A DNA stretch of 64,000 nt from Paenibacillus sp. FSL H7-0326 (GTDB lineage: Bacteria > Bacillota > Bacilli > Paenibacillales > Paenibacillaceae), in the NCBI RefSeq assembly GCF_001955535.1, contig NZ_MPVN01000001.1, positions 1,736,001 through 1,800,000 on the forward strand. The letters run 5' to 3'. The notes beneath the pieces were generated by a model, which did no database searches, was not told the origin of the DNA, and saw nothing but the letters and a program-made list of their open reading frames with translations. Positions 1 through 64,000 of the stretch are shown one piece after another. Made by a program: the position numbers and the translations under genes. How positions within the stretch are numbered: the first letter of the stretch is position 1; each line of letters begins with the position of its first letter.

Positions 1-450
1 TCGAACGATGGTGATCGGAAATCCATGCTCCCGATACTGCTGTGTTAGATACTCTTCACATGCGATCTTGTTTCTGGAATACTCCCAGTACGGATTGGAC
101 AATGGAGTTCCTTCTGTAATACGGTAGTCCGACAACGGTGTCTGATATGCTGAAGCTGAGCTGATAAACATATACTGTTTGGTTTTATCCTTAAACAAGC
201 GGTAGTCCCGCTCCACATGGGCTGGATGAAATGCAATAAAATCCGCCACGACATCAAACTGCAGATCCTGAATCAGGCTGGCAACCTGCTCCTCATCGTT
301 TATATCGGCCTGCAGAACCGCAGCTCCTGCTGCAAAGCTTTCGTTCCGATTCCCTCGATTGAGCAGATACAGCTCACATCCTTGTTCGAGCAGCTGGCGA
401 GTGATCGCAGAACTGATGGTACCCGTGCCTCCAATAAAAAGCGCTTTCAT
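1..450 (-). CDS. NAD-dependent epimerase/dehydratase family protein (3' end outside window)
   Basis: The first 150 codons of an extended short-chain dehydrogenase/reductase read from an ATG at 450 off the left edge of the window, preceded by GGAGGTG at a good distance. The N-terminus has a Rossmann start (MKALFIGGTGTIS, the nucleotide-binding glycine motif), then an SSASAY stretch and a Y-S-R-N-K catalytic Tyr/Lys pair near residue 125. These are the usual features of NAD(P)-binding sugar-nucleotide or isoflavone-reductase-like epimerases. The substrate cannot be told from the part present. The gene stands alone here; its downstream side is not visible. Confidence 0.85.
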   Translation of the reverse strand, partial: MKALFIGGTGTISSAITRQLLEQGCELYLLNRGNRNESFAAGAAVLQADINDEEQVASLIQDLQFDVVADFIAFHPAHVERDYRLFKDKTKQYMFISSASAYQTPLSDYRITEGTPLSNPYWEYSRNKIACEEYLTQQYREHGFPITIVR

Positions 451-626
451 GTTTATCCACCTCCGCTAGAATATAACCGGGCGTTACTCCGTTTTCTTAC
501 GCTTTACTGAGATCGTTTTTTTCTGTCCATCATGTCCGTATTTCGACATCAGTCCTCATATTCCTTTCATCCCATCTAAAAAAGCACCCTGCAATAGACT
601 CCTTCTGCAAGATGCCCTCATTCTGT

Positions 627-1142
627 TCAGCTTCTCTCCCGATGAATATAATCGCCAAGCTGCTTATAGATCTCAATAATCTCCGTCATTGGCATTCGCA
701 CCAGCCCGCTGGAGGAAGGGGCTACAAATTCGTGCATACCTGAGAGATAAGGCTCTGGCTGGAAGCCCCAATGCGCCTTTGACTTTTTGGAATACTGGGC
801 ATATACACCCTTGCCGACGAAGCAGGCGACTTCCGGTCTGTACTTCTCCAGCTTATTTTTCAGAAGGATTCTGCCTTCCGCATACTCCTCCTTCGTAATA
901 TCTTCAATGCCTTTCGTCGGTCTTGCCACAATATTGGTAAACCCGTAACCCAGCTTCAGCAAATCTTGGTCTTCCTCCGCTTGATACAGACGAGGTGTTA
1001 GACCCGCCTGATATAGAATCCGGTAAAAATTGTTCCGTGGGTTGGCATAATGATGTCCGGTTTCTCCTGAACGTATGCTTGGGTTAAAGCCGATAAATAC
1101 GATCTGTAGGCCCGGCTCCAAATGATCTAGAATTGCCTCCAT
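627..1142 (-). CDS. mug: Mismatch-specific uracil/thymine DNA glycosylase (Mug family)
   Basis: A 171-residue single-domain uracil-DNA glycosylase superfamily protein that should excise U or ethenocytosine from mismatched DNA in base excision repair. GFNPS at residues 18-22 matches the first active-site motif (Asn of GINPG in E. coli Mug), and P-S-S-S-G-L-V-R at about 142-149 matches the second, strand-wedging motif. Length equals the family norm (about 168). The start is set at the ATG at 1142, because AAGGAG lies 10 nt upstream; a TTG three codons earlier sits on the ribosome binding site. It appears to be monocistronic. Confidence 0.88.
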   Translation of the reverse strand: MEAILDHLEPGLQIVFIGFNPSIRSGETGHHYANPRNNFYRILYQAGLTPRLYQAEEDQDLLKLGYGFTNIVARPTKGIEDITKEEYAEGRILLKNKLEKYRPEVACFVGKGVYAQYSKKSKAHWGFQPEPYLSGMHEFVAPSSSGLVRMPMTEIIEIYKQLGDYIHRERS

Positions 1143-1176
1143 ATTTAACAAGCTCCTTAGCTAAAATTTCTACAAT

Positions 1177-1192
1177 GATCTACTAGTAGATC
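1177..1192. repeat. 16-bp perfect palindrome
   Basis: GATCTACTAGTAGATC is fully self-complementary and lies about 35 bp upstream of the mug start in a 280-bp gap between divergent genes. It could be an operator for either neighbour. No regulator can be assigned. Confidence 0.4.
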
Positions 1193-1424
1193 TCTTCTTG
1201 TATTTTTTGGTAAAGTATAGTGAAATAAAGTTTCTGGATTCCATAATACACAATACCCGAACGATGATAAAAGAACCCAAGCTGCTACCAACTTCATTCG
1301 CAACCAAGTGACTGTGAGGAGGAGAATGTAATCTCCACAGCTTATTATTATCACAATGATCTCTCTCATTTAACCCTATGCTAATACATTCCATATAAAA
1401 CAATTGAACTGGAGGCTGATTAAA

Positions 1425-2245
1425 ATGAATATCACTCCGTTACTGAATAAGATAACAGCCCTTCTATCCCCTGTTCCCGGCATCGTCGGTGTCGTTCTCG
1501 GCGGCTCTCGTGCGAGAGGAACCCACCAAGCGGACTCGGATATAGATATCGGCGTATATTACGATTTGAAGTCAGGATTTAGCATTGATGAGATCAATAA
1601 GGCTGTGAAGGATCTAAATGATGAGCCTGTTGACCATCCCATTACACCGATAGGGGGCTGGGGTCCATGGGTCAATGCCGGAGGCTGGTTTGTTATTGAT
1701 GGCTGTCATGTCGATTTGATCCTGCGGGATATGCAGCGTGTGGAGCAAGTCATTCACGATTGTCTTGGCGGAAAAATCAATGCGAATTATCAGCCAGGAC
1801 ATCCTCATGCCTATATGAACGGGATGTACATGGGGGAACTTGCGATTGCTCAAGTTTTGGTTGATTCTGACCACCATCTTGCCTCACTGAAACAACAAAT
1901 TACCCCTTATCCTGGGGCTTGAGTATGATCGATTTCTTTTCGTTTGAAGCTTCCTTCTCCTTAATGCTTGCTCAGAAATATGTCACCAAAGACGACAGCT
2001 ATTATGTGATGGGTCATGTGTTCAGAAGCCTGTCCTGCATGAACCAGATCTTGTTCGCCAAGAATGAACAGCACTGCATCAACGAAAAACGGGCGGTTCA
2101 GCTGATTGAAGGTTTTGACTTGAAGCCTGCTCACTATAAGCAGCGCATTGATGAGATTATAGAGCTGCTCTCCCCTGATCCACATCAGCTGACGCTTGCG
2201 GCGGCGAAGCTTCAAGACTTAATCGAAGAGACCAATAAATTATAA
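1425..2245 (+). pseudogene. Nucleotidyltransferase-domain protein, split by a frameshift
   Basis: Frame one (1425-1922, 165 codons) begins at an ATG 9 nt after GGAGG. It carries the polymerase-beta-type nucleotidyltransferase signature GGSRARG (residues 26-32) followed by S-D-I-D-I-G with the two metal-binding Asp at 39 and 41. It stops at TGA 1920-1922. A second open frame, shifted by one base, starts within this stop (TTG 1919) and runs 108 codons to 2245 as a helical C-terminal part. Together they make about 273 residues, the usual length of antibiotic-nucleotidyltransferase-like proteins with a C-terminal helical domain. Restoring one T near 1917 would join them. There is no ribosome binding site for the second part, so a disrupting deletion, or a sequencing error, is the best reading. 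Confidence 0.7.
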
Positions 2246-2306
2246 TGTAAACGATATTAAAACGAAAAAGTAACAAACTTCCGTCTCCATAGCTTCTCTA
2301 AAGTGC

Positions 2307-2349
2307 TATAATGTAACGAGTGTTTTGAAAACATTTAGAAATGTTACAT
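2307..2349 (+). promoter_or_regulatory. -10 box and nested inverted repeats upstream of the AEC permease
   Basis: TATAAT at 2307-2312 is followed by two dyads one inside the other: ATGTAAC (2311-2317) pairs with GTTACAT (2343-2349), and the 13-bp palindrome TGTTTTGAAAACA lies at 2321-2333. The -35 is not convincing. The position just after the -10 and about 30 bp ahead of the start at 2378 suggests an operator. Confidence 0.45.
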
Positions 2350-2377
2350 AACTTGATAGAAAGAAGCTGAAAACTTC

Positions 2378-3301
2378 ATGATTGCAGACATCTTGCTGGA
2401 AGTGGTTCTGCCTGTATTTGTACTTATTGCAGTGGGGTCACTGATGCAGCGTGCGTTCAATCTCGATCTCTACACACTTTCGAAGATAAACTTTTATTTT
2501 ATTACACCTGCTGCCGTGTTCATGAGCATGTATCTATCCGAAATGTCCGGAAAGCTGCTCGGGACCATCGTTTTATTCTACTTTTTCTATGCACTCATTT
2601 TATATATTATCGGGTCCATCGTCTCCAAATCCTTTAAATTCAGCAAAGGCATGAAGGCGGCCTTCAACAACAGTATTATGCTGGATAATGCCGGAAACTA
2701 CGGAATGCCCATCAGTGCACTTGTGTTTAAGGGAGATCCAATGGCTGCATCGGTTCAGGCCTTCATTATGTCGATGCAAAGCCTGCTGACTTTTACGTAC
2801 GGGGTCCTGTCTATTCAAGGGGCCAAGCTGAAAGGGAATTACCGAAGTGTCATCATCGGCTTCTTAAAAATGCCGGTTCCTTATGCGCTGCTGCTCGGAA
2901 TATTGTGGAATGTTCTTGATGCGCCGCTGCCGACCTTCCTCTCCATGCCGCTCGATTATGCCAGAGATTCTATGGTAGCTGTTGCTCTCCTGACGCTTGG
3001 AGCCCAGATTATGAAATATCCACTCCGGTTTGGCAGACTCAGCGTATACATCAGTATGATTATCCGTCTGCTTGTGGGTCCCGCCATCGGTATCACACTG
3101 GTGTTTGCACTTGGACTTGAAGGCATTACGGCTCAGGCCCTGATTATTGCGTCTGGGATGCCGACAGGCGTGAACTCCTCCATTCTGGCGGAAGAGTATC
3201 AGAACGAACCGGATTTTGCAGCACAGACCGTGCTTATCTCTACATTGTTTAACATCATCACCCTAATCGGACTTATCGCATTAGCAAAATCATTTGCATA
3301 A
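2378..3301 (+). CDS. AEC (auxin efflux carrier) family permease
   Basis: A 307-residue integral membrane protein with about ten hydrophobic helices in a five-plus-five pattern. It opens with MIADILLEVVLPVFVLIAVG and contains N-A-G-N-Y-G-M-P near residue 107 and G-M-P-T-G-V-N-S-S near 263. These are the Asn/Gly-Pro segments typical of the bile/arsenite/riboflavin transporter superfamily's AEC branch. Bacterial members export or import small carboxylates such as malate or malonate; the substrate here is unknown. The start ATG has only a weak purine-rich site ahead. It is a single gene closed by a strong terminator. Confidence 0.88.
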   Translation: MIADILLEVVLPVFVLIAVGSLMQRAFNLDLYTLSKINFYFITPAAVFMSMYLSEMSGKLLGTIVLFYFFYALILYIIGSIVSKSFKFSKGMKAAFNNSIMLDNAGNYGMPISALVFKGDPMAASVQAFIMSMQSLLTFTYGVLSIQGAKLKGNYRSVIIGFLKMPVPYALLLGILWNVLDAPLPTFLSMPLDYARDSMVAVALLTLGAQIMKYPLRFGRLSVYISMIIRLLVGPAIGITLVFALGLEGITAQALIIASGMPTGVNSSILAEEYQNEPDFAAQTVLISTLFNIITLIGLIALAKSFA

Positions 3302-3310
3302 ACAGAAGCA

Positions 3311-3350
3311 AAGCCTGGTATCGACACTTGATGGTCGATCCAGGCTTTTT
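3311..3350 (+). terminator. Rho-independent terminator after the AEC permease
   Basis: AAGCCTGG-TATCGAC pairs with GTCGAT-CCAGGCTT around a short loop and is followed by a T run. It ends the permease transcript. Confidence 0.9.
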
Positions 3351-3355
3351 GTAAT

Positions 3356-3607
3356 TTAAAAGTAGGTAAGAATTGTGTAATTCCTTTTACTATAATAGGC
3401 GTCCCTCTCACTAAATATAGACATCGGTTTAAAGTCACTGTGAAGTTCAAGCTCACACGTATCAATATAGATTGTCTTTCTAACCGCATCCGGAAAGCGA
3501 CGATCAAAGTCTTCTATAATTTCATCTAAAGACAGGTCAGGCGTTTCGCAAGACTGAATAATATAACGGCATCCTGTGTCATCCTATTCAAACGACCAAT
3601 TTTTCAT
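3356..3607 (-). pseudogene. Small hypothetical gene interrupted by an early in-frame TAG
   Basis: Reading from the ATG at 3607, which has GGAGGGG four bases upstream, the frame is open for 83 codons to TAA at 3356-3358 except for a TAG at codon 8. After the stop it continues as a credible acidic protein (for example DEIIEDFDRRFPDAVRK and a Y-I-D-T-C segment), with no good restart codon and no second ribosome binding site. The intact site and the long open frame suggest a recently inactivated gene of unknown function. Read-through or a base error could also explain it. Confidence 0.55.
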
Positions 3608-3779
3608 GAGTCCCCTCCATATCACAGCTATCATGCAGCTATATTATCGTAATACTTAATAATCACATGATTGGTCGCAAGTTTCGTATATAAAAAATCT
3701 TCTCTTGTATTTGGAATAAAAATGTGATGTAATTGTAACATTAAGTGATTTATTTGTCACGAAATCAGGGAGGTTTATT

Positions 3780-3941
3780 ATGAGACTTAAGGTTATTCGC
3801 ATCTTGGGCGGCGTGATTTTGGTTATTTCAGGTGTGGTTGTTCTCGTTCGCGGTAACCTTGAATGGTGGAACGGCGTATTGCCTATCCTCGTCGGTGTGT
3901 TATTTCTATACTCAGCATTCAAGGTCAACAAAAAACAATAG
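3780..3941 (+). CDS. 53-residue membrane protein, first gene of an ABC operon
   Basis: An ATG 7 nt after AGGGAGG opens a 53-codon frame. The product is almost wholly hydrophobic: one helix at residues 5-24 and a second at about 33-48, separated by a short polar N-L-E-W-W-N turn, with a basic K-V-N-K-K-Q end. It ends 11 bp before the ABC ATPase, so it is probably co-transcribed. I do not recognise the family. It could be a small accessory or immunity-type subunit of the transporter, which is inference from position only. Confidence 0.7.
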   Translation: MRLKVIRILGGVILVISGVVVLVRGNLEWWNGVLPILVGVLFLYSAFKVNKKQ

Positions 3942-3952
3942 GTGGTAGTACT

Positions 3953-4636
3953 ATGGGAGAATTACTAAACATCAACGACTTAAGTATCTGGTATCGCAAA
4001 GGCAGCCCAGTCATTAAAGACTTATCGCTCAGACTGGAACGAAATAAAGTCGTTGGACTTATCGGTTTGAACGGAGCGGGGAAATCCACGCTTATCAATA
4101 CATTATCAGGTGTTCATAAAGAGTATAAAGGCGGTGTAGACTTCACAAATCTCACTTTCAAATCGAGCCGCTACACTGTTTTCTCTGAGGACGCTTCGTT
4201 TCAATATTACACTTTCAACGAGTACCTCTCTCACGCTTTTACAGCATATGGAAAGACAGTCGATAAAGCTGTAGTGGATGAGTTGACGGGTGGCTTCGGT
4301 TTTAATGAATACCGTCGTGTGCTGATTCGTGATCTGTCCACCGGAAATAGGCGCAAGGTATTTCTTATTACTGGCTTTGCGCTACGCCTACCCCTGCTTA
4401 TGCTTGACGAACCTGTGAACGGTCTGGACTTTCAAAGCACGGAATACCTGTACTCGCTGATAAACGGCTACCGGCAACACGGCACAATAATGTTCTCCTC
4501 CCACGTTTTGGAGAGCATTTGCCTGACCGCCGACCACGTTCTAGTGCTTGAAAATGGTGCAATAAGCCGTGAGTTTTTCCAAGGACAGATTGACGCGGAG
4601 AAAATCAGGGAGGCACTCAATGACACGGATTCTTAA
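3953..4636 (+). CDS. ABC transporter ATP-binding protein
   Basis: A 227-residue nucleotide-binding subunit. Walker A is G-L-N-G-A-G-K-S-T (38-46), the signature loop is a degenerate L-S-T-G-N-R-R-K near 136, Walker B is L-L-M-L-D-E-P followed by the D-loop N-G-L-D, and the switch histidine is in S-S-H-V. The chosen ATG at 3953 follows a GGTGG site; an upstream in-frame TTG would overlap the preceding small gene. The 3' end overlaps the next permease gene by 17 bp. The sequence class (short, no regulatory tail) is that of ABC-2 exporters for peptides or drugs. The cargo is unknown. Confidence 0.88.
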   Translation: MGELLNINDLSIWYRKGSPVIKDLSLRLERNKVVGLIGLNGAGKSTLINTLSGVHKEYKGGVDFTNLTFKSSRYTVFSEDASFQYYTFNEYLSHAFTAYGKTVDKAVVDELTGGFGFNEYRRVLIRDLSTGNRRKVFLITGFALRLPLLMLDEPVNGLDFQSTEYLYSLINGYRQHGTIMFSSHVLESICLTADHVLVLENGAISREFFQGQIDAEKIREALNDTDS

Positions 4637-5615
4637 CGCCAATCTGAAAAAGTTTATGGGCTCGAAGTATGAGCGTGTCCCGAAAACACTGGTGGTTTGG
4701 GCTATTGTGCTGTTTTCCTTGCGTTCATCAGGGTTAGTGCTCGAAATCACACCGATTGTGTTGTGGTTGGCTACCATTGTAGCAACGGTTGGCGGGTTTG
4801 TGCAGGTGCTGTCATCGGAGGATACCGTGAACAGCTTGCGCGGACAGCTTATGCTACCGGAAAGCCCCACTCAGTTTCACGCGGCATTTTATATGGCGGT
4901 TGCGCTTTATACACTACTCACCAAGACGGGGTTGTTACTGATTGGGTATTTGGCGGTTAGCGATCTTCGCTTATCGGCTTTGGTCGGGTTCTTCGTGTGT
5001 TTTATTGTCAGCGGGTTGGTGACATATCCACTCGTTTTCCGCATTGAAAAGAGGGTGTCAGCATATCGCTACATCAACTACAGACGGCATAACTTCACCG
5101 TCTATCTACTTCGGTATCTGCTGAACAACAAGACCTACCTCGGTAACACGGTCGTATTGTGGGCTTTCGGTTGCGTATTCGCCGCAATCGCGGGCAAGAG
5201 TGAGTTTCCAAACGTCCTGCCACTTGGCTTCGCGCTGATGTGCCTAAATACTCCACTCGGCATCTTGTTGTCCAGCGATAGAGACTTATACAGGCAAATT
5301 AAGCATTTGCCCCGGCAATCTGGGGGCGTTTTGCTCCCATACGCACTGTTCATTACGACAGTGAACGTTGTCGCTTGTGGGATATATTTGATGGCTTGGT
5401 GGTTCGCGGTAGGCAGCTTTGCTCCAATAATGATACCGGTCGCTCTGCTGTTTGCGGTCATCAGCGCCGGTCTTTCCGTCGGGCTGGAAATGAAGTATCC
5501 GCTCCTCGACTGGAAGGTTCAGAGCGACTTGTGGCATCACCCGCGCAAATACGTTGTGCCGGGCTTTATGCTGTTGTTGGCGTTACTGATAGCGATTTTG
5601 ACAGGAGGGTTTTGA
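4620..5615 (+). CDS. ABC transporter permease, partner of the preceding ATPase
   Basis: A 331-residue polytopic membrane protein with about eight hydrophobic segments (roughly 20-55, 75-130, 170-210, 240-285, 305-330). The ATG at 4620 lies inside the end of the ATPase gene and is preceded by AGGGAGG, a sign of translational coupling. I see no recognisable motif beyond the membrane topology, so the role rests on adjacency. It is likely the transmembrane half of an exporter together with the DUF3796 protein that follows one base later. Codon use looks richer in G+C than that of nearby genes, a possible sign of transfer. Confidence 0.8.
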   Translation: MTRILNANLKKFMGSKYERVPKTLVVWAIVLFSLRSSGLVLEITPIVLWLATIVATVGGFVQVLSSEDTVNSLRGQLMLPESPTQFHAAFYMAVALYTLLTKTGLLLIGYLAVSDLRLSALVGFFVCFIVSGLVTYPLVFRIEKRVSAYRYINYRRHNFTVYLLRYLLNNKTYLGNTVVLWAFGCVFAAIAGKSEFPNVLPLGFALMCLNTPLGILLSSDRDLYRQIKHLPRQSGGVLLPYALFITTVNVVACGIYLMAWWFAVGSFAPIMIPVALLFAVISAGLSVGLEMKYPLLDWKVQSDLWHHPRKYVVPGFMLLLALLIAILTGGF

Positions 5616-5616
5616 T

Positions 5617-5988
5617 ATGTTCAAAAGCAGAAGACCGCCGAGGAAATATCAATCTTTTATATGGTTGTTGGGCTTCGGAGGGTTCTTAGGATTCCGATAC
5701 TTCTTAACCAACGAAACGCCCGATTTGTTCTATTTCAGTTTCTTTAGCTTTTTCAGTTTCTACTTTACGGCACGGATCGCCGCCGAGATGCCAGACGAGC
5801 GTTACGAGGAGAACCGACTAAAAGCGAAAGCGACGACGATGTTCATTCCCGCTATCGGGTTGTTTGCGATAGGCCTCGGCATTTGTATGAACATTCCAGA
5901 GGGAATTATCGTGCTGATAGCCGCACTCGGCTGGGCAGGGACATTTATCACCTACGCTGTGGCGTTTTGGTATTATGAAAAGCACTAA
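5617..5988 (+). CDS. DUF3796-like membrane protein
   Basis: A 123-residue protein starting one base after the permease stop, with AGGAGGG at the right distance. It has two N-terminal hydrophobic segments rich in Phe and Gly (about 12-50), a conserved-looking polar linker with D-E-R-Y-E-E-N-R-L-K-A (about 59-69) and two more helices (73-118). This arrangement matches the DUF3796 family, small membrane proteins of Bacillota commonly encoded next to an XRE repressor. Function is unknown; linkage suggests it belongs to the same export or signalling unit. Confidence 0.72.
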   Translation: MFKSRRPPRKYQSFIWLLGFGGFLGFRYFLTNETPDLFYFSFFSFFSFYFTARIAAEMPDERYEENRLKAKATTMFIPAIGLFAIGLGICMNIPEGIIVLIAALGWAGTFITYAVAFWYYEKH

Positions 5989-6001
5989 CGGAGGAATATG
6001 T

Positions 6002-6205
6002 ATGGAACAGTACATCAGCCATTTAAAGAAGTACCGTCAGCTTGCTGAACTCACTCAGGAGGAACTCGCAAACAAGGTCGGTGTCCGGCGCGAAACTATT
6101 ATCCGGCTTGAATCGGCAAAGTACAACCCATCGCTGAAACTGGCGATTGACATCTCGCGTGCTGTTGGTGTGCAGATTGAGGAGATTTTCGAGTTTCCAA
6201 AGTAG
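6002..6205 (+). CDS. XRE-family helix-turn-helix regulator
   Basis: A 67-residue DNA-binding protein made of a single Cro/CI-type domain: L-T-Q-E-E-L-A-N-K-V-G-V at 20-31 and R-R-E-T-I-I-R-L-E at 32-40 form the helix-turn-helix, followed by N-P-S-L-K-L-A. It is of the short YgzD-like type with no ligand domain. The ATG at 6002 is preceded by GGAGG and lies 13 bp after the DUF3796 gene. As last gene of the operon starting at 3780 it probably controls that operon. Confidence 0.88.
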   Translation: MEQYISHLKKYRQLAELTQEELANKVGVRRETIIRLESAKYNPSLKLAIDISRAVGVQIEEIFEFPK

Positions 6206-6351
6206 TAATTCCCACGAGAGCATGAATACTCACCACCCGACGCTGCTATCTATTCAAAGAATGGTATTTATGATGGTGAACCAAGCCATAGTATTTATAG
6301 AGAGCTGGAAAAGCGATGAAATTCTCACATACACTTTTGTCCTCTTTAAGC

Positions 6352-6545
6352 CTATTGTCGATAGCCTAGTCGATACAAGCCCCTGTGATAGGCTCCGTGA
6401 TTAACTAATTGAATCAGCACTTCCGATATGCGGGTTTGAGGTACTTTGGTAAATGGATTGTTTAGCCGTATCTTCTGTTTTACATCCGTTTGGGCTGAGA
6501 GCCATTCTACGTAGACAAATTCTTTACTTCGCAGCTTCACCCTCA
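6352..6545 (-). pseudogene. Remnant of a DinB-family protein
   Basis: On the minus strand a piece of about 55 codons reads like the C-terminal part of a DinB/YfiT-type four-helix protein, with E-W-L-S-A-Q-T-D and then Q-L-V-N-H-G-A-Y-H-R-G, the metal-binding histidine helix of that family. It then goes out of register and stops. There is no start, because the upstream side is replaced by the 210-bp repeat array from about 6515. It is a broken gene fragment; insertion of the repeats may have truncated it. Confidence 0.5.
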
Positions 6546-7415
6546 CCAAAGTGTGTCCGGCTGCCTCACACGCCGGACTTCTCACAAGCTGCCCCTTCCA
6601 ATCGAAGATGAGGAAGAGATGCTTCTTGTGCTGGCTCCCCTGCGGAGGGAGCGAAAAGTTATCGGGAGAAGCGTAGCCGCTTGGACGTAACTTTCGCGAA
6701 CGCAGCACCCTTGAGCCAGCACACAAGTTCTTTACTTCGCAGCTTTACCCCCAACCCAAGAGTGTCCGGCTGCCTCACACGCCGGACTTCTCACAAGCCG
6801 TCCCTTCCAATCGAAGATGAGGAAGGAATGGCTCTCTTCGCTGGCTCCCTTGCGGAGGGAGCGAAAAGTTATCGGGAGAAGCGTAGCCGCTTGGACGTAA
6901 CTTTCGCGAACGCAGCACCCTTGAGCCAGCACACAAGTTCTTTACTTCGCAGCTTTACCCCCAACCCAAGAGTGTCCGGCTGCCTCACACGCCGGACTTC
7001 TCACAAGCCGTCCCTTCCAATCGAAGATGAGGAAGGAATGGCTCTCTTCGCTGGCTCCCCTGCGGAGGGAGCGAAAAGTTATCGGGAGAAGCGTAGCCGC
7101 TTGGACGAAACTTTCGCGAACGCAGCACCCTTGAGCCAGCACACAAGTTCTTTACTTCGCAGCTTCACCCCCAACCCAAGAGTGTCCGGCTGCCTCACAC
7201 GCCGGACTTCTCACAAGCCGCCCCTTCCAATCGAAGATGAGGAAGGAATGGCTCTCTTCGCTGGCTCCCCTGCGGAGGGAGCGAAAAGTTATCGGGAGAA
7301 GCGTAGCGCTCGTATTTGGGAGGGAATGGCTTCCTTCTTATCTAATCCTATGCCATTCCCGGACAAGAACGATCGGACGAAACTTTCGCGAACGCAGCAC
7401 CCTTGAGCCAGCACT
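6515..7415. repeat. Four tandem copies of a 210-bp foldback repeat
   Basis: Copies begin at about 6515, 6723, 6933 and 7143. The middle two spacings are exactly 210 bp and nearly identical; the first copy is more diverged. The fourth carries an insertion of about 60 bp near 7307-7372. Within each unit are a GTCCGG/CCGGAC hairpin, a CTCCC/GGGAG hairpin and, spanning about 105 bp, GCTGGCTC...GAGCCAGC enclosing GCGAAAAGTTA...TAACTTTCGC, so half of the unit is one long imperfect palindrome. Since 210 is divisible by three, both strands show repeated open frames, but these lack ribosome binding sites and look spurious. Confidence 0.92.
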
Positions 7416-7487
7416 ATCTTTTAATCTTTTAATCTTTTAATCTTTTAATCTTTTAATCTTTTACTCTTTTTATCTTTTATTCTTTTA
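7416..7487. repeat. Octanucleotide microsatellite (ATCTTTTA)n
   Basis: Six perfect copies of ATCTTTTA run from 7416 to 7463, followed by degenerate copies that reach into the stop codon of the next gene. It directly abuts the foldback repeat array. Confidence 0.9.
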
Positions 7488-8918
7488 CTCATCTTCACCA
7501 ACTGCAATGAAGCCCCCCTCCTCCACAAGCTGCTGGCCTTCCTCTCCTTGAAGCCACTCCACTATCTCCCGTGCTGCATGATCCTCCGGCAGATCCGATC
7601 GGGTTACAGCATAGAGCTCAGCAGTGTACGGATATGTACCAGAACGGATGGTGTCCCTGCTCGGCATCACGTCATCGATTGCCAAAAATTTGACGTTTTC
7701 TTTCTGATACATCTCACTCGCATAATAATGAAACGAGTACCCGATGGCATTCTCTTCATTGTTGTATGCGGCCACTCGGTCAATCAAGCCGCCCATCAGG
7801 CTGACCTTCTGTTCCTTCGGCACCTCGGTGAGTACCGCATCGGCCATGACTCCTTTTTCCATAAAGGTCTGACTGCCGGAATTGGCCTCGCGCTGCAGAG
7901 CTAGAATCGGCTCATTTTTCCCTCCGACCTCACTCCAGTTCGTAATAAACCCGCCGTATATATCCTGAATCTGCTCTGTTGACAGACCGCTGATCGGATT
8001 ATGATCGTTCACCAAAAATATAAATGCATCCTTCCCTACAGGATGAAGCTCCAGCTCCACCCCATTTTTGGTTGCTGTGGAGACCTCATCTTCAGAAGGG
8101 CCTGCAACAAAGATCAGATCCGCCCGTCCCTCAATTAGGTTAAGATAGGCCTCATGGGTCGTGTTAAACCGGGTATCTTCCGCTGCTCTCAGCTGATTAA
8201 CACCGGTTAGTTCAGCCTTCAGCTTCTCAGCAAAAGGAATAGCTGCCGTCGCGCCATCAATCTGTGGATATTGATCCACCGTATAGCTCCCCTTTGGAAC
8301 CGCCATGGAAATCAGCAGTGCGAGAACGCCCAGTACAGGAAACGCCCCCCATACGAGCATTCGGGTGCGTTGCTTCACGGCTACCTTAGCTCTCCCTTGC
8401 ATCACAATACCAAGCATGAAACATATACTCGGGACAAGTGCCGCAACTAACGTAACAGCGACCATTCCCGCACCATATGCGGATAATACTTTCAATACCG
8501 GATTTGCCCAGTATAGATTCAGTGAATACCACATCCAGGACGAGCTCCACAGCTCCCTCGCATCTCCGTCTGACAGCTGCATTCCCAGCCCCCAATAATA
8601 AAGAGCGAATGCAAGCAGCGGTATAATCGACAGTAGAAGAATTCGCGAATACGCCCCTATCTCTCTGGATACATACGCACCAAAACTCACAAACACGGTA
8701 ACCATTAAATAGAAGTAAACCGCCGCGATCAGAAACACACCAAGATCAGGTACTTGATGATGTAACAGCAGCTTTCCCGCCGGAACACCTATAATTCCCC
8801 CAAAAAAGAAAGACAGCACAACATACATTAAGCAGAATACGATGCTTTTTCTAAACCACAACCCCCATTTGGAGGATTTAACTTCCCCCTTCTTTGGTGC
8901 TTCATTTTTATCAGTCAT
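7485..8918 (-). CDS. Membrane-anchored PstS-like substrate-binding protein
   Basis: A 477-residue protein with an unusual layout. The first 210 residues hold five or so transmembrane segments (about 25-50, 58-82, 92-112, 148-175, 190-208). The rest is a phosphate-binding-protein-like (PBP superfamily, PstS type) domain: I-D-G-A-T-A-A near 222, N-P-I-S-G-L-S-T-E-Q near 307, F-I-T-N-W-S-E-V-G-G near 324 and R-E-A-N-S-G-S-Q-T-F near 343, the last two being typical PstS ligand-loop motifs. No lipobox is present. A GGGGG site precedes the ATG. It has no pst permease or ATPase neighbours, so it may sense or bind phosphate or another anion instead of feeding a transporter. Confidence 0.82.
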   Translation of the reverse strand: MTDKNEAPKKGEVKSSKWGLWFRKSIVFCLMYVVLSFFFGGIIGVPAGKLLLHHQVPDLGVFLIAAVYFYLMVTVFVSFGAYVSREIGAYSRILLLSIIPLLAFALYYWGLGMQLSDGDARELWSSSWMWYSLNLYWANPVLKVLSAYGAGMVAVTLVAALVPSICFMLGIVMQGRAKVAVKQRTRMLVWGAFPVLGVLALLISMAVPKGSYTVDQYPQIDGATAAIPFAEKLKAELTGVNQLRAAEDTRFNTTHEAYLNLIEGRADLIFVAGPSEDEVSTATKNGVELELHPVGKDAFIFLVNDHNPISGLSTEQIQDIYGGFITNWSEVGGKNEPILALQREANSGSQTFMEKGVMADAVLTEVPKEQKVSLMGGLIDRVAAYNNEENAIGYSFHYYASEMYQKENVKFLAIDDVMPSRDTIRSGTYPYTAELYAVTRSDLPEDHAAREIVEWLQGEEGQQLVEEGGFIAVGEDE

Positions 8919-9086
8919 TACTAATGCCCCCTATTTCTCTACGACAAAGTGTCTAACAAACCAGTTCTACCTTACCTAATATAAACGTAACTTTCCATAA
9001 AAAGTTGTACCGAAGAATTTATATTATAAGTGATAAATATCATTGCAAACCACAAAATTACAAAATTCAAACAACACGAATTTACA

Positions 9087-9116
9087 TTGCTGAATGATAC
9101 CGGGAAGTGGTATGAT
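9087..9116 (+). promoter_or_regulatory. Promoter with overlapping operator for the sugar ABC operon
   Basis: TTGCTG (9087-9092) and TATGAT (9111-9116) are separated by 18 bp. The dyad ATACC-N7-GGTAT lies across the spacer and the -10, where a repressor or the nearby AraC protein could act. Confidence 0.55.
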
Positions 9117-9183
9117 GCTAATGCACACTATTCCAACTAATTTAGTAGGTTATTTATTTATGCTCTTTTGAAGTTTGAATTCT

Positions 9184-9225
9184 ACGACAATGGATACTAA
9201 GGATCTATCCTTCTGTCGTTTTTTT
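9184..9225 (+). terminator. Leader terminator hairpin (possible attenuator)
   Basis: ACGACA and GGATA pair with TATCC and TGTCGT, followed by seven T. It lies between the predicted promoter and the start codon at 9256, so it would end most transcripts unless antitermination occurs. Confidence 0.65.
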
Positions 9226-9255
9226 GTTTATGTAGACTACGGAGGAGGCTTATTC

Positions 9256-10503
9256 ATGAAAAAGAAAAAACGTTCCACGATGGCTATAATTACCCTGGCT
9301 TTGTCTCTGGTTGTCAGCGCATGCGGAAGCGACAACAGCAGCTCGGAAGGCGGTAAAGTAAAAATCAGCTTTATTCATTGGAACAGCGAAGCTGCTGTAT
9401 GGAACGAGCTTATCAGTGAATTCGAAACCGAGAATCCTAATATTGATGTGACCATGCAGACCTTCCCGTCCGAGCAGTATCAAACGACGGCGCAAGCCAA
9501 GCTCATGGATGGTTCGGTCGGTGATGTGTTCGCATCCTTCCCGGGAGCCCAGTTCGAATCCATTCTGAAGGCCGGTTTATATACGGATCTGACAGGTGAG
9601 GCCTTCGTCGATAACTACAAGCCTGATCTGATTGAATCCGGTGCAAAGGACGGCAAACAGTATGCATTGCCCTACAATCTGATCTACAATGTGCCGGTAT
9701 ATAATGCCGGACTCTTTGAACAATATGGTCTTACGCCGCCGACCGATTGGGAAGGCTTCCTCGCCCTCTGCGAGAAGCTGAAGAGCGAGGGTATTATCCC
9801 CATTGCCTTCCCCGGCGCAGATATCGGTCCCGGTCAATTCATGAACCCGATGATGATGAATAATGCACCGGACGAAGAAATCTTTGCCAAGCTGGAGTCT
9901 GGAGAAGCGAAGCTGACAGATGAATGGTGGGTTAAGACGCTTGCTCAGTTTAAGGAGTTAAATGACAAGGGTTACTTCCAGGAAGGTGCGCTGGGTACGA
10001 ACACGGATGGTGCGATCGCCCTAATGGCTCAGGAAAAAGCAGCCATGATTGCAACAGGCTCCTATTCCATGTCTGCCATTCTCGCGGGTAACCCCGAATT
10101 AGATCTGAACCTGCTTGCACCGATCACAGTGCCTGCTGACGAAGCGACATACGAAGGCATTCATACAACAACGTTCATGCTGGGCATAAACAGTAAATCG
10201 AAGCATCCAGATGAAGCGAAGAAATTCCTTGAATTCTTAAGTACAGCAGAAGCTGCGGGCAAGGTAGCTAACGAAACCGAGCAGGATGTCCCTGTCAAGG
10301 ATATTGAATATACATCGCCAGCACTGACAGCCATTAGTGACTGGAGTACAAAGAACACTCGTTTCCAGCCTCGTTACCTCATTACCAATATTGAGATTCA
10401 AAAAGCGGTAACCAGCTCGATTCAGGAAGTGATGTCAGGAATTACACCGGAGAAGGCTGCTGAGAATGCCCAAGCCATTGTTGACCAGCAGTTGAACCTG
10501 TAA
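9256..10503 (+). CDS. Sugar ABC transporter substrate-binding lipoprotein
   Basis: A 415-residue family 1 extracellular solute-binding protein (MalE-like). The signal peptide ends in a lipobox V-S-A-C with Cys23 as the lipidation site, followed by a Ser/Gly-rich linker and an S-F-I-H-W-N-S-E-A opening strand, as in CUT1 oligosaccharide importers. The ATG at 9256 follows GGAGGAGG; the longer upstream reading lacks a site and would mask the signal peptide. It is first in an operon with two permeases (gap 2 bp to the next). No ATPase is encoded, so a shared MsmX-like ATPase is expected elsewhere. The sugar is unknown. Confidence 0.92.
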   Translation: MKKKKRSTMAIITLALSLVVSACGSDNSSSEGGKVKISFIHWNSEAAVWNELISEFETENPNIDVTMQTFPSEQYQTTAQAKLMDGSVGDVFASFPGAQFESILKAGLYTDLTGEAFVDNYKPDLIESGAKDGKQYALPYNLIYNVPVYNAGLFEQYGLTPPTDWEGFLALCEKLKSEGIIPIAFPGADIGPGQFMNPMMMNNAPDEEIFAKLESGEAKLTDEWWVKTLAQFKELNDKGYFQEGALGTNTDGAIALMAQEKAAMIATGSYSMSAILAGNPELDLNLLAPITVPADEATYEGIHTTTFMLGINSKSKHPDEAKKFLEFLSTAEAAGKVANETEQDVPVKDIEYTSPALTAISDWSTKNTRFQPRYLITNIEIQKAVTSSIQEVMSGITPEKAAENAQAIVDQQLNL

Positions 10504-10505
10504 TT

Positions 10506-11375
10506 ATGGGTGTACGCAAATCAATCTACTGGTTTTTCGTACCCGGCCTGCTCTTGTATCTCGTGTTTTTTATTTATCCCACCTTACAGGGGCTCTACTA
10601 CTCCTTCACAGATTGGGACGGCATGTCGGATACGATGAACTTTGTTGGGCTCAGCAACTATGTCAATGTCGCGGAAAACACGATCTTTCACAAAGCCATC
10701 GGCAACAATCTGAAGTTCATGTTCAGTGTAGTTATTGTGCAGACGCTTGTATCACTGGTCCTATCGCTTCTGCTCGTCCGTAATTCCAAAGCCAACATCG
10801 GCCTGCGGGCGCTGTATTTCTTCCCGACGATTCTGTCGTCAGCGGCAGTAGGGTTTATCGGAACTTACATTTATGATCCAAATCTGGGACTGCTCAATGA
10901 GGTGCTGAATCGCATTGGCTTGTCCTTCCTTACTAACAACTGGCTGGGTGATCCGTCCATCGCGATTTATTCCGTTGCTGGCATCCAGGCATGGGCGCAT
11001 ATTGGTCAGATGGTTATTCTGTTCGTGGCCGGTCTGCATGGAATTCCGGAAGAAATTAATGAAGCGGCCAGACTAGATGGCGGCAACCGCTGGCAAATAT
11101 TCCGATTCGTCACCTGGCCTCTGCTGGCACCGGCAGCTACACTGGTCATCGCCTACACAACGATTCAATCATTTAAGGCGTTTGATCTGATATATGTCAT
11201 GACCCGCGGGGGTCCGGCTTACTCTACCGAGATCTTATCGACGTATATTTATTCTTCGGCTTATCAAAATTACAACTTCGGGCATGCTTCGGCAGCATCG
11301 ATTTATTTCCTAGCTATTATTGCACTGGTCACCTTCTTGCAGTTCAAAGCGATTCGCTCAGACCGTGCTGTATAA
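10506..11375 (+). CDS. Sugar ABC transporter permease (MalF type)
   Basis: A 289-residue inner-membrane subunit with six predicted helices. The cytoplasmic EAA loop reads E-E-I-N-E-A-A-R-L-D-G-G near 180-195, the coupling site for the ATPase, and T-R-G-G-P near 232 is typical of MalF-like proteins of this class. It starts 2 bp after the binding protein stop, without a strong ribosome binding site of its own, so translation is likely coupled. Confidence 0.93.
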   Translation: MGVRKSIYWFFVPGLLLYLVFFIYPTLQGLYYSFTDWDGMSDTMNFVGLSNYVNVAENTIFHKAIGNNLKFMFSVVIVQTLVSLVLSLLLVRNSKANIGLRALYFFPTILSSAAVGFIGTYIYDPNLGLLNEVLNRIGLSFLTNNWLGDPSIAIYSVAGIQAWAHIGQMVILFVAGLHGIPEEINEAARLDGGNRWQIFRFVTWPLLAPAATLVIAYTTIQSFKAFDLIYVMTRGGPAYSTEILSTYIYSSAYQNYNFGHASAASIYFLAIIALVTFLQFKAIRSDRAV

Positions 11376-11409
11376 CAAAGCCTAGCATGTGAAAGGAGGA
11401 GTGTATCCC

Positions 11410-12225
11410 TTGTTTGCTCGAACGCTCGGCAAGCTGCTGCTCACGCTATACGCCATTATTATTTTGCTTCCGCTGCTTGTTGTCGTCATGGCAACGATGA
11501 AGGACCAGCAGCAATTCTATATGAATCCGATCGGAGTGCCTTCCTCCTTCTCGCTGGATAATTATATTCATTTATTTCAGAGCCAGCCGATGCTGATGTA
11601 TTTCAGCAACAGTGTCATCGTCTCGTTCTCGACAGTCGCTGTACTGCTTGTTCTTGCAAGCATGATCTCGTTCGGACTGTACCGTCTTAAGAATAAAATA
11701 TCACAAACAATATTGCTCCTGTTCGTCATTGGTCTCATGGTCCCTTCACAGGTCAACATGATTCCGATACACTCCTTCCTGCGGGATCTGGGGCTGACGA
11801 ACAGCCGAATCGGTCTCATCCTCGTCTCCGTATCGGTTCTTATGCCGCTCTCTGTGTTCATGATCAACGGCTTCATGAAATCCTTGCCTAGAGAGGTGTT
11901 TGAATCCGCCAGTATCGATGGAGCTGGAGAGTCACGCATGTATCTCCAGATTGCGATGCCGCTCTCGGTCCCTTATCTAGCAGCGACGGCTACTTTCTTG
12001 TTCGTCTCGGTATGGAACGAGTTGCTGTTCCCGCTCCTGCTGATTACGGATCAATCGAAGATGACCCTCCCGCTGGCGCTGCTGCAGTTCCAGGGTGAGT
12101 ATTCTACGAATTATCCAGGACTCTTGTCAGGCGTAGTCATCATATCTCTGCCTATGCTGGTCATGTTCTTGTTCCTACAGCGGTTCTTCATCTCAGGGGT
12201 GACGGCCGGCTCTCTCAAAGGTTAA
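11410..12225 (+). CDS. Sugar ABC transporter permease (MalG type)
   Basis: A 271-residue partner permease with six helices and the EAA loop E-V-F-E-S-A-S-I-D-G-A-G near 165-176. I set the start at the TTG at 11410 because AAAGGAGG (11392-11399) is placed 10 nt before it; the in-frame GTG codons at 11389 and 11401 lie on or against this site. It ends in the usual V-T-A-G-S-L-K-G tail. It completes the transporter with the two genes upstream and shares its terminator with the convergent AraC gene. Confidence 0.9.
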   Translation: MFARTLGKLLLTLYAIIILLPLLVVVMATMKDQQQFYMNPIGVPSSFSLDNYIHLFQSQPMLMYFSNSVIVSFSTVAVLLVLASMISFGLYRLKNKISQTILLLFVIGLMVPSQVNMIPIHSFLRDLGLTNSRIGLILVSVSVLMPLSVFMINGFMKSLPREVFESASIDGAGESRMYLQIAMPLSVPYLAATATFLFVSVWNELLFPLLLITDQSKMTLPLALLQFQGEYSTNYPGLLSGVVIISLPMLVMFLFLQRFFISGVTAGSLKG

Positions 12226-12229
12226 ATAA

Positions 12230-12288
12230 AACACACAAAAGGACAAGTCAAGGGTTATCCCCTCAGAGCTTGTCCTTTTGTGTGTTTT
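12230..12288. terminator. Bidirectional terminator shared by convergent genes
   Basis: ACACACAAAAGGACAAG pairs with CTTGTCCTTTTGTGTGT over about 18 bp, flanked by A and T runs. The right arm lies inside the last codons of the AraC gene, whose stop is in the loop. Confidence 0.9.
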
Positions 12289-13127
12289 TCACGGTATTTG
12301 GCTGGTGAGATGCCCTCATAGCTCTTGAACGCTTTGGAGAAGGAGAACAGATCAGGATATCCCACAGATTGGGCAATTTCACCGAGCTTATAGTTTGTAC
12401 CTGTGAGAAGCAGCTTCGCCTCATTCATCCGCAGCTCCTGCATATATTTCATCGGAGAAATACCATACGTTTTGTGGAATGTTTTAGTAAAATGTGTGCG
12501 CTCAACGCCAACATAATCAGCTACACTCTTGATGGTAATGCCTCCAGCGTAATGAATTTCCAGATACTCTTTACCCTGCTGGACCCAAGAAGGCTCTTCC
12601 GACGTCTCAGCCAGACTCGATTCATTCACAGCAAGTGCATCAAATACCTTCTGGAGATAGGTCAGCCGCGATAAATCGGTCAGCTCCATTCGGCAGTGAT
12701 CGAACCACGACTTCATGATCTCAACGGCTTCATCATTCAGTCCTCCCTGCAAATGGGGTCTTGACGGCCCAAGACCTGCTCTTGCAAGCAAGGACAGCGC
12801 GTGCTTTCCGTCAAAGGCAAAAAAGATTTTCCGTAACGTCTTGTCCTCTGCGGTGTAATATTCGTGTGTAACTTGAGGAAAGAGACAGAACAAGTCCCCC
12901 GGGCGAAGCGAGTAGGTCTTTCCGCTCTGAATGAACGTCCCCTCGCCTTCAAGCACCATCAGCAGGTAGTAGTATGGCGTTACCCTTGGTCCAATACGAT
13001 AGGCTGGTTTGGCAGCATTAGCCCCTAAACGGATGGGCCATGCAGCACTCCCCTTCTCATAAGCAGAGGGATTAAAAAAATGAATCTCCAGAAATTCGTG
13101 AACGTCTTCCTTCATATTTGTAAACAT
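12255..13127 (-). CDS. AraC-family transcriptional regulator
   Basis: A 290-residue regulator. An N-terminal cupin-like sugar-sensing domain (about 35-110, with the G-E-G-T-F-I-Q-S-G segment and L-R-P-G-D-L) is followed by two C-terminal helix-turn-helix units (about 185-285): I-K-S-V-A-D-Y-V-G-V-E-R-T-H-F and I-A-Q-S-V-G-Y-P-D-L-F-S-F-S-K-A-F-K. The ATG at 13127 has CGGAGGGG four bases upstream. Facing the sugar importer across a shared terminator, it is the probable regulator of that operon. Confidence 0.92.
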   Translation of the reverse strand: MFTNMKEDVHEFLEIHFFNPSAYEKGSAAWPIRLGANAAKPAYRIGPRVTPYYYLLMVLEGEGTFIQSGKTYSLRPGDLFCLFPQVTHEYYTAEDKTLRKIFFAFDGKHALSLLARAGLGPSRPHLQGGLNDEAVEIMKSWFDHCRMELTDLSRLTYLQKVFDALAVNESSLAETSEEPSWVQQGKEYLEIHYAGGITIKSVADYVGVERTHFTKTFHKTYGISPMKYMQELRMNEAKLLLTGTNYKLGEIAQSVGYPDLFSFSKAFKSYEGISPAKYREKHTKGQALRG

Positions 13128-13311
13128 CTAACCCCTCCGATACCCACAAAATGATAAATCTTATTCCCTTCTATTGATATGGTTCAATTCGTTCAAGGTT
13201 GTTAAACTAATTACTGTACTATTCCTACCGTATTAGTTGTAATTATTTTTATACCAAATATATAGAGTGATTGACAATATTGCAAGCATACCTTGAAAGG
13301 AGTGCATGATA

Positions 13312-14451
13312 ATGAGCACAACAGCACAATCCGTAGAGTTTGGTTGGTTTATTCCCACGAATGGGGATGGAAGATATATTGGTACCCTACTCGAGCGCAA
13401 GCCTTCCCAGGAATATTTCATACAGGTGGCACAAGCCGCAGAAAAGGCAGGGTACGAGTTCACACTCATTCCTGCCGGAGGAGATTGCTGGGATGGATGG
13501 ATCGTCGGCTCTTGGGTCGCGGCTCATACCACCAAGCTGAAGCCGCTTATTGCCATGCGTCCAGGGCTTATCTCACCTGTGCTTGCAGCCCGTATGGCCT
13601 CCACTCTGGATCAAATGTCCGGCGGCCGTGCGCTCATCAATGTTGTTACTGGCCACTATCCTCAGGATCTCAAGGCAACCGGCGACCCGCTTCATGGAAG
13701 CCACGACGAACGTTATGAGCGGACGAAGGAATTTTTGGATGTCGTTAAAGGTGTCTGGGGCGAAGATGGCAGCGGAGCAGGATTTGATTATGAAGGCAAG
13801 CATTACTCGGTTGAAGGCGGTGTAAGCAAGCCCGCTCCTGTGCAGAATCCGCACCCGCCCCTATACTTTGGAGGAAGCTCCGTTTCAGGCAAGAAGGTTG
13901 CAGCGGAGAGCGCGGATGTCTACTTGATGTGGGCCGAGCCGCTGGAATGGATTCAAGGACAAATCGCCGAGATGGAGCAGCATCTTGCGGAACTGAAAGA
14001 CAACACAGGTGTCGAACGCACGCTTCGATACGGAATTAGAGCTCAGCTTGTCGTGCGTGAGACAGAGGAAGAAGCTTGGGCAGCCGCCTGGAATATTCTG
14101 AGCAAGGTCGAACCCGATCAACTGAAGAATCAGGAGAAGCTTCATGCCAAGACAGATGCGACGAACCAGAAACGCCAGATGGATCTGTATGAGCAATCGA
14201 AGGAGCAGGACTATATTATCGGACCTAACCTATGGTCAGGCTTATCTGCCGTCCGCGGCGGCGGCGCCGTAGCCTTCGTCGGAACACCAGAGCAGGTGTC
14301 AGACAGACTGCTGGAATTTGTGGATGCGGGTGTCAGCTCCTTCATTCTCTCCGGATATCCACATTTGGAAGAAGCCGAAATTTCAGGTCGTCTATTGATG
14401 CCTTTAGTTAAGAAAAAGCTGGCTGACCGTTCCATTACAGTCAGTGTATAA
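13312..14451 (+). CDS. ssuD: LLM-class flavin-dependent alkanesulfonate monooxygenase (SsuD-like)
   Basis: A 379-residue bacterial luciferase-like TIM-barrel enzyme that uses FMNH2 and O2 to split alkanesulfonates into aldehyde and sulfite. F-G-W-F-I-P-T-N-G-D-G-R opens the barrel, and the segment with L-I-A-M-R-P-G, S-G-G-R-A-L-I-N-V-V-T-G-H-Y and D-E-R-Y-E-R-T-K-E-F matches SsuD proteins (381 residues in E. coli). The ATG at 13312 is preferred over one at 13306, which lies too close to AAAGGAG. No ssuABC transporter or flavin reductase is adjacent, so substrate and partner are inferred from family only. Confidence 0.85.
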   Translation: MSTTAQSVEFGWFIPTNGDGRYIGTLLERKPSQEYFIQVAQAAEKAGYEFTLIPAGGDCWDGWIVGSWVAAHTTKLKPLIAMRPGLISPVLAARMASTLDQMSGGRALINVVTGHYPQDLKATGDPLHGSHDERYERTKEFLDVVKGVWGEDGSGAGFDYEGKHYSVEGGVSKPAPVQNPHPPLYFGGSSVSGKKVAAESADVYLMWAEPLEWIQGQIAEMEQHLAELKDNTGVERTLRYGIRAQLVVRETEEEAWAAAWNILSKVEPDQLKNQEKLHAKTDATNQKRQMDLYEQSKEQDYIIGPNLWSGLSAVRGGGAVAFVGTPEQVSDRLLEFVDAGVSSFILSGYPHLEEAEISGRLLMPLVKKKLADRSITVSV

Positions 14452-14460
14452 ATGTGTGTG

Positions 14461-14493
14461 GAGCCTAATCTCGATAAGGGATTAGGCTCTTTT
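14461..14493 (+). terminator. Terminator after ssuD-like gene
   Basis: GAGCCTAATC pairs with GATTAGGCTC around an 8-nt loop, with a T run after it. Confidence 0.9.
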
Positions 14494-14685
14494 GCTGCTG
14501 CACCGGCAGAATTTAATTAGCACATCGGTTCTCCAGGCACATTAATTCTCCAAGCCCATCGATATTTCCCCTCCTTCCTTCTTATCTATCATTTAAAGTT
14601 ACATTGTGATCACTCAATTTATTGAGATATGATAGTAAAGAACGACAATACTTTCCAACGACTTCGATTTAGGAGGATTATAGGT

Positions 14686-16713
14686 ATGAGTGATAAACGA
14701 GGCATTACAGCAGAAGATCTGTATCGATTCGTCTGGACAAGCGATCCTTCTGTTTCTCCCAATGGAGAACGTGTGGCTTATGTATCCAAGACCGTTAACA
14801 AGGATCGTGACGGATATAGCTCTCATATCCGGATGGTAGAGCTGGGCAGTCATGAGGATATCGCATTTACAAGCGGTGAACAGGATCGTCAGCCGATATG
14901 GTCCCCCGATGGAGGGAAGCTTGCTTTTATACGTAACCATCAAGACAAGCCACAGGTCTGGGTTATCCCTGCTAATGGCGGTGAGGCGCAGATCGTTACC
15001 CATGCTGAGCATGGCGTAAGCGGGTTTGCGTGGTCACCGGACAGCAGCCAGCTGTTGTTCCGTACGCAAGTTGAACCACAGTCAGACGCTGAGACAGATT
15101 CGAATGAATCAAAAGAATCGAAAGAAACAAAGAAAGACACAGCAGATTCCAAGAAGCCGCTGGAAGAAGAAATCATTGATCGAATTCGTTATAAAGCCGA
15201 CGGGACAGGACGCTGGAACGGACGCAGATCTCATCTATACATACAACAATTAGAGTCCAATGCCGCCGCAGCTCCGTTAACAGGTGGAGACTATGACATC
15301 GGAGATTTCTGCTGGTCACCGGATGGAGAGAATATCGCTTTCGTTGCGAAAATATCAGAGGATGACACAGACCCGGATCTCAGTTTGATTACCGACGTCT
15401 ACGTCATCAATGCAAGTGGAGAGAATCGCCGGAAGCTCACCTCTTCCGAATGGTCAGTATATGCTGTCAGTTACTCCCCGGATGGGAAGAAGCTTGCCAT
15501 CTTCGGAAGTGATCGTTCTCATCATAACGCGACCCAAGTGAATCTGTTCATTCGTCCTGTTCAGGACGGTGAATGGCTGTCCGTAACGAAAGCACATGAT
15601 ATCCAGCTCAGCAACTCCATGGTAACCGACATGCGATCCGGCACTCGTTCTAACGGACCTGTGTTCAGTCAGGATGGTCAATCGGTATACAGTCTGGTCT
15701 CGCGTGAGGGCGGTGTACACCTGGCAAAGATTGCAGCAGATGGTTCTGGCTGCGAATGGATCTCGCAAGGCAATCGAGATATTTATCAATTTGAGAAGTT
15801 TACTGACGAGAAATTCATCCTTGCTGCTGCAGATCCGGCTCAGCCGGGAGATCTGTTCCTCCTCGATACCGAATCACAGCTTGAGAGCAGACTTACACAG
15901 CACAATGAGGCCTTCCTCCAAGAAATTGAACTCATTCAGCCGGAAGAATTCTACTATAAGGCATCGGACGGGCAACCTATTCAAGGCTGGGTGATGAAGC
16001 CCGCAGGAATACCAAACGGAACAAAAATCCCGACCGTGCTCGAAATTCATGGCGGTCCGCATGCCATGTATGGATTTACGTTCATGCTGGAATTTCAGCT
16101 GCTGGCATCTAGAGGCTATGCGGTCATTTATACGAATCCACGCGGCGGCCACGGATACAGCCAGGAATTCGTTAATGCCGTGCGTGGAGATTATGGCGGC
16201 AGAGATTACGCAGATCTCATGGAAGCTGTAGACTATGCATTGACTGAATACGATTTTGTGGATGAATCTCAGCTCTTCGTAACAGGTGGCAGCTATGGCG
16301 GATTTATGACCAACTGGATTGTAGGGCATACGAACCGGTTCAAGGCAGCAGTTACGCAGCGCTCCATCTCCAACTGGATCTCCTTCTACGGCGTCAGCGA
16401 CATCGGATTCTTCTTCACGGAGGATCAAATTGGCGGTGACGTATGGAAGAATACCGAGCTATTGTGGAAGCACTCTCCCCTGGCTTATGTCGAACAAGTG
16501 GAGACTCCACTTCTAATTCTTCATGGAGAAGAGGATCATCGGTGTCCGATCGAGCAGGCAGAGCAGCTCTTCATTGCACTGAAACGGCTTGGCAAGAAGA
16601 CTCAGTTCATTCGATTCCCGAAATCCAGCCATGAGCTGTCACGCGGCGGACATCCAGGTCTGCGTGTCAAACGCTTGAATCATATTGTCCGCTGGTTTGA
16701 CGAGCATAAATAA
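14686..16713 (+). CDS. S9-family (prolyl oligopeptidase / acylaminoacyl-type) peptidase
   Basis: A 675-residue cytosolic serine peptidase resembling B. subtilis YuxL. The first 400 residues form a beta-propeller with WD40-like PD40 repeats (several S-P-D-G motifs such as W-S-P-D-G-G-K-L-A-F). The C-terminal alpha/beta hydrolase has the nucleophile in G-G-S-Y-G-G-F (near 540), the Asp in H-G-E-E-D-H-R and the His in S-S-H-E-L-S-R-G-G-H-P near the end. An acidic E/S/K-rich insert lies at about 145-175. The ATG at 14686 follows AGGAGG; no signal peptide is present. It is a single gene with its own terminator. Confidence 0.93.
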   Translation: MSDKRGITAEDLYRFVWTSDPSVSPNGERVAYVSKTVNKDRDGYSSHIRMVELGSHEDIAFTSGEQDRQPIWSPDGGKLAFIRNHQDKPQVWVIPANGGEAQIVTHAEHGVSGFAWSPDSSQLLFRTQVEPQSDAETDSNESKESKETKKDTADSKKPLEEEIIDRIRYKADGTGRWNGRRSHLYIQQLESNAAAAPLTGGDYDIGDFCWSPDGENIAFVAKISEDDTDPDLSLITDVYVINASGENRRKLTSSEWSVYAVSYSPDGKKLAIFGSDRSHHNATQVNLFIRPVQDGEWLSVTKAHDIQLSNSMVTDMRSGTRSNGPVFSQDGQSVYSLVSREGGVHLAKIAADGSGCEWISQGNRDIYQFEKFTDEKFILAAADPAQPGDLFLLDTESQLESRLTQHNEAFLQEIELIQPEEFYYKASDGQPIQGWVMKPAGIPNGTKIPTVLEIHGGPHAMYGFTFMLEFQLLASRGYAVIYTNPRGGHGYSQEFVNAVRGDYGGRDYADLMEAVDYALTEYDFVDESQLFVTGGSYGGFMTNWIVGHTNRFKAAVTQRSISNWISFYGVSDIGFFFTEDQIGGDVWKNTELLWKHSPLAYVEQVETPLLILHGEEDHRCPIEQAEQLFIALKRLGKKTQFIRFPKSSHELSRGGHPGLRVKRLNHIVRWFDEHK

Positions 16714-16754
16714 GCTCGTGATCGAACTTCAAACCTCTAAAGAATAATCATGAG

Positions 16755-16814
16755 GCAAGGCTGCACATCGTCACCACTTCTACATGAATGGTGATGAATG
16801 ACGTGCAGCCTTGC
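16755..16814. terminator. Bidirectional terminator
   Basis: GCAAGGCTGCAC (16755-16766) pairs with GTGCAGCCTTGC (16803-16814), with an inner TCACCA/TGGTGA stem. It lies between two convergent genes. Confidence 0.85.
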
Positions 16815-16846
16815 TTCAGCTTCAATATAGAATCGATACGAGAGTA

Positions 16847-17713
16847 TTAGAGCAGCTTGCCCGCTCCTGTGACTACCTGCTTCACCTTCGACTCCAGTTT
16901 ATACTGTTCTTCCTTTTGTCTTACAATGTCCTCTGCAATGGTGCATAATGCTGTAATCGATGACAGAACCGCTGTACCCTCCTTCTTCTTCACCACCAGA
17001 TTAAAATTTTTCATTTCCTCTGTAAATCGTTTCTTCGCTGCAGATATATTGCTCTTGGCCGCTCTAATCTGTACCTGGACCGGATTTTTCTGGGCGAGTG
17101 CTGTCCTGACCTTCTTGACTTCGGCGTCTCTCGCCTTTTTTGCCCCGGTCAGCTTGTCCTGTTTACGTTTGATCTCTTCCTTTGCGAGCGTAACCGCAAC
17201 TTTGGTCGAATCTACCTGCGACTCCACTGCAGCAGTCAGATTCTTGTTCTTCAGCTTTCTTACAAGGGTCAGCTCCTTGTTCAGGGATGAATAGAGTGCA
17301 AACAGTGGTTCATACCGTTTCTTCGTGTTCGCCACGTCCTGTGTTAATATTTCAATCTGTGCAGCTTCATGCTGTCTGAGTCGTTCAAGCAGTCTGGTTT
17401 CTAATTCCTTATTCGCATAGTAAATCGCCCGGATCTGCTGATCAAGGGATTGATCCTGCTGTTGGAGGGTCTTCAGCCTGCTCTCCTGCTTACGGAGCTC
17501 GGATGACATGGTCGTGCCCGACGACGATACGGTTTGATCCAGCATCTTCTTGCCCGTAATGGACAATTCGAACCCTGCCGCAAGAGCTGAAGGTACAGTT
17601 AGCGTTATCGCTAGGCCGATGGAGGCGAGCAGCAGCCCGCCTTTTTTCCACCATGTACTTAGCACGCCCACCTTCCTAATCCCTGATGCTTGAATCTCAC
17701 TAGACTTATTCAC
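16847..17713 (-). CDS. Exported coiled-coil protein of unknown function
   Basis: A 288-residue protein with a basic N-region, a hydrophobic segment at about 26-45 and a probable signal peptidase site after A-L-A-A. The mature part is almost entirely charged helix: heptad-like runs from about 70 to 270 rich in Lys, Glu, Gln and Leu (such as L-K-T-L-Q-Q-Q-D-Q-S-L), then a short G-T-A-V-L-S-S-I break and a last helix. I do not recognise a named family. It is isolated between terminators. A role in cell wall association or as an extended spacer is possible but unproven. Confidence 0.75.
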   Translation of the reverse strand: MNKSSEIQASGIRKVGVLSTWWKKGGLLLASIGLAITLTVPSALAAGFELSITGKKMLDQTVSSSGTTMSSELRKQESRLKTLQQQDQSLDQQIRAIYYANKELETRLLERLRQHEAAQIEILTQDVANTKKRYEPLFALYSSLNKELTLVRKLKNKNLTAAVESQVDSTKVAVTLAKEEIKRKQDKLTGAKKARDAEVKKVRTALAQKNPVQVQIRAAKSNISAAKKRFTEEMKNFNLVVKKKEGTAVLSSITALCTIAEDIVRQKEEQYKLESKVKQVVTGAGKLL

Positions 17714-17781
17714 GTTCGTTCATTCTCCCTTCTCACTTCGATTGTTTTCTCTGATCCACTTAAATAAAAACGCATAAACAC

Positions 17782-17826
17782 AAAAAAACCCGCAAGAATA
17801 GGCATCCTGCCTGTTCTTACGGGTTC
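17782..17826 (-). terminator. Terminator of the YtrAB-like operon
   Basis: AACCCG-AAGAA-AGGC pairs with GCCT-TTCTT-CGGGTT with single mismatches; on the minus strand it is followed by a run of T. Confidence 0.85.
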
Positions 17827-17904
17827 TTCCTCATAAGCCGTTCATATTCAAATCGGATCTATTCATATATACTTTATTTTCCATCTAGCGTCAAGCAGCA
17901 CGCT

Positions 17905-19935
17905 CTACATACCCTCTGGATAATGCTCCATGCCTTCAATTAATACTTGACCTGAATTCAGCTTCATCTTTACGAGATAGGGGGTATCCAGATCGTCATC
18001 AGAATGTACAGTAAAGAAAGTTTTGTTCTTCAGAACATCCCATAGACTTTCTTCCTTGGTCACTTTCGCTTCTCCAGATAGCTGGGCCATATGTTCGTAG
18101 TATTTATTCTCCAATTCCAGATCATCGGAATTTCCAGTGAACCCAGTGTTCGCAATGTTTCTCGTAATCGTCATCTCACGGATATCGGAAGGAGTTATCC
18201 TCGCTTGATCGGCAAGACCCTTCTCTTCCATCCAGGCTTCCAGCTCCTCATAGGATTTGCTCCAATCTATGCTCCGATAGTTGCCATAAGGTAGATTAGG
18301 ACTCGAGAGGTCAATGGAAGCCCAGCTGTTCCCCATCTCAAGCTGTTCCTCATAGCTCATGTTCATAATTTCTTTAAGTAAGATCTGCTTGAATTCCTGA
18401 AGGTCTTCCGGATCCGTAATGACAACTCTTTTATCAGCACCGTAACTTGAAATGGTTGCTCTGAACGTATCTTCATCGGTCAGACCTTTCAGAACATACT
18501 GCTTCTTGTACTCTTCATGCTCCATGACCCTTCTAAGACTGTCCTCCAGTTGACCTTCTTGCAGAACATACTCACGGACCCATTTGTTCCCACTCTCTAG
18601 CTCGTAAGCAATGATTAAATTTCTGGAATGGTCTGAAGCCTGTACAGGAGTAATCTCACCTGCCTCATATTGGGCAACAAGATCTTGATGCAGCTGAAGG
18701 ACCGCTTCAATATAGGCAGGATTATGACTGAAGCTCTCGCTGGTCAGCTTTGCGGGGACCTGCATTTGATTTACCATATCCATATCAATAAGGTTATTGA
18801 ATTGATTAGATACAGCAACACCTTTGATGTCCGTCGCCTTAGGGACACGAGCTTCAAAGCCATCTATATTGGATACAGGCAGATATAGCAGCAGCAGTAG
18901 CAATAGACCATAACCTAAGGAGCTTGCGAGTATGCGTTTGCTCCATATGAGCCAAGTCTTGCGGACGACCATCTCGGCAATAAGACATCCTAGCATACCG
19001 CCGATTATATACCCGAAGATTGAAACTCCATTGCTATGTCTATTGTCCTCAAACAGATAGGCGCCAAACACCATAGAAATAAACAGCATAACGAGCAAGC
19101 GGAACAGCAGTGTCATGAAAGGAAAGACAATAGCTCGTCCGGAGGCGGCCGTATCTCTTTTTCGATATAAAAAATAACTGATTATAATAAATACGACACC
19201 TAGCAGCAAGTAAATAAGAAGCTCCCGCAAACCGAAGGGTTGACTCGACAGACCCGTCAGCCTGAGGAAGGGCGAAATGGTACCTAGTTCAAATCCAGTG
19301 CTATATCCCCTTTCATAATATTCTCTAGAGAAGCCGAACAGATATCGGTCCAGATGAACCACACCCAGCACAAGCAGCCACGCCGGGGTCAGGAGCAGAC
19401 CATAGGTTACAATCAGCTGAAGGATCGTTTGTCCAAGACTTACTGCAAGCAGGAGCGTGAGTCCACACAAAAACAATGTAATTGCAGTAGACATCAACGC
19501 CCACTCCCACACAATGGACAGTTCATATATATAGTGATAGCTTGCAAGCGGACGTATTAATGCGGTTATAACAGCTACCACCCACACAGGTATTAGTAAT
19601 AGAATCAGTGCACTGAACAGATGAGAAGTAAGCAGCTGGTTTCGTGTAATCGGCAAGCTGTGGTATAAATCAGACGGAGCCTTACGATGCAAGTATCGAA
19701 AAATAAAGGTCACAGTAAAGATGGGAAAAATCAGCAGCAGATTAAGCGTCAGGCCACCTGAAACATCAAACAAAGAATCAATCTCTCTGCTTTGTTCATC
19801 GGTCATAGACTGCAGCATCATAACAATTGGCAGCAAAAAGGACAAAGCAAGCAAATACAATATCCCAATCCATCCATGCTGCCTCAAGTCTTGGAGAATT
19901 ACTCCACGGTTAAAGAATAATCGGATGGATGTCAT
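17905..19935 (-). CDS. ABC-2-type transporter permease (YtrC/D-like operon)
   Basis: A 676-residue membrane protein with about six helices in the first 260 residues, further helices at about 275-360, and then a long extracytoplasmic C-terminal region of some 300 residues with no transmembrane segment. It is the membrane partner of the ATPase gene upstream, overlapping it by 26 bp. The start is placed at the ATG at 19935, which has GGAGG 9 nt upstream; an ATG seven codons earlier has no site. In B. subtilis the equivalent ytr operon responds to cell-wall-active antibiotics; the same job here is inference from gene order. Confidence 0.82.
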   Translation of the reverse strand: MTSIRLFFNRGVILQDLRQHGWIGILYLLALSFLLPIVMMLQSMTDEQSREIDSLFDVSGGLTLNLLLIFPIFTVTFIFRYLHRKAPSDLYHSLPITRNQLLTSHLFSALILLLIPVWVVAVITALIRPLASYHYIYELSIVWEWALMSTAITLFLCGLTLLLAVSLGQTILQLIVTYGLLLTPAWLLVLGVVHLDRYLFGFSREYYERGYSTGFELGTISPFLRLTGLSSQPFGLRELLIYLLLGVVFIIISYFLYRKRDTAASGRAIVFPFMTLLFRLLVMLFISMVFGAYLFEDNRHSNGVSIFGYIIGGMLGCLIAEMVVRKTWLIWSKRILASSLGYGLLLLLLLYLPVSNIDGFEARVPKATDIKGVAVSNQFNNLIDMDMVNQMQVPAKLTSESFSHNPAYIEAVLQLHQDLVAQYEAGEITPVQASDHSRNLIIAYELESGNKWVREYVLQEGQLEDSLRRVMEHEEYKKQYVLKGLTDEDTFRATISSYGADKRVVITDPEDLQEFKQILLKEIMNMSYEEQLEMGNSWASIDLSSPNLPYGNYRSIDWSKSYEELEAWMEEKGLADQARITPSDIREMTITRNIANTGFTGNSDDLELENKYYEHMAQLSGEAKVTKEESLWDVLKNKTFFTVHSDDDLDTPYLVKMKLNSGQVLIEGMEHYPEGM

Positions 19936-20812
19936 AGCCCACGTCCTCCATTTCATAGATAAAGATCTCTTCCAGCGTCAGCGGTAGCATATCAAGCACA
20001 TAAGGATTAAATGCCTTGAATGCTTCCTTCACTTCCTGCTCATTGCCTTTCACGATATAAATTTCCACACTTCCCCGCTTCTCTCCATGAAGTATGCGAA
20101 CATGGCTGGACAGGGTCTCCTCATGACGGTCATCTCGGAAGGCTACCTGAATCTTGTGGGTATCGGCCTTCAGATCATCCAGATCCTTCTCAACCATGAG
20201 CACTCCGTTATGCATGATCCCGATATGGTCGCACATATCCTCGATTTCTCTTAGATTATGAGAAGAAATAACGACTGTCAGTTCTCGTTCAGCTGCCTCC
20301 TGAAATAATAAATTCTTGATCATCTTACGCATGACCGGGTCAAGCCCATCGATAGGTTCATCCAGCAGCAATACATCCGGCATACAGCTGAGAGCCAGCA
20401 TAAAAGCAGCCTGGCGCTGCATCCCCTTAGACATTCTGTACAGCTTCCGCGTAAGGTCCAGCTTGAACACCAATTCCAGCTGACGAAACCGTTCTTCATT
20501 CCACCCGGGATACATTCTCTTGTAAAAGGCAGCCATTTGGCGAATCGAAGTATGAGGGAAGAAGTAAGGAATATCGGACATAAAAATAATCCGCCTTTTT
20601 AATTGCGTGTTCTCATAAACGGGTGCGCCGTCAATGGTCACACTTCCCTTGTCAGGCTTATAGATTCCTGCCATTGTTTTTAACAGCGTCGTCTTGCCTG
20701 CTCCGTTCGATCCCAAGAGGCCGAATATCGAGCCCTTCCGAACAGTAAGGGACAGATGATTCACCGCTGCCTCTGTCTCAAATACTTTCGTTACACCCGA
20801 TACTTCAATCAT
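19910..20812 (-). CDS. ABC transporter ATP-binding protein (YtrB-like)
   Basis: A 300-residue ATPase with Walker A G-S-N-G-A-G-K-T-T at 34-42, a degenerate signature M-S-K-G-M-Q-R-Q in place of LSGGQ, Walker B V-L-L-L-D-E-P-I-D-G-L-D, and the H-loop S-S-H-N. About 70 extra C-terminal residues are probably regulatory. It overlaps the GntR gene by 8 bp and the permease by 26 bp, so the three are translated as one unit. Confidence 0.9.
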   Translation of the reverse strand: MIEVSGVTKVFETEAAVNHLSLTVRKGSIFGLLGSNGAGKTTLLKTMAGIYKPDKGSVTIDGAPVYENTQLKRRIIFMSDIPYFFPHTSIRQMAAFYKRMYPGWNEERFRQLELVFKLDLTRKLYRMSKGMQRQAAFMLALSCMPDVLLLDEPIDGLDPVMRKMIKNLLFQEAAERELTVVISSHNLREIEDMCDHIGIMHNGVLMVEKDLDDLKADTHKIQVAFRDDRHEETLSSHVRILHGEKRGSVEIYIVKGNEQEVKEAFKAFNPYVLDMLPLTLEEIFIYEMEDVGYDIHPIIL

Positions 20813-21206
20813 GTTCTTCCCCCTCTACCCGATCCAAATGACGATCCTGCTGTGCCTTCTGATAAATCTCCCTGATTTCACCTTCCGTCACTCCCAAATA
20901 GACCGCTTCCGTAAGCAGCTTATGTATCTCCAGCTTCAGTTCCTGTTTTCGCTGATCAAGAGGTCTATGCTCTACCTTAGCAACAAAACTTCCCTTGCCC
21001 TGCAAAGAATAAATATATCCGTCCCGCTCCAGCTCACGGTAAGCCTTCTGAATCGTATTCGGATTCACGGTAAGCTCAGCTGACAAATGTCTTACAGAGG
21101 GCAGCTGCTCATCTGGCTTCAGCATTTCCATCATGATCAACTCCTTAATTCGTTCAATTAACTGCTCATATATCGGTTTACGGCTGCGCACATCCAGTTC
21201 AAACAT
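20805..21206 (-). CDS. GntR-family regulator, YtrA subfamily
   Basis: A 133-residue repressor-type protein. A winged helix (about 8-75) carries P-I-Y-E-Q-L-I-E-R-I-K and L-P-S-V-R-H-L-S-A-E-L-T-V-N-P-N-T-I-Q-K-A-Y-R-E-L-E, the standard GntR recognition helix. The short C-terminal helical tail of about 50 residues defines the YtrA type, which has no ligand domain. It is the first gene of its operon, with a matching dyad on its own promoter, so autoregulation is expected. Confidence 0.93.
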   Translation of the reverse strand: MFELDVRSRKPIYEQLIERIKELIMMEMLKPDEQLPSVRHLSAELTVNPNTIQKAYRELERDGYIYSLQGKGSFVAKVEHRPLDQRKQELKLEIHKLLTEAVYLGVTEGEIREIYQKAQQDRHLDRVEGEEHD

Positions 21207-21281
21207 CGGATACCTCCTTCATAAGTGATCAATGCAAATGTTACGATGAAGAGTACATTAGAAAATGCACAGCACTGAATT

Positions 21282-21325
21282 AACTGTACTATTACTTATA
21301 ATACAGTTATTCATGATACTGTCAA
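21282..21325 (-). promoter_or_regulatory. Promoter with YtrA-type operator
   Basis: On the minus strand TTGACA (21320-21325) and TATTAT (21298-21303) are 16 bp apart. The inverted repeat AACTGTA-N13-TACAGTT (21282-21308) covers the -10, an ideal place for the GntR protein to block its own operon. Confidence 0.75.
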
Positions 21326-21418
21326 TAAACACTTTGATATGTCACTTTCTTAAAAATGGTATAATTAAATCGCATTACACACCTGACTCTACGTCACCAG
21401 AAGGAGCTGAGCTGCATC

Positions 21419-22066
21419 ATGTCATCTCGAATCTTGATCGTCACGGCCGTTGAGGCAGAGCGGAAGGCTATAGAGGACGGCCTGAAAGTCCCCGAGCATT
21501 ATCACGTCATTGCAGGAGGAGCCGGACCTGCGTCCGCCGCGGCAGCAACCGCAGCAGCACTGGCTTCTGATTCGTACAAACTGGTCATTAATGCAGGAAT
21601 TGGCGGCGGCTTCCCGGGGCGTGCCGAACTCGGAGACATCGTTATTTCTACAGAAATAATACAAGCCGATCTAGGCTCCGAGACAGCAGAAGGATTCCGC
21701 AGTGTGGACGAGCTCGGGTTCGGCACATCACGAGTAACCGCCAATCCCGATGCAATTCAATCCATTCTATCCGCCCTGCAGACATCAACAGATATACCTG
21801 TCCACTGCGGCCCCATCATTACGGTATCGACTACAACCGGAACGGCTCAAACCGCCGAGGAATTGTTAAGACGTATTCCTGAGGCCTGCGCAGAATCCAT
21901 GGAGGGGTATGGCGTCGCTGCTGCAGCAAGCTATATGAATGTACCTGTACTCGAGATCAGAGCGATCTCTAACACCGTGGGTCCGCGTAACCGGGATGCG
22001 TGGCGCATTCCAGAAGCACTGCAAGCTCTAACCACAGCCAGTCAGAACTTATCGGAGGTCTTGTAA
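21419..22066 (+). CDS. mqnB: Futalosine hydrolase
   Basis: A 215-residue nucleoside phosphorylase superfamily enzyme of the futalosine menaquinone pathway. It releases hypoxanthine (or adenine) from futalosine to give dehypoxanthinyl futalosine. V-T-A-V-E-A-E-R at 8-15, N-A-G-I-G-G-G-F-P-G near 59-68, the E-S-M-E-G-Y-G-V-A substrate motif near 159-167, and the S-N-x-V-G-x-R-N-R motif near 181 are typical of MqnB. It precedes mqnD by 1 bp, which strengthens the assignment. Confidence 0.94.
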   Translation: MSSRILIVTAVEAERKAIEDGLKVPEHYHVIAGGAGPASAAAATAAALASDSYKLVINAGIGGGFPGRAELGDIVISTEIIQADLGSETAEGFRSVDELGFGTSRVTANPDAIQSILSALQTSTDIPVHCGPIITVSTTTGTAQTAEELLRRIPEACAESMEGYGVAAAASYMNVPVLEIRAISNTVGPRNRDAWRIPEALQALTTASQNLSEVL

Positions 22067-22067
22067 T

Positions 22068-22901
22068 ATGAACATTGTTTACTCACCGTGTCCGAATGAC
22101 ACATTTGTCTTTCACGCTCTAGTCCATGGGCAGATTCCGAACACTCCAGATTTCACGGTTACATACGCAGATATTGATGTGACGAATACGCTTGTTACGA
22201 AGCCGAGCGACTATGATATCCTCAAAATTTCTTACGCCGCCCTGCCATGGCTCTCTGATGAATATCGCCTCATTCCATGCGGCGGTGCCCTCGGCAGAGG
22301 CAACGGTCCACTGGTATTAACAGCCGATCAGAATACTAAGCCGGAGGATCTCACTGGCAAGAGAGTTGCTGTACCAAGTGAGCGCTCAACCGCCTATCTC
22401 CTGTTCCGACTATGGGCTGCACAGAATGTACCTGACGGCATCGGTGAAATTGTTGTGATGCCTTTTGACCAGATTATGCCGGCCGTTCGCGATGGCAAGA
22501 TCGATGCCGGCCTCGTCATTCATGAAGCCAGATTCACGTACCCGTCATACGGTCTCACATTAATGGCCGATATGGGTACATGGTGGGAAGCGGATACGGG
22601 TCTTCCGATTCCGCTCGGTGCCATCGTTGCCCGCCGTAATCTTGATCCTGCTGAGATTACTTCCTGGATTCAAGCTTCCGTTGATTATGGCTGGAAGCAT
22701 CCCGAGCAGTCCAGACCCTATATTCTCTCTCATGCACAAGAAATGGATCCTGAAGTTGCACAGCAGCATATCAATCTCTATGTCAATGAATTCACCAGAG
22801 ATCTGGGTGAAGAAGGCTTCGGTGCGATTGAAGCTCTCTTGGGCCGTGCTGCTGCAGAAGGTCTCGTACCTGGAATAGATTTTGAGAAATTAAGAAGCTA
22901 A
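22068..22901 (+). CDS. mqnD: 1,4-dihydroxy-6-naphthoate synthase
   Basis: A 277-residue periplasmic-binding-protein-fold lyase acting on cyclic dehypoxanthinyl futalosine, cytosolic in spite of the fold. The N-terminal Y-S-P-C-P-N-D-T-F signature (residues 5-13), K-I-S-Y-A-A-L near 54, G-G-A-L-G-R-G-N-G-P-L near 73, and H-E-A-R-F-T-Y near 151 (catalytic His region) are hallmarks of MqnD. GGAGGT precedes the ATG. It forms an operon with mqnB; mqnA, mqnC and mqnE must lie elsewhere. Confidence 0.95.
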   Translation: MNIVYSPCPNDTFVFHALVHGQIPNTPDFTVTYADIDVTNTLVTKPSDYDILKISYAALPWLSDEYRLIPCGGALGRGNGPLVLTADQNTKPEDLTGKRVAVPSERSTAYLLFRLWAAQNVPDGIGEIVVMPFDQIMPAVRDGKIDAGLVIHEARFTYPSYGLTLMADMGTWWEADTGLPIPLGAIVARRNLDPAEITSWIQASVDYGWKHPEQSRPYILSHAQEMDPEVAQQHINLYVNEFTRDLGEEGFGAIEALLGRAAAEGLVPGIDFEKLRS

Positions 22902-22983
22902 ATACAGTGAACTCCTGATCGGTTGTTCTACACCTGATGCTCAGCATATAACTTATAGCTGCATCCAAATCGAGCACAGCAAG

Positions 22984-23022
22984 AAGAAGCCTGTACGGTT
23001 ATTCCCGTCAGGCTTCTTTCTT
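22984..23022. terminator. Terminator after mqnBD
   Basis: AGAAGCCTG-ACGG pairs with CCGT-CAGGCTTCT, followed by T-rich sequence. Confidence 0.88.
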
Positions 23023-23055
23023 ATTTGCAATAGATGATCAGGAGCAGCCGCCTGA

Positions 23056-24636
23056 TTAATCCGTTAACAATATAGGCAATATCAATCGAAACGTCGAACC
23101 CTCTCCCAGCACACTATGAACCGTAATGGAGCCTTTGTGATCCTGAGCAATCTTCTGGCAGAGAGACAGACCAAGTCCAGTTCCATCCTCCTTCGTCGTA
23201 TAGAAGGGATTGAAGATCTGCTGAAACTGGTCAGGAGCGATTCCTATTCCGGTGTCTTGAATCTGGATGACGGCTTTATTATCAGCCCGGCTCACCCTAA
23301 TCTTCACTTCACCTGGAGTCTCCATCGCCTCAAGCGCGTTGCGCACAAGATTAAGCAGCACTTGAACAATCTTGTCTCGGTCCATATAGATGTACATCGA
23401 CTCGTCCTCAATGTCCAAAGTCAGCTGATGTCCTCGTGATATCGCGTCTGACTCAGACAAGGAAACAACTCTTTCAGTACACACCGTCAGCGACTCTGAC
23501 CTCATATTGCTGGCATGCGGCTTGGAGAACTGAAGAAATTCGGCGGTCAGCTCCGTCACTCTCGTAATTTCACTCATAATCACCTCATACCAGGGCTTAA
23601 TATTATAGGACTGAATCTTGGACAGCTGCACAAATCCACGAATCGCAGTAAGCGGATTGCGAACCTCGTGAGCCATTCCTGCCGCCAGTTCACCGACAAC
23701 CTTCATCTTCTCCGATCTGAACAAGTCCTCCTCCCGCTGAAGCCACTGCTCCCGCCTCATCTGAAACAGCTTGTCCTCTGCCTTCATAATGAGCTGATTA
23801 TGATCTTCACTCTCCTCAGGATGGGAAACGATACTGTACGACACCTGATAACCGAGTGAATCCATTTCCAGCAAAGCACCGATATGATCCGGTATATAAT
23901 ATTCAGTGGGCAGCAGCAAGGCATAGCGGTCTCCTGCATATCTGGAAACACCATACGCATTAGGGAAAGTGGAGGTAAGAGCCTTGCCCAGGTTAACGAG
24001 CGCCTCATTCCCGCTCTCCAATCCATCATGATTGTAAGATTTGAAATTTTGTAAATCCAGCAGTATTAAATAAAAAGGAACTTTTTTGGATATCAAGGCT
24101 TGTATTTGGTTCATATAACCAAGGTAATTGAGAAGGCCGGTTAGTGGATCGTGGGTAGTAAGATAGTCATTCTTATCGCGAAGGACCTGCTTCTCTGTTT
24201 CGGCACGAATGACATAATGAAAGAGAAAAACGATAAATATCAAAGTCAAGAAGTCAAAAGTTGTAACAAGAATATTATACGCACTGATAGGAACATAACT
24301 TAAACGAATAATCGTATACTGCAGAATCAGCAGTACAGAGACAGGCAAAGTTTTCTTGTAAGATTGCTTCTTATCGAAGATTGTCATGATCATAATATAG
24401 TACAGAAGTACACACCAGTTCAGCTGAGTGGTATATTGAAAAATACCGAGCAGAATCAGCTGAATCCAGAGAAAACGCGGATACTTATGATCTAATGTAA
24501 CGGATAATAATAGCAGAATGCCCACGACAATCATGGCACACAAACGGTGCGTGCTCTGACCCAAAATAGAAGATGCGATAATGATAAGCAAGCAGCTAAT
24601 CGGAAAGAAAATCAACTTGAGTCGATGGATTAACAA
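23056..24636 (-). CDS. Membrane sensor histidine kinase with degenerate GGDEF domain
   Basis: A 526-residue kinase. About five to six N-terminal helices (residues 5-165) are followed by a GGDEF-fold domain (about 175-315) that keeps D-P-L-T-G-L-L-N but has A-G-D-R-Y in place of the GGDEF loop, so it should not make cyclic-di-GMP. Then come HisKA with the phospho-acceptor in G-M-A-H-E-V-R-N-P-L, and HATPase_c with N-L-V-R-N-A-L-E-A-M and D-T-G-I-G-I. The kinase half resembles sporulation kinases such as KinA/KinB. The start chosen is TTG 24636, with AGGGGAG 11 nt upstream; an ATG at 24702 is in frame but has no site. No response regulator is adjacent, as in orphan kinases. Confidence 0.85.
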   Translation of the reverse strand: MLIHRLKLIFFPISCLLIIIASSILGQSTHRLCAMIVVGILLLLSVTLDHKYPRFLWIQLILLGIFQYTTQLNWCVLLYYIMIMTIFDKKQSYKKTLPVSVLLILQYTIIRLSYVPISAYNILVTTFDFLTLIFIVFLFHYVIRAETEKQVLRDKNDYLTTHDPLTGLLNYLGYMNQIQALISKKVPFYLILLDLQNFKSYNHDGLESGNEALVNLGKALTSTFPNAYGVSRYAGDRYALLLPTEYYIPDHIGALLEMDSLGYQVSYSIVSHPEESEDHNQLIMKAEDKLFQMRREQWLQREEDLFRSEKMKVVGELAAGMAHEVRNPLTAIRGFVQLSKIQSYNIKPWYEVIMSEITRVTELTAEFLQFSKPHASNMRSESLTVCTERVVSLSESDAISRGHQLTLDIEDESMYIYMDRDKIVQVLLNLVRNALEAMETPGEVKIRVSRADNKAVIQIQDTGIGIAPDQFQQIFNPFYTTKEDGTGLGLSLCQKIAQDHKGSITVHSVLGEGSTFRLILPILLTD

Positions 24637-24768
24637 TCGTTTTTGCACTCCCCTATGACTGTTTTCAAATATAGCAGTATAGATAAGTGCATTATATACC
24701 ATGAATGTGAAGATTGTTGTCGAATAGTGGAAAAAATCGGCTGTAAAATCTATAATCTTGCCGGGATG

Positions 24769-25005
24769 TTAAATCACGTTGCTCTGCCGCCTGCTCTTGA
24801 TCTTAAGCTCGTAGGTATTATATCCCTCCTTCAGCTTGCGATGAATTTCTTGTATTTTCTTTACATCCTCAAAAGAATATCTTCGACTTCCCCCTTTCGT
24901 TCGTGCTGGAAAGACAAGCTGCTTCTCCTCATAGTAACGAATTTGTCTCTCCGACAACCCTGTCAATTCTTTCACCATACCAATACTCATAATTTGATCA
25001 CTCAT
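24769..25005 (-). CDS. Short MerR-family regulator of GlnR/TnrA type
   Basis: A 78-residue protein. The sequence M-S-I-G-M-V-K-E-L-T-G-L-S-E-R-Q-I-R-Y-Y-E-E with R-R-Y-S-F-E-D-V-K-K-I after it is the winged helix of GlnR/TnrA, the nitrogen regulators of Bacillales. It is shorter than TnrA (110) and GlnR (about 135) and keeps only a 20-residue basic tail, so the glutamine-synthetase-responsive C-terminus seems absent. AGGGG lies 8 nt before the ATG at 25005. A near-match to the GlnR/TnrA box overlaps its upstream region, and a full match lies ahead of the divergent amine oxidase gene. Confidence 0.87.
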   Translation of the reverse strand: MSDQIMSIGMVKELTGLSERQIRYYEEKQLVFPARTKGGSRRYSFEDVKKIQEIHRKLKEGYNTYELKIKSRRQSNVI

Positions 25006-25020
25006 CACAAACACCCCTAA

Positions 25021-25037
25021 TGTTAGATTACTTACCA
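25021..25037. promoter_or_regulatory. GlnR/TnrA-type box, one mismatch
   Basis: TGTTA-GATTACT-TACCA fits TGTNA-N7-TNACA at all but one conserved position. It lies 16 bp upstream of the MerR-type regulator start. Confidence 0.5.
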
Positions 25038-25219
25038 TAATAATGGAGTATCTCCTCCTGAAACTATGTTTGATGAACAGATTTAGCAGGGCATTCAGCT
25101 GTCGATGATAGTAACTATCGTTATGGCAATAATTTTAAGGATTTTCCGAACAAAATTCAATAGATCGAAGCAAATTGATAAGAATTTGATCGATTATATT
25201 TCCTTGAAATAAAAAAGTG

Positions 25220-25236
25220 TGTTAGATTTCCTTACA
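25220..25236 (+). promoter_or_regulatory. GlnR/TnrA-type box, perfect match
   Basis: TGTTA-GATTTCC-TTACA matches the consensus TGTNA-N7-TNACA fully. It is 84 bp upstream of the amine oxidase start. Confidence 0.65.
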
Positions 25237-25319
25237 AAAATTGAGACAACAAAGCTCATTGTCTGCTAATATCTTCTCCACAAAGGTTCTTAATACGCAC
25301 AAAGGAGATGAAGTATAGA

Positions 25320-26918
25320 ATGAGTAATGCTGAACAGCCTCAAGACATGACGAGAAGACAATTCCTATCGACAGTTGGTAAAGTCGGGGGTTCTCTTGCC
25401 GTCTTCAGTCTAATGGGCAACTTGGGTCTTCTCTCTCCAGAAACGATGAAAGCTCAGGATTATACGCCTCCCGGGAAGAACGATCTGGCGCTAAGCAATC
25501 GAAACGGCAAAAAGATTATTATCCTGGGTGCCGGCATAGCGGGATTAACCGCGGCCTATGAGCTTGGCAAAGCCGGGTATCAGTGTACGGTGCTGGAAGC
25601 CAAACCTTTTGCGGGCGGCCGGAATTGGAGCATTCGCAAAGGAACCACGAATCAGGAAATCGGCGGAGCGCGTCAATACTCCCAATTCGGCAGCGACCTG
25701 TATTTCAATGCAGGTCCAATGCGGATTCCCCAATTTCATTCCACTCTCGAATATTGCAGAGAGTTTAATATCCCGATTGAGCCCTTCAACAATGTGAACG
25801 ACAGCGGCTATTATTACAATGAGAATGTGGGGGCACTTTCTGGACAAAAAATTACCAAGCGAGCAGCCAAAGCCGATGTGCGCGGTTATGTCTCCGAAAT
25901 GCTCGCCAAGGCTGTCAATCAATCTGCTCTTGATCTCCCTATAACCCCGGAGGAAAAGGAAAAGCTGGTTGAATATCTCCGGCGGGAAGGTGATTTGAAT
26001 GCAGACCTATTCTACCGCGGCTCCTCCCGCGGCGGATATAAGGAAGAGCCGGGCAGCCGCATGGATGCAGGCGTTGTCAGAGATCCGTTTGATCTCAAAG
26101 CCATCCTTCAATCCGGATTCGGTAATTATTTCAGCAATGAATATGGTTATGACCAGCAAATGATGATGTTCCATCCTGTCGGCGGTATGGATATGATCGT
26201 GAAGGGATTTGAGAAGCATCTTGGCAACCGTGTCAAGCTGAATGCTCCTGTTACCGAGATTCGTCAATCCGCTGATGGCGTGCGGGTTCGCTTCACCCAG
26301 AACAAAAAGGAACAGGAAATTACCGGAGACTATTGTATCTGTACGATCCCCCTCTCCGTTCTTCGAAATATTCCAGCTGATTTCTCTTCCTCCATGAAGA
26401 GTGCAATACAGAATGCAAGATATGCATCTGCGGGTAAGATCGGCCTGCAATTCAAACGCAGGTTCTGGGAAGAAGATGAGCTGCTCTTCGGCGGTAACAG
26501 CCTGACTAATATGGACATCACCCAAATCTACTATCCTCCTACAGACTACTTTGGCAAGAAGGGCATCCTGCTCGGCTATTATGCAACCGGGGCAAATGCG
26601 GACAAGCTGGGCAATATGAGCTACATAGAACGGGAGCGTCACGCACTGAATCAAGGTGCCAAGATCCATCCTCAATACAAGACAGAATTCGAGAATTCCT
26701 TCTCCATTGACTGGAAAAAAATTAAATATCAAGAAGGTGCCTGGGTATCCTATAACGCCGAGGAGCGTGCAGGAATGTATAAGACCCTCTGCCAGCCGGA
26801 CAACCGAATCTATCTTGCAGGAGATCATATCAGCCATATCGTAGCTTGGCAGGCCGGGGCCATTGATTCCGCAAGAGCCGTCGTCAAAGATATTCATCAA
26901 CGTGTCATGAAGGCATAA
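25320..26918 (+). CDS. Tat-exported flavin monoamine / L-amino acid oxidase
   Basis: A 532-residue FAD enzyme that should oxidise amines or amino acids to imines with release of H2O2. The N-terminus carries a twin-arginine signal, T-R-R-Q-F-L-S-T-V-G at 11-20, with a hydrophobic stretch to about residue 40. The FAD-binding motif I-I-L-G-A-G-I-A-G-L-T-A-A follows near 67, then an E-A-K-x-x-x-G-G-R stretch, and the C-terminal Y-L-A-G-D-H-I-S-H-I and A-W-Q-A-G-A-I-D-S-A-R are typical of the monoamine oxidase/LAAO family. The ATG at 25320 is used because AAAGGAG abuts the earlier ATG at 25308. The next genes are an exported RidA and TatA. Confidence 0.92.
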   Translation: MSNAEQPQDMTRRQFLSTVGKVGGSLAVFSLMGNLGLLSPETMKAQDYTPPGKNDLALSNRNGKKIIILGAGIAGLTAAYELGKAGYQCTVLEAKPFAGGRNWSIRKGTTNQEIGGARQYSQFGSDLYFNAGPMRIPQFHSTLEYCREFNIPIEPFNNVNDSGYYYNENVGALSGQKITKRAAKADVRGYVSEMLAKAVNQSALDLPITPEEKEKLVEYLRREGDLNADLFYRGSSRGGYKEEPGSRMDAGVVRDPFDLKAILQSGFGNYFSNEYGYDQQMMMFHPVGGMDMIVKGFEKHLGNRVKLNAPVTEIRQSADGVRVRFTQNKKEQEITGDYCICTIPLSVLRNIPADFSSSMKSAIQNARYASAGKIGLQFKRRFWEEDELLFGGNSLTNMDITQIYYPPTDYFGKKGILLGYYATGANADKLGNMSYIERERHALNQGAKIHPQYKTEFENSFSIDWKKIKYQEGAWVSYNAEERAGMYKTLCQPDNRIYLAGDHISHIVAWQAGAIDSARAVVKDIHQRVMKA

Positions 26919-26998
26919 TTCATACGGGATAGCCCCCAGTTATCATCAATAGTGCATTTTATTCCAGGTATATAAATGTCCAGAGGAGGCAGAAGTTT

Positions 26999-27580
26999 AT
27001 GATGAACAAAAAAATAAAAAGTCTAACGCTCGCAGCTATACTCATGGCAAGCTTAAGTGCAACCGCTTATGCAGCAGATAAAGCCCCTATCGAAGTTCAG
27101 GGAACCGTATCGGTGCCTGAGCCCGCTCCAGCACAGGTCTCAGTACCAGGCAGTAGTCCTGTCTTCTACGGTAATCCCAGCTCGAGTATCTCGGGCGGTG
27201 TCGTAGTGCCGGAAGGGTCTGCCTATCTGTACACGAGCGGCACGGTGCCTCCCGTACTGAATAAGGAAGGCAAGACCATCTATGAACGATACGGAGATAC
27301 CAAGACTCAGGCGGCCGGTGTTCTGGCATCCATTGAGAAGCAGCTTAAGGATCAGGGTCTCTCTATGAAGGATGTTGTCTATCTCCGCGCCTACTTGACG
27401 GCGGACGCCGCGAAGGAAGGCATATTCGATTATGCAGGCTGGAATGAAGCTTATGGCGAATTTTTTAACAACGAAAAAAATCCAGTCAAGCCCGCTCGCT
27501 CCACTGTTGGTGTGGCCAGTCTCGTAAGCTCTGATTGGCTGATCGAAATTGAGGCTGTCGCTGTATTTCCCAAAAAATAA
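26999..27580 (+). CDS. Exported RidA-family (YjgF/YER057c/UK114) protein
   Basis: A 193-residue protein with a Sec signal peptide (cleavage after A-Y-A at about residue 25) and a RidA domain at about 60-190. RidA proteins hydrolyse reactive enamines/imines to ketones and ammonia. The key arginine of that activity appears present in K-P-A-R-S-T-V-G-V-A near 161-170, and the last strand L-I-E-I-E-A-V-A-V-F-P is typical. Most RidA proteins are cytosolic, so the signal peptide is unusual. Following directly after an exported imine-producing oxidase, it probably acts on that enzyme's product. GAGGAGG precedes the start. Confidence 0.9.
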   Translation: MMNKKIKSLTLAAILMASLSATAYAADKAPIEVQGTVSVPEPAPAQVSVPGSSPVFYGNPSSSISGGVVVPEGSAYLYTSGTVPPVLNKEGKTIYERYGDTKTQAAGVLASIEKQLKDQGLSMKDVVYLRAYLTADAAKEGIFDYAGWNEAYGEFFNNEKNPVKPARSTVGVASLVSSDWLIEIEAVAVFPKK

Positions 27581-27607
27581 TCAATTACTACATGAGGAGG
27601 ACATCTT

Positions 27608-27796
27608 ATGTTCCAGAATATAGGAATAACCGGAATCATTATGATTCTGGTATTGGTCCTGATCTTATTCGGACCTTCCAGATTGCCTGAGCTTGGACGC
27701 GCCGTAGGTCGGACCTTGTTCGAGTTCAAATCTTCGGCTCGTGATCTCGTCGGTGATAGTAAGGATGAGGATGAATCGTCACCGAACAAAAAGTAG
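27608..27796 (+). CDS. tatA: Twin-arginine translocase subunit TatA
   Basis: A 62-residue protein with one N-terminal transmembrane helix (about 6-22), the [11 protein letters not shown] hinge and an amphipathic helix ending in F-K-S-S, then an acidic, disordered tail. This is the canonical TatA/E layout. GAGGAGG lies before the ATG. No tatC is in the window. Its place directly behind the Tat-dependent oxidase suggests a dedicated pore subunit. Confidence 0.95.
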
Positions 27797-27846
27797 TTGC
27801 TAAATTTTGGATTCCTATGTTATTATGCTTTTAATAAATTTATAAC

Positions 27847-27862
27847 TATTCCAGTCGGAATA
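27847..27862 (+). promoter_or_regulatory. Dyad TATTCC-N4-GGAATA upstream of the LLM oxidoreductase
   Basis: Perfect 6-bp arms with spacer AGTC. It is a plausible operator for the monooxygenase gene at 27957; the regulator is not identified. Confidence 0.4.
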
Positions 27863-27882
27863 TACTACATTCAACCGGACAG

Positions 27883-27934
27883 CCGGAGATCATTCTTTTC
27901 TATTTAGGAAAGAGTCTGATCTTCGGTTTTTTTT
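27883..27934 (+). terminator. Terminator between tatA and the LLM oxidoreductase
   Basis: CCGGAGATCA pairs with TGATCTTCGG (one G-T wobble), followed by eight T. It may end the tatA transcript, or act as a leader terminator of the next gene, because the dyad at 27847 lies upstream. Confidence 0.85.
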
Positions 27935-27956
27935 GGTTGTCAGGAGGAGGCAAAGT

Positions 27957-29303
27957 ATGTCCAAGAGAGAAATGAAGCTAGGCGCCTTTCTGATGGTTCC
28001 AGGTCATCATGTGGCTGCATGGCGCCATCCCGATGCAGATGTGAATGGTGTGCTGAACTTATCGTTCTACAAGGAGCTTGCTCAAACCGCTGAGCGGGGT
28101 AAATTCGATATGGTGTTTCTGGCAGACAGTCTTGCCGCAAAAGGAAGTAAATCAATAGAAGGCCGGGCGGTGAATGCAACATTTGAGCCGCTGACCTTAC
28201 TATCTGCTCTCTCTGCAGTTACAGATCGTATTGGACTGGCAGCCACCGTCTCCACCACCTACAACGAGCCTTACCATGTTGCCCGCAAGTTTGCCTCCCT
28301 GGATCATCTCAGCAATGGCCGGGCAGGCTGGAATGTGGTGACCTCCGGCAGTGAAATTGAAGCGCTGAACTTTGGGAAAGAGAATCATTTGCTCCATGAG
28401 CTAAGATATGATCGTGCCAAAGAATTTTTAGATGTCGTATCCGGATTGTGGGATACCTGGGATGACGATGCGGTTGTTAAGGATAAAGAATCGGGCGTGT
28501 TCTCCGCTCCTGATAAGATCCGCGCCCTCGATCACAAGGGAGAATGGTTTCAGGTGCAGGGACCGCTGAATATCTCCCGCCCTCCGCAGGGCAACCCTGT
28601 CATCATTCAAGCCGGAGCTTCGGAATCTGGCCGGGATTTTGCCGCACAGTACGCGGAGGCGATCTTTACCGCCTGGCAGACATTTGATGAAGCGAAGCAG
28701 TTTTACACAGATGTAAAAGGCAGGCTGCAGCACTATGGCAGAACGGCCGAGGATGTAAAAATCATGCCGGGCGTGTTCCCTATCATCGGAAGAACCGAAG
28801 AAGAGGCTGATGAACTCGAAGCCAAACTGAAAGAGCTGATTCATCCTACGGTCGGTGTAGCACTGTTATCAGGTCTGATCAGCTACGACCTCTCCCCTTA
28901 TCCTGTAGATGGTCCCTTGCCTGAACTACCTGATCTCTCGCAAATCAATGGTCAGAAGAGCCGCTTCCTACTTCTCAAAGACATCGCTGACCGCGAAGGC
29001 TACACGATCCGCCAGTTGTACCAGCACATCGCAGGTGCACGCGGACATTGGAGCATCAAGGGAACGCCCGTTCAGATTGCAGATCAGCTGGAAGCTTGGT
29101 TCAAAGGGGGGGCCGCTGACGGATTTAACGTCATGGCCCCGTATCTGCCTGGAGGCTTAACCGACTTTGTCGATCTCGTCATACCGGAGCTGCAGCGTAG
29201 AGATTTATTTCGGAAAGAGTATACAGGAAGCACACTACGGGAGCATTTAGGTCTGAGAAGACCCGTTTCAAGAAGTACAAAACAGCCTCTTCAGCATTCT
29301 TAA
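27957..29303 (+). CDS. LLM-class flavin-dependent monooxygenase (NtaA/SnaA/DszA family)
   Basis: A 449-residue FMNH2-dependent monooxygenase with the luciferase-like barrel. K-L-G-A-F-L-M-V-P-G-H-H opens the protein, and A-W-R-H-P, F-L-A-D-S-L-A, N-V-V-T-S-G near 128 and R-Y-D-R-A-K-E-F are family motifs. Members oxidise nitrilotriacetate, dibenzothiophene sulfone, streptogramins or, as B. subtilis YtnJ, sulfur compounds. The ATG at 27957 follows GGAGGAGG. It faces an amino acid importer across a terminator, which recalls the B. subtilis ytm/ytn sulfur cluster; that link is inference. Confidence 0.9.
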   Translation: MSKREMKLGAFLMVPGHHVAAWRHPDADVNGVLNLSFYKELAQTAERGKFDMVFLADSLAAKGSKSIEGRAVNATFEPLTLLSALSAVTDRIGLAATVSTTYNEPYHVARKFASLDHLSNGRAGWNVVTSGSEIEALNFGKENHLLHELRYDRAKEFLDVVSGLWDTWDDDAVVKDKESGVFSAPDKIRALDHKGEWFQVQGPLNISRPPQGNPVIIQAGASESGRDFAAQYAEAIFTAWQTFDEAKQFYTDVKGRLQHYGRTAEDVKIMPGVFPIIGRTEEEADELEAKLKELIHPTVGVALLSGLISYDLSPYPVDGPLPELPDLSQINGQKSRFLLLKDIADREGYTIRQLYQHIAGARGHWSIKGTPVQIADQLEAWFKGGAADGFNVMAPYLPGGLTDFVDLVIPELQRRDLFRKEYTGSTLREHLGLRRPVSRSTKQPLQHS

Positions 29304-29351
29304 TAGGATGCGTTAACCTCTTCACGTTCCCCTAGTATCCCTCCCATACAA

Positions 29352-29385
29352 AAATAACCTTTGCTCGCCAGAGCAAAGGTTATTT
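29352..29385. terminator. Bidirectional terminator
   Basis: AAATAACCTTTGCTC pairs perfectly with GAGCAAAGGTTATTT around a 4-nt loop, between convergent genes. Confidence 0.93.
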
Positions 29386-29455
29386 ACTGTTTTAGATCCA
29401 CATATTGAACTGAATTATGCAATATCCTGGTTCATATCACACGGCTTACAGCAAG

Positions 29456-30202
29456 CTACTCACTACGCATAAGAAATGCCTTCGTCCGTTCAAGCTGTGG
29501 ATTCCCGAAGATCTGCTCGGGTGTACCCGCCTCGGCAATCTCACCTTGATCCATGAATATAACACGGTCCGCAACATCTCTCGCAAAATTCATCTCATGC
29601 GTAACGATGATCATGGTCATGTTCTCATCGGCCAGCTTGCGGATAACCCGCAGTACTTCTCCCGTAAGCTCAGGATCAAGCGCCGATGTCGGCTCATCGA
29701 ACAGGAGAATCTCGGGATTCATCATGAGTGCCCGAGCGATGGCAACACGCTGCTTCTGACCACCGGACAGGCTAGCCGGATACACATTCGCTTTATCCGA
29801 TAAACCGACCTTAGCGAGCAGGTCTGCCACCCGCGGTTTAATGGCCGCTGCATTCTCCTTCTTGACCATTTTGGGAGCAAGCTCCAGATTTCCTTGAACC
29901 GTGAGATGCGGAAACAGATTGAAGTGCTGAAATACCATTCCCATTCGGGAAGTAATTCTTTTGATTTCAGGTGCACTCACATATTTGCCTTCGCTCACGA
30001 GTGACTCTCCCCCGATGCGTATCGTTCCGCCATTCACCGATTCGAGGTTAACCAGGCTGCGAAGCATTGTACTCTTGCCTGAGCCTGACGGCCCGATCAC
30101 TGCGATAACTTCGCCTGGCTTTACATCAAAATCCACTTTTTTTAATACCTGCAAATCTCCAAACGATTTTTGCAGATTCACGACTTCTATCATATTGGTC
30201 AT
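29456..30202 (-). CDS. Polar amino acid ABC transporter ATP-binding protein (GlnQ/TcyC-like)
   Basis: A 248-residue ATPase with Walker [10 protein letters not shown] near 38-46, signature [10 protein letters not shown], Walker [12 protein letters not shown], and V-T-H-E-M at the switch. [17 protein letters not shown] is the family hallmark of polar amino acid importers. The ATG at 30202 has AAAAGGA 10 nt upstream; it lies 22 bp after the permease. It is third in the operon binding protein - permease - ATPase. Confidence 0.94.
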
Positions 30203-30224
30203 CACGCGACATTCCTTTTAAAGT

Positions 30225-30884
30225 TTATTCAAACCGAAACCGCTTCTCCAGCGCTTTAAAGAAGAGAGTAAGTACAAGCGTCATTAACAGGTAAACAACA
30301 GCTGCCACGGCAAAAGGCATAATGGTTGCATCCCGATTGACTGCGGTCTGTGCAAAGTGCAATACCTCGGGAACAGCAACGGCATAGAGAAGCGCGGTGT
30401 CCTTGACCAGGGTTATAGATTCATTCGCTGTGGAGGGAAGCACCACTCGAATCATCTGGGGCAGAATAACTCTGATCATTGTCTGCCATTTGCTTAAGCC
30501 AAGCACCTGTGAAGCTTCATACTGACCTTTATCAATCGACAGCAGCCCGCCTCTGAAGATCTCTGCAAAATAAGCAGCGTAATTCAGTACAAAGGCAATT
30601 CCGGCCGCAACGCCGCGATCCAGTACCAGATACTCTCCGACCACCGGAAGCATCGGCAGGCCGTAACAGAAGAACAGCAGCTGAAGCAGCAGCGGCGTGC
30701 CGCGCATGACGTAAATATAGCTGTGCGCAATTGCGGACACCGGCTTAAATCGGCTGTTTGCCATTAAAGTAATGCCAAAGCCGAGCGGTATAGATAATAT
30801 AATGGCTGTAAAAAATAACAGCACGGTCGTTCTTGCCCCTTCCAGCATGGGCAGCGTAATACTCCACAAATATTCTAAACTCAT
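30225..30884 (-). CDS. Polar amino acid ABC transporter permease
   Basis: A 219-residue HisM/GlnP-type permease with about five helices and the coupling loop A-S-Q-V-L-G-L-S-K-W-Q-T-M. M-R-G-T-P-L-L-L-Q-L near 60-69 is the family motif. It forms a homodimeric channel with the ATPase just downstream. A hairpin lies between it and the binding-protein gene. Confidence 0.93.
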   Translation of the reverse strand: MSLEYLWSITLPMLEGARTTVLLFFTAIILSIPLGFGITLMANSRFKPVSAIAHSYIYVMRGTPLLLQLLFFCYGLPMLPVVGEYLVLDRGVAAGIAFVLNYAAYFAEIFRGGLLSIDKGQYEASQVLGLSKWQTMIRVILPQMIRVVLPSTANESITLVKDTALLYAVAVPEVLHFAQTAVNRDATIMPFAVAAVVYLLMTLVLTLFFKALEKRFRFE

Positions 30885-30945
30885 CGTTATCTTCGACTCC
30901 TACAATCCGGATTATGGATTCATGATTCCATTCATTGAAGTAAAA

Positions 30946-30975
30946 GAAACCGGGATAAAACCATCACCCGGTTTC
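30946..30975 (-). terminator. Intercistronic hairpin
   Basis: GAAACCGGG pairs perfectly with CCCGGTTTC, followed on the minus strand by a weak T tract. It probably reduces permease and ATPase transcription relative to the binding protein, or protects the upstream mRNA. Confidence 0.6.
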
Positions 30976-31000
30976 CAGCATATTATCTTTTTATTATTGC

Positions 31001-31768
31001 CTAGTTTAATACTTTGTCCTCTCCAAACCATTTCTCGGAGATGCTGGCCGCTGTTCCATCTTCACTCAGCTCGTCAAGAGCACTTTGCAGCTCATTCAGA
31101 AGCGCTTCGTTTCCTTTTTTCACACCGATTCCGTATTCTTCAGGAGCCAGTGATTCATCCAGCAGCTTGTAAGTCCCTTCTTCTAGAGACATGTAATACT
31201 TCGCAACGACCTCGTCTATAATAACAGCATCCAATCTGCCGCTCTTCAGATCACTTAGAGCAAGTACATTATCCGGGAACTCGGATACCGTACCAACCTT
31301 CTCGTTAATCGGGTGTGCACTCAGCGCATCCGATGCAGAAGAGAGCTTCTGCAATCCGATATTCTTACCTTCAAGCTCTTCCAATGAAGCAAGTGGTGAA
31401 TCCGCAAGCACAACAGCGACCTGACTGTTTGACATATAAGGCTTCGTGAACAGCACCTTCTCTTTGCGCTCATCAGTAATGGTATAACCATTCCAGATCA
31501 GATCAATGCGTCCGCTGCTTAGCTCCGATTCCTTGGAAGACCAATCAATCGGCTGGAACTCTACTTCCTTGCCCATCTTCTCGGCCGCTGCTGCTGCATA
31601 ATCAATATCAAATCCGACAATGTTATTACTCTCATCACGGAATCCCATCGGTGCAAACTTATCATCAATCCCGATGACGAGTGTATTCTCATCCTGTCCG
31701 CTTGTTGAGCAGGCGCTCAGTACAAGAACGAACATACTTATCATTATTAGCCATGCTGACTTTTTCAC
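31001..31768 (-). CDS. Amino acid ABC transporter substrate-binding lipoprotein
   Basis: A 255-residue family 3 solute-binding protein. The signal peptide ends in L-S-A-C with Cys20 as lipidation site. The mature part starts L-V-I-G-I-D-D-K-F-A-P-M-G-F and has V-G-F-D-I-D-Y near 52 and W-N-G-Y-T-I-T-D-E-R-K near 91, the Arg/Asp clamp region of amino acid binders. Closest in style to cystine or polar amino acid binders; the ligand is not certain. It is the first gene of the operon, with its own promoter. Confidence 0.92.
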   Translation of the reverse strand: MKKSAWLIMISMFVLVLSACSTSGQDENTLVIGIDDKFAPMGFRDESNNIVGFDIDYAAAAAEKMGKEVEFQPIDWSSKESELSSGRIDLIWNGYTITDERKEKVLFTKPYMSNSQVAVVLADSPLASLEELEGKNIGLQKLSSASDALSAHPINEKVGTVSEFPDNVLALSDLKSGRLDAVIIDEVVAKYYMSLEEGTYKLLDESLAPEEYGIGVKKGNEALLNELQSALDELSEDGTAASISEKWFGEDKVLN

Positions 31769-31795
31769 GAGTTTCCCTCCACTAGATGTATATTA

Positions 31796-31824
31796 AATAT
31801 AGAATAAATTGCATCCATTTCCAA
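31796..31824 (-). promoter_or_regulatory. SigA-like promoter of the amino acid importer
   Basis: On the minus strand TTGGAA (31819-31824) and TATATT (31796-31801) are spaced by 17 bp, about 28 bp before the start codon. Confidence 0.55.
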
Positions 31825-31984
31825 ACGCTTTAGTCCGCTACCATATTAGCAGAATGAAAACATCATACCACAGGATGAGAGATTACGCCACTGCATTGAT
31901 GAAATTTGTTGAAATCTGTTGAAATGGGGCTGAGATTGTGGATAGACAGATCATTGATCCAGGGATTACTTCCACATAAAAAAT

Positions 31985-32034
31985 AACCCCATGTATTGCG
32001 GATGGACGCTGTTGTCCATCCCGACCATGGGGTA
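31985..32034 (-). terminator. Terminator of the rhamnogalacturonan lyase gene
   Basis: ACCCCATG pairs with CATGGGGT and an inner GGATGGAC with GTCCATCC; on the minus strand T-rich sequence follows. Confidence 0.88.
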
Positions 32035-32050
32035 CCTTATATTCACTACC

Positions 32051-34618
32051 TTATTTCTGCTTCCATTCATCCAACAACAGCTCGGCATGATGAGTCAGGT
32101 TCAGCCTTGCCCGCTCGCTAATCTTGTCCTTGCCGCCTCGCTTGTCCAGCTGTGCCATATATTTTTCCAGGAAGGAAGATGCTTGCCTATAAGCTCCTTT
32201 ATTATAATGATGCACTGCTTGTTTTAGCGTATTGGCCAGCTGCTTCACCACATTTCCTGACAAATCTCCTTCTTCTACGTATTGATTATGCAATTGCTCA
32301 AGCACAGGCAGCAGCCCGGCAATGGATAGATTCGGAAGCTTCACCTGAGCAAAATCCATATCGGACGCAAAATAGTAACTTGTATACACCGGCTGATTAT
32401 AGCCCGTATTCTGCGTAGCTACACCTGCACGATATTGCGGATCATGCAGCAGGGTGTGCAGCTTGTGACTTGTCACTTCCGTATTGGAATAAATACGGAT
32501 GGCGCTGCTATCTGCCGTACGGACTAACATCTCTTCCCGCCAATCGCCAAACACATCCGCCACAAGGGACGGCGTGCCCTTCGTATGATTATTTGTACGG
32601 GTTCCTTCTGCAGTCAGCACCGTTCCTTTTTTCCAATCATCAATGGTCGGCGTATTCTCTAATGAGCCGTTTATGAGCTGGGTCGTCATATCCTTGGACC
32701 ATTTGATGCTCATGTTTGTACCCGGGGCCGTGTCACTAATCTTCTGACCCGCTGCTGTGTATAGTCCGACAGCCCATGTTTCAAGTCCCGGATGATCCGG
32801 ATCTACATCTCCAATCATGCCGCGTCCGGTATCACGTCCGGTATAAGCGCCGTAGATAACCTCACCTGTCCTCGCATCTCTAAGCGCATATCCATAGGGA
32901 GCATAGGCCCCGCCTTCATGCACCATATACACTTCAAGACCTTCGCGAGCTGGATCAATATTAGCAACATGCAGTGCATCTCCATGTCCCAAGCCTGCTA
33001 CAGCTCCAGGATTGGCGCTTTGCGGCGGCATCACAGCCGACGAATTCGACAAGACAGAACCATCATGATCAATGGTAGCCGAGCCATATACAATCTCCTG
33101 CTTGCCGTCACCATCTACATCCGCTACGCTGATTGAATGAGCTCCTTGCGTTGTAATCTGCCCGTACTCAGGATCTGTACCTGCTCTACCATGCGGACCA
33201 TCTCTGAACGGATTCGTCATCGGTGTCCATCCACTATCTACGTACCAATGTTCATTCAGATTGTTCCCGTCCCAGCTGTATGAGACCAGGGTTGTCCGGG
33301 TATAGTAGCCTCTCGCAAATACCGCATAGGGCTGTTCTCCGTCCAAATAAGCTACACCCGAGAGAAAGCGATCCACCCGGTTACCCGGCTCGATTCGGTT
33401 CATCGCGTAATCTCCCCAGCGCAGTCCATCATCATACCGACCCGGCTTGTAACGAATGGTCTGAAGTTCTGCTCCGCTCTCTCCTTCAAATACGCTCAAA
33501 TACTCGGGACCCGATAATATAAAACCTTCAAATTGACGCAATTTATTCCGATTGGCGTCCTTGGAAGGAGCAAACACATCCATAAAGTGATCAGCTAGAT
33601 GCCCCGCATCTTCCCGGGATAAAGGATAGTCATATGCTGGATCGATTCCGAAGGCTTCCTCGAGCGTTTGCGGCCAGCTTCCATCCTTAACCTCCTCATA
33701 TTCATGCCAGTTCATAAACATATCAACGATATGTTCATAGTAGCCCTCCGCGCCAAGTCTATAATCATCTTCATTAGAGTAGCCAGCGGTAAGGTCTTCC
33801 TTCAGCATCGTAATATACCGCTCAGATATGACATCACCTTGGGCATTATAACGAAGAGTCTTGGTACCCGGAGCAGTCTTGAACATAAGCTCGGCTTTAC
33901 CATCCCCATCGAAGTCATATACAAGGAACTGAGTATAATGCGCTCCCGAGCGGATATTGACACCCAGATCTATGCGATACAGCAGTCTGCCTTCATAAGT
34001 ATAAGCGTCAATATAAGTGTTGCCTGTATAGCCGACTTGGGAGACGTCCTTCGCATTACTCGGCTCCCATTTCACAAAATACTCGAGCCTGCCGTCCCCA
34101 TCCACGTCCCCAACACTCATGTCGTTAGCTGAATAAGTGTAAGCTTCACCCGCTGGTGTAACACCGTCCTTCGGCTTCTGGAGCGGAAGATCATAATAAG
34201 AATTCCCCCACGGAATAACGGCCTCACTCTGATCGACTTCTTTGCCTTTCACAACGGCAGATACGTAATAGCTGGAATCTGTCTCTCCCGCTGGATCAAG
34301 ATAATTCGTACTGTCACTCACTTGGGCAATCCTTTTGCCATCCTTGTATATATTGAAGTCCGTACCCGTGAGTCCCGTTTCATTACTGCCCGTTGCCTCG
34401 TTAGCGAGCAGTCTCCAGCTCAGAAATACGCCGTTATTCGCAGGCACTGCAATAAGCCCGCGATCCAGATATTCCATTTGTATACGCCGTTCCATGCTCG
34501 GTTTCCCCTTCCTGCTTACATCTTCAGCTGCGGATGCAATTCCTCCTGTAGTGATCAAGATCATACTCATTCCTGTCACAGCGATCTTTTTGAACAGTCC
34601 CATATTGAAATATGCCAT
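32051..34618 (-). CDS. Secreted rhamnogalacturonan lyase (PL11) with FIMAH domain
   Basis: An 855-residue exported enzyme that cleaves the rhamnose-galacturonate backbone of pectin by beta-elimination, YesW-like. A signal peptide (cleavage near A-S-A, about 30) is followed by a fibronectin-like/beta part (M-E-Y-L-D-R-G-L-I-A-V) and an eight-bladed propeller with calcium-binding D-V-D-G-D-G, D-F-D-G-D-G and D-V-D-G-D-G loops, as in PL11. The last 80 residues (Q-Y-V-E-E-G-D-L-S-G ... L-E-K-Y-M-A-Q-L) form a FIMAH helical module found on Gram-positive secreted enzymes. AGAGGTG precedes the ATG. It stands alone between a terminator and the divergent lpx operon. Confidence 0.94.
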   Translation of the reverse strand: MAYFNMGLFKKIAVTGMSMILITTGGIASAAEDVSRKGKPSMERRIQMEYLDRGLIAVPANNGVFLSWRLLANEATGSNETGLTGTDFNIYKDGKRIAQVSDSTNYLDPAGETDSSYYVSAVVKGKEVDQSEAVIPWGNSYYDLPLQKPKDGVTPAGEAYTYSANDMSVGDVDGDGRLEYFVKWEPSNAKDVSQVGYTGNTYIDAYTYEGRLLYRIDLGVNIRSGAHYTQFLVYDFDGDGKAELMFKTAPGTKTLRYNAQGDVISERYITMLKEDLTAGYSNEDDYRLGAEGYYEHIVDMFMNWHEYEEVKDGSWPQTLEEAFGIDPAYDYPLSREDAGHLADHFMDVFAPSKDANRNKLRQFEGFILSGPEYLSVFEGESGAELQTIRYKPGRYDDGLRWGDYAMNRIEPGNRVDRFLSGVAYLDGEQPYAVFARGYYTRTTLVSYSWDGNNLNEHWYVDSGWTPMTNPFRDGPHGRAGTDPEYGQITTQGAHSISVADVDGDGKQEIVYGSATIDHDGSVLSNSSAVMPPQSANPGAVAGLGHGDALHVANIDPAREGLEVYMVHEGGAYAPYGYALRDARTGEVIYGAYTGRDTGRGMIGDVDPDHPGLETWAVGLYTAAGQKISDTAPGTNMSIKWSKDMTTQLINGSLENTPTIDDWKKGTVLTAEGTRTNNHTKGTPSLVADVFGDWREEMLVRTADSSAIRIYSNTEVTSHKLHTLLHDPQYRAGVATQNTGYNQPVYTSYYFASDMDFAQVKLPNLSIAGLLPVLEQLHNQYVEEGDLSGNVVKQLANTLKQAVHHYNKGAYRQASSFLEKYMAQLDKRGGKDKISERARLNLTHHAELLLDEWKQK

Positions 34619-34772
34619 TTTAACACCTCTTCATCCTATAGTGATCAGCCACCCCCAAATTATAGACATGCCCTTCCCGGACCACCATTCAAATAACAGA
34701 GTTTATTGTTCAAAAATCAGTGTTTCTCTTATTTTCATATCTCTCAAATGTTGCAAAAAAGACATATAACAT

Positions 34773-34801
34773 TTACCAATATTCGATAATTAATCTATAA
34801 T
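34773..34801 (+). promoter_or_regulatory. SigA-like promoter of the lpxC-lpxD-lpxA operon
   Basis: TTACCA (34773-34778) and TATAAT (34796-34801) with a 17-bp spacer, 23 bp before the start codon. AAAGGAGG (34812-34819) is the ribosome binding site. Confidence 0.65.
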
Positions 34802-34824
34802 ATTCTAATAGAAAGGAGGATGTA

Positions 34825-35658
34825 ATGGAGTATCAGCGCACACTCGCCCAGCCTATTGAAATGAACAGCATTACCCTGCACAGCGGAATCCCGGCATCCA
34901 TGACCATACATCCTGCTCCAGCTGACAGTGGAATTCTCTTCAGAAGAGCTGATCTATCACCTGTAGAGATCATCAGCGCCGTGCCGCATCATGTATCATC
35001 GACGGATCGTTGTACACAGCTCACTAATGGACATCACTATTCCATTTCAATGGTCGAGCATGTTATGTCAGCCCTTCGCGGCATGGGAGTTGATAATGCC
35101 ATCATTGAAGCAGATGGTGAAGAGATCCCCGTCCTCGACGGCAGCTCTGTAATGATCAGCGACAGAATCGCCGAGACCGGACTCGTAGAGCAGCATGCCC
35201 TCAAGAAATACATGCGCTTAACCAAAGCCGTCCGGGTACAGATCGGCCGTTCGTATCTGGAAGCCATTCCTTCCGAAGAGATAAGCTATGAAATCCAGTT
35301 TACGAATGATCACGAGCTCCCCTTTTTGACGAATCAGATTGCTTACTTCAACCCAGCCATCCACGATTACCGAAGTGAAATTTCTCCGGCACGCACCTTC
35401 GGCTTTGAACAAGAAGTAAACCTTCTAAGAAGCAAAGGCCTAATCCAAGGCGCATCCATGGACAACGCAGTACTCATCGGAAACAGCCGAATTTTGTCGG
35501 ACTTGCGCTACCCGGATGAATTTGCCCGCCACAAGCTGCTCGATGTGATGGGTGATCTGGCACTGGCGCCTCCAGTTCTAGCCCAAGTTAGAGGCGTGCG
35601 AACTTCCCACCGTCTGAATACTCTTTTGGCACGGGAGATCATGAATAATCTACATTAA
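34825..35658 (+). CDS. lpxC: UDP-3-O-acyl-N-acetylglucosamine deacetylase (LpxC)
   Basis: A 277-residue zinc amidase that removes the acetyl group from UDP-3-O-acyl-GlcNAc, the committed step of lipid A synthesis. The general base and first zinc ligand are Glu78 and His79 in S-M-V-E-H-V-M-S-A-L, the same numbers as in E. coli. His236 and Asp240 in F-A-R-H-K-L-L-D-V-M-G-D-L are the other two ligands, Lys237 follows, and His262 in T-S-H-R-L-N is the likely general acid. A-R-T-F-G-F-E-Q-E-V with R-S-K-G-L is the substrate-binding insert. Length is close to Aquifex LpxC. It has a perfect ribosome binding site and leads a tight operon with lpxD and lpxA. Finding it in a Gram-positive setting is unexpected. 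Confidence 0.96.
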   Translation: MEYQRTLAQPIEMNSITLHSGIPASMTIHPAPADSGILFRRADLSPVEIISAVPHHVSSTDRCTQLTNGHHYSISMVEHVMSALRGMGVDNAIIEADGEEIPVLDGSSVMISDRIAETGLVEQHALKKYMRLTKAVRVQIGRSYLEAIPSEEISYEIQFTNDHELPFLTNQIAYFNPAIHDYRSEISPARTFGFEQEVNLLRSKGLIQGASMDNAVLIGNSRILSDLRYPDEFARHKLLDVMGDLALAPPVLAQVRGVRTSHRLNTLLAREIMNNLH

Positions 35659-35674
35659 TAAGGAGATAGCAAAG

Positions 35675-36706
35675 ATGGAGTACAAGCTTAAAGCCATTGC
35701 ACAGGAACTGAATGGAGAGTTAATCGGTGACGGAGAAGTGACCATACATAGCATCGCTTCCTTATCCAGTGCAGAGAGTGGACAAATCACTTATGTAACG
35801 GAGAAAAATATAAGCAAATTAACAGACTGCCGTGCCTCAGCCATCGTGGTTCCCGAGAAGCTTACCGATGCGCACCTGCCTGGTATTCGGGTAAAAAACC
35901 CCCGGCTGGCCTTTGTTCATGTTATGAACCTATTTCATCAGGCTACCAGAGCAAACGGTCTGATCTTTTCTGCGATGGTCGATTGTTCACTTCAAGCCGG
36001 GGAAAGTACACAGATTGATGAAGGTACCGTTGTCAAAGAGAACGTATCGATTGGTGAGGGAACCCTGATCTCCTCGAACTGTTTTATTGGCGAAAATGTT
36101 ACGATTGGAGATCATTGCTTCATTCATCCTCATGTCACGATTCTGAGAGATACCTGTATCGGGAGCAACGTCATTATTCATTCCGGTGCCGTTATTGGCT
36201 CTGATGGATTCGGCTATGAGTGGGATGGTCAGCAGCATGTAAAAATTCCTCATGCCGGCAATGTTGTCATTCATGATGATGTCGAGATCGGTGCCAATAC
36301 AACGATAGACCGTGGAACAATCGACCCCACTATTATCGAAAGGGGCACGAAGATCGACAATCTGGTCCAGATTGCTCACAACGTACACATCGGCAAACAC
36401 TGTATTATCGCAGGTACAACTGCAATTGCAGGTTCAGCTTCCATCGGGGATCATGTCGTGCTGGCCGGTGGATCTGCAGTCGTTGGTCACCTCACCATCG
36501 GGGCTCACTCCACGATTTTGGGCAAGTCAAACATTACAAAGGACTTACCTGCACATTCGATCATTTCGGGCTACTATGCCCGTCCCCACCATGAACAACT
36601 GAGAAAGCAAGCCGCTATTGAACGTCTTCCCCATACATTGAAGAAATTCAGCACTCGAATAGACTCCTTAGAGAAGAGCATAAAGAAGCTGACGAAGGAG
36701 GAATAA
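35675..36706 (+). CDS. lpxD: UDP-3-O-acylglucosamine N-acyltransferase (LpxD)
   Basis: A 343-residue trimeric acyltransferase that transfers a 3-hydroxyacyl chain from acyl carrier protein to the 2-amine exposed by LpxC. The N-terminal uridine-binding domain (1-100, with I-T-Y-V-T-E-K-N) leads into a left-handed beta-helix of hexapeptide repeats (about 105-320) and a C-terminal helix. G-S-D-G-F-G-Y (175-181), G-A-N-T-T-I-D-R-G (206-214) and V-Q-I-A-H-N-V with the catalytic His235 (His239 in E. coli) are diagnostic. Length matches E. coli LpxD (341). It starts 16 bp after lpxC with AAGGAG upstream. Confidence 0.96.
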   Translation: MEYKLKAIAQELNGELIGDGEVTIHSIASLSSAESGQITYVTEKNISKLTDCRASAIVVPEKLTDAHLPGIRVKNPRLAFVHVMNLFHQATRANGLIFSAMVDCSLQAGESTQIDEGTVVKENVSIGEGTLISSNCFIGENVTIGDHCFIHPHVTILRDTCIGSNVIIHSGAVIGSDGFGYEWDGQQHVKIPHAGNVVIHDDVEIGANTTIDRGTIDPTIIERGTKIDNLVQIAHNVHIGKHCIIAGTTAIAGSASIGDHVVLAGGSAVVGHLTIGAHSTILGKSNITKDLPAHSIISGYYARPHHEQLRKQAAIERLPHTLKKFSTRIDSLEKSIKKLTKEE

Positions 36707-36709
36707 ACC

Positions 36710-37513
36710 ATGGCTCTCCCTACTACAACGGTTCATCCTACTGCGATCATTCATCCGACCGCTGTTATTGGAGATCAAGTCGAGATCGGCCCTTACTGCA
36801 TCATCGAGGAACACGTAAGGATAGGAAATGGATGTACCATTGAAAGCCATGTGCGAATCGGTTCAAATACCACACTGGGTGAATACAATCATGTATACCA
36901 GGGCGCCATTATCGGCTCCCCTCCCCAGGATCTTAAATATAACGGTGAGGAAACGCAGCTGATCATCGGGGATTATAATACGATTCGAGAGTATGCAACG
37001 ATTGCCAAAGGAACAGATTCCGGCGGCGGAGTCACACGGGTAGGGAATCATAATTTTATAATGAACTATGTTCATGTTGCACATGATGTAGCCTTGGGGA
37101 ATCATATCGTCATTTCCAACAGTGTTCAGATTGCAGGTCATGTGGAGATCGAGGACGAGGTCACGCTTGGCGGCTTGGTTGGTGTTCATCAACATTGCAA
37201 GATTGGCGCATATTCCATGATTGGCGTCGGGAGCTGTGTCACTCAGGATATCGTCCCCTATTCACTCGCGAGCGGCGATCATGCCAGGATCTACGGCCTC
37301 AACCTCATCGGCTTAAGACGCAAAGGCATGTCCGGGGACGACATTCGAATGATCAAGCAAATTCATTCCCTCCTGTTCCGCAAGAATCTGACGCTGGCCC
37401 TTGCACAGGATGCCATAGAGCATTTGCCTCAAAGCGTGTTTAAAGAACACACCATTGCGTTCTTGAAGAAATCCAACAGAGGCATCGCAAGAATAGGAAC
37501 GCGTCCTATGTAA
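36710..37513 (+). CDS. lpxA: UDP-N-acetylglucosamine O-acyltransferase (LpxA)
   Basis: A 267-residue trimeric hexapeptide-repeat acyltransferase that moves a 3-hydroxyacyl chain from acyl carrier protein to the 3-OH of UDP-GlcNAc. His122, catalytic His125 (Y-V-H-V-A-H-D), His144 (A-G-H-V) and His160 (G-V-H-Q) coincide with E. coli numbering by hand alignment, and G-S-P-P-Q-D-L-K-Y near 69-77 is the family insert. The C-terminal helices contain L-R-R-K-G-M-S. At position 173, the acyl-chain ruler (Gly in E. coli), this protein has Val, which may favour a shorter chain. The ATG is 3 bp after lpxD, with AAGGAGG inside the end of lpxD. Confidence 0.96.
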   Translation: MALPTTTVHPTAIIHPTAVIGDQVEIGPYCIIEEHVRIGNGCTIESHVRIGSNTTLGEYNHVYQGAIIGSPPQDLKYNGEETQLIIGDYNTIREYATIAKGTDSGGGVTRVGNHNFIMNYVHVAHDVALGNHIVISNSVQIAGHVEIEDEVTLGGLVGVHQHCKIGAYSMIGVGSCVTQDIVPYSLASGDHARIYGLNLIGLRRKGMSGDDIRMIKQIHSLLFRKNLTLALAQDAIEHLPQSVFKEHTIAFLKKSNRGIARIGTRPM

Positions 37514-37531
37514 AATGATTATAGAGGTGTA

Positions 37532-37568
37532 ACAGAAAAAACGCCGATGTTGTCGGCGTTTTTTCTGT
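37532..37568. terminator. Bidirectional terminator after lpxA
   Basis: ACAGAAAAAACGCCGA pairs perfectly with TCGGCGTTTTTTCTGT around a 5-nt loop. It serves lpxA and the convergent GH95 gene. Confidence 0.95.
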
Positions 37569-37585
37569 ATAGCCCGTTCTTACTT

Positions 37586-39967
37586 CTATCCCTGAATGCT
37601 GAGGATATAAGCTCCTCCAGCTTGTACAGGGAAGACCAGAACTCCGTTCTCCTTGACCTCTGCCTGTACTTCTTCGCCGGCTTTATTGGTTATCCTAATG
37701 ACGGCAGCTCTCGTCCGAACCCCACACACTCCATCATGATCGGAACGAATCTCAGCTGCAGACAGCTGTCCGCCTTCCCATGCAAGATCAACCTCATAGC
37801 CGCCCCTAGCACGAAGTCCACGGATTGAACCTTTCTCCCAAGCCTGCGGCAGAGCAGGAAGAAGTTCTACATAGCCTTGATGTGATTGAAGCAGCAGCTC
37901 AATGATGCCTGAGGTTGCCGCAAAGTTACCGTCGATTTGGAATGGTGGATGTGCGTCGAACAAGTTCGGGTACACCCCGCCGCTCTCGTATCTTTCGGAG
38001 CCGTCACGAACGAGCTGAAGCAGATTGGACACAAGTCGGTGCGCCCGATCTCCATCCTGGAATCGTGCCCACAGACCAACCTTCCAGCCAAGGCTCCAGC
38101 CTGTCCCACCGTCACCGCGTCTCTCCAGTGATACGCGTGCAGCCTGAAGAAGCTCCGGTGCAAGCCCCTCGGTAATTTGGCGTCCAGGATATACCCCAAA
38201 TAGATGGGATACATGTCTATGGTGAACATCTTCATCCTCATAATCATGGAGCCACTCCTGCAGCTGACCATATTTGCCGATTCTCAGCGGCGGCAGCTGA
38301 TCTCTGGCTGCAAGGACCTCTTGCGCAAATGCAGCATCTTCTCCCAAGACTTCGCTCACCTCAGCAATATTGGTGAACAAATCATACATAAGAGCAAGAT
38401 CCATGGTCGCTGCGGTTGTCACCCCATACAGCTCACCGTCGATTCTGTAGCGATGCTCCGGCGAGGTAGAAGGTGCGGTCACGAGCATCCCGTTCTCATC
38501 TGGAATGAGCCAATCCAGGCAGAAGAGCGCGGCGTCCTTCATGATCGGATACGCTGTATTTCTTAGGAAATCCTCATCCTTCGTAAACACATAATGCTCA
38601 TACAAGTGCTGGCAGAGCCATACCCCGCCCATTTGCCACAGCGCCCACACCGGATCGCCATGCCCGAAGTTTCCAACAGGAGCTGTATGTCCCCACAGAT
38701 CGGTATTGTGGGAAGCCGTCCAGCCTCTTGTGCCATAATGAATCTCTGCCGTCTTCTTACCGTTGACGGACAGACGCTGAATCAGATCAATCAACGGCTC
38801 ATGGCATTCGGACAGATTGGCCGTCTCCGCCGGCCAGTAGTTCATCTCTGCATTAATATTCAGTGTATAATTACTGCTCCATGGCGCTCTCGTTTCATGG
38901 TTCCAAATGCCCTGAAGGTTCGCAGGCTGACTTCCTGGTCTGGAGCTGGATATCATCAGGTAACGACCGTATTGGAAGAGAAGATTCACCAGATAAGGAT
39001 CCTTCCCTCCAAATTCTACAATGCGCTCATCTGTCGGCAGATCTGCTGGTGCAAGCCCGGGTCCGAGATCCAGCTCCACCCGTTGATACAGTCTTTGGTA
39101 ATCTTCTACATGGCGTGCGCGGAGCTCTGTATAATTGTACTTCAGTGCGTTATCCAGATGCTCCTTCGCACAGGCCGATTCATCCTTGCCGTCTTTACCC
39201 GGTGAACGATCATAACCATTAAAGCTGGTTGCCATACTCAAGTATATAGTAGCGCTGTCTGCATCCACTATACGAATACCTGATGCATCCACCTTGGATG
39301 TCCCGCCTTCATGGATTACTGCAATTCTTCCTTCAAAACGCATGGCATCCGTTTCTCCAGATTTACCATATCGGATCGGATTATCCGCAGGATAATAGCT
39401 GGGGTGCACTACTTCTGGTGCATATCCAGATAGAACGGCGTGATCTCCATCGGAAGACTGCTCATGTCGAAGTAAGCTGCTAAAGCTTGCCTTAAACCCT
39501 AATCTTCCTGGGATGCTGGACTCCATCCGCATGGCAATAATTTGATCTGGATAGGAGGCGAATACTTCGCGGGTATACACCGTCTCCCCGATTTGGAACT
39601 GAGTCGTAGCCACGCCTTCATTCAGCTCCAATGTGCGTTTGTAATTCCAGCCGATATCTCCGTGATCAAAGCTGATGTTCAGATCACCGAAGGGGAGATA
39701 CGACTGAGTATAAGCACCCATCATTTTCTTGCTTAGCTTGTCCGCTTCTGCATACTTGCCTTCCTTGAGCAACCGGCGTACCTCAGGCAATACTTCAAGA
39801 GACTCCGGATTATTCGTTTCCTTCGGTGGACCAGACCATAACGTGTCTTCATTCAGCTGCAGTCTCTCCAGCTCCATCCGCCCAAATACCATGGCGCCCA
39901 TTCTACCATTTCCGATGGGAAGAGCTTCCGTCCATTCCTTGGCCGGACGATTGTACGTTAAGAACAT
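37586..39967 (-). CDS. GH95 family alpha-L-fucosidase / alpha-L-galactosidase
   Basis: A 793-residue glycoside hydrolase with no signal peptide, hence cytosolic. The N-terminal domain has [11 protein letters not shown] and [11 protein letters not shown]; the catalytic alpha/alpha barrel has N-I-N-A-E-M-N-Y-W with the two Asn that activate water, S-T-S-P-E with the general acid Glu, and Q-I-D-G-N-F with the third Asp, as in characterised GH95 enzymes. Family members release alpha-1,2-fucose or L-galactose from plant polymers. The ATG at 39967 follows TTGGAGG. A LacI-type palindrome lies about 80 bp upstream. The neighbouring pectin lyase fits use on plant cell wall. Confidence 0.93.
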
Positions 39968-40048
39968 GTGCTTTCCTCCAAGCTTGTATTTTTTTATACC
40001 GAAATAGGTGTGCAAGGGGTGCCATCATCCTACTTCCTTATAATTGAC

Positions 40049-40062
40049 CTAAAACGTTTTAG
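40049..40062 (-). promoter_or_regulatory. LacI-type palindrome upstream of GH95
   Basis: CTAAAACGTTTTAG is a perfect 14-bp palindrome with the central CG typical of LacI/CcpA operators. Confidence 0.6.
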
Positions 40063-40319
40063 AAATCTTGCTATCCTGCTTCACTAATGCTTGATTCTAC
40101 TCTTCTATTAAGAGATGAAAGCGGATTCTACTCTCCTCTGTTATCGTCCTAAAAAAGTGACAAAAAAGCAAGCCCTAAATGTTGAACAATCCTGTTGAAA
40201 GAGTCGAAAGGAAGCCATTGACGCTTGGAACAAAATTAAACGCCTGCCCGGCAGCAACAAGTATGAGCGTGAATCATCATTATAGAACTCTTTGATCGTA
40301 TAAGTGGTCTATGTAATGT

Positions 40320-40366
40320 AAAAAGAGGATCCCCTGCCTTACTGCTGTGGGAGATCCTCTTTTTTA
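40320..40366 (-). terminator. Terminator of the ABC-2 exporter operon
   Basis: AAAAGAGGATC pairs with GATCCTCTTTT around a 20-nt loop; T run on both sides. It lies just after the ATPase stop at 40391. Confidence 0.85.
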
Positions 40367-40390
40367 AATGAAATTTCGTGTTATGACACT

Positions 40391-41371
40391 TCAATATACT
40401 TTATGAATCACATCTTCAAAATCCGGTTCCTGCATCTCCACGTCTTCAATCTCACCCCATTCACCCAGCTCCTTCAATATCTCCATGGTGGTGATCTTGT
40501 TTCGATTGGCTTCAACGGTAATCGTATTCTCCGTGATCTGTGACAACTTCATCATAGGATGGTTATGCACGTCTGCAGATGGAGGGATAGAGCACGCTCC
40601 CCGATACGATACTTTAATAATTGTAGGAAGTCCGATATTATCGCGCAAAGATTGAACCGTTCCATCATAAGTAAGCTGTCCATGGTTAATCACCATCACC
40701 CGGCTGCACAGCTGCTCAATGTCGTCCATATCATGGGTTGTTAGCAGGATCGTTTTGCCGAGCTCCTCATTAAGCAGCTTCAGGAAGGATCGAATATTTC
40801 GCTTGGCATTGACATCAAGACCGATCGTCGGCTCATCCAGAAACAGAATGTCCGGTTCATGCAGCATGGCTGCTCCGAGGTCTGCCCTCATCCGCTGTCC
40901 AAGCGACAGCTTGCGCACCGGTGTATCCCAGAATTCCTTCAGATCCAGAAGCTCGGAGAATTGATCGATACGCCTCTTCTTATCGGTATCCTCCACCCGG
41001 TACATCTTGGCAAGAATATCATAGCTGTCCCGGACGGGCAGATCCCACCACAGCTGACTGCGCTGTCCGAATACGACACCCAGTCTTCTGACGACCTGTC
41101 TGCGCTGTTCATGCGGGTTCATCCCGCTCACCGTTACCTTACCTGCGCTCGGATGAAGAATGCCGGTCAGCATCTTGATGGTTGTCGATTTCCCGGCACC
41201 GTTCGGACCAATATAACCGACAAATTCACCCGGTTGAATTGTGAAGCTGATGTTGGTCACTGCTTTTTTTACATGATATTGCCTGGAGAAAAAGGTACGC
41301 AGGCCAGAGAACCTGCCTTCCTGTACAATTGGTATTTTAAATTCTTTGTGCAGCTGCTGAACTTCAATCAT
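40391..41371 (-). CDS. ABC-2 exporter ATP-binding protein
   Basis: A 326-residue ATPase with Walker A G-P-N-G-A-G-K-S-T near 61-69, Walker B I-L-F-L-D-E-P-T-I-G-L-D, and a signature L-S-L-G-Q-R-M-R in place of LSGGQ, as in the subgroup of DUF990-type exporters. A segment F-S-R-Q-Y-H-V-K-K-A before the core and about 90 extra C-terminal residues also fit this subgroup. ATG 41371 has AAAGGAGG upstream. It is third in an operon after two permeases. Cargo unknown. Confidence 0.9.
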   Translation of the reverse strand: MIEVQQLHKEFKIPIVQEGRFSGLRTFFSRQYHVKKAVTNISFTIQPGEFVGYIGPNGAGKSTTIKMLTGILHPSAGKVTVSGMNPHEQRRQVVRRLGVVFGQRSQLWWDLPVRDSYDILAKMYRVEDTDKKRRIDQFSELLDLKEFWDTPVRKLSLGQRMRADLGAAMLHEPDILFLDEPTIGLDVNAKRNIRSFLKLLNEELGKTILLTTHDMDDIEQLCSRVMVINHGQLTYDGTVQSLRDNIGLPTIIKVSYRGACSIPPSADVHNHPMMKLSQITENTITVEANRNKITTMEILKELGEWGEIEDVEMQEPDFEDVIHKVY

Positions 41372-41388
41372 TGTGAGCGATTCCTCCT

Positions 41389-42198
41389 TTAGCTTCCTGT
41401 GCTCTGATATTTCGTTATGCCAAAACTCCAGAACCTGAGGCTTACCATCAAGCACACTAATGCCGCACCCAGAACGAGTCCAAGCACCCAAGGTCCGACC
41501 TCACCGCGTAAAATGTAAAGTGCCGGTACATAATTGACCAGTCCCACAGGAAGGACTACCAGGAGCAGCGAAGCAAGCCAGTTAGGGTACAGTGATATGG
41601 GATACCTTGCCGCCGTTCCGGCTGCGTCCTCAGTAAACGTCTGCAGCTCGCTGATCCGTGTCGTCCAAAATCCGAGCGTAGCCGTAGCAAGACCGATGGA
41701 GAACAAGATGACCGATCCGGTAAGAATGACAAACAGTGACTGCGGGATGGCAACCCAGCTGATCTGTCCCGAGTTCATCATGCCGTATATTGACCAGCCG
41801 AATACAAAACCTCCCTGCAGCCATTCACCAAGCATAATCCGGAAGCGCTGAGGCAATAACGTGAACAACACGGGCAGCGGCCTGGTGAGCAGCTGATCCA
41901 TGTCCCCGCTGACCAGATATCTCTCCAGATGGTGCACTTCATTGGCAAGTGAGCGGTACACCGTTTTGGATAAGGTCATCATGGCAAACAAATACCCGAC
42001 TTCATAGATGGACCAGCCTTGAATGGCTCCGAATCGGTTCAGAACGATGGCAATCATGAGAAATTCCGCAATTTGAATGAGCGCGGCAAGCAAGGAGCCT
42101 AGAAAGAAATTAAATTTGTACTGCATGGAGCTTTTGACGCTGGTACGGATGAGAAGAGAATAGAGTTCAAAGTATGCTGTCAGCTTGTTCTGCTTCAT
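41389..42198 (-). CDS. ABC-2 family transporter permease
   Basis: A 269-residue membrane protein with six helices, of the ABC-2/DUF990 family: M-Q-Y-K-F-N-F-F near 25, G-D-M-D-Q-L-L-T-R-P-L near 100 (the conserved D-x-L-L-x-R-P-x motif of this group). The start ATG 42198 overlaps the end of the preceding permease gene by 4 bp and uses GGAGG 10 nt upstream. Together the two permeases probably form a heterodimeric channel. Confidence 0.88.
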   Translation of the reverse strand: MKQNKLTAYFELYSLLIRTSVKSSMQYKFNFFLGSLLAALIQIAEFLMIAIVLNRFGAIQGWSIYEVGYLFAMMTLSKTVYRSLANEVHHLERYLVSGDMDQLLTRPLPVLFTLLPQRFRIMLGEWLQGGFVFGWSIYGMMNSGQISWVAIPQSLFVILTGSVILFSIGLATATLGFWTTRISELQTFTEDAAGTAARYPISLYPNWLASLLLVVLPVGLVNYVPALYILRGEVGPWVLGLVLGAALVCLMVSLRFWSFGITKYQSTGS

Positions 42199-42971
42199 CC
42201 GCCCTGCACCTCCACTTTTCGTCTCAGAAAATAGGTCGCGAGGAATCCAAGCAAGGTGAGCAGCACACCCCATACCACGGTACCGGCAAGCAGATGAGCA
42301 TCCGGGTATCCAAGATAAATTCGGGTGGGTACATACAGAAGATAAGGATAAGGTGAGAGCCAGGCGACGGTTTGCAGCCATTCCGGCAGCCACTCAATGG
42401 GAATGAAGAAGCCGGCAAGCAAATTGACGAGTGCATGATGAGTCCACTGCAGCCAAGCCGACTCCGTCGTCCACATGGCTGTAGCACCAATGATGTAATT
42501 GATGCATATTCCCATGTAGGCAGCTCCAAGCAGACTCATTGCTGTCCATATGTAAGTCATACCATCTGTAGGAAGCTGCAGGTTGAATGCAATGAGATAA
42601 ACGAGGTAGATCGGAATGGATTTGAATATAAACTGGTACAGCACCTGTCCCCATTCCCGGCTCATCAGATGCATGAACAAGTGGACAGGCCGCATTAAAT
42701 CCATGGCAATATGCCCTGTCCGTACGGTTTCAGGGATACCGAGTCCACTCGTTAAGAATGTCGTAACCCACAAAGACGCTTGCGTGAACGCAATGTAACT
42801 GACCATCCCGTAGGTTCCGTATTCACCGAGCGCATTGTCACGACCGATGCCGATCCAGATACAGGCATACAAGTAGCCGAACATAACGCTGGCAATGTTG
42901 TGCACCATATGTGCACCGCGATATTGCAGGTTTCTTGCATAGGCCTTTCGAGCCAGGGTGAAATAGAGCAA
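42195..42971 (-). CDS. ABC-2 family transporter permease, first gene of operon
   Basis: A 258-residue six-helix membrane protein. R-T-G-H-I-A-M-D-L-M-R-P-V near 92-104 is the counterpart of the D-x-L-x-R-P motif in its partner. The start is set at TTG 42971 because GGAGG lies 9 nt upstream; further upstream in-frame ATG codons (to 43082) have no site and code for an un-membrane-like extension. The operon order is permease, permease, ATPase. Confidence 0.85.
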   Translation of the reverse strand: MLYFTLARKAYARNLQYRGAHMVHNIASVMFGYLYACIWIGIGRDNALGEYGTYGMVSYIAFTQASLWVTTFLTSGLGIPETVRTGHIAMDLMRPVHLFMHLMSREWGQVLYQFIFKSIPIYLVYLIAFNLQLPTDGMTYIWTAMSLLGAAYMGICINYIIGATAMWTTESAWLQWTHHALVNLLAGFFIPIEWLPEWLQTVAWLSPYPYLLYVPTRIYLGYPDAHLLAGTVVWGVLLTLLGFLATYFLRRKVEVQGG

Positions 42972-43097
42972 TTTGATACACCTCCGATAAGCTTGATGAG
43001 ACGCTGATCCATACGTCCACTTCAGACAAGGTGAAATGCGAGAGAAGGACACTATCATACCAAAACGATCCATTTTAGGCAATTACTTTTTAATCGA

Positions 43098-43190
43098 CAA
43101 AAAGACCCTCGGGAAGAATCCGAATCAATAACGATCTTCCCTGCAACGGGAAGGATTACCGCTTCGTCGTTCTTCGCGATGGTCTTTTTG
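43098..43190 (-). terminator. Long structured terminator
   Basis: CAAAAAGACC (43098) pairs with GGTCTTTTTG (43190) across about 75 nt, which itself contains CTTCCC/GGGAAG and further short stems. On the minus strand it ends in a T run and follows the SigY-like operon. A branched structure of this size is unusual for a simple terminator. Confidence 0.6.
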
Positions 43191-43234
43191 CAACGATCTA
43201 ATTACGAACCACTTATTGAACTGAACGGATCAAT

Positions 43235-44119
43235 TTACAGATCCTTACGCTGGAAGCGCAGAATGCCCCAGACGAATACGATGGCCGTGTAGATAAGAGC
43301 ATACACAACAAATGTGCCAGAAGGCGGATCACCAACAAAAAATTCGGCTACCATGCCGCTGATATCGACAAGCCCGCCTAGCTCATCCATTCCAATTAAA
43401 CCGTGCAGCATTTTTCGTTGAAGCGCATCGACAGGCATCAGCATCGACATCAGTCCAGAGATATTGGACAGCTTGACAGCTACCTCCGCATCCATGATAT
43501 CAATGATCCCTATGCTTCGAATCTTCTCAAGCATACCGCCAAGCCAGCCCGCGCCAAACAGCATCGTCATAAACACGCCATTTCCAAGCGAAGAGAACCT
43601 TGTTGAGCCAAGCATGGTCAACGAGATCAGCAGTACAATGACCAGCGCATACAATGAGAAAGCCTGAATATGAACCATTGGATCCTGCGGAATTGCTGCA
43701 TGAATATCTGTAATAATCATAATGGCTGTGTAGAGCACGAGTGTATAACACAATAGCAAGGATACATAACCAAGCCATCTGCCGATATAAAATTTCCATC
43801 TTGGGATAGGTCTTGGCAGAAGAGCTTGCATAACACCCTGCTCGGCCTCACCTGCTATGGAGGAGAAGGAACTGAAGATAGACAGTAGTGCCACAACAAA
43901 TCCAGCGAAGAAAAAACCGATCATCATCATCAATACACCGCTGGCATAGTCTGTGATTAAGTTACTTCCTGACATAAAGCCACTGGACCGATTGCTGTCA
44001 GCAATCGCTGCTCCAATAAACCAATAAGCAACCAGAAACAGAATGGAAAGAATGCCTGCAAGGATCATGACACGCTTGCGCAGCATTTCTTTCCAGGTCA
44101 TATTCATAATCAGTATCAT
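43235..44119 (-). CDS. ABC-2 transporter permease (YxlG-like)
   Basis: A 294-residue membrane protein with about six helices and a conserved-type E-A-E-Q-G-V-M-Q-A-L-L-P-R-P loop near 90 found in ABC-2 exporters. The start overlaps the ATPase stop in an ATGA-type 4-bp overlap. It is the last gene of an operon ECF sigma - membrane DUF protein - ATPase - permease, the same order as B. subtilis sigY-yxlC/D/E-yxlF-yxlG. Confidence 0.86.
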   Translation of the reverse strand: MILIMNMTWKEMLRKRVMILAGILSILFLVAYWFIGAAIADSNRSSGFMSGSNLITDYASGVLMMMIGFFFAGFVVALLSIFSSFSSIAGEAEQGVMQALLPRPIPRWKFYIGRWLGYVSLLLCYTLVLYTAIMIITDIHAAIPQDPMVHIQAFSLYALVIVLLISLTMLGSTRFSSLGNGVFMTMLFGAGWLGGMLEKIRSIGIIDIMDAEVAVKLSNISGLMSMLMPVDALQRKMLHGLIGMDELGGLVDISGMVAEFFVGDPPSGTFVVYALIYTAIVFVWGILRFQRKDL

Positions 44120-45087
44120 TCGTGTTCCCCCCGATGGCTAAGTCCCGATACGGCGGTAAGGAACCAATCCTCCAGCTTGCCGGTTACTCTGTTCACTTCA
44201 TAGAGTGTCATCCCCTGCTCCATAATGAGGGAGTTGATCCAGCCTGCCTGCTCCTCGTTATCGAGCTCAGCGACAAGCCAGGTGGAGTGCTGTTCTTGAG
44301 AAGCAGGCAACGAACCTGCCGTCTTACTGTCCACCTGTATCTCAATCCCGGTCTCTTCCTGCAGCCAGGTCAGGATCACTGGCGTATAGCCACCCACTTT
44401 AAACCGATAAGTGATCCGCTGTTGCAGGACAGAGCCCACATCGCCGGTACGTAAAATCTCCCCGTTGTTTAACAGCGCAATCTGATCACACACGGCTTCG
44501 ACATCTTCAAGCATGTGGGAATTCAGAAATATCGTCTTTCCCTGAGCCTTCAGTCGTTGCAATATGGAGCGAACCTCCTTGCGTCCGACCGGATCAAGTG
44601 CGGAGGAAGGCTCGTCCAGGAAGATCAGCTTCGGATCGCTTACGAGCGCTGCTGCGAGTCCGAGCCGCTGCTGCATCCCTTTGGAATAATCCTTTACCTT
44701 GCCTTTGCCCCGGCTGCCAAGTCCAACCTCATCCAGCAGCTCAGGAATGCGCCGCTTCGCATCGGAAGAGCTAACACCGCACAGCTTGGCATGAAGCTTC
44801 ATGACCTCTTCGCCGGTCAACCACTCTTGATAGCGGAACAGCTCAGGCAGATAGCCAATTTGTCCTTTTGCTTCAACGGAGTGAATCGGATGTCCAAAGA
44901 TCGATGCACTGCCGCCCGTTGGATAGGTAAGCCCTACCAGCATCTTAACGAAAGTACTCTTGCCTGCTCCATTCGGTCCGAGGAAGCCAAAGGCTTCCCC
45001 TTCCTGGACCGTAATGGATACGTCACGGCAGCCGCGTCCGTTGCTAAATTGTTTGGTTAAACCTTCGGTGTGAATGGCGGCCGTCAT
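44116..45087 (-). CDS. ABC transporter ATP-binding protein (YxlF-like)
   Basis: A 323-residue ATPase: Walker A G-P-N-G-A-G-K-S-T near 37-45, signature Y-S-K-G-M-Q-Q-R-L-G (K instead of G), Walker B L-I-F-L-D-E-P-S-S-A-L-D and N-S-H-M at the H-loop. A C-terminal extension of about 100 residues contains no known domain. Its ends overlap both neighbours by 4 bp, a tightly coupled operon. Confidence 0.9.
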   Translation of the reverse strand: MTAAIHTEGLTKQFSNGRGCRDVSITVQEGEAFGFLGPNGAGKSTFVKMLVGLTYPTGGSASIFGHPIHSVEAKGQIGYLPELFRYQEWLTGEEVMKLHAKLCGVSSSDAKRRIPELLDEVGLGSRGKGKVKDYSKGMQQRLGLAAALVSDPKLIFLDEPSSALDPVGRKEVRSILQRLKAQGKTIFLNSHMLEDVEAVCDQIALLNNGEILRTGDVGSVLQQRITYRFKVGGYTPVILTWLQEETGIEIQVDSKTAGSLPASQEQHSTWLVAELDNEEQAGWINSLIMEQGMTLYEVNRVTGKLEDWFLTAVSGLSHRGEHE

Positions 45088-46232
45088 TCCGTAATCATCT
45101 CCTCCACCTGTGCGAGCAGTTTGTCTTTGGAATCAAACAACGAGTCGCCGGACAAATTGAACAATACACCGTCTTGCGTCCATGTAGCTGTATAAACAGG
45201 CTTCCCAGTTGAAGATACATAATCTTGTTCAACAATAACGACCGGCACTTCCTTCACTTCTACCTTCTCGGTATCTCCATCCGTAAACACTGGCATTGGA
45301 AGCTTGCCAGACAAGATACTGTCTGATTTAATCGCTGTCTTCAGATTATCTGGCAGCATCGGGAAGTCCAGCACTGCCTTGACTGCTTCCTCTACTGAGA
45401 CAGAAGGATCAACCTCTACTGATGGAAGCTTCTGTTGAGATAACGAAGCGTACAGCTCCTCTCCATCTGTATCTGCATGGTAATATTGATGCAGCGTCGC
45501 TGGGATATGGAACGTAATTGGCTTCCCATCGAGAGATTCAGGCATTAATTCCTTGGCACCAAGCCGCGCCATTGTCGTGTTAACTTCATTAATGTTCAGT
45601 TTCATCGTAATCGTCTGTGAGGTAAATGCATAATAACTTTCTACATTGAAAATATCATTCTCATATGCTGTGAGCCCGGTTAGCTCTTCAATCTCTTGTA
45701 AGCTTAATTTTTCATTGTTGAGTTCAGGTCCATATGCATTCTTAAACGAACCATGCTTGTTGATAAAGTCCGATGAATTGCTTCCTCCAGATACTGAGTT
45801 GAAGAAGTCCATAACATCTCCTTCATTAACTACCGTCACCTCATCCATACGGAATTGGTTTAGTATCGCGGCAAGCGCCTTATCTCCGAGCGGAGTCGCG
45901 ATCATGACTCCTGCCACAGCCGCCGCCGTTGCTATGCTGAGCCACTTCTTAACCGGCTTTTTCATATGATGCTTTTTCTTTACAACAGCGGTCTGCTTCT
46001 CCTGATTCTGATGATCCGTCATATCGTATCTCTCTCCCCTGATTTCATTTTTTAATACACCTTTTAATACATCTTCCTTTAATGGATGTGCTGCCTTAGG
46101 CCCGTTTCCACGCTCCATGGACCATGCTGACCACTTGGGGCTCATTTCTTCTTCTTCAAGCCTTGACGCCAGCTTGTTCCAAGCATCTTCAAGCTGCTTG
46201 TTCTCGTCTTTTCCGTTCGGCTTTGATGTCAT
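45084..46232 (-). CDS. Single-pass membrane protein, probable anti-sigma factor
   Basis: A 382-residue protein: about 90 charged cytosolic residues, one transmembrane segment (W-L-S-I-A-T-A-A-A-V-A-G-V-M-I-A at about 98-115), then some 260 extracytoplasmic residues. This topology and its place directly after the ECF sigma gene suggest that it holds the sigma factor until an outside signal arrives. I do not see a clear zinc anti-sigma motif (HxxxCxxC), so it would be a non-classical one. ATG 46232 is used; GTG 46238 is closer to AAGGAG and equally possible. Confidence 0.72.
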   Translation of the reverse strand: MTSKPNGKDENKQLEDAWNKLASRLEEEEMSPKWSAWSMERGNGPKAAHPLKEDVLKGVLKNEIRGERYDMTDHQNQEKQTAVVKKKHHMKKPVKKWLSIATAAAVAGVMIATPLGDKALAAILNQFRMDEVTVVNEGDVMDFFNSVSGGSNSSDFINKHGSFKNAYGPELNNEKLSLQEIEELTGLTAYENDIFNVESYYAFTSQTITMKLNINEVNTTMARLGAKELMPESLDGKPITFHIPATLHQYYHADTDGEELYASLSQQKLPSVEVDPSVSVEEAVKAVLDFPMLPDNLKTAIKSDSILSGKLPMPVFTDGDTEKVEVKEVPVVIVEQDYVSSTGKPVYTATWTQDGVLFNLSGDSLFDSKDKLLAQVEEMITE

Positions 46233-46272
46233 GTGCACGTTCAACTCCTTACTATGCTAATTGGTATGATCC

Positions 46273-46794
46273 TCAGGACTGTGGCGCGGACTTTCCCTGA
46301 ACTTTTCTCCTCAGCTTGCTTGTAGCTCTGCTTAACATCGAGCCGACAAGGGGAGGCCTTACATTCAGTTCTTCCGCTATCTCTGCATAACTGTAGCCTG
46401 AATACTTCAGCATCAGCAGTTGTCTGTCGCGCTCCGGCAGATCATCCATCCATTCACGTACTTCTTCCTGATCCATACGCTTCAGTACAATCTCTTCTCC
46501 AGAGGACAGGAGCTGCTCTCTGCTGTCATAGTAGTGCTCCTGCTTCTCCTTGAGCTTCCGTTCTCGTATTTGTTTACTCATATAATCATATCCGATGCGA
46601 GTCAGTACACGGTGAAGCCATGCACCTATCGCACCCGGATCATCTGGCGGATTCCGATACAGCCGAATAAATACCTCTTGCGCAAGATCTTCCGCGGCGG
46701 CTTCATCCTGGATCAGAGCCATCAGTTTTCGTCGTACAATAGGGTAATGCTCTTCAAACACTGTACGGAAAACGTCGATTTCCTGTCCTTCCAT
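46273..46794 (-). CDS. ECF-type RNA polymerase sigma factor (SigY-like)
   Basis: A 173-residue sigma factor with region 2 (F-E-E-H-Y-P-I-V, D-L-A-Q-E-V-F-I-R-L-Y-R near 36-47) for -10 binding and region 4 (L-P-E-R-D-R-Q-L-L-M-L-K-Y-S-G-Y-S-Y-A-E-I-A-E-E-L near 120-145, V-G-S-M-L-S-R-A) for -35 binding; the long linker and lack of regions 1 and 3 define the ECF class. AAAGGAG precedes the start. It probably transcribes its own operon. A CCGTCGTCCGTC stretch near 46835-46846 on the minus strand could hold the CGTC-type -10. Confidence 0.9.
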   Translation of the reverse strand: MEGQEIDVFRTVFEEHYPIVRRKLMALIQDEAAAEDLAQEVFIRLYRNPPDDPGAIGAWLHRVLTRIGYDYMSKQIRERKLKEKQEHYYDSREQLLSSGEEIVLKRMDQEEVREWMDDLPERDRQLLMLKYSGYSYAEIAEELNVRPPLVGSMLSRATSKLRRKVQGKSAPQS

Positions 46795-47057
46795 ATGTTT
46801 AACGTCTCCTTTCAGCTGCAGCTATACATAAGACGGACGACGGTTTATTTTTATAGCACGTTTTATAAAAAATGTTTAATTGAGTCCTTTTTCAAATTCT
46901 ATATTAATTATACCGAAGCCGGATATAGCTCATCATTCCAAATCTTGTGTATCCCTATTGAACAATTCGACAAAATGCAGTACCATCATGGGGTGAGCTT
47001 CGTTTTTTAACTGTTCTTTCATAATGAGGTCTCACTTATACATTACAATTAAGAACG
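46795..47057. other. Intergenic region between the sigma operon and the ZTP riboswitch
   Basis: AT-rich; must contain the ECF promoter (minus strand) and the folD promoter (plus strand). I see no gene with a ribosome binding site. Confidence 0.55.
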
Positions 47058-47128
47058 TCACATGTAACTGGCGTACACGGTGAACCGTGAGGGAGCATGT
47101 GATTAGATATAGCCGTACGCCTGGGCAG
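47058..47128 (+). promoter_or_regulatory. ZTP (ZMP) riboswitch, pfl motif
   Basis: The leader shows the pfl RNA layout: P1 TCACATG (47058-47064) with CATGTGA (47096-47102), an A-C-U-G-G-C-G core, an ACGG/CCGT hairpin, G-G-G-A-G-C, then after a linker CCG-TA-CGCC-UGGGCA, the conserved second domain that forms the pseudoknot with GGCG. ZTP riboswitches sense the purine intermediate ZMP/ZTP when 10-formyl-THF is short and turn on folate one-carbon genes such as folD, which follows here. Confidence 0.93.
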
Positions 47129-47163
47129 AGGTAAGGAAACTTAGGTTTCCTTGCCTCTTTTTT
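47127..47163 (+). terminator. Riboswitch expression-platform terminator
   Basis: GAGGTAAGGAAAC pairs with GTTTCCTTGCCTC, with six or more T after it. The 5' arm touches the end of the aptamer's UGGGCAGAG, so ligand binding would compete with terminator formation. Confidence 0.92.
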
Positions 47164-47182
47164 ACTTGGAAAGGGCGATGTG

Positions 47183-48043
47183 ATGATGAGCGACAACACA
47201 CTGATTCTGAATGGTCAAACGGTAGCAGATTACATGAGAGAAGAAACGGGAGCAAAGGTGAAAGAACTGAAGGAGCGGGGAATCCAGCCGTGTCTGGCTA
47301 CCATCCTGGTTGGAGATGACCCTTCTTCGGCAACTTACGTACGTATGAAAGGGAATGCTTGTGCACGAATCGGGGTGGAGTCGATCAAGGTGGTGCTTCC
47401 TGCCGAGACAACGACAGAGGAACTGATTCAAGAAATCAACAAGCTGAATCAAGACCCTTCCGTTCACGGCATTCTGCTGCAGCATCCGGTCCCGCATCAT
47501 ATTGATGAAAGAGCATGCTTTGACACGATCAGCATTGAAAAAGATGTAGACGGAGTAACGACGCTTGGCTATGCACTGAACGCGTTTGGCGAAGCGGATT
47601 ATCCATCCTGCACACCGCAGGCCATTATCCGCATTCTTGACTTCTATAACATTCCAATGGAGGGCAAGCACGCCGTAGTCATCGGCCGCAGTCCGATCCT
47701 TGGCAAACCGGTATCGGCGATGCTGCTGAATCGCAATGCAACGGTGACGACCTGCCACTCCAGAACGGTAAATATTGAAGCGATTGTGAAACAGGCAGAC
47801 ATTGTGGTCGCTGCCGTAGGTAAACCGAATTTTGTACAAGGAGATTGGATCAAGTCAGGAGCCGTTGTCGTTGATGCAGGCTACAACAAAGGGAACATCG
47901 GTGATGTCGACTATGATGCCTGCTTGCCGCACTCCTCTGCCATCACACCTGTACCTGGCGGTGTCGGCCCCGTTACCATCGCGACCTTGATTGAGCATAC
48001 GGTAAAATCGGCGTACAAGTCATTACTGAAGCAAGAGCAGTAA
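47183..48043 (+). CDS. folD: Methylenetetrahydrofolate dehydrogenase / cyclohydrolase (FolD)
   Basis: A 286-residue bifunctional enzyme interconverting 5,10-methylene-THF and 10-formyl-THF. The N-terminal Y-V-R-M-K near 52-56 holds the catalytic Lys, D-V-D-G-V-T near 120 is the substrate loop, I-G-R-S-P-I-L-G-K-P near 166-175 is the NADP site, and P-V-P-G-G-V-G-P-V-T near 258 is the second FolD signature. GGAAAGGG is the ribosome binding site; ATG 47183 or 47186 may be used. Controlled by the ZTP riboswitch upstream. Confidence 0.96.
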   Translation: MMSDNTLILNGQTVADYMREETGAKVKELKERGIQPCLATILVGDDPSSATYVRMKGNACARIGVESIKVVLPAETTTEELIQEINKLNQDPSVHGILLQHPVPHHIDERACFDTISIEKDVDGVTTLGYALNAFGEADYPSCTPQAIIRILDFYNIPMEGKHAVVIGRSPILGKPVSAMLLNRNATVTTCHSRTVNIEAIVKQADIVVAAVGKPNFVQGDWIKSGAVVVDAGYNKGNIGDVDYDACLPHSSAITPVPGGVGPVTIATLIEHTVKSAYKSLLKQEQ

Positions 48044-48089
48044 TTTCATGATGCAGCATTTTTAAGCGATTAGCTTACAAAGATTATAA

Positions 48090-48115
48090 AAGGGCCCTTC
48101 CTGATGGAAGGGCCT
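48090..48115 (-). terminator. Terminator after aguA
   Basis: AGGCCCTTCC-ATCA-GGAAGGGCCC on the minus strand, followed by TTTTAT. It ends the alpha-glucuronidase transcript. Confidence 0.8.
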
Positions 48116-48219
48116 GATGGCTATCATAGCATATTTTTCCAAATTTATATTATACATAAATCCTTATCATATCAAATGAGGGGAGTACCATTCTGAATCA
48201 GATAAGCTCCTCTGTAAAT

Positions 48220-50298
48220 CTAATAAATGGTACGATCAAGCTCATCTGAAATTCCTGATTTACGATAGAAATAAGTATTGATAATGTCTCTCCATTCCTT
48301 CGAATGAGCAAGCTGTCCCTCCAACCGTTCCATTACACCCTGATAGCGCTCGGAATCAATCTGTCCCTCAAGCTTGCTCCAGCGCCGAATCAACGTTTCG
48401 ACACCTTCCACACCTTCAAAGTGAGTATCATAGATATGCTGAATGACCGTCTTGCCGGACTTTAGGACATGCGTATACGGTACATGATGGAAGAAGAGCA
48501 GCAATTCATCCGGACAGGTCTCCAGTGATTCGTACTTATGAGCATTTTCCGGGAAATATTGCGCTGTATAACCGGTACCATTCTTGACAGTCCGATTGAC
48601 GCCGATGCCATGACAGTCTGCAAAATGATACGTTCCCCACCTGGAATATTCATAGCCGTCCACATTAGGTCCATAGTGATGGTCCGGATTAACCATCCAG
48701 CCTACGCCAAGCGGTGAAGTGTAGCTCTCATAGATGGGCCACGAATCCTGAAGCATCGTACTTACAGCCTCAAGCACCTCAGGGTTTGATCCAAAGGTTT
48801 GCTTGATCCATTCGGAGGTAATCTGCTCCTCGGCTAAATCCGGATTCCATGTCAGACGGCCATAGCCGTACAAATTCGCCTGCGCAAGCGTGTGACCCGT
48901 CCAGTTATGATCATCGCCCACATTAATGACCGCCGTAATTCCACTGTATTTATACGAATACAATTCACCTGAAGCTACCTTCTTGATCTCAGATCCGGCT
49001 CCCTTGGCGTAAGTATCAAAATCAAGGATTTCCTTCCACTGTGGAATCAGGTAGCATAGATGTCTTTGCTGGCCGGTATATTCCTGAGTAATCTGGAACT
49101 CCAGAACCTGGTTCGTATGCGGCATTGCTCCGAGAAGCGGGGACACCCCTTCCCGAACCTGAAAGTCCATTGGTCCGTTCTTGATCTGGAGTATCACATT
49201 ATCCTTGAACTGTCCGTCAAGCGGCTTGAAATGATCGTATGCGGCGCGGGCCCGATCCGTCTTGCGGTCTCTCCAGTCCTGAAGACAGTTGTAGACAAAG
49301 CATCTCCAGATCACAATGCCTCCGAAGGGCTCCAGAGCATCAGCGAGCATATTGGAACCGTCAGCATGTGTCCGGTTATAGGTAAACGGCCCAGGGCGAC
49401 CCTCAGAATCCGCCTTGACGACAAAGCCCCCAAAATCAGGTATGTAGCTGTAAATTTCCTGTGCCTTATCCTTCCACCAAGCCGCAACCTTCTCATCGAG
49501 CGGGTCAGCCGTAGCTATCCCTGCAAGCTGAATCGGGCTGGCATAATTGACACTAAGAAACGTCTTAATCCCATACGCTCTAAAAATCCCCGCCACCTTC
49601 GCCACATCCGGCAAAAACTCCGGTGTGATCAGCCGCGTTTCCACCTCATGCACGTTCACGTTGTTAATCGCAATACCATTGATTCCAATCGAGGCCATCA
49701 AGCGGGCATAATCACGAATTCGTGCATCATCTTGAACAAACTGATGATCCTTGAAGAAGATGGATCTGCCCGCATAACCCCGCTCGATGGAACCGTCCAT
49801 ATTGTCCCAATGGTTCATCATTCTCAGCTGGTTCTTGGGATTCTCTATAATGTGAAGATCTCTTAAATCCTCTCCCATTTGAAGCAGACGAAGCAAATGA
49901 AATGCTCCATACAGCAGCCCCTTATCGGTCTTTCCCACAACATAAAGAGAATGAATTGCCGTACTGTTATCAGAAAAAGACTTAAGGACATATCCTTCCT
50001 CATTCAGCTCTTGTGCCCATGAAGCTGCATCAAGCTCTGGCGGCAATTCCTCTTGGACGACAGCTAGACGAATACAGTCTGTTGTTAATTTATCGCTGGA
50101 GTCCAGCACTTCAGGCAGTACACCGAACATTTCCGAGATTCCATATTGCAGCTCCCGAAGGGCTGACTCTGTAATGTGGGAACGTTCCATACATCCAATT
50201 TTGGAAATTTCAAAAGAACCCTGCCAGGATGCCATACTCTCGTATCTAAGCCAGCCGCGGTCTGCAGCAGAATGTGGAAGCTGTGTGATCTGTGCCAT
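48220..50298 (-). CDS. aguA: GH67 alpha-glucuronidase
   Basis: A 692-residue intracellular enzyme that removes 4-O-methyl-glucuronic acid from the non-reducing end of aldouronates derived from glucuronoxylan. No signal peptide. The catalytic barrel has [11 protein letters not shown] with the general acid Glu near 290 and [13 protein letters not shown] after it. F-K-P-L-D-G-Q-F and V-R-E-G hold the Asp and Glu pair that activates water. [14 protein letters not shown] is a GH67 signature. Length matches the family (about 680). It follows a GntR regulator and a NIF3-like gene downstream of an LplABC-type importer. Confidence 0.95.
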
Positions 50299-50356
50299 GA
50301 CGTAAAAACTCCTCTCCCTTACCTTGCTTTAAATTATACCTAGCCTAAAAAGTCCC

Positions 50357-51031
50357 TCACACAAAATAATGCGGGTATTTCTCACGCAATATATCTTGAT
50401 CTACAACGACAAGCCGCAGATGATTCTCCATCATCTTTCCGGCCAGCTCCGTCTCCTTGTTCACAATCAATTGATAAATCTGCTTGTGCTGCGAAATGAT
50501 GTTCTCCCAGTTGGAATCCGTCAACAGCCGGAGCAGTCTTAGACGATTGAAATGAATGTTAAGCTGCTGCAGCATTTTCCAGGTCCGCTGCTTACCAGTG
50601 CCATGAAAAAGAATCTGGTAAAATTCCTCATCGAGCTCAAACAGCTTTTGGTAGTTCTTCTTATCTGCACATACGTCCTGCATCGCAATGTTCGTCTCCA
50701 GCTTGAACTTGAATTCCTCTGGAAAGTGCTCACAGCACAGCTCTACGATTTCCTTCTCCAGCTTCTCCCTAATGAATCTGCCCTCCTCTACATGAGCAAG
50801 ATGAATACGGGAGACAAGGGTTCCGCTCTGCGGAATTATATCGAGCAGCTCCTCTTCAGCCAGCTTCATAAACGCTTCGCGGACTGGAGTTCTGCTTACA
50901 TTCAGTTCATCCGCAATTTCTTTCTCTGAGATCTTCGTCCCTGGCGGAAGCTCCAGGCGTAGAATACGATCCTTCAATAAATCATAGGAGTAGGCTCTGG
51001 TTGAGCCTTTGATCTTCTGCTCAGTCGACAT
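50357..51031 (-). CDS. GntR-family regulator (FadR/FCD type)
   Basis: A 224-residue regulator. The winged helix (residues 12-75) has L-P-P-G-T-K-I-S-E-K-E-I-A-D-E-L-N-V-S-R-T-P-V-R-E-A, the standard recognition segment; the rest is the all-helical FCD ligand domain with histidines near 175 and 206 (H-K-Q-I-Y, N-H-L-R-L) able to hold a metal. FCD regulators often sense sugar acids; here, beside alpha-glucuronidase, glucuronate or an aldouronate is a natural guess. 58 bp separate it from aguA. Confidence 0.92.
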   Translation of the reverse strand: MSTEQKIKGSTRAYSYDLLKDRILRLELPPGTKISEKEIADELNVSRTPVREAFMKLAEEELLDIIPQSGTLVSRIHLAHVEEGRFIREKLEKEIVELCCEHFPEEFKFKLETNIAMQDVCADKKNYQKLFELDEEFYQILFHGTGKQRTWKMLQQLNIHFNRLRLLRLLTDSNWENIISQHKQIYQLIVNKETELAGKMMENHLRLVVVDQDILREKYPHYFV

Positions 51032-51073
51032 ACCGTTACCTCTTTCTTCGAAGCTATTTGGTTCTTCTTGCTG

Positions 51074-51874
51074 TTATACTACCTGAAAGATGGGGGCAAC
51101 TGGAATAAAGTGAACCGGCACATTCGGGAATTGCTGACGAATCCTGTCTGCGGCTCGCCTCATCCCCGGCTCTTCGCTGGCCGCATGGCCTGTGAGGATC
51201 AGTGACTTGCTGCCTCCAAGGGCTGACGCATCCCGTATGTATTCAGGGGTCTCCCATTCCGGTCCCTCACCTGCAATAATGAGCTGCAGCTGTTCATTCT
51301 CATACATAGGAATCAGGTGCGGACCTCCACCCCTGTATCCCACAGTGATACCTATACGGTCACATATCATATCCATATTTCCAATAACTCTAACATGAGA
51401 GAGCTGAAGCTTCGCCTTGAGATGCTCCGTAATTTGCCTTACCGTTTGACCTGATGGCAGATGAATAATGGATGCTGAAGACAAGTGCCGAATTGCATAT
51501 CTGTCATATCCAATCGCTTCAATCAGCCCAAGTGTAATTTCATCAGGAGTATATCGGTGTGGATAATCATGAAATCGATAAACCGTTAGATGCCTCGCCT
51601 CAATAAGCGCCTGCTTCGCTTGGTATACCGGATCTGACTTCAGCATTTCATGTGCTCCCTCATGATGACTGTAGAACAATCCCTCATGGGTAATAAACAG
51701 GTTGGCTCCAAGCTCTGCCGCTCTATTTAGTGCTTCATAAGTTGCGGAGAATGATACTGCAATGCCCTGGACGAGCCCATGCGAACGGCCGCATATGATC
51801 TTGTCTACTGTCGACTCAAGCACACCGGCCGGCTCCTCCAAGCTGCGGATCACATCCTGTACGGTGACATCCAA
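51074..51874 (-). CDS. NIF3/DUF34-family dinuclear metal protein
   Basis: A 266-residue protein of the NIF3-like superfamily. V-D-K-I-I-C-G near 23 and L-I-F-I-T-H-E-G-L-F-Y-S-H-type sequence (F-I-T-H-E-G-L-F-Y-S-H at about 60-70) carry the first metal-binding histidines and Glu, and T-G-H-A-A-S-E-E-P-G near 230 the last ones. Family members are widespread GTP-cyclohydrolase-like metal proteins of uncertain activity. TTG 51874 is preferred as start (GGAG 10 nt upstream); GTG 51883 is closer to the site. Its place in a hemicellulose gene set is unusual. Confidence 0.85.
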   Translation of the reverse strand: MDVTVQDVIRSLEEPAGVLESTVDKIICGRSHGLVQGIAVSFSATYEALNRAAELGANLFITHEGLFYSHHEGAHEMLKSDPVYQAKQALIEARHLTVYRFHDYPHRYTPDEITLGLIEAIGYDRYAIRHLSSASIIHLPSGQTVRQITEHLKAKLQLSHVRVIGNMDMICDRIGITVGYRGGGPHLIPMYENEQLQLIIAGEGPEWETPEYIRDASALGGSKSLILTGHAASEEPGMRRAADRIRQQFPNVPVHFIPVAPIFQVV

Positions 51875-51928
51875 TATTCTCACTCTCCAGTGTCTTGATT
51901 TTTGAAGGTTCAGTCGTCATCAATAAAA

Positions 51929-51967
51929 GAGGAGGCAGCCTTTTCGTAGGCGAAACGGCTGCCTCCT
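51929..51967 (-). terminator. Terminator after the aldouronate-type importer
   Basis: GAGGAGGCAGCC pairs with GGCTGCCTCCT around a 15-nt loop with an inner TTTCG/CGAAA stem; T-rich on the minus strand. Confidence 0.9.
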
Positions 51968-51999
51968 GCGATAACCTTAACTTTTACTCGCCTGAACGT

Positions 52000-53619
52000 T
52001 TACTCACCAGCTTGTGCCTTATATTCCTTGTACGTTTCATTCGCAATTTCTAGATATTGAGACACACCTTGGCTCTCCAGTTCCGATACAAATGTATCGA
52101 ATTCGGACAGATCACGCTCGCCAAGAATGAATTTGAACGTATTCTGATCGGTATAATCCTTCAGCGGTGTGCTGAGGAGAGTGACTCTTTCGCGTTCTTC
52201 AACAGAATAAGGGATTGGTGGTTCAGCAGGAATCACTTCCTTGACTTCCTTCATATCATTTTGGAATTTAAGCTCTTCTTCACTAAACATGGAATGAAGC
52301 AGCTCTGTCGCACCACCATAAGCAAATACACCGCCGGAGAAACCATGATCGATACGCAAATCTTGTGTACCCTCTGGGTTCAAGCCATTATAGTTAATAT
52401 CGTCTACAAGCTTCCGTACTCCATTTTCCTTAGTGAACGTCTCGCCCTCTATGCCCCACTTCGCAAATTCCTGACCTTCATCACTGTAATACAACCAGTC
52501 AATGAATTGCATAATGGCTTTAAAGTTCTCGCTCTCCAATGCTTTGGAAGAGATCATCACACCATTCTCCAGTCTGGAACCGGACATTAACTGCCCTGCT
52601 GGGCCGCCAGGCACTGTAATCTTGGAAATGGAATAGTTGTCTTTGCCTAGCGTCTTATCCATATCGCTGCGATGCATGACCACCGTTTGAGAGTTGCCGT
52701 TGATGACAAAGGATTTGCCGGAAACGAATTTTTGAACCGCCTGATCATCATCCTGAGTGAAGCTCTCTTTGTCCAAAAGCCCTTCCTCTACCAGCTTGTT
52801 AAAGTACTCCAGCATTTCTTTATACTCTGGTGTCGTTGCTGTATATACGAATTGATCCTGATCTTCCTTGAAAGTGAGTCCATTGCCAAAACCCCAGCCG
52901 GCTTTGGTTCCAAAGCCCATTGCAGCAATGCTCAACGTACTATTGAATTTGAAGCGATCAGAGAATGGAATGGAGTCCGGATACTCCTCCTTCAATTGTT
53001 TAAGTGCGGTATACAGCTCATCCCAAGTCGTTGGAATCGCAATGTTGTGCTTCTCGAAAATGTCCGTTCTCACGATGAGAGTGTAGTCTGGCCATACAGC
53101 TTCATGAAGACCAGGAAGTACATAGTATTTGCCATCTTCCTGCTTGAGTCCCTCAAGCTCGTCTTCAAGCCCCCATTTCTCCACTTTATCCTTGTAGTTC
53201 GGCATCAGATCTACGTAATCGCTTACAGGAAGTGCTGCCCCCGAAGCAACAAAGGGAGCTTCTTCTCCTGGGTAAGTCTTCGGAATAATGAGCGGAGCAT
53301 CTCCAGAACTAATGAGCAGTGAACGTTTCTGGCTGTAATCACTCATCGGCACAATCGTAGGCTGCAATGTAACGCCTGTGATCTCCGTGATTTTCTTGAA
53401 GAGCGTCCAGTCTTGCTTGATCGGGTAAGCCGGATTGTCGTTATACATAATAGACAGATTAAAAGGTTCCGTCGCCTTGAACGTATCGCCTATATCGTAG
53501 GACTCCATCGCGCCCTTGTTCTGAATTTCCGCTTCCTGAGTGCCAAGGCCATTGCTGCATGCTGCCAGAGACAAGCTCAGTAATCCTGTGAGCAATACTT
53601 TACCCCATTTTTTCTTCAT
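52000..53619 (-). CDS. Carbohydrate ABC transporter substrate-binding lipoprotein (LplA-like)
   Basis: A 539-residue family 1 solute-binding protein of the large LplA type. Lipobox L-A-A-C with Cys21; the N-terminal K-A-T-E-P-F-N-L-S-I-M-Y and the L-P-V-S-D-Y-V-D-L-M-P-N-Y segment are typical of this group in Paenibacillaceae. It would present oligosaccharides, probably xylan-derived aldouronates given aguA downstream, to the two permeases encoded just before it. It lies last in the transporter operon, unlike the common order. AGGGGGATG region precedes the start. Confidence 0.92.
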   Translation of the reverse strand: MKKKWGKVLLTGLLSLSLAACSNGLGTQEAEIQNKGAMESYDIGDTFKATEPFNLSIMYNDNPAYPIKQDWTLFKKITEITGVTLQPTIVPMSDYSQKRSLLISSGDAPLIIPKTYPGEEAPFVASGAALPVSDYVDLMPNYKDKVEKWGLEDELEGLKQEDGKYYVLPGLHEAVWPDYTLIVRTDIFEKHNIAIPTTWDELYTALKQLKEEYPDSIPFSDRFKFNSTLSIAAMGFGTKAGWGFGNGLTFKEDQDQFVYTATTPEYKEMLEYFNKLVEEGLLDKESFTQDDDQAVQKFVSGKSFVINGNSQTVVMHRSDMDKTLGKDNYSISKITVPGGPAGQLMSGSRLENGVMISSKALESENFKAIMQFIDWLYYSDEGQEFAKWGIEGETFTKENGVRKLVDDINYNGLNPEGTQDLRIDHGFSGGVFAYGGATELLHSMFSEEELKFQNDMKEVKEVIPAEPPIPYSVEERERVTLLSTPLKDYTDQNTFKFILGERDLSEFDTFVSELESQGVSQYLEIANETYKEYKAQAGE

Positions 53620-53694
53620 CTCAACATCCCCCTACGATTTGTAATCTCGCAATTTGTGGTTCTCTAAGCCATTGTGACCGAGAGATAGGAATCC

Positions 53695-54567
53695 TTACCC
53701 TTTGACAGATCCGAGCATGACACCAGAAACAAAGTACTTTTGAACGAAAGGATAAATCGTTAGTATAGGTAAAATGGTAAGAACCATGGTCACCGATTTG
53801 ATGTTTGCCGATATCTGAGTCAAATTATCCGCGGAAGTCGCACCAACTGCTGCACCGCCTGTTGCCGCAGCGATCATGTTCCGCAGATAGATGGTGACAG
53901 GGAACAGCTCCTTCTTATCCAGATAGATGAAGGCTGGGAACCAGGAGTTCCAGTGTGCTACCGCATAGAAGAGAATCATGGTAGCCAGCACGGCTTTACT
54001 TAACGGAAGCACAATGCGAAGCAATATCCCGTATGTGTTCAGTCCGTCAATCGCAGCGGCTTCCTCCAGCTCCTCCGGCATATTCTCAAAGAAGGATTTC
54101 ATAATAAGCATGTTGTAGATGCTGATCGCACCGGGAAGAACAATTGCCCACATGGAGTTTGCCATTCCAAGGGTGTTGATCAGGACATAGTTCGGGATTA
54201 AACCCCCGTTAAAGAACATGGTGAACACAGCGAACACCGTCAGGAATTTGCGTCCCATCAGCCGTTTTCTGGATAAGGCGTACGCAAAGATTGTAGTCAA
54301 GAACATCGATATCAGAGTTCCGACGACAGCGTATATGATGGTGTTCTTATAGTTAGTCCAGAACATGGAATCGCTTGCAACTTTCTTGTAGGTCTCAATA
54401 TTGAAGCCTCTCGGAATCAGATTGACCTGACCGGAATTGATATAGGCTTCACTGCTGAAAGATTGAGCAACAACGTTGAGAAAAGGATATAGCGTAATGA
54501 ACACGATGAATATAAGAGCTGATGCGTTAAATACCTTAAAGACCTTATACGATACAGATTCCTTCAT
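53695..54567 (-). CDS. Carbohydrate ABC transporter permease (LplC/YtcP-like)
   Basis: A 290-residue MalG-type permease with six helices and the EAA loop E-E-L-E-E-A-A-A-I-D-G-L-N near 165-177; ends in the usual G-V-M-L-G-S-V-K-G. GGAGG is present before the ATG. Starts 12 bp after the other permease. Together with it and the LplA-like lipoprotein it forms an importer lacking an ATPase gene. Confidence 0.94.
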   Translation of the reverse strand: MKESVSYKVFKVFNASALIFIVFITLYPFLNVVAQSFSSEAYINSGQVNLIPRGFNIETYKKVASDSMFWTNYKNTIIYAVVGTLISMFLTTIFAYALSRKRLMGRKFLTVFAVFTMFFNGGLIPNYVLINTLGMANSMWAIVLPGAISIYNMLIMKSFFENMPEELEEAAAIDGLNTYGILLRIVLPLSKAVLATMILFYAVAHWNSWFPAFIYLDKKELFPVTIYLRNMIAAATGGAAVGATSADNLTQISANIKSVTMVLTILPILTIYPFVQKYFVSGVMLGSVKG

Positions 54568-54579
54568 GTGGCTGCCTCC

Positions 54580-55542
54580 TTACCATAAGCTTCTTTCCGT
54601 TACCTTGCGTGAGATCGCATTGACGGATAATACAAGGATAAGTCCGATGATAGATTCAAATAATCCGATCGCTGTCGCGTAGCTGAAGTTACTGGATCCA
54701 AGACCTACGCGATACAGATAAGTCGAGATCACGTCGGATGTCTCATAAATCAGCGGATTGTACAGGAGTAGAATCTTCTCAAAGCCGACAGCCAGGAAGC
54801 TGCCCATATTCAGAATCAGTACGGTAACAATCGTAGGCAATATCCCCGGAATCGTTACATGCAGCGTCTGTTTCCATCTGTTTGCGCCGTCAATTCTAGC
54901 TGCTTCATAGAGGGAATCATCGATCGTTGTCAGTGCAGCAAGATACAAAATTGCTCCCCAGCCCATTCCCTGCCATATTTCAGATGTGACATAAATGGTG
55001 CGGAACCAGTCAGCCTGCTGCATAAAGTTGATCGGGTCTCCACCGAAAAATTGGATCAGTGAATTGATCGAGCCATTCAAAGCCGTCAGCTGCAAGATCA
55101 TCCCTGCGACAATGACAATGGATAAAAAGTGAGGCAGGTACGAAGCCGTCTGAACAAACTTCTTGAACTTCTTGTTCTTGACCTCATTTAGCAGCAGTGC
55201 GAATACAATCGGCATCGGGAAGGTTAACAGCATCGTAAGTCCGCCCAGAATGAGCGTATTACTGAATACTCTCCAGAAGGTTGGATCCTCGATAAACATG
55301 CGGAAATAATGAAGTCCGACCCACTGCTCTCCAAAGATACTGCCCCCGGGCACAAATCTTCTAAAAGCGATAACATTACCAATCATTGGCCCATACTTGA
55401 ATATGAGCAGGTACAGAATCGGCAGAATCAATAGAGAGTAGAGCTGCCAGTCTTTACGCAGAAGATAAAGGATCGTTCTCCGTTTGCTCTTACTCACCAC
55501 CTTCATCTCCGGCATGGGTGGATTTACAGTCTTCGGTTCCAT
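54580..55542 (-). CDS. Carbohydrate ABC transporter permease (LplB-like), first gene of operon
   Basis: A 320-residue MalF-type permease with a basic N-terminal tail (K-S-K-R-R-T), six helices and the EAA loop D-S-L-Y-E-A-A-R-I-D-G-A-N near 222-234. M-G-W-G-A-I-L-Y-L-A-A-L and Y-R-V-G-L near the end are group hallmarks. TAGGAG precedes the ATG. Two cre-like sites lie 36 and 112 bp upstream, so glucose repression by CcpA is likely. Confidence 0.94.
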   Translation of the reverse strand: MEPKTVNPPMPEMKVVSKSKRRTILYLLRKDWQLYSLLILPILYLLIFKYGPMIGNVIAFRRFVPGGSIFGEQWVGLHYFRMFIEDPTFWRVFSNTLILGGLTMLLTFPMPIVFALLLNEVKNKKFKKFVQTASYLPHFLSIVIVAGMILQLTALNGSINSLIQFFGGDPINFMQQADWFRTIYVTSEIWQGMGWGAILYLAALTTIDDSLYEAARIDGANRWKQTLHVTIPGILPTIVTVLILNMGSFLAVGFEKILLLYNPLIYETSDVISTYLYRVGLGSSNFSYATAIGLFESIIGLILVLSVNAISRKVTERSLW

Positions 55543-55577
55543 AGCTTATTTCACTCCTATCCGTATAAACAAGTTGA

Positions 55578-55591
55578 TAAAACCGCTTACA
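55578..55591 (-). promoter_or_regulatory. cre-like site (CcpA operator)
   Basis: TAAAACCGCTTACA matches TGWAANCGNTNWCA at all positions but one. It lies close to the expected promoter of the LplB-like gene. Confidence 0.6.
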
Positions 55592-55653
55592 ATTCTGAAA
55601 TGAGCTATTTTTACCCATTTCGTTCTAATCCGGATTTAAACCCCCTTCTGTTG

Positions 55654-55667
55654 TTGAAGCGCTTACA
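55654..55667 (-). promoter_or_regulatory. Second cre-like site
   Basis: TTGAAGCGCTTACA matches the cre consensus at 12 of 14 positions, with a perfect right half identical to that of the site at 55578. Confidence 0.5.
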
Positions 55668-55936
55668 AATTTGCATTAAAATGAAAAAACGTGAATGGGT
55701 GCAACAAGTGGAATTGCGATCTGTGCTGAAATTGAAGCTGGATATGCAGCTTAGATATGAAGCTGTGAAAGTGAAGCTATTGCATACTAGTCATACTAGT
55801 ATGGTAGTTGGTTGCTCTTATTGTAATGAAGGAGTTTGATGAATTCAATACATTTTTCTTAAAATTTGTTATATATGCTTTAAAACGCATAAAATGGGTA
55901 AATCTGAGCTAATTAAAGGCATGATTATGAAATGAC

Positions 55937-55979
55937 AAAAAATAACGGCCTCGCGATCGGATCTGCGGAAGCCGTTATT
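55937..55979 (-). terminator. Terminator of the AlkD-like gene
   Basis: AATAACGGC pairs with GCCGTTATT; six T follow on the minus strand. Confidence 0.9.
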
Positions 55980-56012
55980 CATGAACCCTTATAATGATGT
56001 GAATCTGCTGTA

Positions 56013-56732
56013 TTAACAGATACAGGTTTTGCGTTTCTTGAACAGCCTGCCCTTCTCTTCCACTCTGCGGATATACTCCTCTGCCAGCGGTATTTTGCAA
56101 GCCGTATTCCCTACATCTACATGGACTTTGCCGATCTCTTGTGCTACATTCATTGCCTGCTCATGGAGTGGCTGGACATAGCTCCCCACGCTGATGACAA
56201 AGCCATTCATTACAGACCTCACCCAATTCTGTTCCTCATGTATCGTCGATCTTACACGTTCCAGCAAACCAGCCAGTTCTGCCAGATCAAGCTCATCGTC
56301 CGGTGTGATGGATACATAATTCGAATAGGTACTCCAGCCGGCCGTTGCAACCATCTCTTCGTCCGATTGAATCCACTTCATTGCCAGTTCTCTGGCGAAT
56401 GGACTCTCTGCGGTCAACCACGCCACCGGATACTCGGCAATCATGTACCAGTAAGCCTGCTGTACCCAAGCTTCCAGCAGCTCCTTGGAGACCAGCTTTG
56501 GATTCACGGTAAGACCTGCCAAATACATGGCATCACTATTACCTGTGCTAAATAGCGACTGCGCAACCTCCTGATCCTTCTTCACTTCCTTTACGAGCCT
56601 CTTCTTCATGTCACCGACTCTGACGCCGAAGAATGGCTCTCGAGCCCCGTGCCGCAGGAATGTCTTCTTGGTCTGCTCTGTCCCCAGCTCCTCCAGAGTG
56701 CTCATCACTTGATCTAGTGTTAATGCTCCCAC
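56013..56732 (-). CDS. DNA alkylation repair protein, AlkD-like HEAT-repeat family
   Basis: A 239-residue all-helical protein of the DNA alkylation repair family. G-V-R-V-G-D-M-K-K near 36-44, A-M-Y-L-A-G-L near 68 and W-I-Q-S-D-E near 120 follow the pattern of AlkD-type HEAT-like repeats; W-S-T-Y-S-N-Y and N-W-V-R-S-V-M-N-G-F near 165-175 line the DNA-facing groove in relatives. Family members excise bulky or positively charged alkylated bases. The C-terminal K-K-R-K-T-C-I-C tail with two Cys is unusual. Single gene. Confidence 0.85.
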   Translation of the reverse strand: MGALTLDQVMSTLEELGTEQTKKTFLRHGAREPFFGVRVGDMKKRLVKEVKKDQEVAQSLFSTGNSDAMYLAGLTVNPKLVSKELLEAWVQQAYWYMIAEYPVAWLTAESPFARELAMKWIQSDEEMVATAGWSTYSNYVSITPDDELDLAELAGLLERVRSTIHEEQNWVRSVMNGFVISVGSYVQPLHEQAMNVAQEIGKVHVDVGNTACKIPLAEEYIRRVEEKGRLFKKRKTCIC

Positions 56733-56773
56733 ACCGCTTCACCTTCTTTCCTGTCATTTTTTATCCAATCGAT

Positions 56774-58618
56774 CTATGTCATGGCCTCTTTCTTGATCTG
56801 ACTGTGAAACAAATCACTGTAAAATCCTTCTGCAGCAAGAAGCTCATCATGCGAGCCCTGCTCAATCAAGCGTCCATCCTTCAGCACCAATATCTTGTCC
56901 GCCTGCCGAATTGTATTTAAGCGATGGGCAATGACAAAGCTGGTTCGCCCTTTCATGAGCCTTGCAAGACCTTCCTGAATTTTGATCTCCGTCACCGTAT
57001 CAATACTGCTCGTCGCTTCATCGAGTACAATAATTGCCGGATTCGCAAGCATGGCACGGGCGATGGCAAGCAGCTGCTTCTGTCCTTGGCTGATGCCGCT
57101 GCCGTCTGCGCTCAGCACTTGATCGTAGCCCTTTTTAAGCCGAGTAATAAAGGAATGCGCATTCGCCAGCTTGGCAGCTTCCTCCACCTCTTCATCGGTC
57201 GCACTCAGCCGGCCATAACGAATATTTTCCCTTATCGTTCCTTCAAACAAGAAGGATTCCTGGAGCACAAAGGACATATGAGAACGAAGGCTCTCACGCG
57301 ATATCTTGGTTACATCCTGTCCATCAACAGAGATCTGCCCTTGATCGGGATTGTAGAATCTCGAGATCAGCTGGATCAGTGTGGTTTTGCCAGCACCGGT
57401 TGGCCCCACAAGCGCAACCATCTCTCCCGGCTTGGCAGAGAAGGATATGTCCTGTAGTGTTGCCCCTTTTTCCTCATAACCAAAGGACACTTGCTCAAAT
57501 CTGACCGCCCCTTCGACATGATTCAGCTTCTCTGCACCGATCTCATCCTTCATCTCCTCATCCTCATCCATGACCTCAAATACACGCTCGGCCCCTGCAA
57601 TGGCAGACAGAACGGTATTCCACTGATTCGCGAGATCATTAAGCGGTCGGGTAAACTGGCGTGCATACTCTGCAAAGATAATGATTACACCGATGGTTAT
57701 CATATCGTTAATGACCATGATGCCGCCGATTCCGGCAATGATCGCAAAGCTCAGATTGTTCAGGCTGTTCATCAGCTTCGGAATAAACCCTGATATCGTC
57801 TGCGCCCAGAAGCCTGAGAGTCTGATCTTATCATTTTTCTCCTGGAAGGAGTTAATCACTCGTTCTTCTTGAGAGAAAGCTTTGATAATTCTCTGGCCCG
57901 ATAACGTCTCCTCTATGTAACCGTTCAGATCACCCAGATTCTTCTGACGTTCCTTGAATAAAGGTCCCGTACGACGGGTAATCCAGCGCATGCCGAGCAC
58001 CATCAGCGGAATCACGATAAATGTAAGCAAAGTAAGCAGCGGGCTGAGTGTCAGCATCACGGTCACTACTCCCACCAGCGTAAGGATACTTGAAGTCACC
58101 TGAATAATGGACCCATTCAGCGTAGCGCTGACATTCTCAATATCGTTCGTGAGCCGGCTCATAATCTCCCCTTGCTGCCGTTTGCCGAAGAACGGAATTG
58201 GCAGCCGGTGCAAATGGGTGAATAGATCAAACCGCATACGATAGACCGTTTCCTGTGCGACCTCAATCATCCATATGCTTTGTAGAAAGGCAAAGATCGG
58301 ATGCAGCAGATACACTGCCCCTAGCGCACAGAGGAAGTAAATCCAATCTTGACCCGACTCTCCGACAAGATAAGTATCGATGGCAACACCAATCAGATAG
58401 GGGCCCAGCAGGGCAAGAGCTGAAGTAAGAACGACCATAAATAGAACCAGAGTAAGCTTAAGCCGTCTCTTCGCAAGATAGGACCATATTCGTTTTAGCG
58501 TCCAGGACCAATCCTTGGCCTTGGCGGTCTTCTTAGCCGCTCCCTTTCCGAGCCCTGCTTTGTTCCTGAGCACCTCGGAAGGCGGCTGTCGAAAAGGTTC
58601 AACCAGTTGTTTAAGCAT
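56774..58618 (-). CDS. ABC exporter half-transporter, catalytic subunit (BmrD/YfiC type)
   Basis: A 614-residue fused membrane/ATPase subunit. Six helices (about 55-330) precede the ATPase: Walker A G-P-T-G-A-G-K-T-T, signature I-S-Q-G-Q-K-Q (not LSGGQ), Walker B I-I-V-L-D-E-A-T-S-S-I-D with the canonical Glu, and A-H-R at the switch. The start is set at ATG 58618 with CAGGAGG upstream; 8-bp overlap with the partner gene. With the next gene it forms an asymmetric heterodimer as in multidrug exporters BmrCD, YfiBC or TM287/288. Cargo not known. Confidence 0.93.
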   Translation of the reverse strand: MLKQLVEPFRQPPSEVLRNKAGLGKGAAKKTAKAKDWSWTLKRIWSYLAKRRLKLTLVLFMVVLTSALALLGPYLIGVAIDTYLVGESGQDWIYFLCALGAVYLLHPIFAFLQSIWMIEVAQETVYRMRFDLFTHLHRLPIPFFGKRQQGEIMSRLTNDIENVSATLNGSIIQVTSSILTLVGVVTVMLTLSPLLTLLTFIVIPLMVLGMRWITRRTGPLFKERQKNLGDLNGYIEETLSGQRIIKAFSQEERVINSFQEKNDKIRLSGFWAQTISGFIPKLMNSLNNLSFAIIAGIGGIMVINDMITIGVIIIFAEYARQFTRPLNDLANQWNTVLSAIAGAERVFEVMDEDEEMKDEIGAEKLNHVEGAVRFEQVSFGYEEKGATLQDISFSAKPGEMVALVGPTGAGKTTLIQLISRFYNPDQGQISVDGQDVTKISRESLRSHMSFVLQESFLFEGTIRENIRYGRLSATDEEVEEAAKLANAHSFITRLKKGYDQVLSADGSGISQGQKQLLAIARAMLANPAIIVLDEATSSIDTVTEIKIQEGLARLMKGRTSFVIAHRLNTIRQADKILVLKDGRLIEQGSHDELLAAEGFYSDLFHSQIKKEAMT

Positions 58619-60380
58619 GCTTAGCCTCCTGTCCAAATTGGGATTCGTATATCCGTCTATACAATTCCGAATCCTGCAGAAGCTCCTGATGAGTCCCTTG
58701 AGCGATCAATCTTCCTTCATCCAGCAGCAGAATCAGATCTGACGACAAGGTTGATGAAATCTTCTGCGTAATTAGAAATGTCGTGCATGACAGCTCCGAC
58801 AGCTCGTTAAGTAGTGCTGCCTCTGTCTTGACATCGAGTGCGCTTGTACTGTCATCCAGTATTAAAATTTGTGGATTCCGGACAAGAGCTCTTGCAATGG
58901 ACAAGCGCTGCTTCTGCCCACCCGACAAGTTGACTCCACGCTGGCCGAGCATCGTATCATAGCCGTTCGTGAGCGACTCAATCGTGTGATGGATCTGGGC
59001 TTTGCGCGCAGCCTCCCTCACTTCTTCATCACTGGCCTGCGGATTTCCCCAAGCAATATTTTCCTTGACACTGCCTGTGAAGAGCACGGCTTCCTGGGGA
59101 ACATAACCGATAAAGCCGCGCAGATCGTCCACCGGATATTGCTGTACATTCTTCCCGTCAATGCGGATTATTCCTTCATCCGGATCATATAAACGAAGGA
59201 GCAGCTGTACAAGAGAAGTCTTGCCTGAGCCGGTTGCTCCCATAATCGCAATACGCTCTCCAGCCTTCGCTTCGAAGGACACGTTCTCCAGCACATGAAG
59301 GTCGCTTCCCGGATAACTGAAGCTTACCTGCTCGTATTGCACACTCTGTTTAACGGCAGAGTTCTTGCCTTCTGTTGTTATTTTAGCAGCACTGCTTCCT
59401 TCCGCTGCCTGAACAGAATCGAACCCAGCCTGATCCGTATCAAGCACTTCACTAACCCGGTGTCGCGATGCACTTGCCCGTGATAATGTAGCGACGATCC
59501 ATGAGAGCATGGATAAGGAGCCCATCGTTCTTACCGCATAATTGACGACCGCTACAACCTCTCCCATTGTCGCATCACCCGTGATGTTAATATCATTTCT
59601 CCCGAACCATAGAATGGTCAGAATGCTTGCATTCATAACAAGCATAATGAACGGCATCGTCGTTTCTGCGAAACGCTGGGCCGCCATCGTTGAATTCATC
59701 AAATGGCGAATCGAGCGTCCGAATCGTTCAATCTCATGGCCCATGCGGACGAACACCCGGATTAAACGAATGCCGATCAAATTTTCCTGTGCGACGCCAT
59801 TGACTTCATCCAATCTCTTCTGAACGGTACGGAACATGAGGGATACTTTCTTCATAATGTAAAAAATGAACAGCAGCAGCACAGGCACCGTAACCGCCAG
59901 AAATAATCCCAGCTTCACGTTGACAATCAGTGCCATGATAACGCTTCCGATCACGACAAGCGGAACACGGGTCGCAAACCGCAGCCCCATAAACACCGTG
60001 TCCTGAAGCTGGGTGATATCCCCTGTCAGCCGGATAATCAGCGAAGAGGTAGCGAACCGGTTGAATACAGCGTAAGAGAACGACTGAACCTTCTTGTACA
60101 GCGATTCCCTAAGATCGGCTCCAAAGCCTTGACTTGCATGGGCAGCATAGAACGAGCTTGAGATCCCGGCCGCAAATGCTATGAAGGCACTGATCAGCAG
60201 CACACCACCCCACGTCCACACCACAGAGAGATTCTCCTGCTGAATACCGTCATCGATAATCTTCTGGATCAGATAGGGCTGAATCAGCTCAACCATAAGC
60301 TCAAGCAGCAGCATGAATAGTGCTGCAATTGCCGCTACCTTGTACTTCCGCAAATAACTGAATATTAGAGCCATGTACAT
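58611..60380 (-). CDS. ABC exporter half-transporter, degenerate-site subunit (BmrC/YfiB type)
   Basis: A 589-residue partner with six helices (about 15-310) and an ATPase domain: Walker A G-A-T-G-S-G-K-T-S, canonical signature L-S-G-G-Q-K-Q-R, but Walker B I-L-I-L-D-D-S-T-S-A-L-D with Asp replacing the catalytic Glu and T-Q-K in place of the switch His. A linker of about 30 residues rich in Ala, Ser and Lys lies before the ATPase. These changes mark the degenerate half of a heterodimer; the neighbouring subunit supplies the intact Walker B. Confidence 0.94.
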   Translation of the reverse strand: MYMALIFSYLRKYKVAAIAALFMLLLELMVELIQPYLIQKIIDDGIQQENLSVVWTWGGVLLISAFIAFAAGISSSFYAAHASQGFGADLRESLYKKVQSFSYAVFNRFATSSLIIRLTGDITQLQDTVFMGLRFATRVPLVVIGSVIMALIVNVKLGLFLAVTVPVLLLFIFYIMKKVSLMFRTVQKRLDEVNGVAQENLIGIRLIRVFVRMGHEIERFGRSIRHLMNSTMAAQRFAETTMPFIMLVMNASILTILWFGRNDINITGDATMGEVVAVVNYAVRTMGSLSMLSWIVATLSRASASRHRVSEVLDTDQAGFDSVQAAEGSSAAKITTEGKNSAVKQSVQYEQVSFSYPGSDLHVLENVSFEAKAGERIAIMGATGSGKTSLVQLLLRLYDPDEGIIRIDGKNVQQYPVDDLRGFIGYVPQEAVLFTGSVKENIAWGNPQASDEEVREAARKAQIHHTIESLTNGYDTMLGQRGVNLSGGQKQRLSIARALVRNPQILILDDSTSALDVKTEAALLNELSELSCTTFLITQKISSTLSSDLILLLDEGRLIAQGTHQELLQDSELYRRIYESQFGQEAKHA

Positions 60381-60472
60381 TCCTCCGATGATTCACTGAT
60401 TACTCCCAAAAATACACTCATATGTATATTATAACGTAGATTGATTGTTCTCTACCTCTCTATCAGTAAAAA

Positions 60473-60505
60473 AATAACCGCACCCCTACGTAGGGTGCGG
60501 TTATT
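60473..60505. terminator. Terminator of the alcohol dehydrogenase gene
   Basis: AATAACCGCACCC pairs perfectly with GGGTGCGGTTATT around a 7-nt loop; A-rich on the left gives the T run on the minus strand. Confidence 0.92.
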
Positions 60506-60537
60506 CCTGTGCACGAATTCATCCGTCGACGTGAAAA

Positions 60538-61617
60538 TTAGTTCATCTTAACAATCGGCTTCACAGCAACTCCGGATTTAGAATCAGCAAAAGCTTTATT
60601 GATATCACTGAAGTCATAGAATTTGACCAGCTTATCAAAAGGAAATCTTCCTTGTTTATAATATTCGATCAATTTAGGGATAAAGAGCTGCGGCACAGCA
60701 TCCCCTTCAATCGAAGCCACAAGACGCTTTCCAAGTGTGAAAGTAGCCGATTTAGTCAAATCAGGACCACCTGCAACGTAAGCCGCCGTACCCAATGGTT
60801 TCAGCGCCTCCACTGCCTGCGCCATAATAAATGGAAGCCCGGTAGTATCCAAAGTATAGTTAACACCACCACCGGTAATTTTACGGATTTCTTCAACCGC
60901 ATCCACCGATTTTGAATTAATAACATGTGTAGCACCGAGCTCTTTGGCAAGCTCTAAGCGACTGTCTACAATATCAAGCACGATAACTTTTGAGCATCCG
61001 ATCAAGTGAGCCGCCATTACTGCACTTAAGCCGACACCGCCTGCACCAAAAATGGCAATCGTTTCACCGAAGCTTGGTTTCAGCGTATTGAGCACTGTAC
61101 CACTTCCGGTCTGAATACCACAGCCTAGTGGTCCTAGAAGTGCAAGATCAACATCCTTGTCTACTTTAACCACACTACGCTCATTCGCAATCGCGAAAGT
61201 AGCAAAGGAGGATTGTCCGAAGAAGTTGGACAGACGATGGCCATGCTGCTCAAGCGGAGAAGTGCCGTCTTTCATCACTCCCGCAAAGTTTAAAGCCATA
61301 AAGTCATGGCAATAAGCAGGCATGCCCACCAAGCAATTTTCACAATGGCCACACGAAGCAAAGGACAGCACAACATGATCTCCAGGAACAACGGTAGTTA
61401 CATTCGCTCCAACCTTCTCTACTACACCCGATCCTTCATGACCAAGCACAGCTGGGAAGGGAACCATACTGGCATCACGAGCTGTTGCATCTGTATGACA
61501 AACCCCGGAGGCTACAATACGTACAAGCACTTCATTCGCTTTCGGTTCAGCAATTTCAATCTCTTCCAACTCGAATGGAGAGGTGTTGTCTTTCGTGATG
61601 GCTGCTTTGATTTTCAT
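60538..61617 (-). CDS. Zinc-dependent alcohol dehydrogenase (aryl/benzyl alcohol type)
   Basis: A 359-residue medium-chain dehydrogenase. Catalytic zinc ligands are in G-V-C-H-T-D (Cys near 39) and L-G-H-E-G-S-G (His near 62) with Cys in L-G-C-G-I-Q; the structural zinc site C-G-H-C-E-N-C-L-V-G-M-P-A-Y-C has four Cys. The NAD site is F-G-A-G-G-V-G-L-S near 192-200, with D-I-V-D after the second strand suggesting NAD preference. Overall it resembles benzyl-alcohol dehydrogenases. ATG 61617 has AAAGGAG 10 nt before it. It is divergent from the double-TetR gene, a usual regulator-target pair. Confidence 0.92.
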   Translation of the reverse strand: MKIKAAITKDNTSPFELEEIEIAEPKANEVLVRIVASGVCHTDATARDASMVPFPAVLGHEGSGVVEKVGANVTTVVPGDHVVLSFASCGHCENCLVGMPAYCHDFMALNFAGVMKDGTSPLEQHGHRLSNFFGQSSFATFAIANERSVVKVDKDVDLALLGPLGCGIQTGSGTVLNTLKPSFGETIAIFGAGGVGLSAVMAAHLIGCSKVIVLDIVDSRLELAKELGATHVINSKSVDAVEEIRKITGGGVNYTLDTTGLPFIMAQAVEALKPLGTAAYVAGGPDLTKSATFTLGKRLVASIEGDAVPQLFIPKLIEYYKQGRFPFDKLVKFYDFSDINKAFADSKSGVAVKPIVKMN

Positions 61618-61794
61618 TAAGTACACACTCCTTTATGATATAAAACATGAAAAATAAAGTGATAAAAATCATGATTCTTCCGATCGTAATGACAGTGATG
61701 CTTGAACATTATGTGAATTTTCGGTTGATCATGGTGGTGATTACGTCTTATAGTATAAAAGGAGTGGTCGAAAAGTAGGTAATCACTAAGAGAT

Positions 61795-61818
61795 CAAAAG
61801 TACTTTAGCGTACTTTTG
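61795..61818. promoter_or_regulatory. 24-bp perfect operator-like dyad
   Basis: CAAAAGTAC-N6-GTACTTTTG: perfect 9-bp arms, in the spacing typical of TetR operators, between the divergent dehydrogenase and double-TetR genes, 39 bp ahead of the regulator start. Confidence 0.7.
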
Positions 61819-61857
61819 TCACATTTTTGTCAACTCATGTGAACAAGGGGTGACACC

Positions 61858-63033
61858 ATGTATGTAATGAAAACCCATTATAGCTCTGCACAGCGAAAGC
61901 TCAACGAATCCCTGTTATCTCTGGTCATAACCAAAGGCTACGATCATACAACAATTTCGGATATTACAGAGCATGCGAAACTTAGCCGGGCGACATTTTA
62001 TAAATATTATCAAAATAAATCTGAGCTCTTTCATGATCTGGTTACGGATATACAGGAAGGACTTCTTCAATCTGTTCTCATCTCTTTCGAGCACTCGAAG
62101 GAAGTTGATTTCAATCAATATCCATCCATGCTGCCTGTGTTGAATTACATTGAAGAACATCGCGACTTTTTCAGCTATTTGTTTAGTAAAAATGTGTCTG
62201 GGAAGTTGTTTCTAGACTTTTATTCCTTTCTAGCCTCAAGCTTTACCAGCGAGATCGTATTTAAGCCGAAATCGAACCGCTTGGATGAAGATAGCTCGGC
62301 ACAGTATCTTTCTCTGGCTTTTTTATCTTTTATGGGGTATTGGGTCCGTTCTAATTTTAAATACTCTGCGGCAAAAATGAACGAACAGCTGAACCGCCTG
62401 CATAGGGAGAAGACGGCGAGCTGGTATTTTACTCCCTCCCCTAACGATAAGTCTCTTTCTAACCTACCGAATAGGGAAGATCGACGTGTCACACGTACAC
62501 GTAATGCAATCAAGCAGGCACTCCTGAGTCTGCTCCAGGATCAGATTCCTGAGGAAAATATCTTGATCAAGAATATTACAGAGAGAGCGGACATCCGAAG
62601 AGCTACTTTTTACGATTACTACAGCAATAAAGATGAATTGATCGTGGAGATGCTGGACGAATTGGGAAGCATTATGATCGAGGAGCTTAATGCTGAGCCA
62701 ATTGGGATAGGTGAGCAGCATCTGATTGCCAGCTGTGAGCGTCTCTTTAAGCTAATAGAGGATCATCATGTGCTGCTTGGCATTTTGGAAAGCCCTGCAA
62801 AAGTTGGTCTCGCCATCAATCGCTGGTTTCCCATCTTTCTGAGACACTACCATGCCAAACAGCCGTCCATCTCTTTTGAAAAAGGAATCTACAATTACTA
62901 TGCAACTGGAGTTATGCTTGAGCTCATCTTCTGTAAGGCAGGGGTTATTCGCAACATCTTCAGCTCCGATGCAACCGCAGAACAAATCATAGCCTTGATT
63001 GATCAGAAAGAATATGAACTTGCCTATATATAG
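61858..63033 (+). CDS. Regulator with two tandem TetR-type domains
   Basis: A 391-residue protein, about twice the usual TetR length. The first helix-turn-helix spans residues 13-58 (I-S-D-I-T-E-H-A-K-L-S-R-A-T-F-Y-K-Y-Y) and the second 212-262 (I-K-N-I-T-E-R-A-D-I-R-R-A-T-F-Y-D-Y-Y); each is followed by about 130 residues of helices as the ligand/dimer part. There is no frameshift or internal stop, so it is a true fusion or internal duplication of diverged copies. AAGGGGTG precedes the ATG. A single chain could act as a pseudo-dimer. It probably controls the divergent dehydrogenase through the dyad at 61795. Confidence 0.92.
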   Translation: MYVMKTHYSSAQRKLNESLLSLVITKGYDHTTISDITEHAKLSRATFYKYYQNKSELFHDLVTDIQEGLLQSVLISFEHSKEVDFNQYPSMLPVLNYIEEHRDFFSYLFSKNVSGKLFLDFYSFLASSFTSEIVFKPKSNRLDEDSSAQYLSLAFLSFMGYWVRSNFKYSAAKMNEQLNRLHREKTASWYFTPSPNDKSLSNLPNREDRRVTRTRNAIKQALLSLLQDQIPEENILIKNITERADIRRATFYDYYSNKDELIVEMLDELGSIMIEELNAEPIGIGEQHLIASCERLFKLIEDHHVLLGILESPAKVGLAINRWFPIFLRHYHAKQPSISFEKGIYNYYATGVMLELIFCKAGVIRNIFSSDATAEQIIALIDQKEYELAYI

Positions 63034-63039
63034 AATCTT

Positions 63040-63078
63040 AATAGACCACACCGGAATATTTTCGGTATGGTCTATTTT
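63040..63078. terminator. Bidirectional terminator
   Basis: AATAGACCA-ACCG pairs with CGGT-TGGTCTATT with one mismatch; T-rich after it. Serves both convergent genes. Confidence 0.88.
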
Positions 63079-63085
63079 AATTTAT

Positions 63086-63970
63086 TTATTTTTTTACAAC
63101 AGGAATCCAGATCTCACTCCGATAATTCGGCAAGGAGGTATCCTTGCTCTCATTCCACAGCATCTCGGGTCCTGGCGCTGCTTCATAATTAGAAGAAGGG
63201 AACCAGTCTGCATAGATTCGGCCCCAAACCTCCTGCAGTTTATCCGGAAAATTACCCACCGCTTCAAACACGGCCCACGTTTGAGCAGGTACTTCAAGGA
63301 CATGATAGTGCGAAGGCGGTGCCAGTGTCGTTGCTGCTCCAATATAATGATCCAGCTCTCCCTGCTCCTCCATTCTCCCCTCGGAGAATTGCGTTGAGGC
63401 ACTGATCAAGCCTGCTGGCTCAATGTTGGATAATGCCTTAAGCTCTGTTATACGCTGTTCGTTAAGCTGGCTCCACATGGAAGCAATCTCCGGATTGACG
63501 CCGTGAAAGACGATAGGAACCCGCTTATACAGCCCAACAATACGAAAAGCTTCTTTTTCTACAATTCGATAATTCATTTCTTCTCCTCCTCTAATTGACA
63601 AGTAGAAGCTTAGCTTGGGATAGGCTTTGAGATTTTTTCCCTGATGGAGGACTTCCGACGGCAGTATGCCATGCATGCTGTGAAAGGCACGAGTAAATGA
63701 ATCTGGCGAGTTATATCCGTATTTGAGCGCTACATCAATAATTCTGAGCCCCGGCTTCGCCTCCATTAACTCCTGCCCTGCCAGCGTCAGTCTTCTGCGC
63801 CGAATATATTCAGAGATCGGAAGTCCGGCGAGAAAGGAAAACATCCGCTTAAAATGATATTCAGAGCAGCCAGCTGCCTTTGCCGCCTGTTTATAATCCA
63901 GCTCATCCAATAGATGCTCTTCCATATATTCCATTCCACAGTTCATACCTGTAAGAAAATCCATACCCAC
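63086..63970 (-). CDS. AraC-family regulator with GyrI-like effector-binding domain
   Basis: A 294-residue regulator. Two N-terminal AraC helix-turn-helix units at about 20-108 ([38 protein letters not shown]) are followed by a GyrI/Rob-like SOUL-fold domain at about 130-293 that binds small hydrophobic ligands ([13 protein letters not shown], and E-I-W-I-P-V near the end). The GTG start at 63970 is 6 nt after GGAGG; ATG two codons later is possible. Same layout as Rob and BmrR-like multidrug regulators. Confidence 0.92.
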
Positions 63971-64000
63971 ACTAGCTTCCTCCTTCGCATTTAGAATAAC

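What the first reader, a model, noticed from the sequence alone, without database searches (positions are those of the whole stretch)
34825..37513. An lpxC-lpxD-lpxA operon (lipid A early pathway) in a Gram-positive, Paenibacillus-like chromosome
Seen: three full-length adjacent genes whose products carry the diagnostic motifs of LpxC, LpxD and LpxA. Known: these enzymes start lipid A synthesis in outer-membrane bacteria, and monoderm Bacillota lack lipid A. All flanking genes (sporulation-type kinase, SigY-like operon, LplABC-type importer, PL11-FIMAH) are of Bacillota type. I know of no description of a function for such an operon in this group. Inference: the cell makes an acylated UDP-glucosamine for a purpose other than classical LPS, for example a glycolipid, a spore-envelope lipid, or a signal or antibiotic precursor.
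Basis: partly seen in the sequence, partly recalled or inferred. Interest (0 to 1): 0.95.

Follow-up and report, generated by a model that had tools for sequence, protein, structure and literature searches.

The report
Traded half lipid-A pathway in Paenibacillus
Some Paenibacillus bacteria, in which the enzymes to finish endotoxin were not found, carry three genes, swapped as one block between related species, that are predicted to make the first half of endotoxin's lipid anchor, likely as the start of an unknown membrane glycolipid.

Summary
Window 34825-37513 is a three-gene lpxC-lpxD-lpxA operon above curated cut-offs, with catalytic residues kept. It is no assembly artefact: named relatives carry it between the same genes. 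Its existence in this group is already in print (lpxACD in Paenibacillus crassostreae, PMC11448272, function open). New here: (1) in 295 sampled Paenibacillaceae genomes full-length LpxC and over-cut-off LpxD occur in the same 10; LpxA over cut-off in those and 4 more. (2) LpxB, LpxH, LpxI, KdtA and Omp85 give no match over cut-off in 12 genomes: 10 full carriers and 2 with lpxA remnants. (3) The cassette sits at three or more places, C-D-A, and at one place it was exchanged between species as a unit with steps in identity at its ends; empty and eroded versions of that site exist. (4) It is under purifying selection, weaker than its neighbours. Best reading, activity and fate inferred: it makes UDP-2,3-diacylglucosamine for an unknown membrane glycolipid. 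Frequent loss, erosion to lpxA and an unknown next enzyme count against a firm claim.

The parts
34772..34801 (+). promoter-like site upstream of lpxC (TTTACC/TTACCA, 17-18 bases, TATAAT)
   Evidence: not above chance by itself; the TATAAT box is in all 7 upstream regions printed
34812..34819 (+). ribosome-binding site AAAGGAGG
   Evidence: read from the sequence printed
34825..35658 (+). lpxC, UDP-3-O-acyl-GlcNAc deacetylase
35675..36706 (+). lpxD, UDP-3-O-acylglucosamine N-acyltransferase
36710..37513 (+). lpxA, UDP-GlcNAc 3-O-acyltransferase
37532..37568 (.). perfect 16-base inverted repeat with 5-base loop, likely terminator shared by the convergent lpxA and GH95 genes
   Evidence: not listed by the terminator scan
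32051..34618 (-). left neighbour: PL11 rhamnogalacturonan lyase with FIMAH domain
37586..40015 (-). right neighbour: GH95 glycoside hydrolase (ORF; start may be at 39967)

Best explanation
The operon encodes LpxC, LpxD and LpxA homologues with their recalled catalytic residues in place, predicted to turn UDP-GlcNAc and two 3-hydroxyacyl-ACP molecules into UDP-2,3-diacylglucosamine, which is likely the activated precursor of a still unknown glycolipid of the cell membrane. Predicted steps, from family knowledge: LpxA would put the first acyl chain on the 3-OH, LpxC would remove the acetyl group and commit the flux, LpxD would add the N-linked chain. The known next enzymes (LpxH or LpxI, LpxB, KdtA) were not found, nor Omp85, so lipid A, LPS and an outer membrane by the known route are unlikely. 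A host enzyme, unidentified, would use the product as a sugar-lipid donor or cleave it to a lipid X-like amphiphile. V173 at LpxA's acyl-ruler position would favour chains shorter than the C14 of E. coli (recalled work). Shown: gene identity, residues, missing later genes, co-occurrence of lpxC and lpxD, purifying selection, exchange as a block. Inferred: activity, product, fate.
For: Scores over curated cut-offs; residues in place in 29 LpxC rows (E78, H79 in 29 of 29; H238, D242, D246, H265 in the 28 rows that reach them; T191 in 28 of 29), LpxA H125 in 25 of 25, LpxD H239 in 22 of 22 (E. coli numbers). LpxC and LpxD in the same 10 of 295 genomes, each with LpxA. No match over cut-off for LpxB, LpxI, LpxH, KdtA, Omp85 in 12 genomes, with controls ringing (the LpxI control rings in 1 of 14 genomes only). 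Order C-D-A at three places. dN/dS 0.07-0.37. Exchange as a unit.
Against: No downstream enzyme is known, and no product was measured. The cassette is often missing or eroded: 4 of 14 LpxA genomes lack full LpxC and LpxD, 20 of 30 loci at one site are empty. dN/dS of the cassette is mostly higher than that of its neighbours. LpxD H276 of E. coli is N in 11 and S in 1 of 22 rows, though H in the window; LpxA H160 is L in 3 of 25 rows. G224 has a DegT gene behind lpxA, which points to sugar chemistry. LpxK, LptD, LpxG-type hydrolases and lone glycosyltransferases were not searched.
Confidence: 0.5

Rival explanations
1. The cassette serves surface-glycan chemistry rather than a lipid: LpxA and LpxD would acylate an amino sugar, possibly a 3-amino-3-deoxy sugar made by a DegT-type aminotransferase, and the acylated sugar nucleotide would go into a polysaccharide or glycoprotein.
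For: In G224 a DegT aminotransferase gene follows lpxA on the same strand; its best solved match is QdtB. LpxA-like proteins of three other Paenibacillaceae genomes sit next to DegT and BKACE genes, and their LpxA-like proteins are the nearest rows outside the LpxA clade. Lone lpxA is kept with dN/dS 0.133 and 0.209.
Against: The DegT gene was seen in 1 of the 11 full loci whose gene lists I read (most neighbours not Pfam-tested) and is split over two frames. LpxC, which makes sense on an N-acetyl sugar, is kept with LpxD in 10 of 10. No GnnA search was made.
Confidence: 0.2
2. A passenger: an imported module with little or no function in these cells, spread by linkage or chance and decaying.
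For: Patchy presence, empty sites, lpxA-only remnants and the lpxC::lpxD remnant of G290; higher dN/dS than neighbours.
Against: Ten genomes with all three ORFs open, purifying selection, window-clade inheritance together with the flanks, one clade for each protein that implies an old presence, and recent exchange of intact cassettes.
Confidence: 0.2
3. The cell is a hidden diderm that makes LPS by unrecognised later enzymes.
For: The first three steps are present; LpxG shows that later enzymes can be replaced (PMC4807358, passages).
Against: No match over cut-off for LpxB, LpxH, LpxI, KdtA or Omp85 in 12 genomes. P. crassostreae, a carrier, is called Gram-positive in PMC11448272.
Confidence: 0.03
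4. The segment is a chimeric assembly or contamination.
For: None found.
Against: Same operon and neighbours in named records TCA20 and 453mf and in G224; G+C of the operon 0.47-0.49 like its surroundings; 2.2 Mb contig.
Confidence: 0.005

Closest known systems
Partial lpxACD operon of Paenibacillus crassostreae and lone lpxA of Cohnella abietis (PMC11448272)
   Different: The paper reports one species with the operon and no function; here many species, several sites, exchange between species, and partial losses.
Raetz lipid A pathway of diderm bacteria, including diderm Bacillota
   Same: First three enzymes with catalytic residues.
   Different: The later enzymes were not found. In 14 of 20 diderm Bacillota loci read, fabZ lies between lpxC and lpxA, and in none of the 20 was an LpxD match found between lpxC and lpxA; here lpxD lies there.
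Four-enzyme pathway (LpxA, LpxC, LpxD, LpxB) of Dictyoglomi and Cyanobacteria (PMC3087551, passages)
   Same: A short pathway lacking the last steps.
   Different: Here LpxB too was not found, nor Omp85.
GnnA/GnnB route to UDP-GlcNAc3N (PMC5644692, passages)
   Same: A sugar aminotransferase gene beside lpxA in G224; that GnnB is of DegT type is recalled.
   Different: Gene broken, seen once, GnnA not searched.

Membership tests
LpxC, LpxD and LpxA enzyme families | score over the curated cut-off of the family model | tested here: met
LpxC, LpxD and LpxA enzyme families | zinc and catalytic residues | tested here: met
   for the window's proteins (roles recalled); departures in relatives: LpxD H276 to N or S, LpxA H160 to L, H122 to Q
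LpxC, LpxD and LpxA enzyme families | activity on UDP-GlcNAc-derived substrates | not testable with these tools
   needs enzyme assays
Complete lipid A (Raetz) pathway | LpxH or LpxI, LpxB, KdtA in the genome | tested here: not met
   no match over cut-off in 12 of 12 genomes; LpxG type and LpxK not searched
LPS outer membrane (diderm) cell | Omp85/BamA | tested here: not met
   0 of 12; LptD not searched
Paenibacillaceae lpxCDA cassette as in P. crassostreae | one clade for each protein and the order C-D-A | tested here: met
   clades of 31, 26 and 28 rows for LpxC, LpxD, LpxA with SH-aLRT 100, 99, 92 (quick trees, P0021 moved out of the LpxC group); order
UDP-GlcNAc3N (GnnA/GnnB) variant | gnnA and gnnB with the lpx genes | tested here: inconclusive
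   a broken DegT gene in G224; gnnA not searched

The most novel reading that the evidence does not exclude
Paenibacilli run a half-length lipid A pathway as a tradeable accessory trait: a three-gene cassette builds UDP-2,3-diacylglucosamine in a one-membrane cell, a host enzyme turns it into a new class of diacyl-glucosamine membrane glycolipid, and species swap whole cassette alleles at a fixed chromosomal site, as they would a surface or defence trait.
Probability: 0.3. Interest if true: 0.85.

Novelty: new variant of a known kind. Interest (0 to 1): 0.6.

Why it matters
Lipid A enzymes are taken as markers of an outer membrane, and LpxC as a Gram-negative drug target. A selected and horizontally exchanged LpxC-D-A set in spore-forming monoderms would show that the lipid A precursor has a use outside LPS. 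It also makes that use testable, because closely related species with full, partial and empty sites exist as natural mutants.

Tried and rejected
Rejected: chimera; complete LPS. Spore-specific expression has no support but is not excluded. Carriage on phages or plasmids of Bacillota: one viral-contig scan for close relatives confirmed none; phage and plasmid matches are all under 60% identity, and no Bacillota is among the rows shown or the ten commonest genera, but not every record was listed. The ABC pair beside the site-2 cassette is on the opposite strand and is the conserved neighbour of empty sites too, so I do not take it as a partner.

Donor: unresolved. The LpxC clade has a sister of support 38; the LpxD sister (P0259) has no name; the rows nearest to the LpxA clade are the below-cut-off LpxA-like proteins. 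Reference rows were mostly the query's own best hits, so the sampling leans. P0021 was first counted among the Paenibacillus LpxC rows (2 changes) and then moved out because it groups with diderm Bacillota. The rpoB loci were fetched but no tree was made from them.

Slips: one search flagged three coordinates (lpxC of L015 and the kinase gene of L018 and L019) that begin inside the gene; the frame is kept. At W-L014 lpxC the dS could not be computed (saturated). In one search LpxI was not a query. One search has a chance-level LpxC hit in L113 (E 0.97).

Full report
WHAT IS THERE. Three ORFs at the stated coordinates, same strand, gaps of 16 and 3 bases, score over the curated cut-offs for LpxC, LpxD and LpxA and match solved LpxC, LpxD and LpxA chains along nearly their whole length. 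The residues that I recall as zinc-binding or catalytic are in place. AAAGGAGG precedes lpxC, and all 7 upstream regions printed carry TATAAT; the promoter scan by itself is near chance (9 sites, shuffles 5.3, sd 2.0). A perfect 16-base inverted repeat lies between lpxA and the convergent GH95 gene. The neighbours are a rhamnogalacturonan lyase with FIMAH domain and a GH95 enzyme. The operon thus looks like a closed three-gene unit.

NOT AN ARTEFACT. The window lies in a 2.2 Mb contig of a 99.97% complete genome of 6.03 Mb. Paenibacillus sp. TCA20 and 453mf have LpxC at 94% and 87% identity and the operon between the same two neighbours, as has G224. A 96% identical LpxC is named P. urinalis.

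PRIOR ART. PMC11448272 (section 3 read whole) found lpxACD in P. crassostreae and a lone lpxA in Cohnella abietis among 3,855 Bacillota genomes, inferred one transfer from Terrabacteria, and suggested novel roles (virulence, temperature, stress) without a test. Six text searches listed no other paper that I recognised as describing such genes in this group; only 20, 25, 15, 2, 1 and 10 rows were shown, of 128, 40, 23, 2, 1 and 14. Two listed papers with Paenibacillus and LpxC in title or abstract were looked into by passages and do not bear on it. The library is open-licence PMC only; the supplements of PMC11448272 were not available.

DISTRIBUTION. In 295 sampled Paenibacillaceae genomes PF03331 matches in 11, one of them (G290) a fragment. 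LpxD is over its cut-off in 10, the same 10 as full LpxC. LpxA is over its cut-off in 14: those 10 and G290, G006, G229, G234. Below cut-off, three LpxA-like proteins (G196, G153, G141) lie next to DegT and BKACE genes, and two LpxD-like proteins (G260, G105) next to BKACE genes. In 398 sampled genomes of the phylum LpxC is in 85. Of 20 such loci read, 14 have fabZ between lpxC and lpxA, and none has an LpxD match there.

WHAT WAS NOT FOUND. In 12 genomes (10 full carriers, G290 and G006) LpxB, LpxI, LpxH, KdtA and Omp85 have no match over cut-off. Controls ring over cut-off in 4, 1, 1, 3 and 7 of 14 genomes. Weak LpxB matches below cut-off in 4 of 12 are of a kind also seen in B. subtilis and Lactococcus. 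LptD, LpxK, LpxG-type hydrolases and GnnA were not searched.

THE CASSETTE MOVES. Place 1, between PL11 and GH95: window, L013, L014, L015. Place 2, between a histidine kinase and an ABC pair: L017-L022, with remnants in L023 and L112. Lone lpxA of L113 and L114 is at a further place. At place 2, G090 against G123 has flanking windows 62-87% identical and cassette windows 90-98%, the step lying at the start of lpxC and the end of lpxA. Synonymous divergence agrees: dS 1.65 and 1.41 for two flanking genes against 0.16, 0.06 and 0.17 for lpxC, lpxD and lpxA; G090 against G154 gives 1.58 and 0.64 against 0.19, 0.30 and 0.25. Other pairs show no such step: G090 against G254, and G123 against G274, have cassette and flanks about alike. 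All 75 genus genomes were searched for the ABC gene. Of the 30 loci fetched, 20 have the kinase and no lpx match, 8 hold lpxD and lpxA in the part fetched, 1 has the lpxC and lpxD remnants with lpxA, 1 lpxA alone. On a tree of that ABC gene (32 rows) presence against absence needs 4 changes, at least 3 by starred branches. The cassette is inserted in the terminator region behind the kinase, with a similar short stretch (AACGCTG, AACGCCG) on its two sides (my reading of the print). In the window clade, dS of cassette and flanks is alike for window against L013 (0.35-0.58 against 0.40-0.53), which fits joint inheritance; against L015 the cassette is somewhat higher (0.16-0.30 against 0.09-0.17). 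Against G224 the cassette proteins are 60-66% and the neighbours 85-86% identical, which fits replacement or faster change.

SELECTION AND EROSION. dN/dS of cassette genes is 0.07-0.37 over pairs with usable dS; of neighbours 0.00-0.15. Lone lpxA has 0.133 (G229/G234) and 0.209 (G290/G006). G290 keeps residues 2-41 of LpxC next to 255-341 of LpxD and a whole LpxA; no remnant was found for G006, G229 and G234. In LpxD, H276 of E. coli is N or S in 12 of 22 rows; in LpxA, H160 is L in 3 of 25, the G229/G234 kind.

ONE CLADE. Paenibacillus rows form one clade in each quick tree: LpxC 31 rows (SH-aLRT 100), LpxD 26 (99), LpxA 28 (92). This fits one origin in the group, as PMC11448272 inferred from two species. 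The donor is not resolved here.

MECHANISM. By family knowledge LpxA acylates UDP-GlcNAc at O-3 (unfavourable equilibrium), LpxC deacetylates and commits, LpxD N-acylates. The joint presence of C and D with A fits a flux to UDP-2,3-diacylglucosamine. No step is shown biochemically here. LpxA position 173, the recalled acyl ruler, is V in 4, L in 1, A in 14 and G in 6 of 25 rows, so chain length likely differs between clades. The next enzyme is unknown. PMC4807358 (two passages) reports that over-making LpxG gives toxic build-up of lipid X, so a free product would need a sink. One Paenibacillus species description lists an aminoglycolipid among its polar lipids (PMC9867441, passages); whether that strain has lpx genes was not tested.

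RIVALS AND WEIGHT. A sugar-acylation role gains weight from the broken DegT gene behind lpxA in G224 and from the LpxA-like/DegT operons in other genera. A passenger role gains weight from erosion and patchiness. I hold the glycolipid-precursor reading at 0.5.

Noticed in passing
L115:7456-11850, L116:7347-11396, L117:7498-11885: In three Paenibacillaceae genomes of other genera (G196, G153, G141) an operon BKACE - DegT aminotransferase - LpxA-like (just below the LpxA cut-off) - protein of 414-551 aa (the L115 one without Pfam match): looks like a sugar N-acylation module.
   Followed up: partly
L118:9026-10857 and L119:9012-10836: LpxD-like protein (about 190 bits, below cut-off) next to a BKACE gene among sugar-nucleotide genes in G260 and G105.
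   Followed up: partly
L014:6454-7564: DegT-type aminotransferase directly behind lpxA in G224, split over two reading frames; 43% identical to the DegT of L115.
   Followed up: partly
L113:8412-9230, L114:9388-10197: Lone lpxA in G229 and G234, between GH67 and sigma-factor-like genes, several kilobases from where the window's operon would lie; H160L in both.
   Followed up: partly
window 47054-48043: ZTP riboswitch directly upstream of a FolD-type gene.
   Followed up: no
plasmids collection: A near-identical lpxC sits on large plasmids of Klebsiella, Raoultella, Citrobacter and Escherichia (37% identical to the query), not part of this finding.
   Followed up: no
L074 and L076: Two Bacillota loci with lpxC and no lpxA, lpxD, fabZ or lpxB match nearby, like the lpxC2 region named in PMC11448272.
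   Followed up: no
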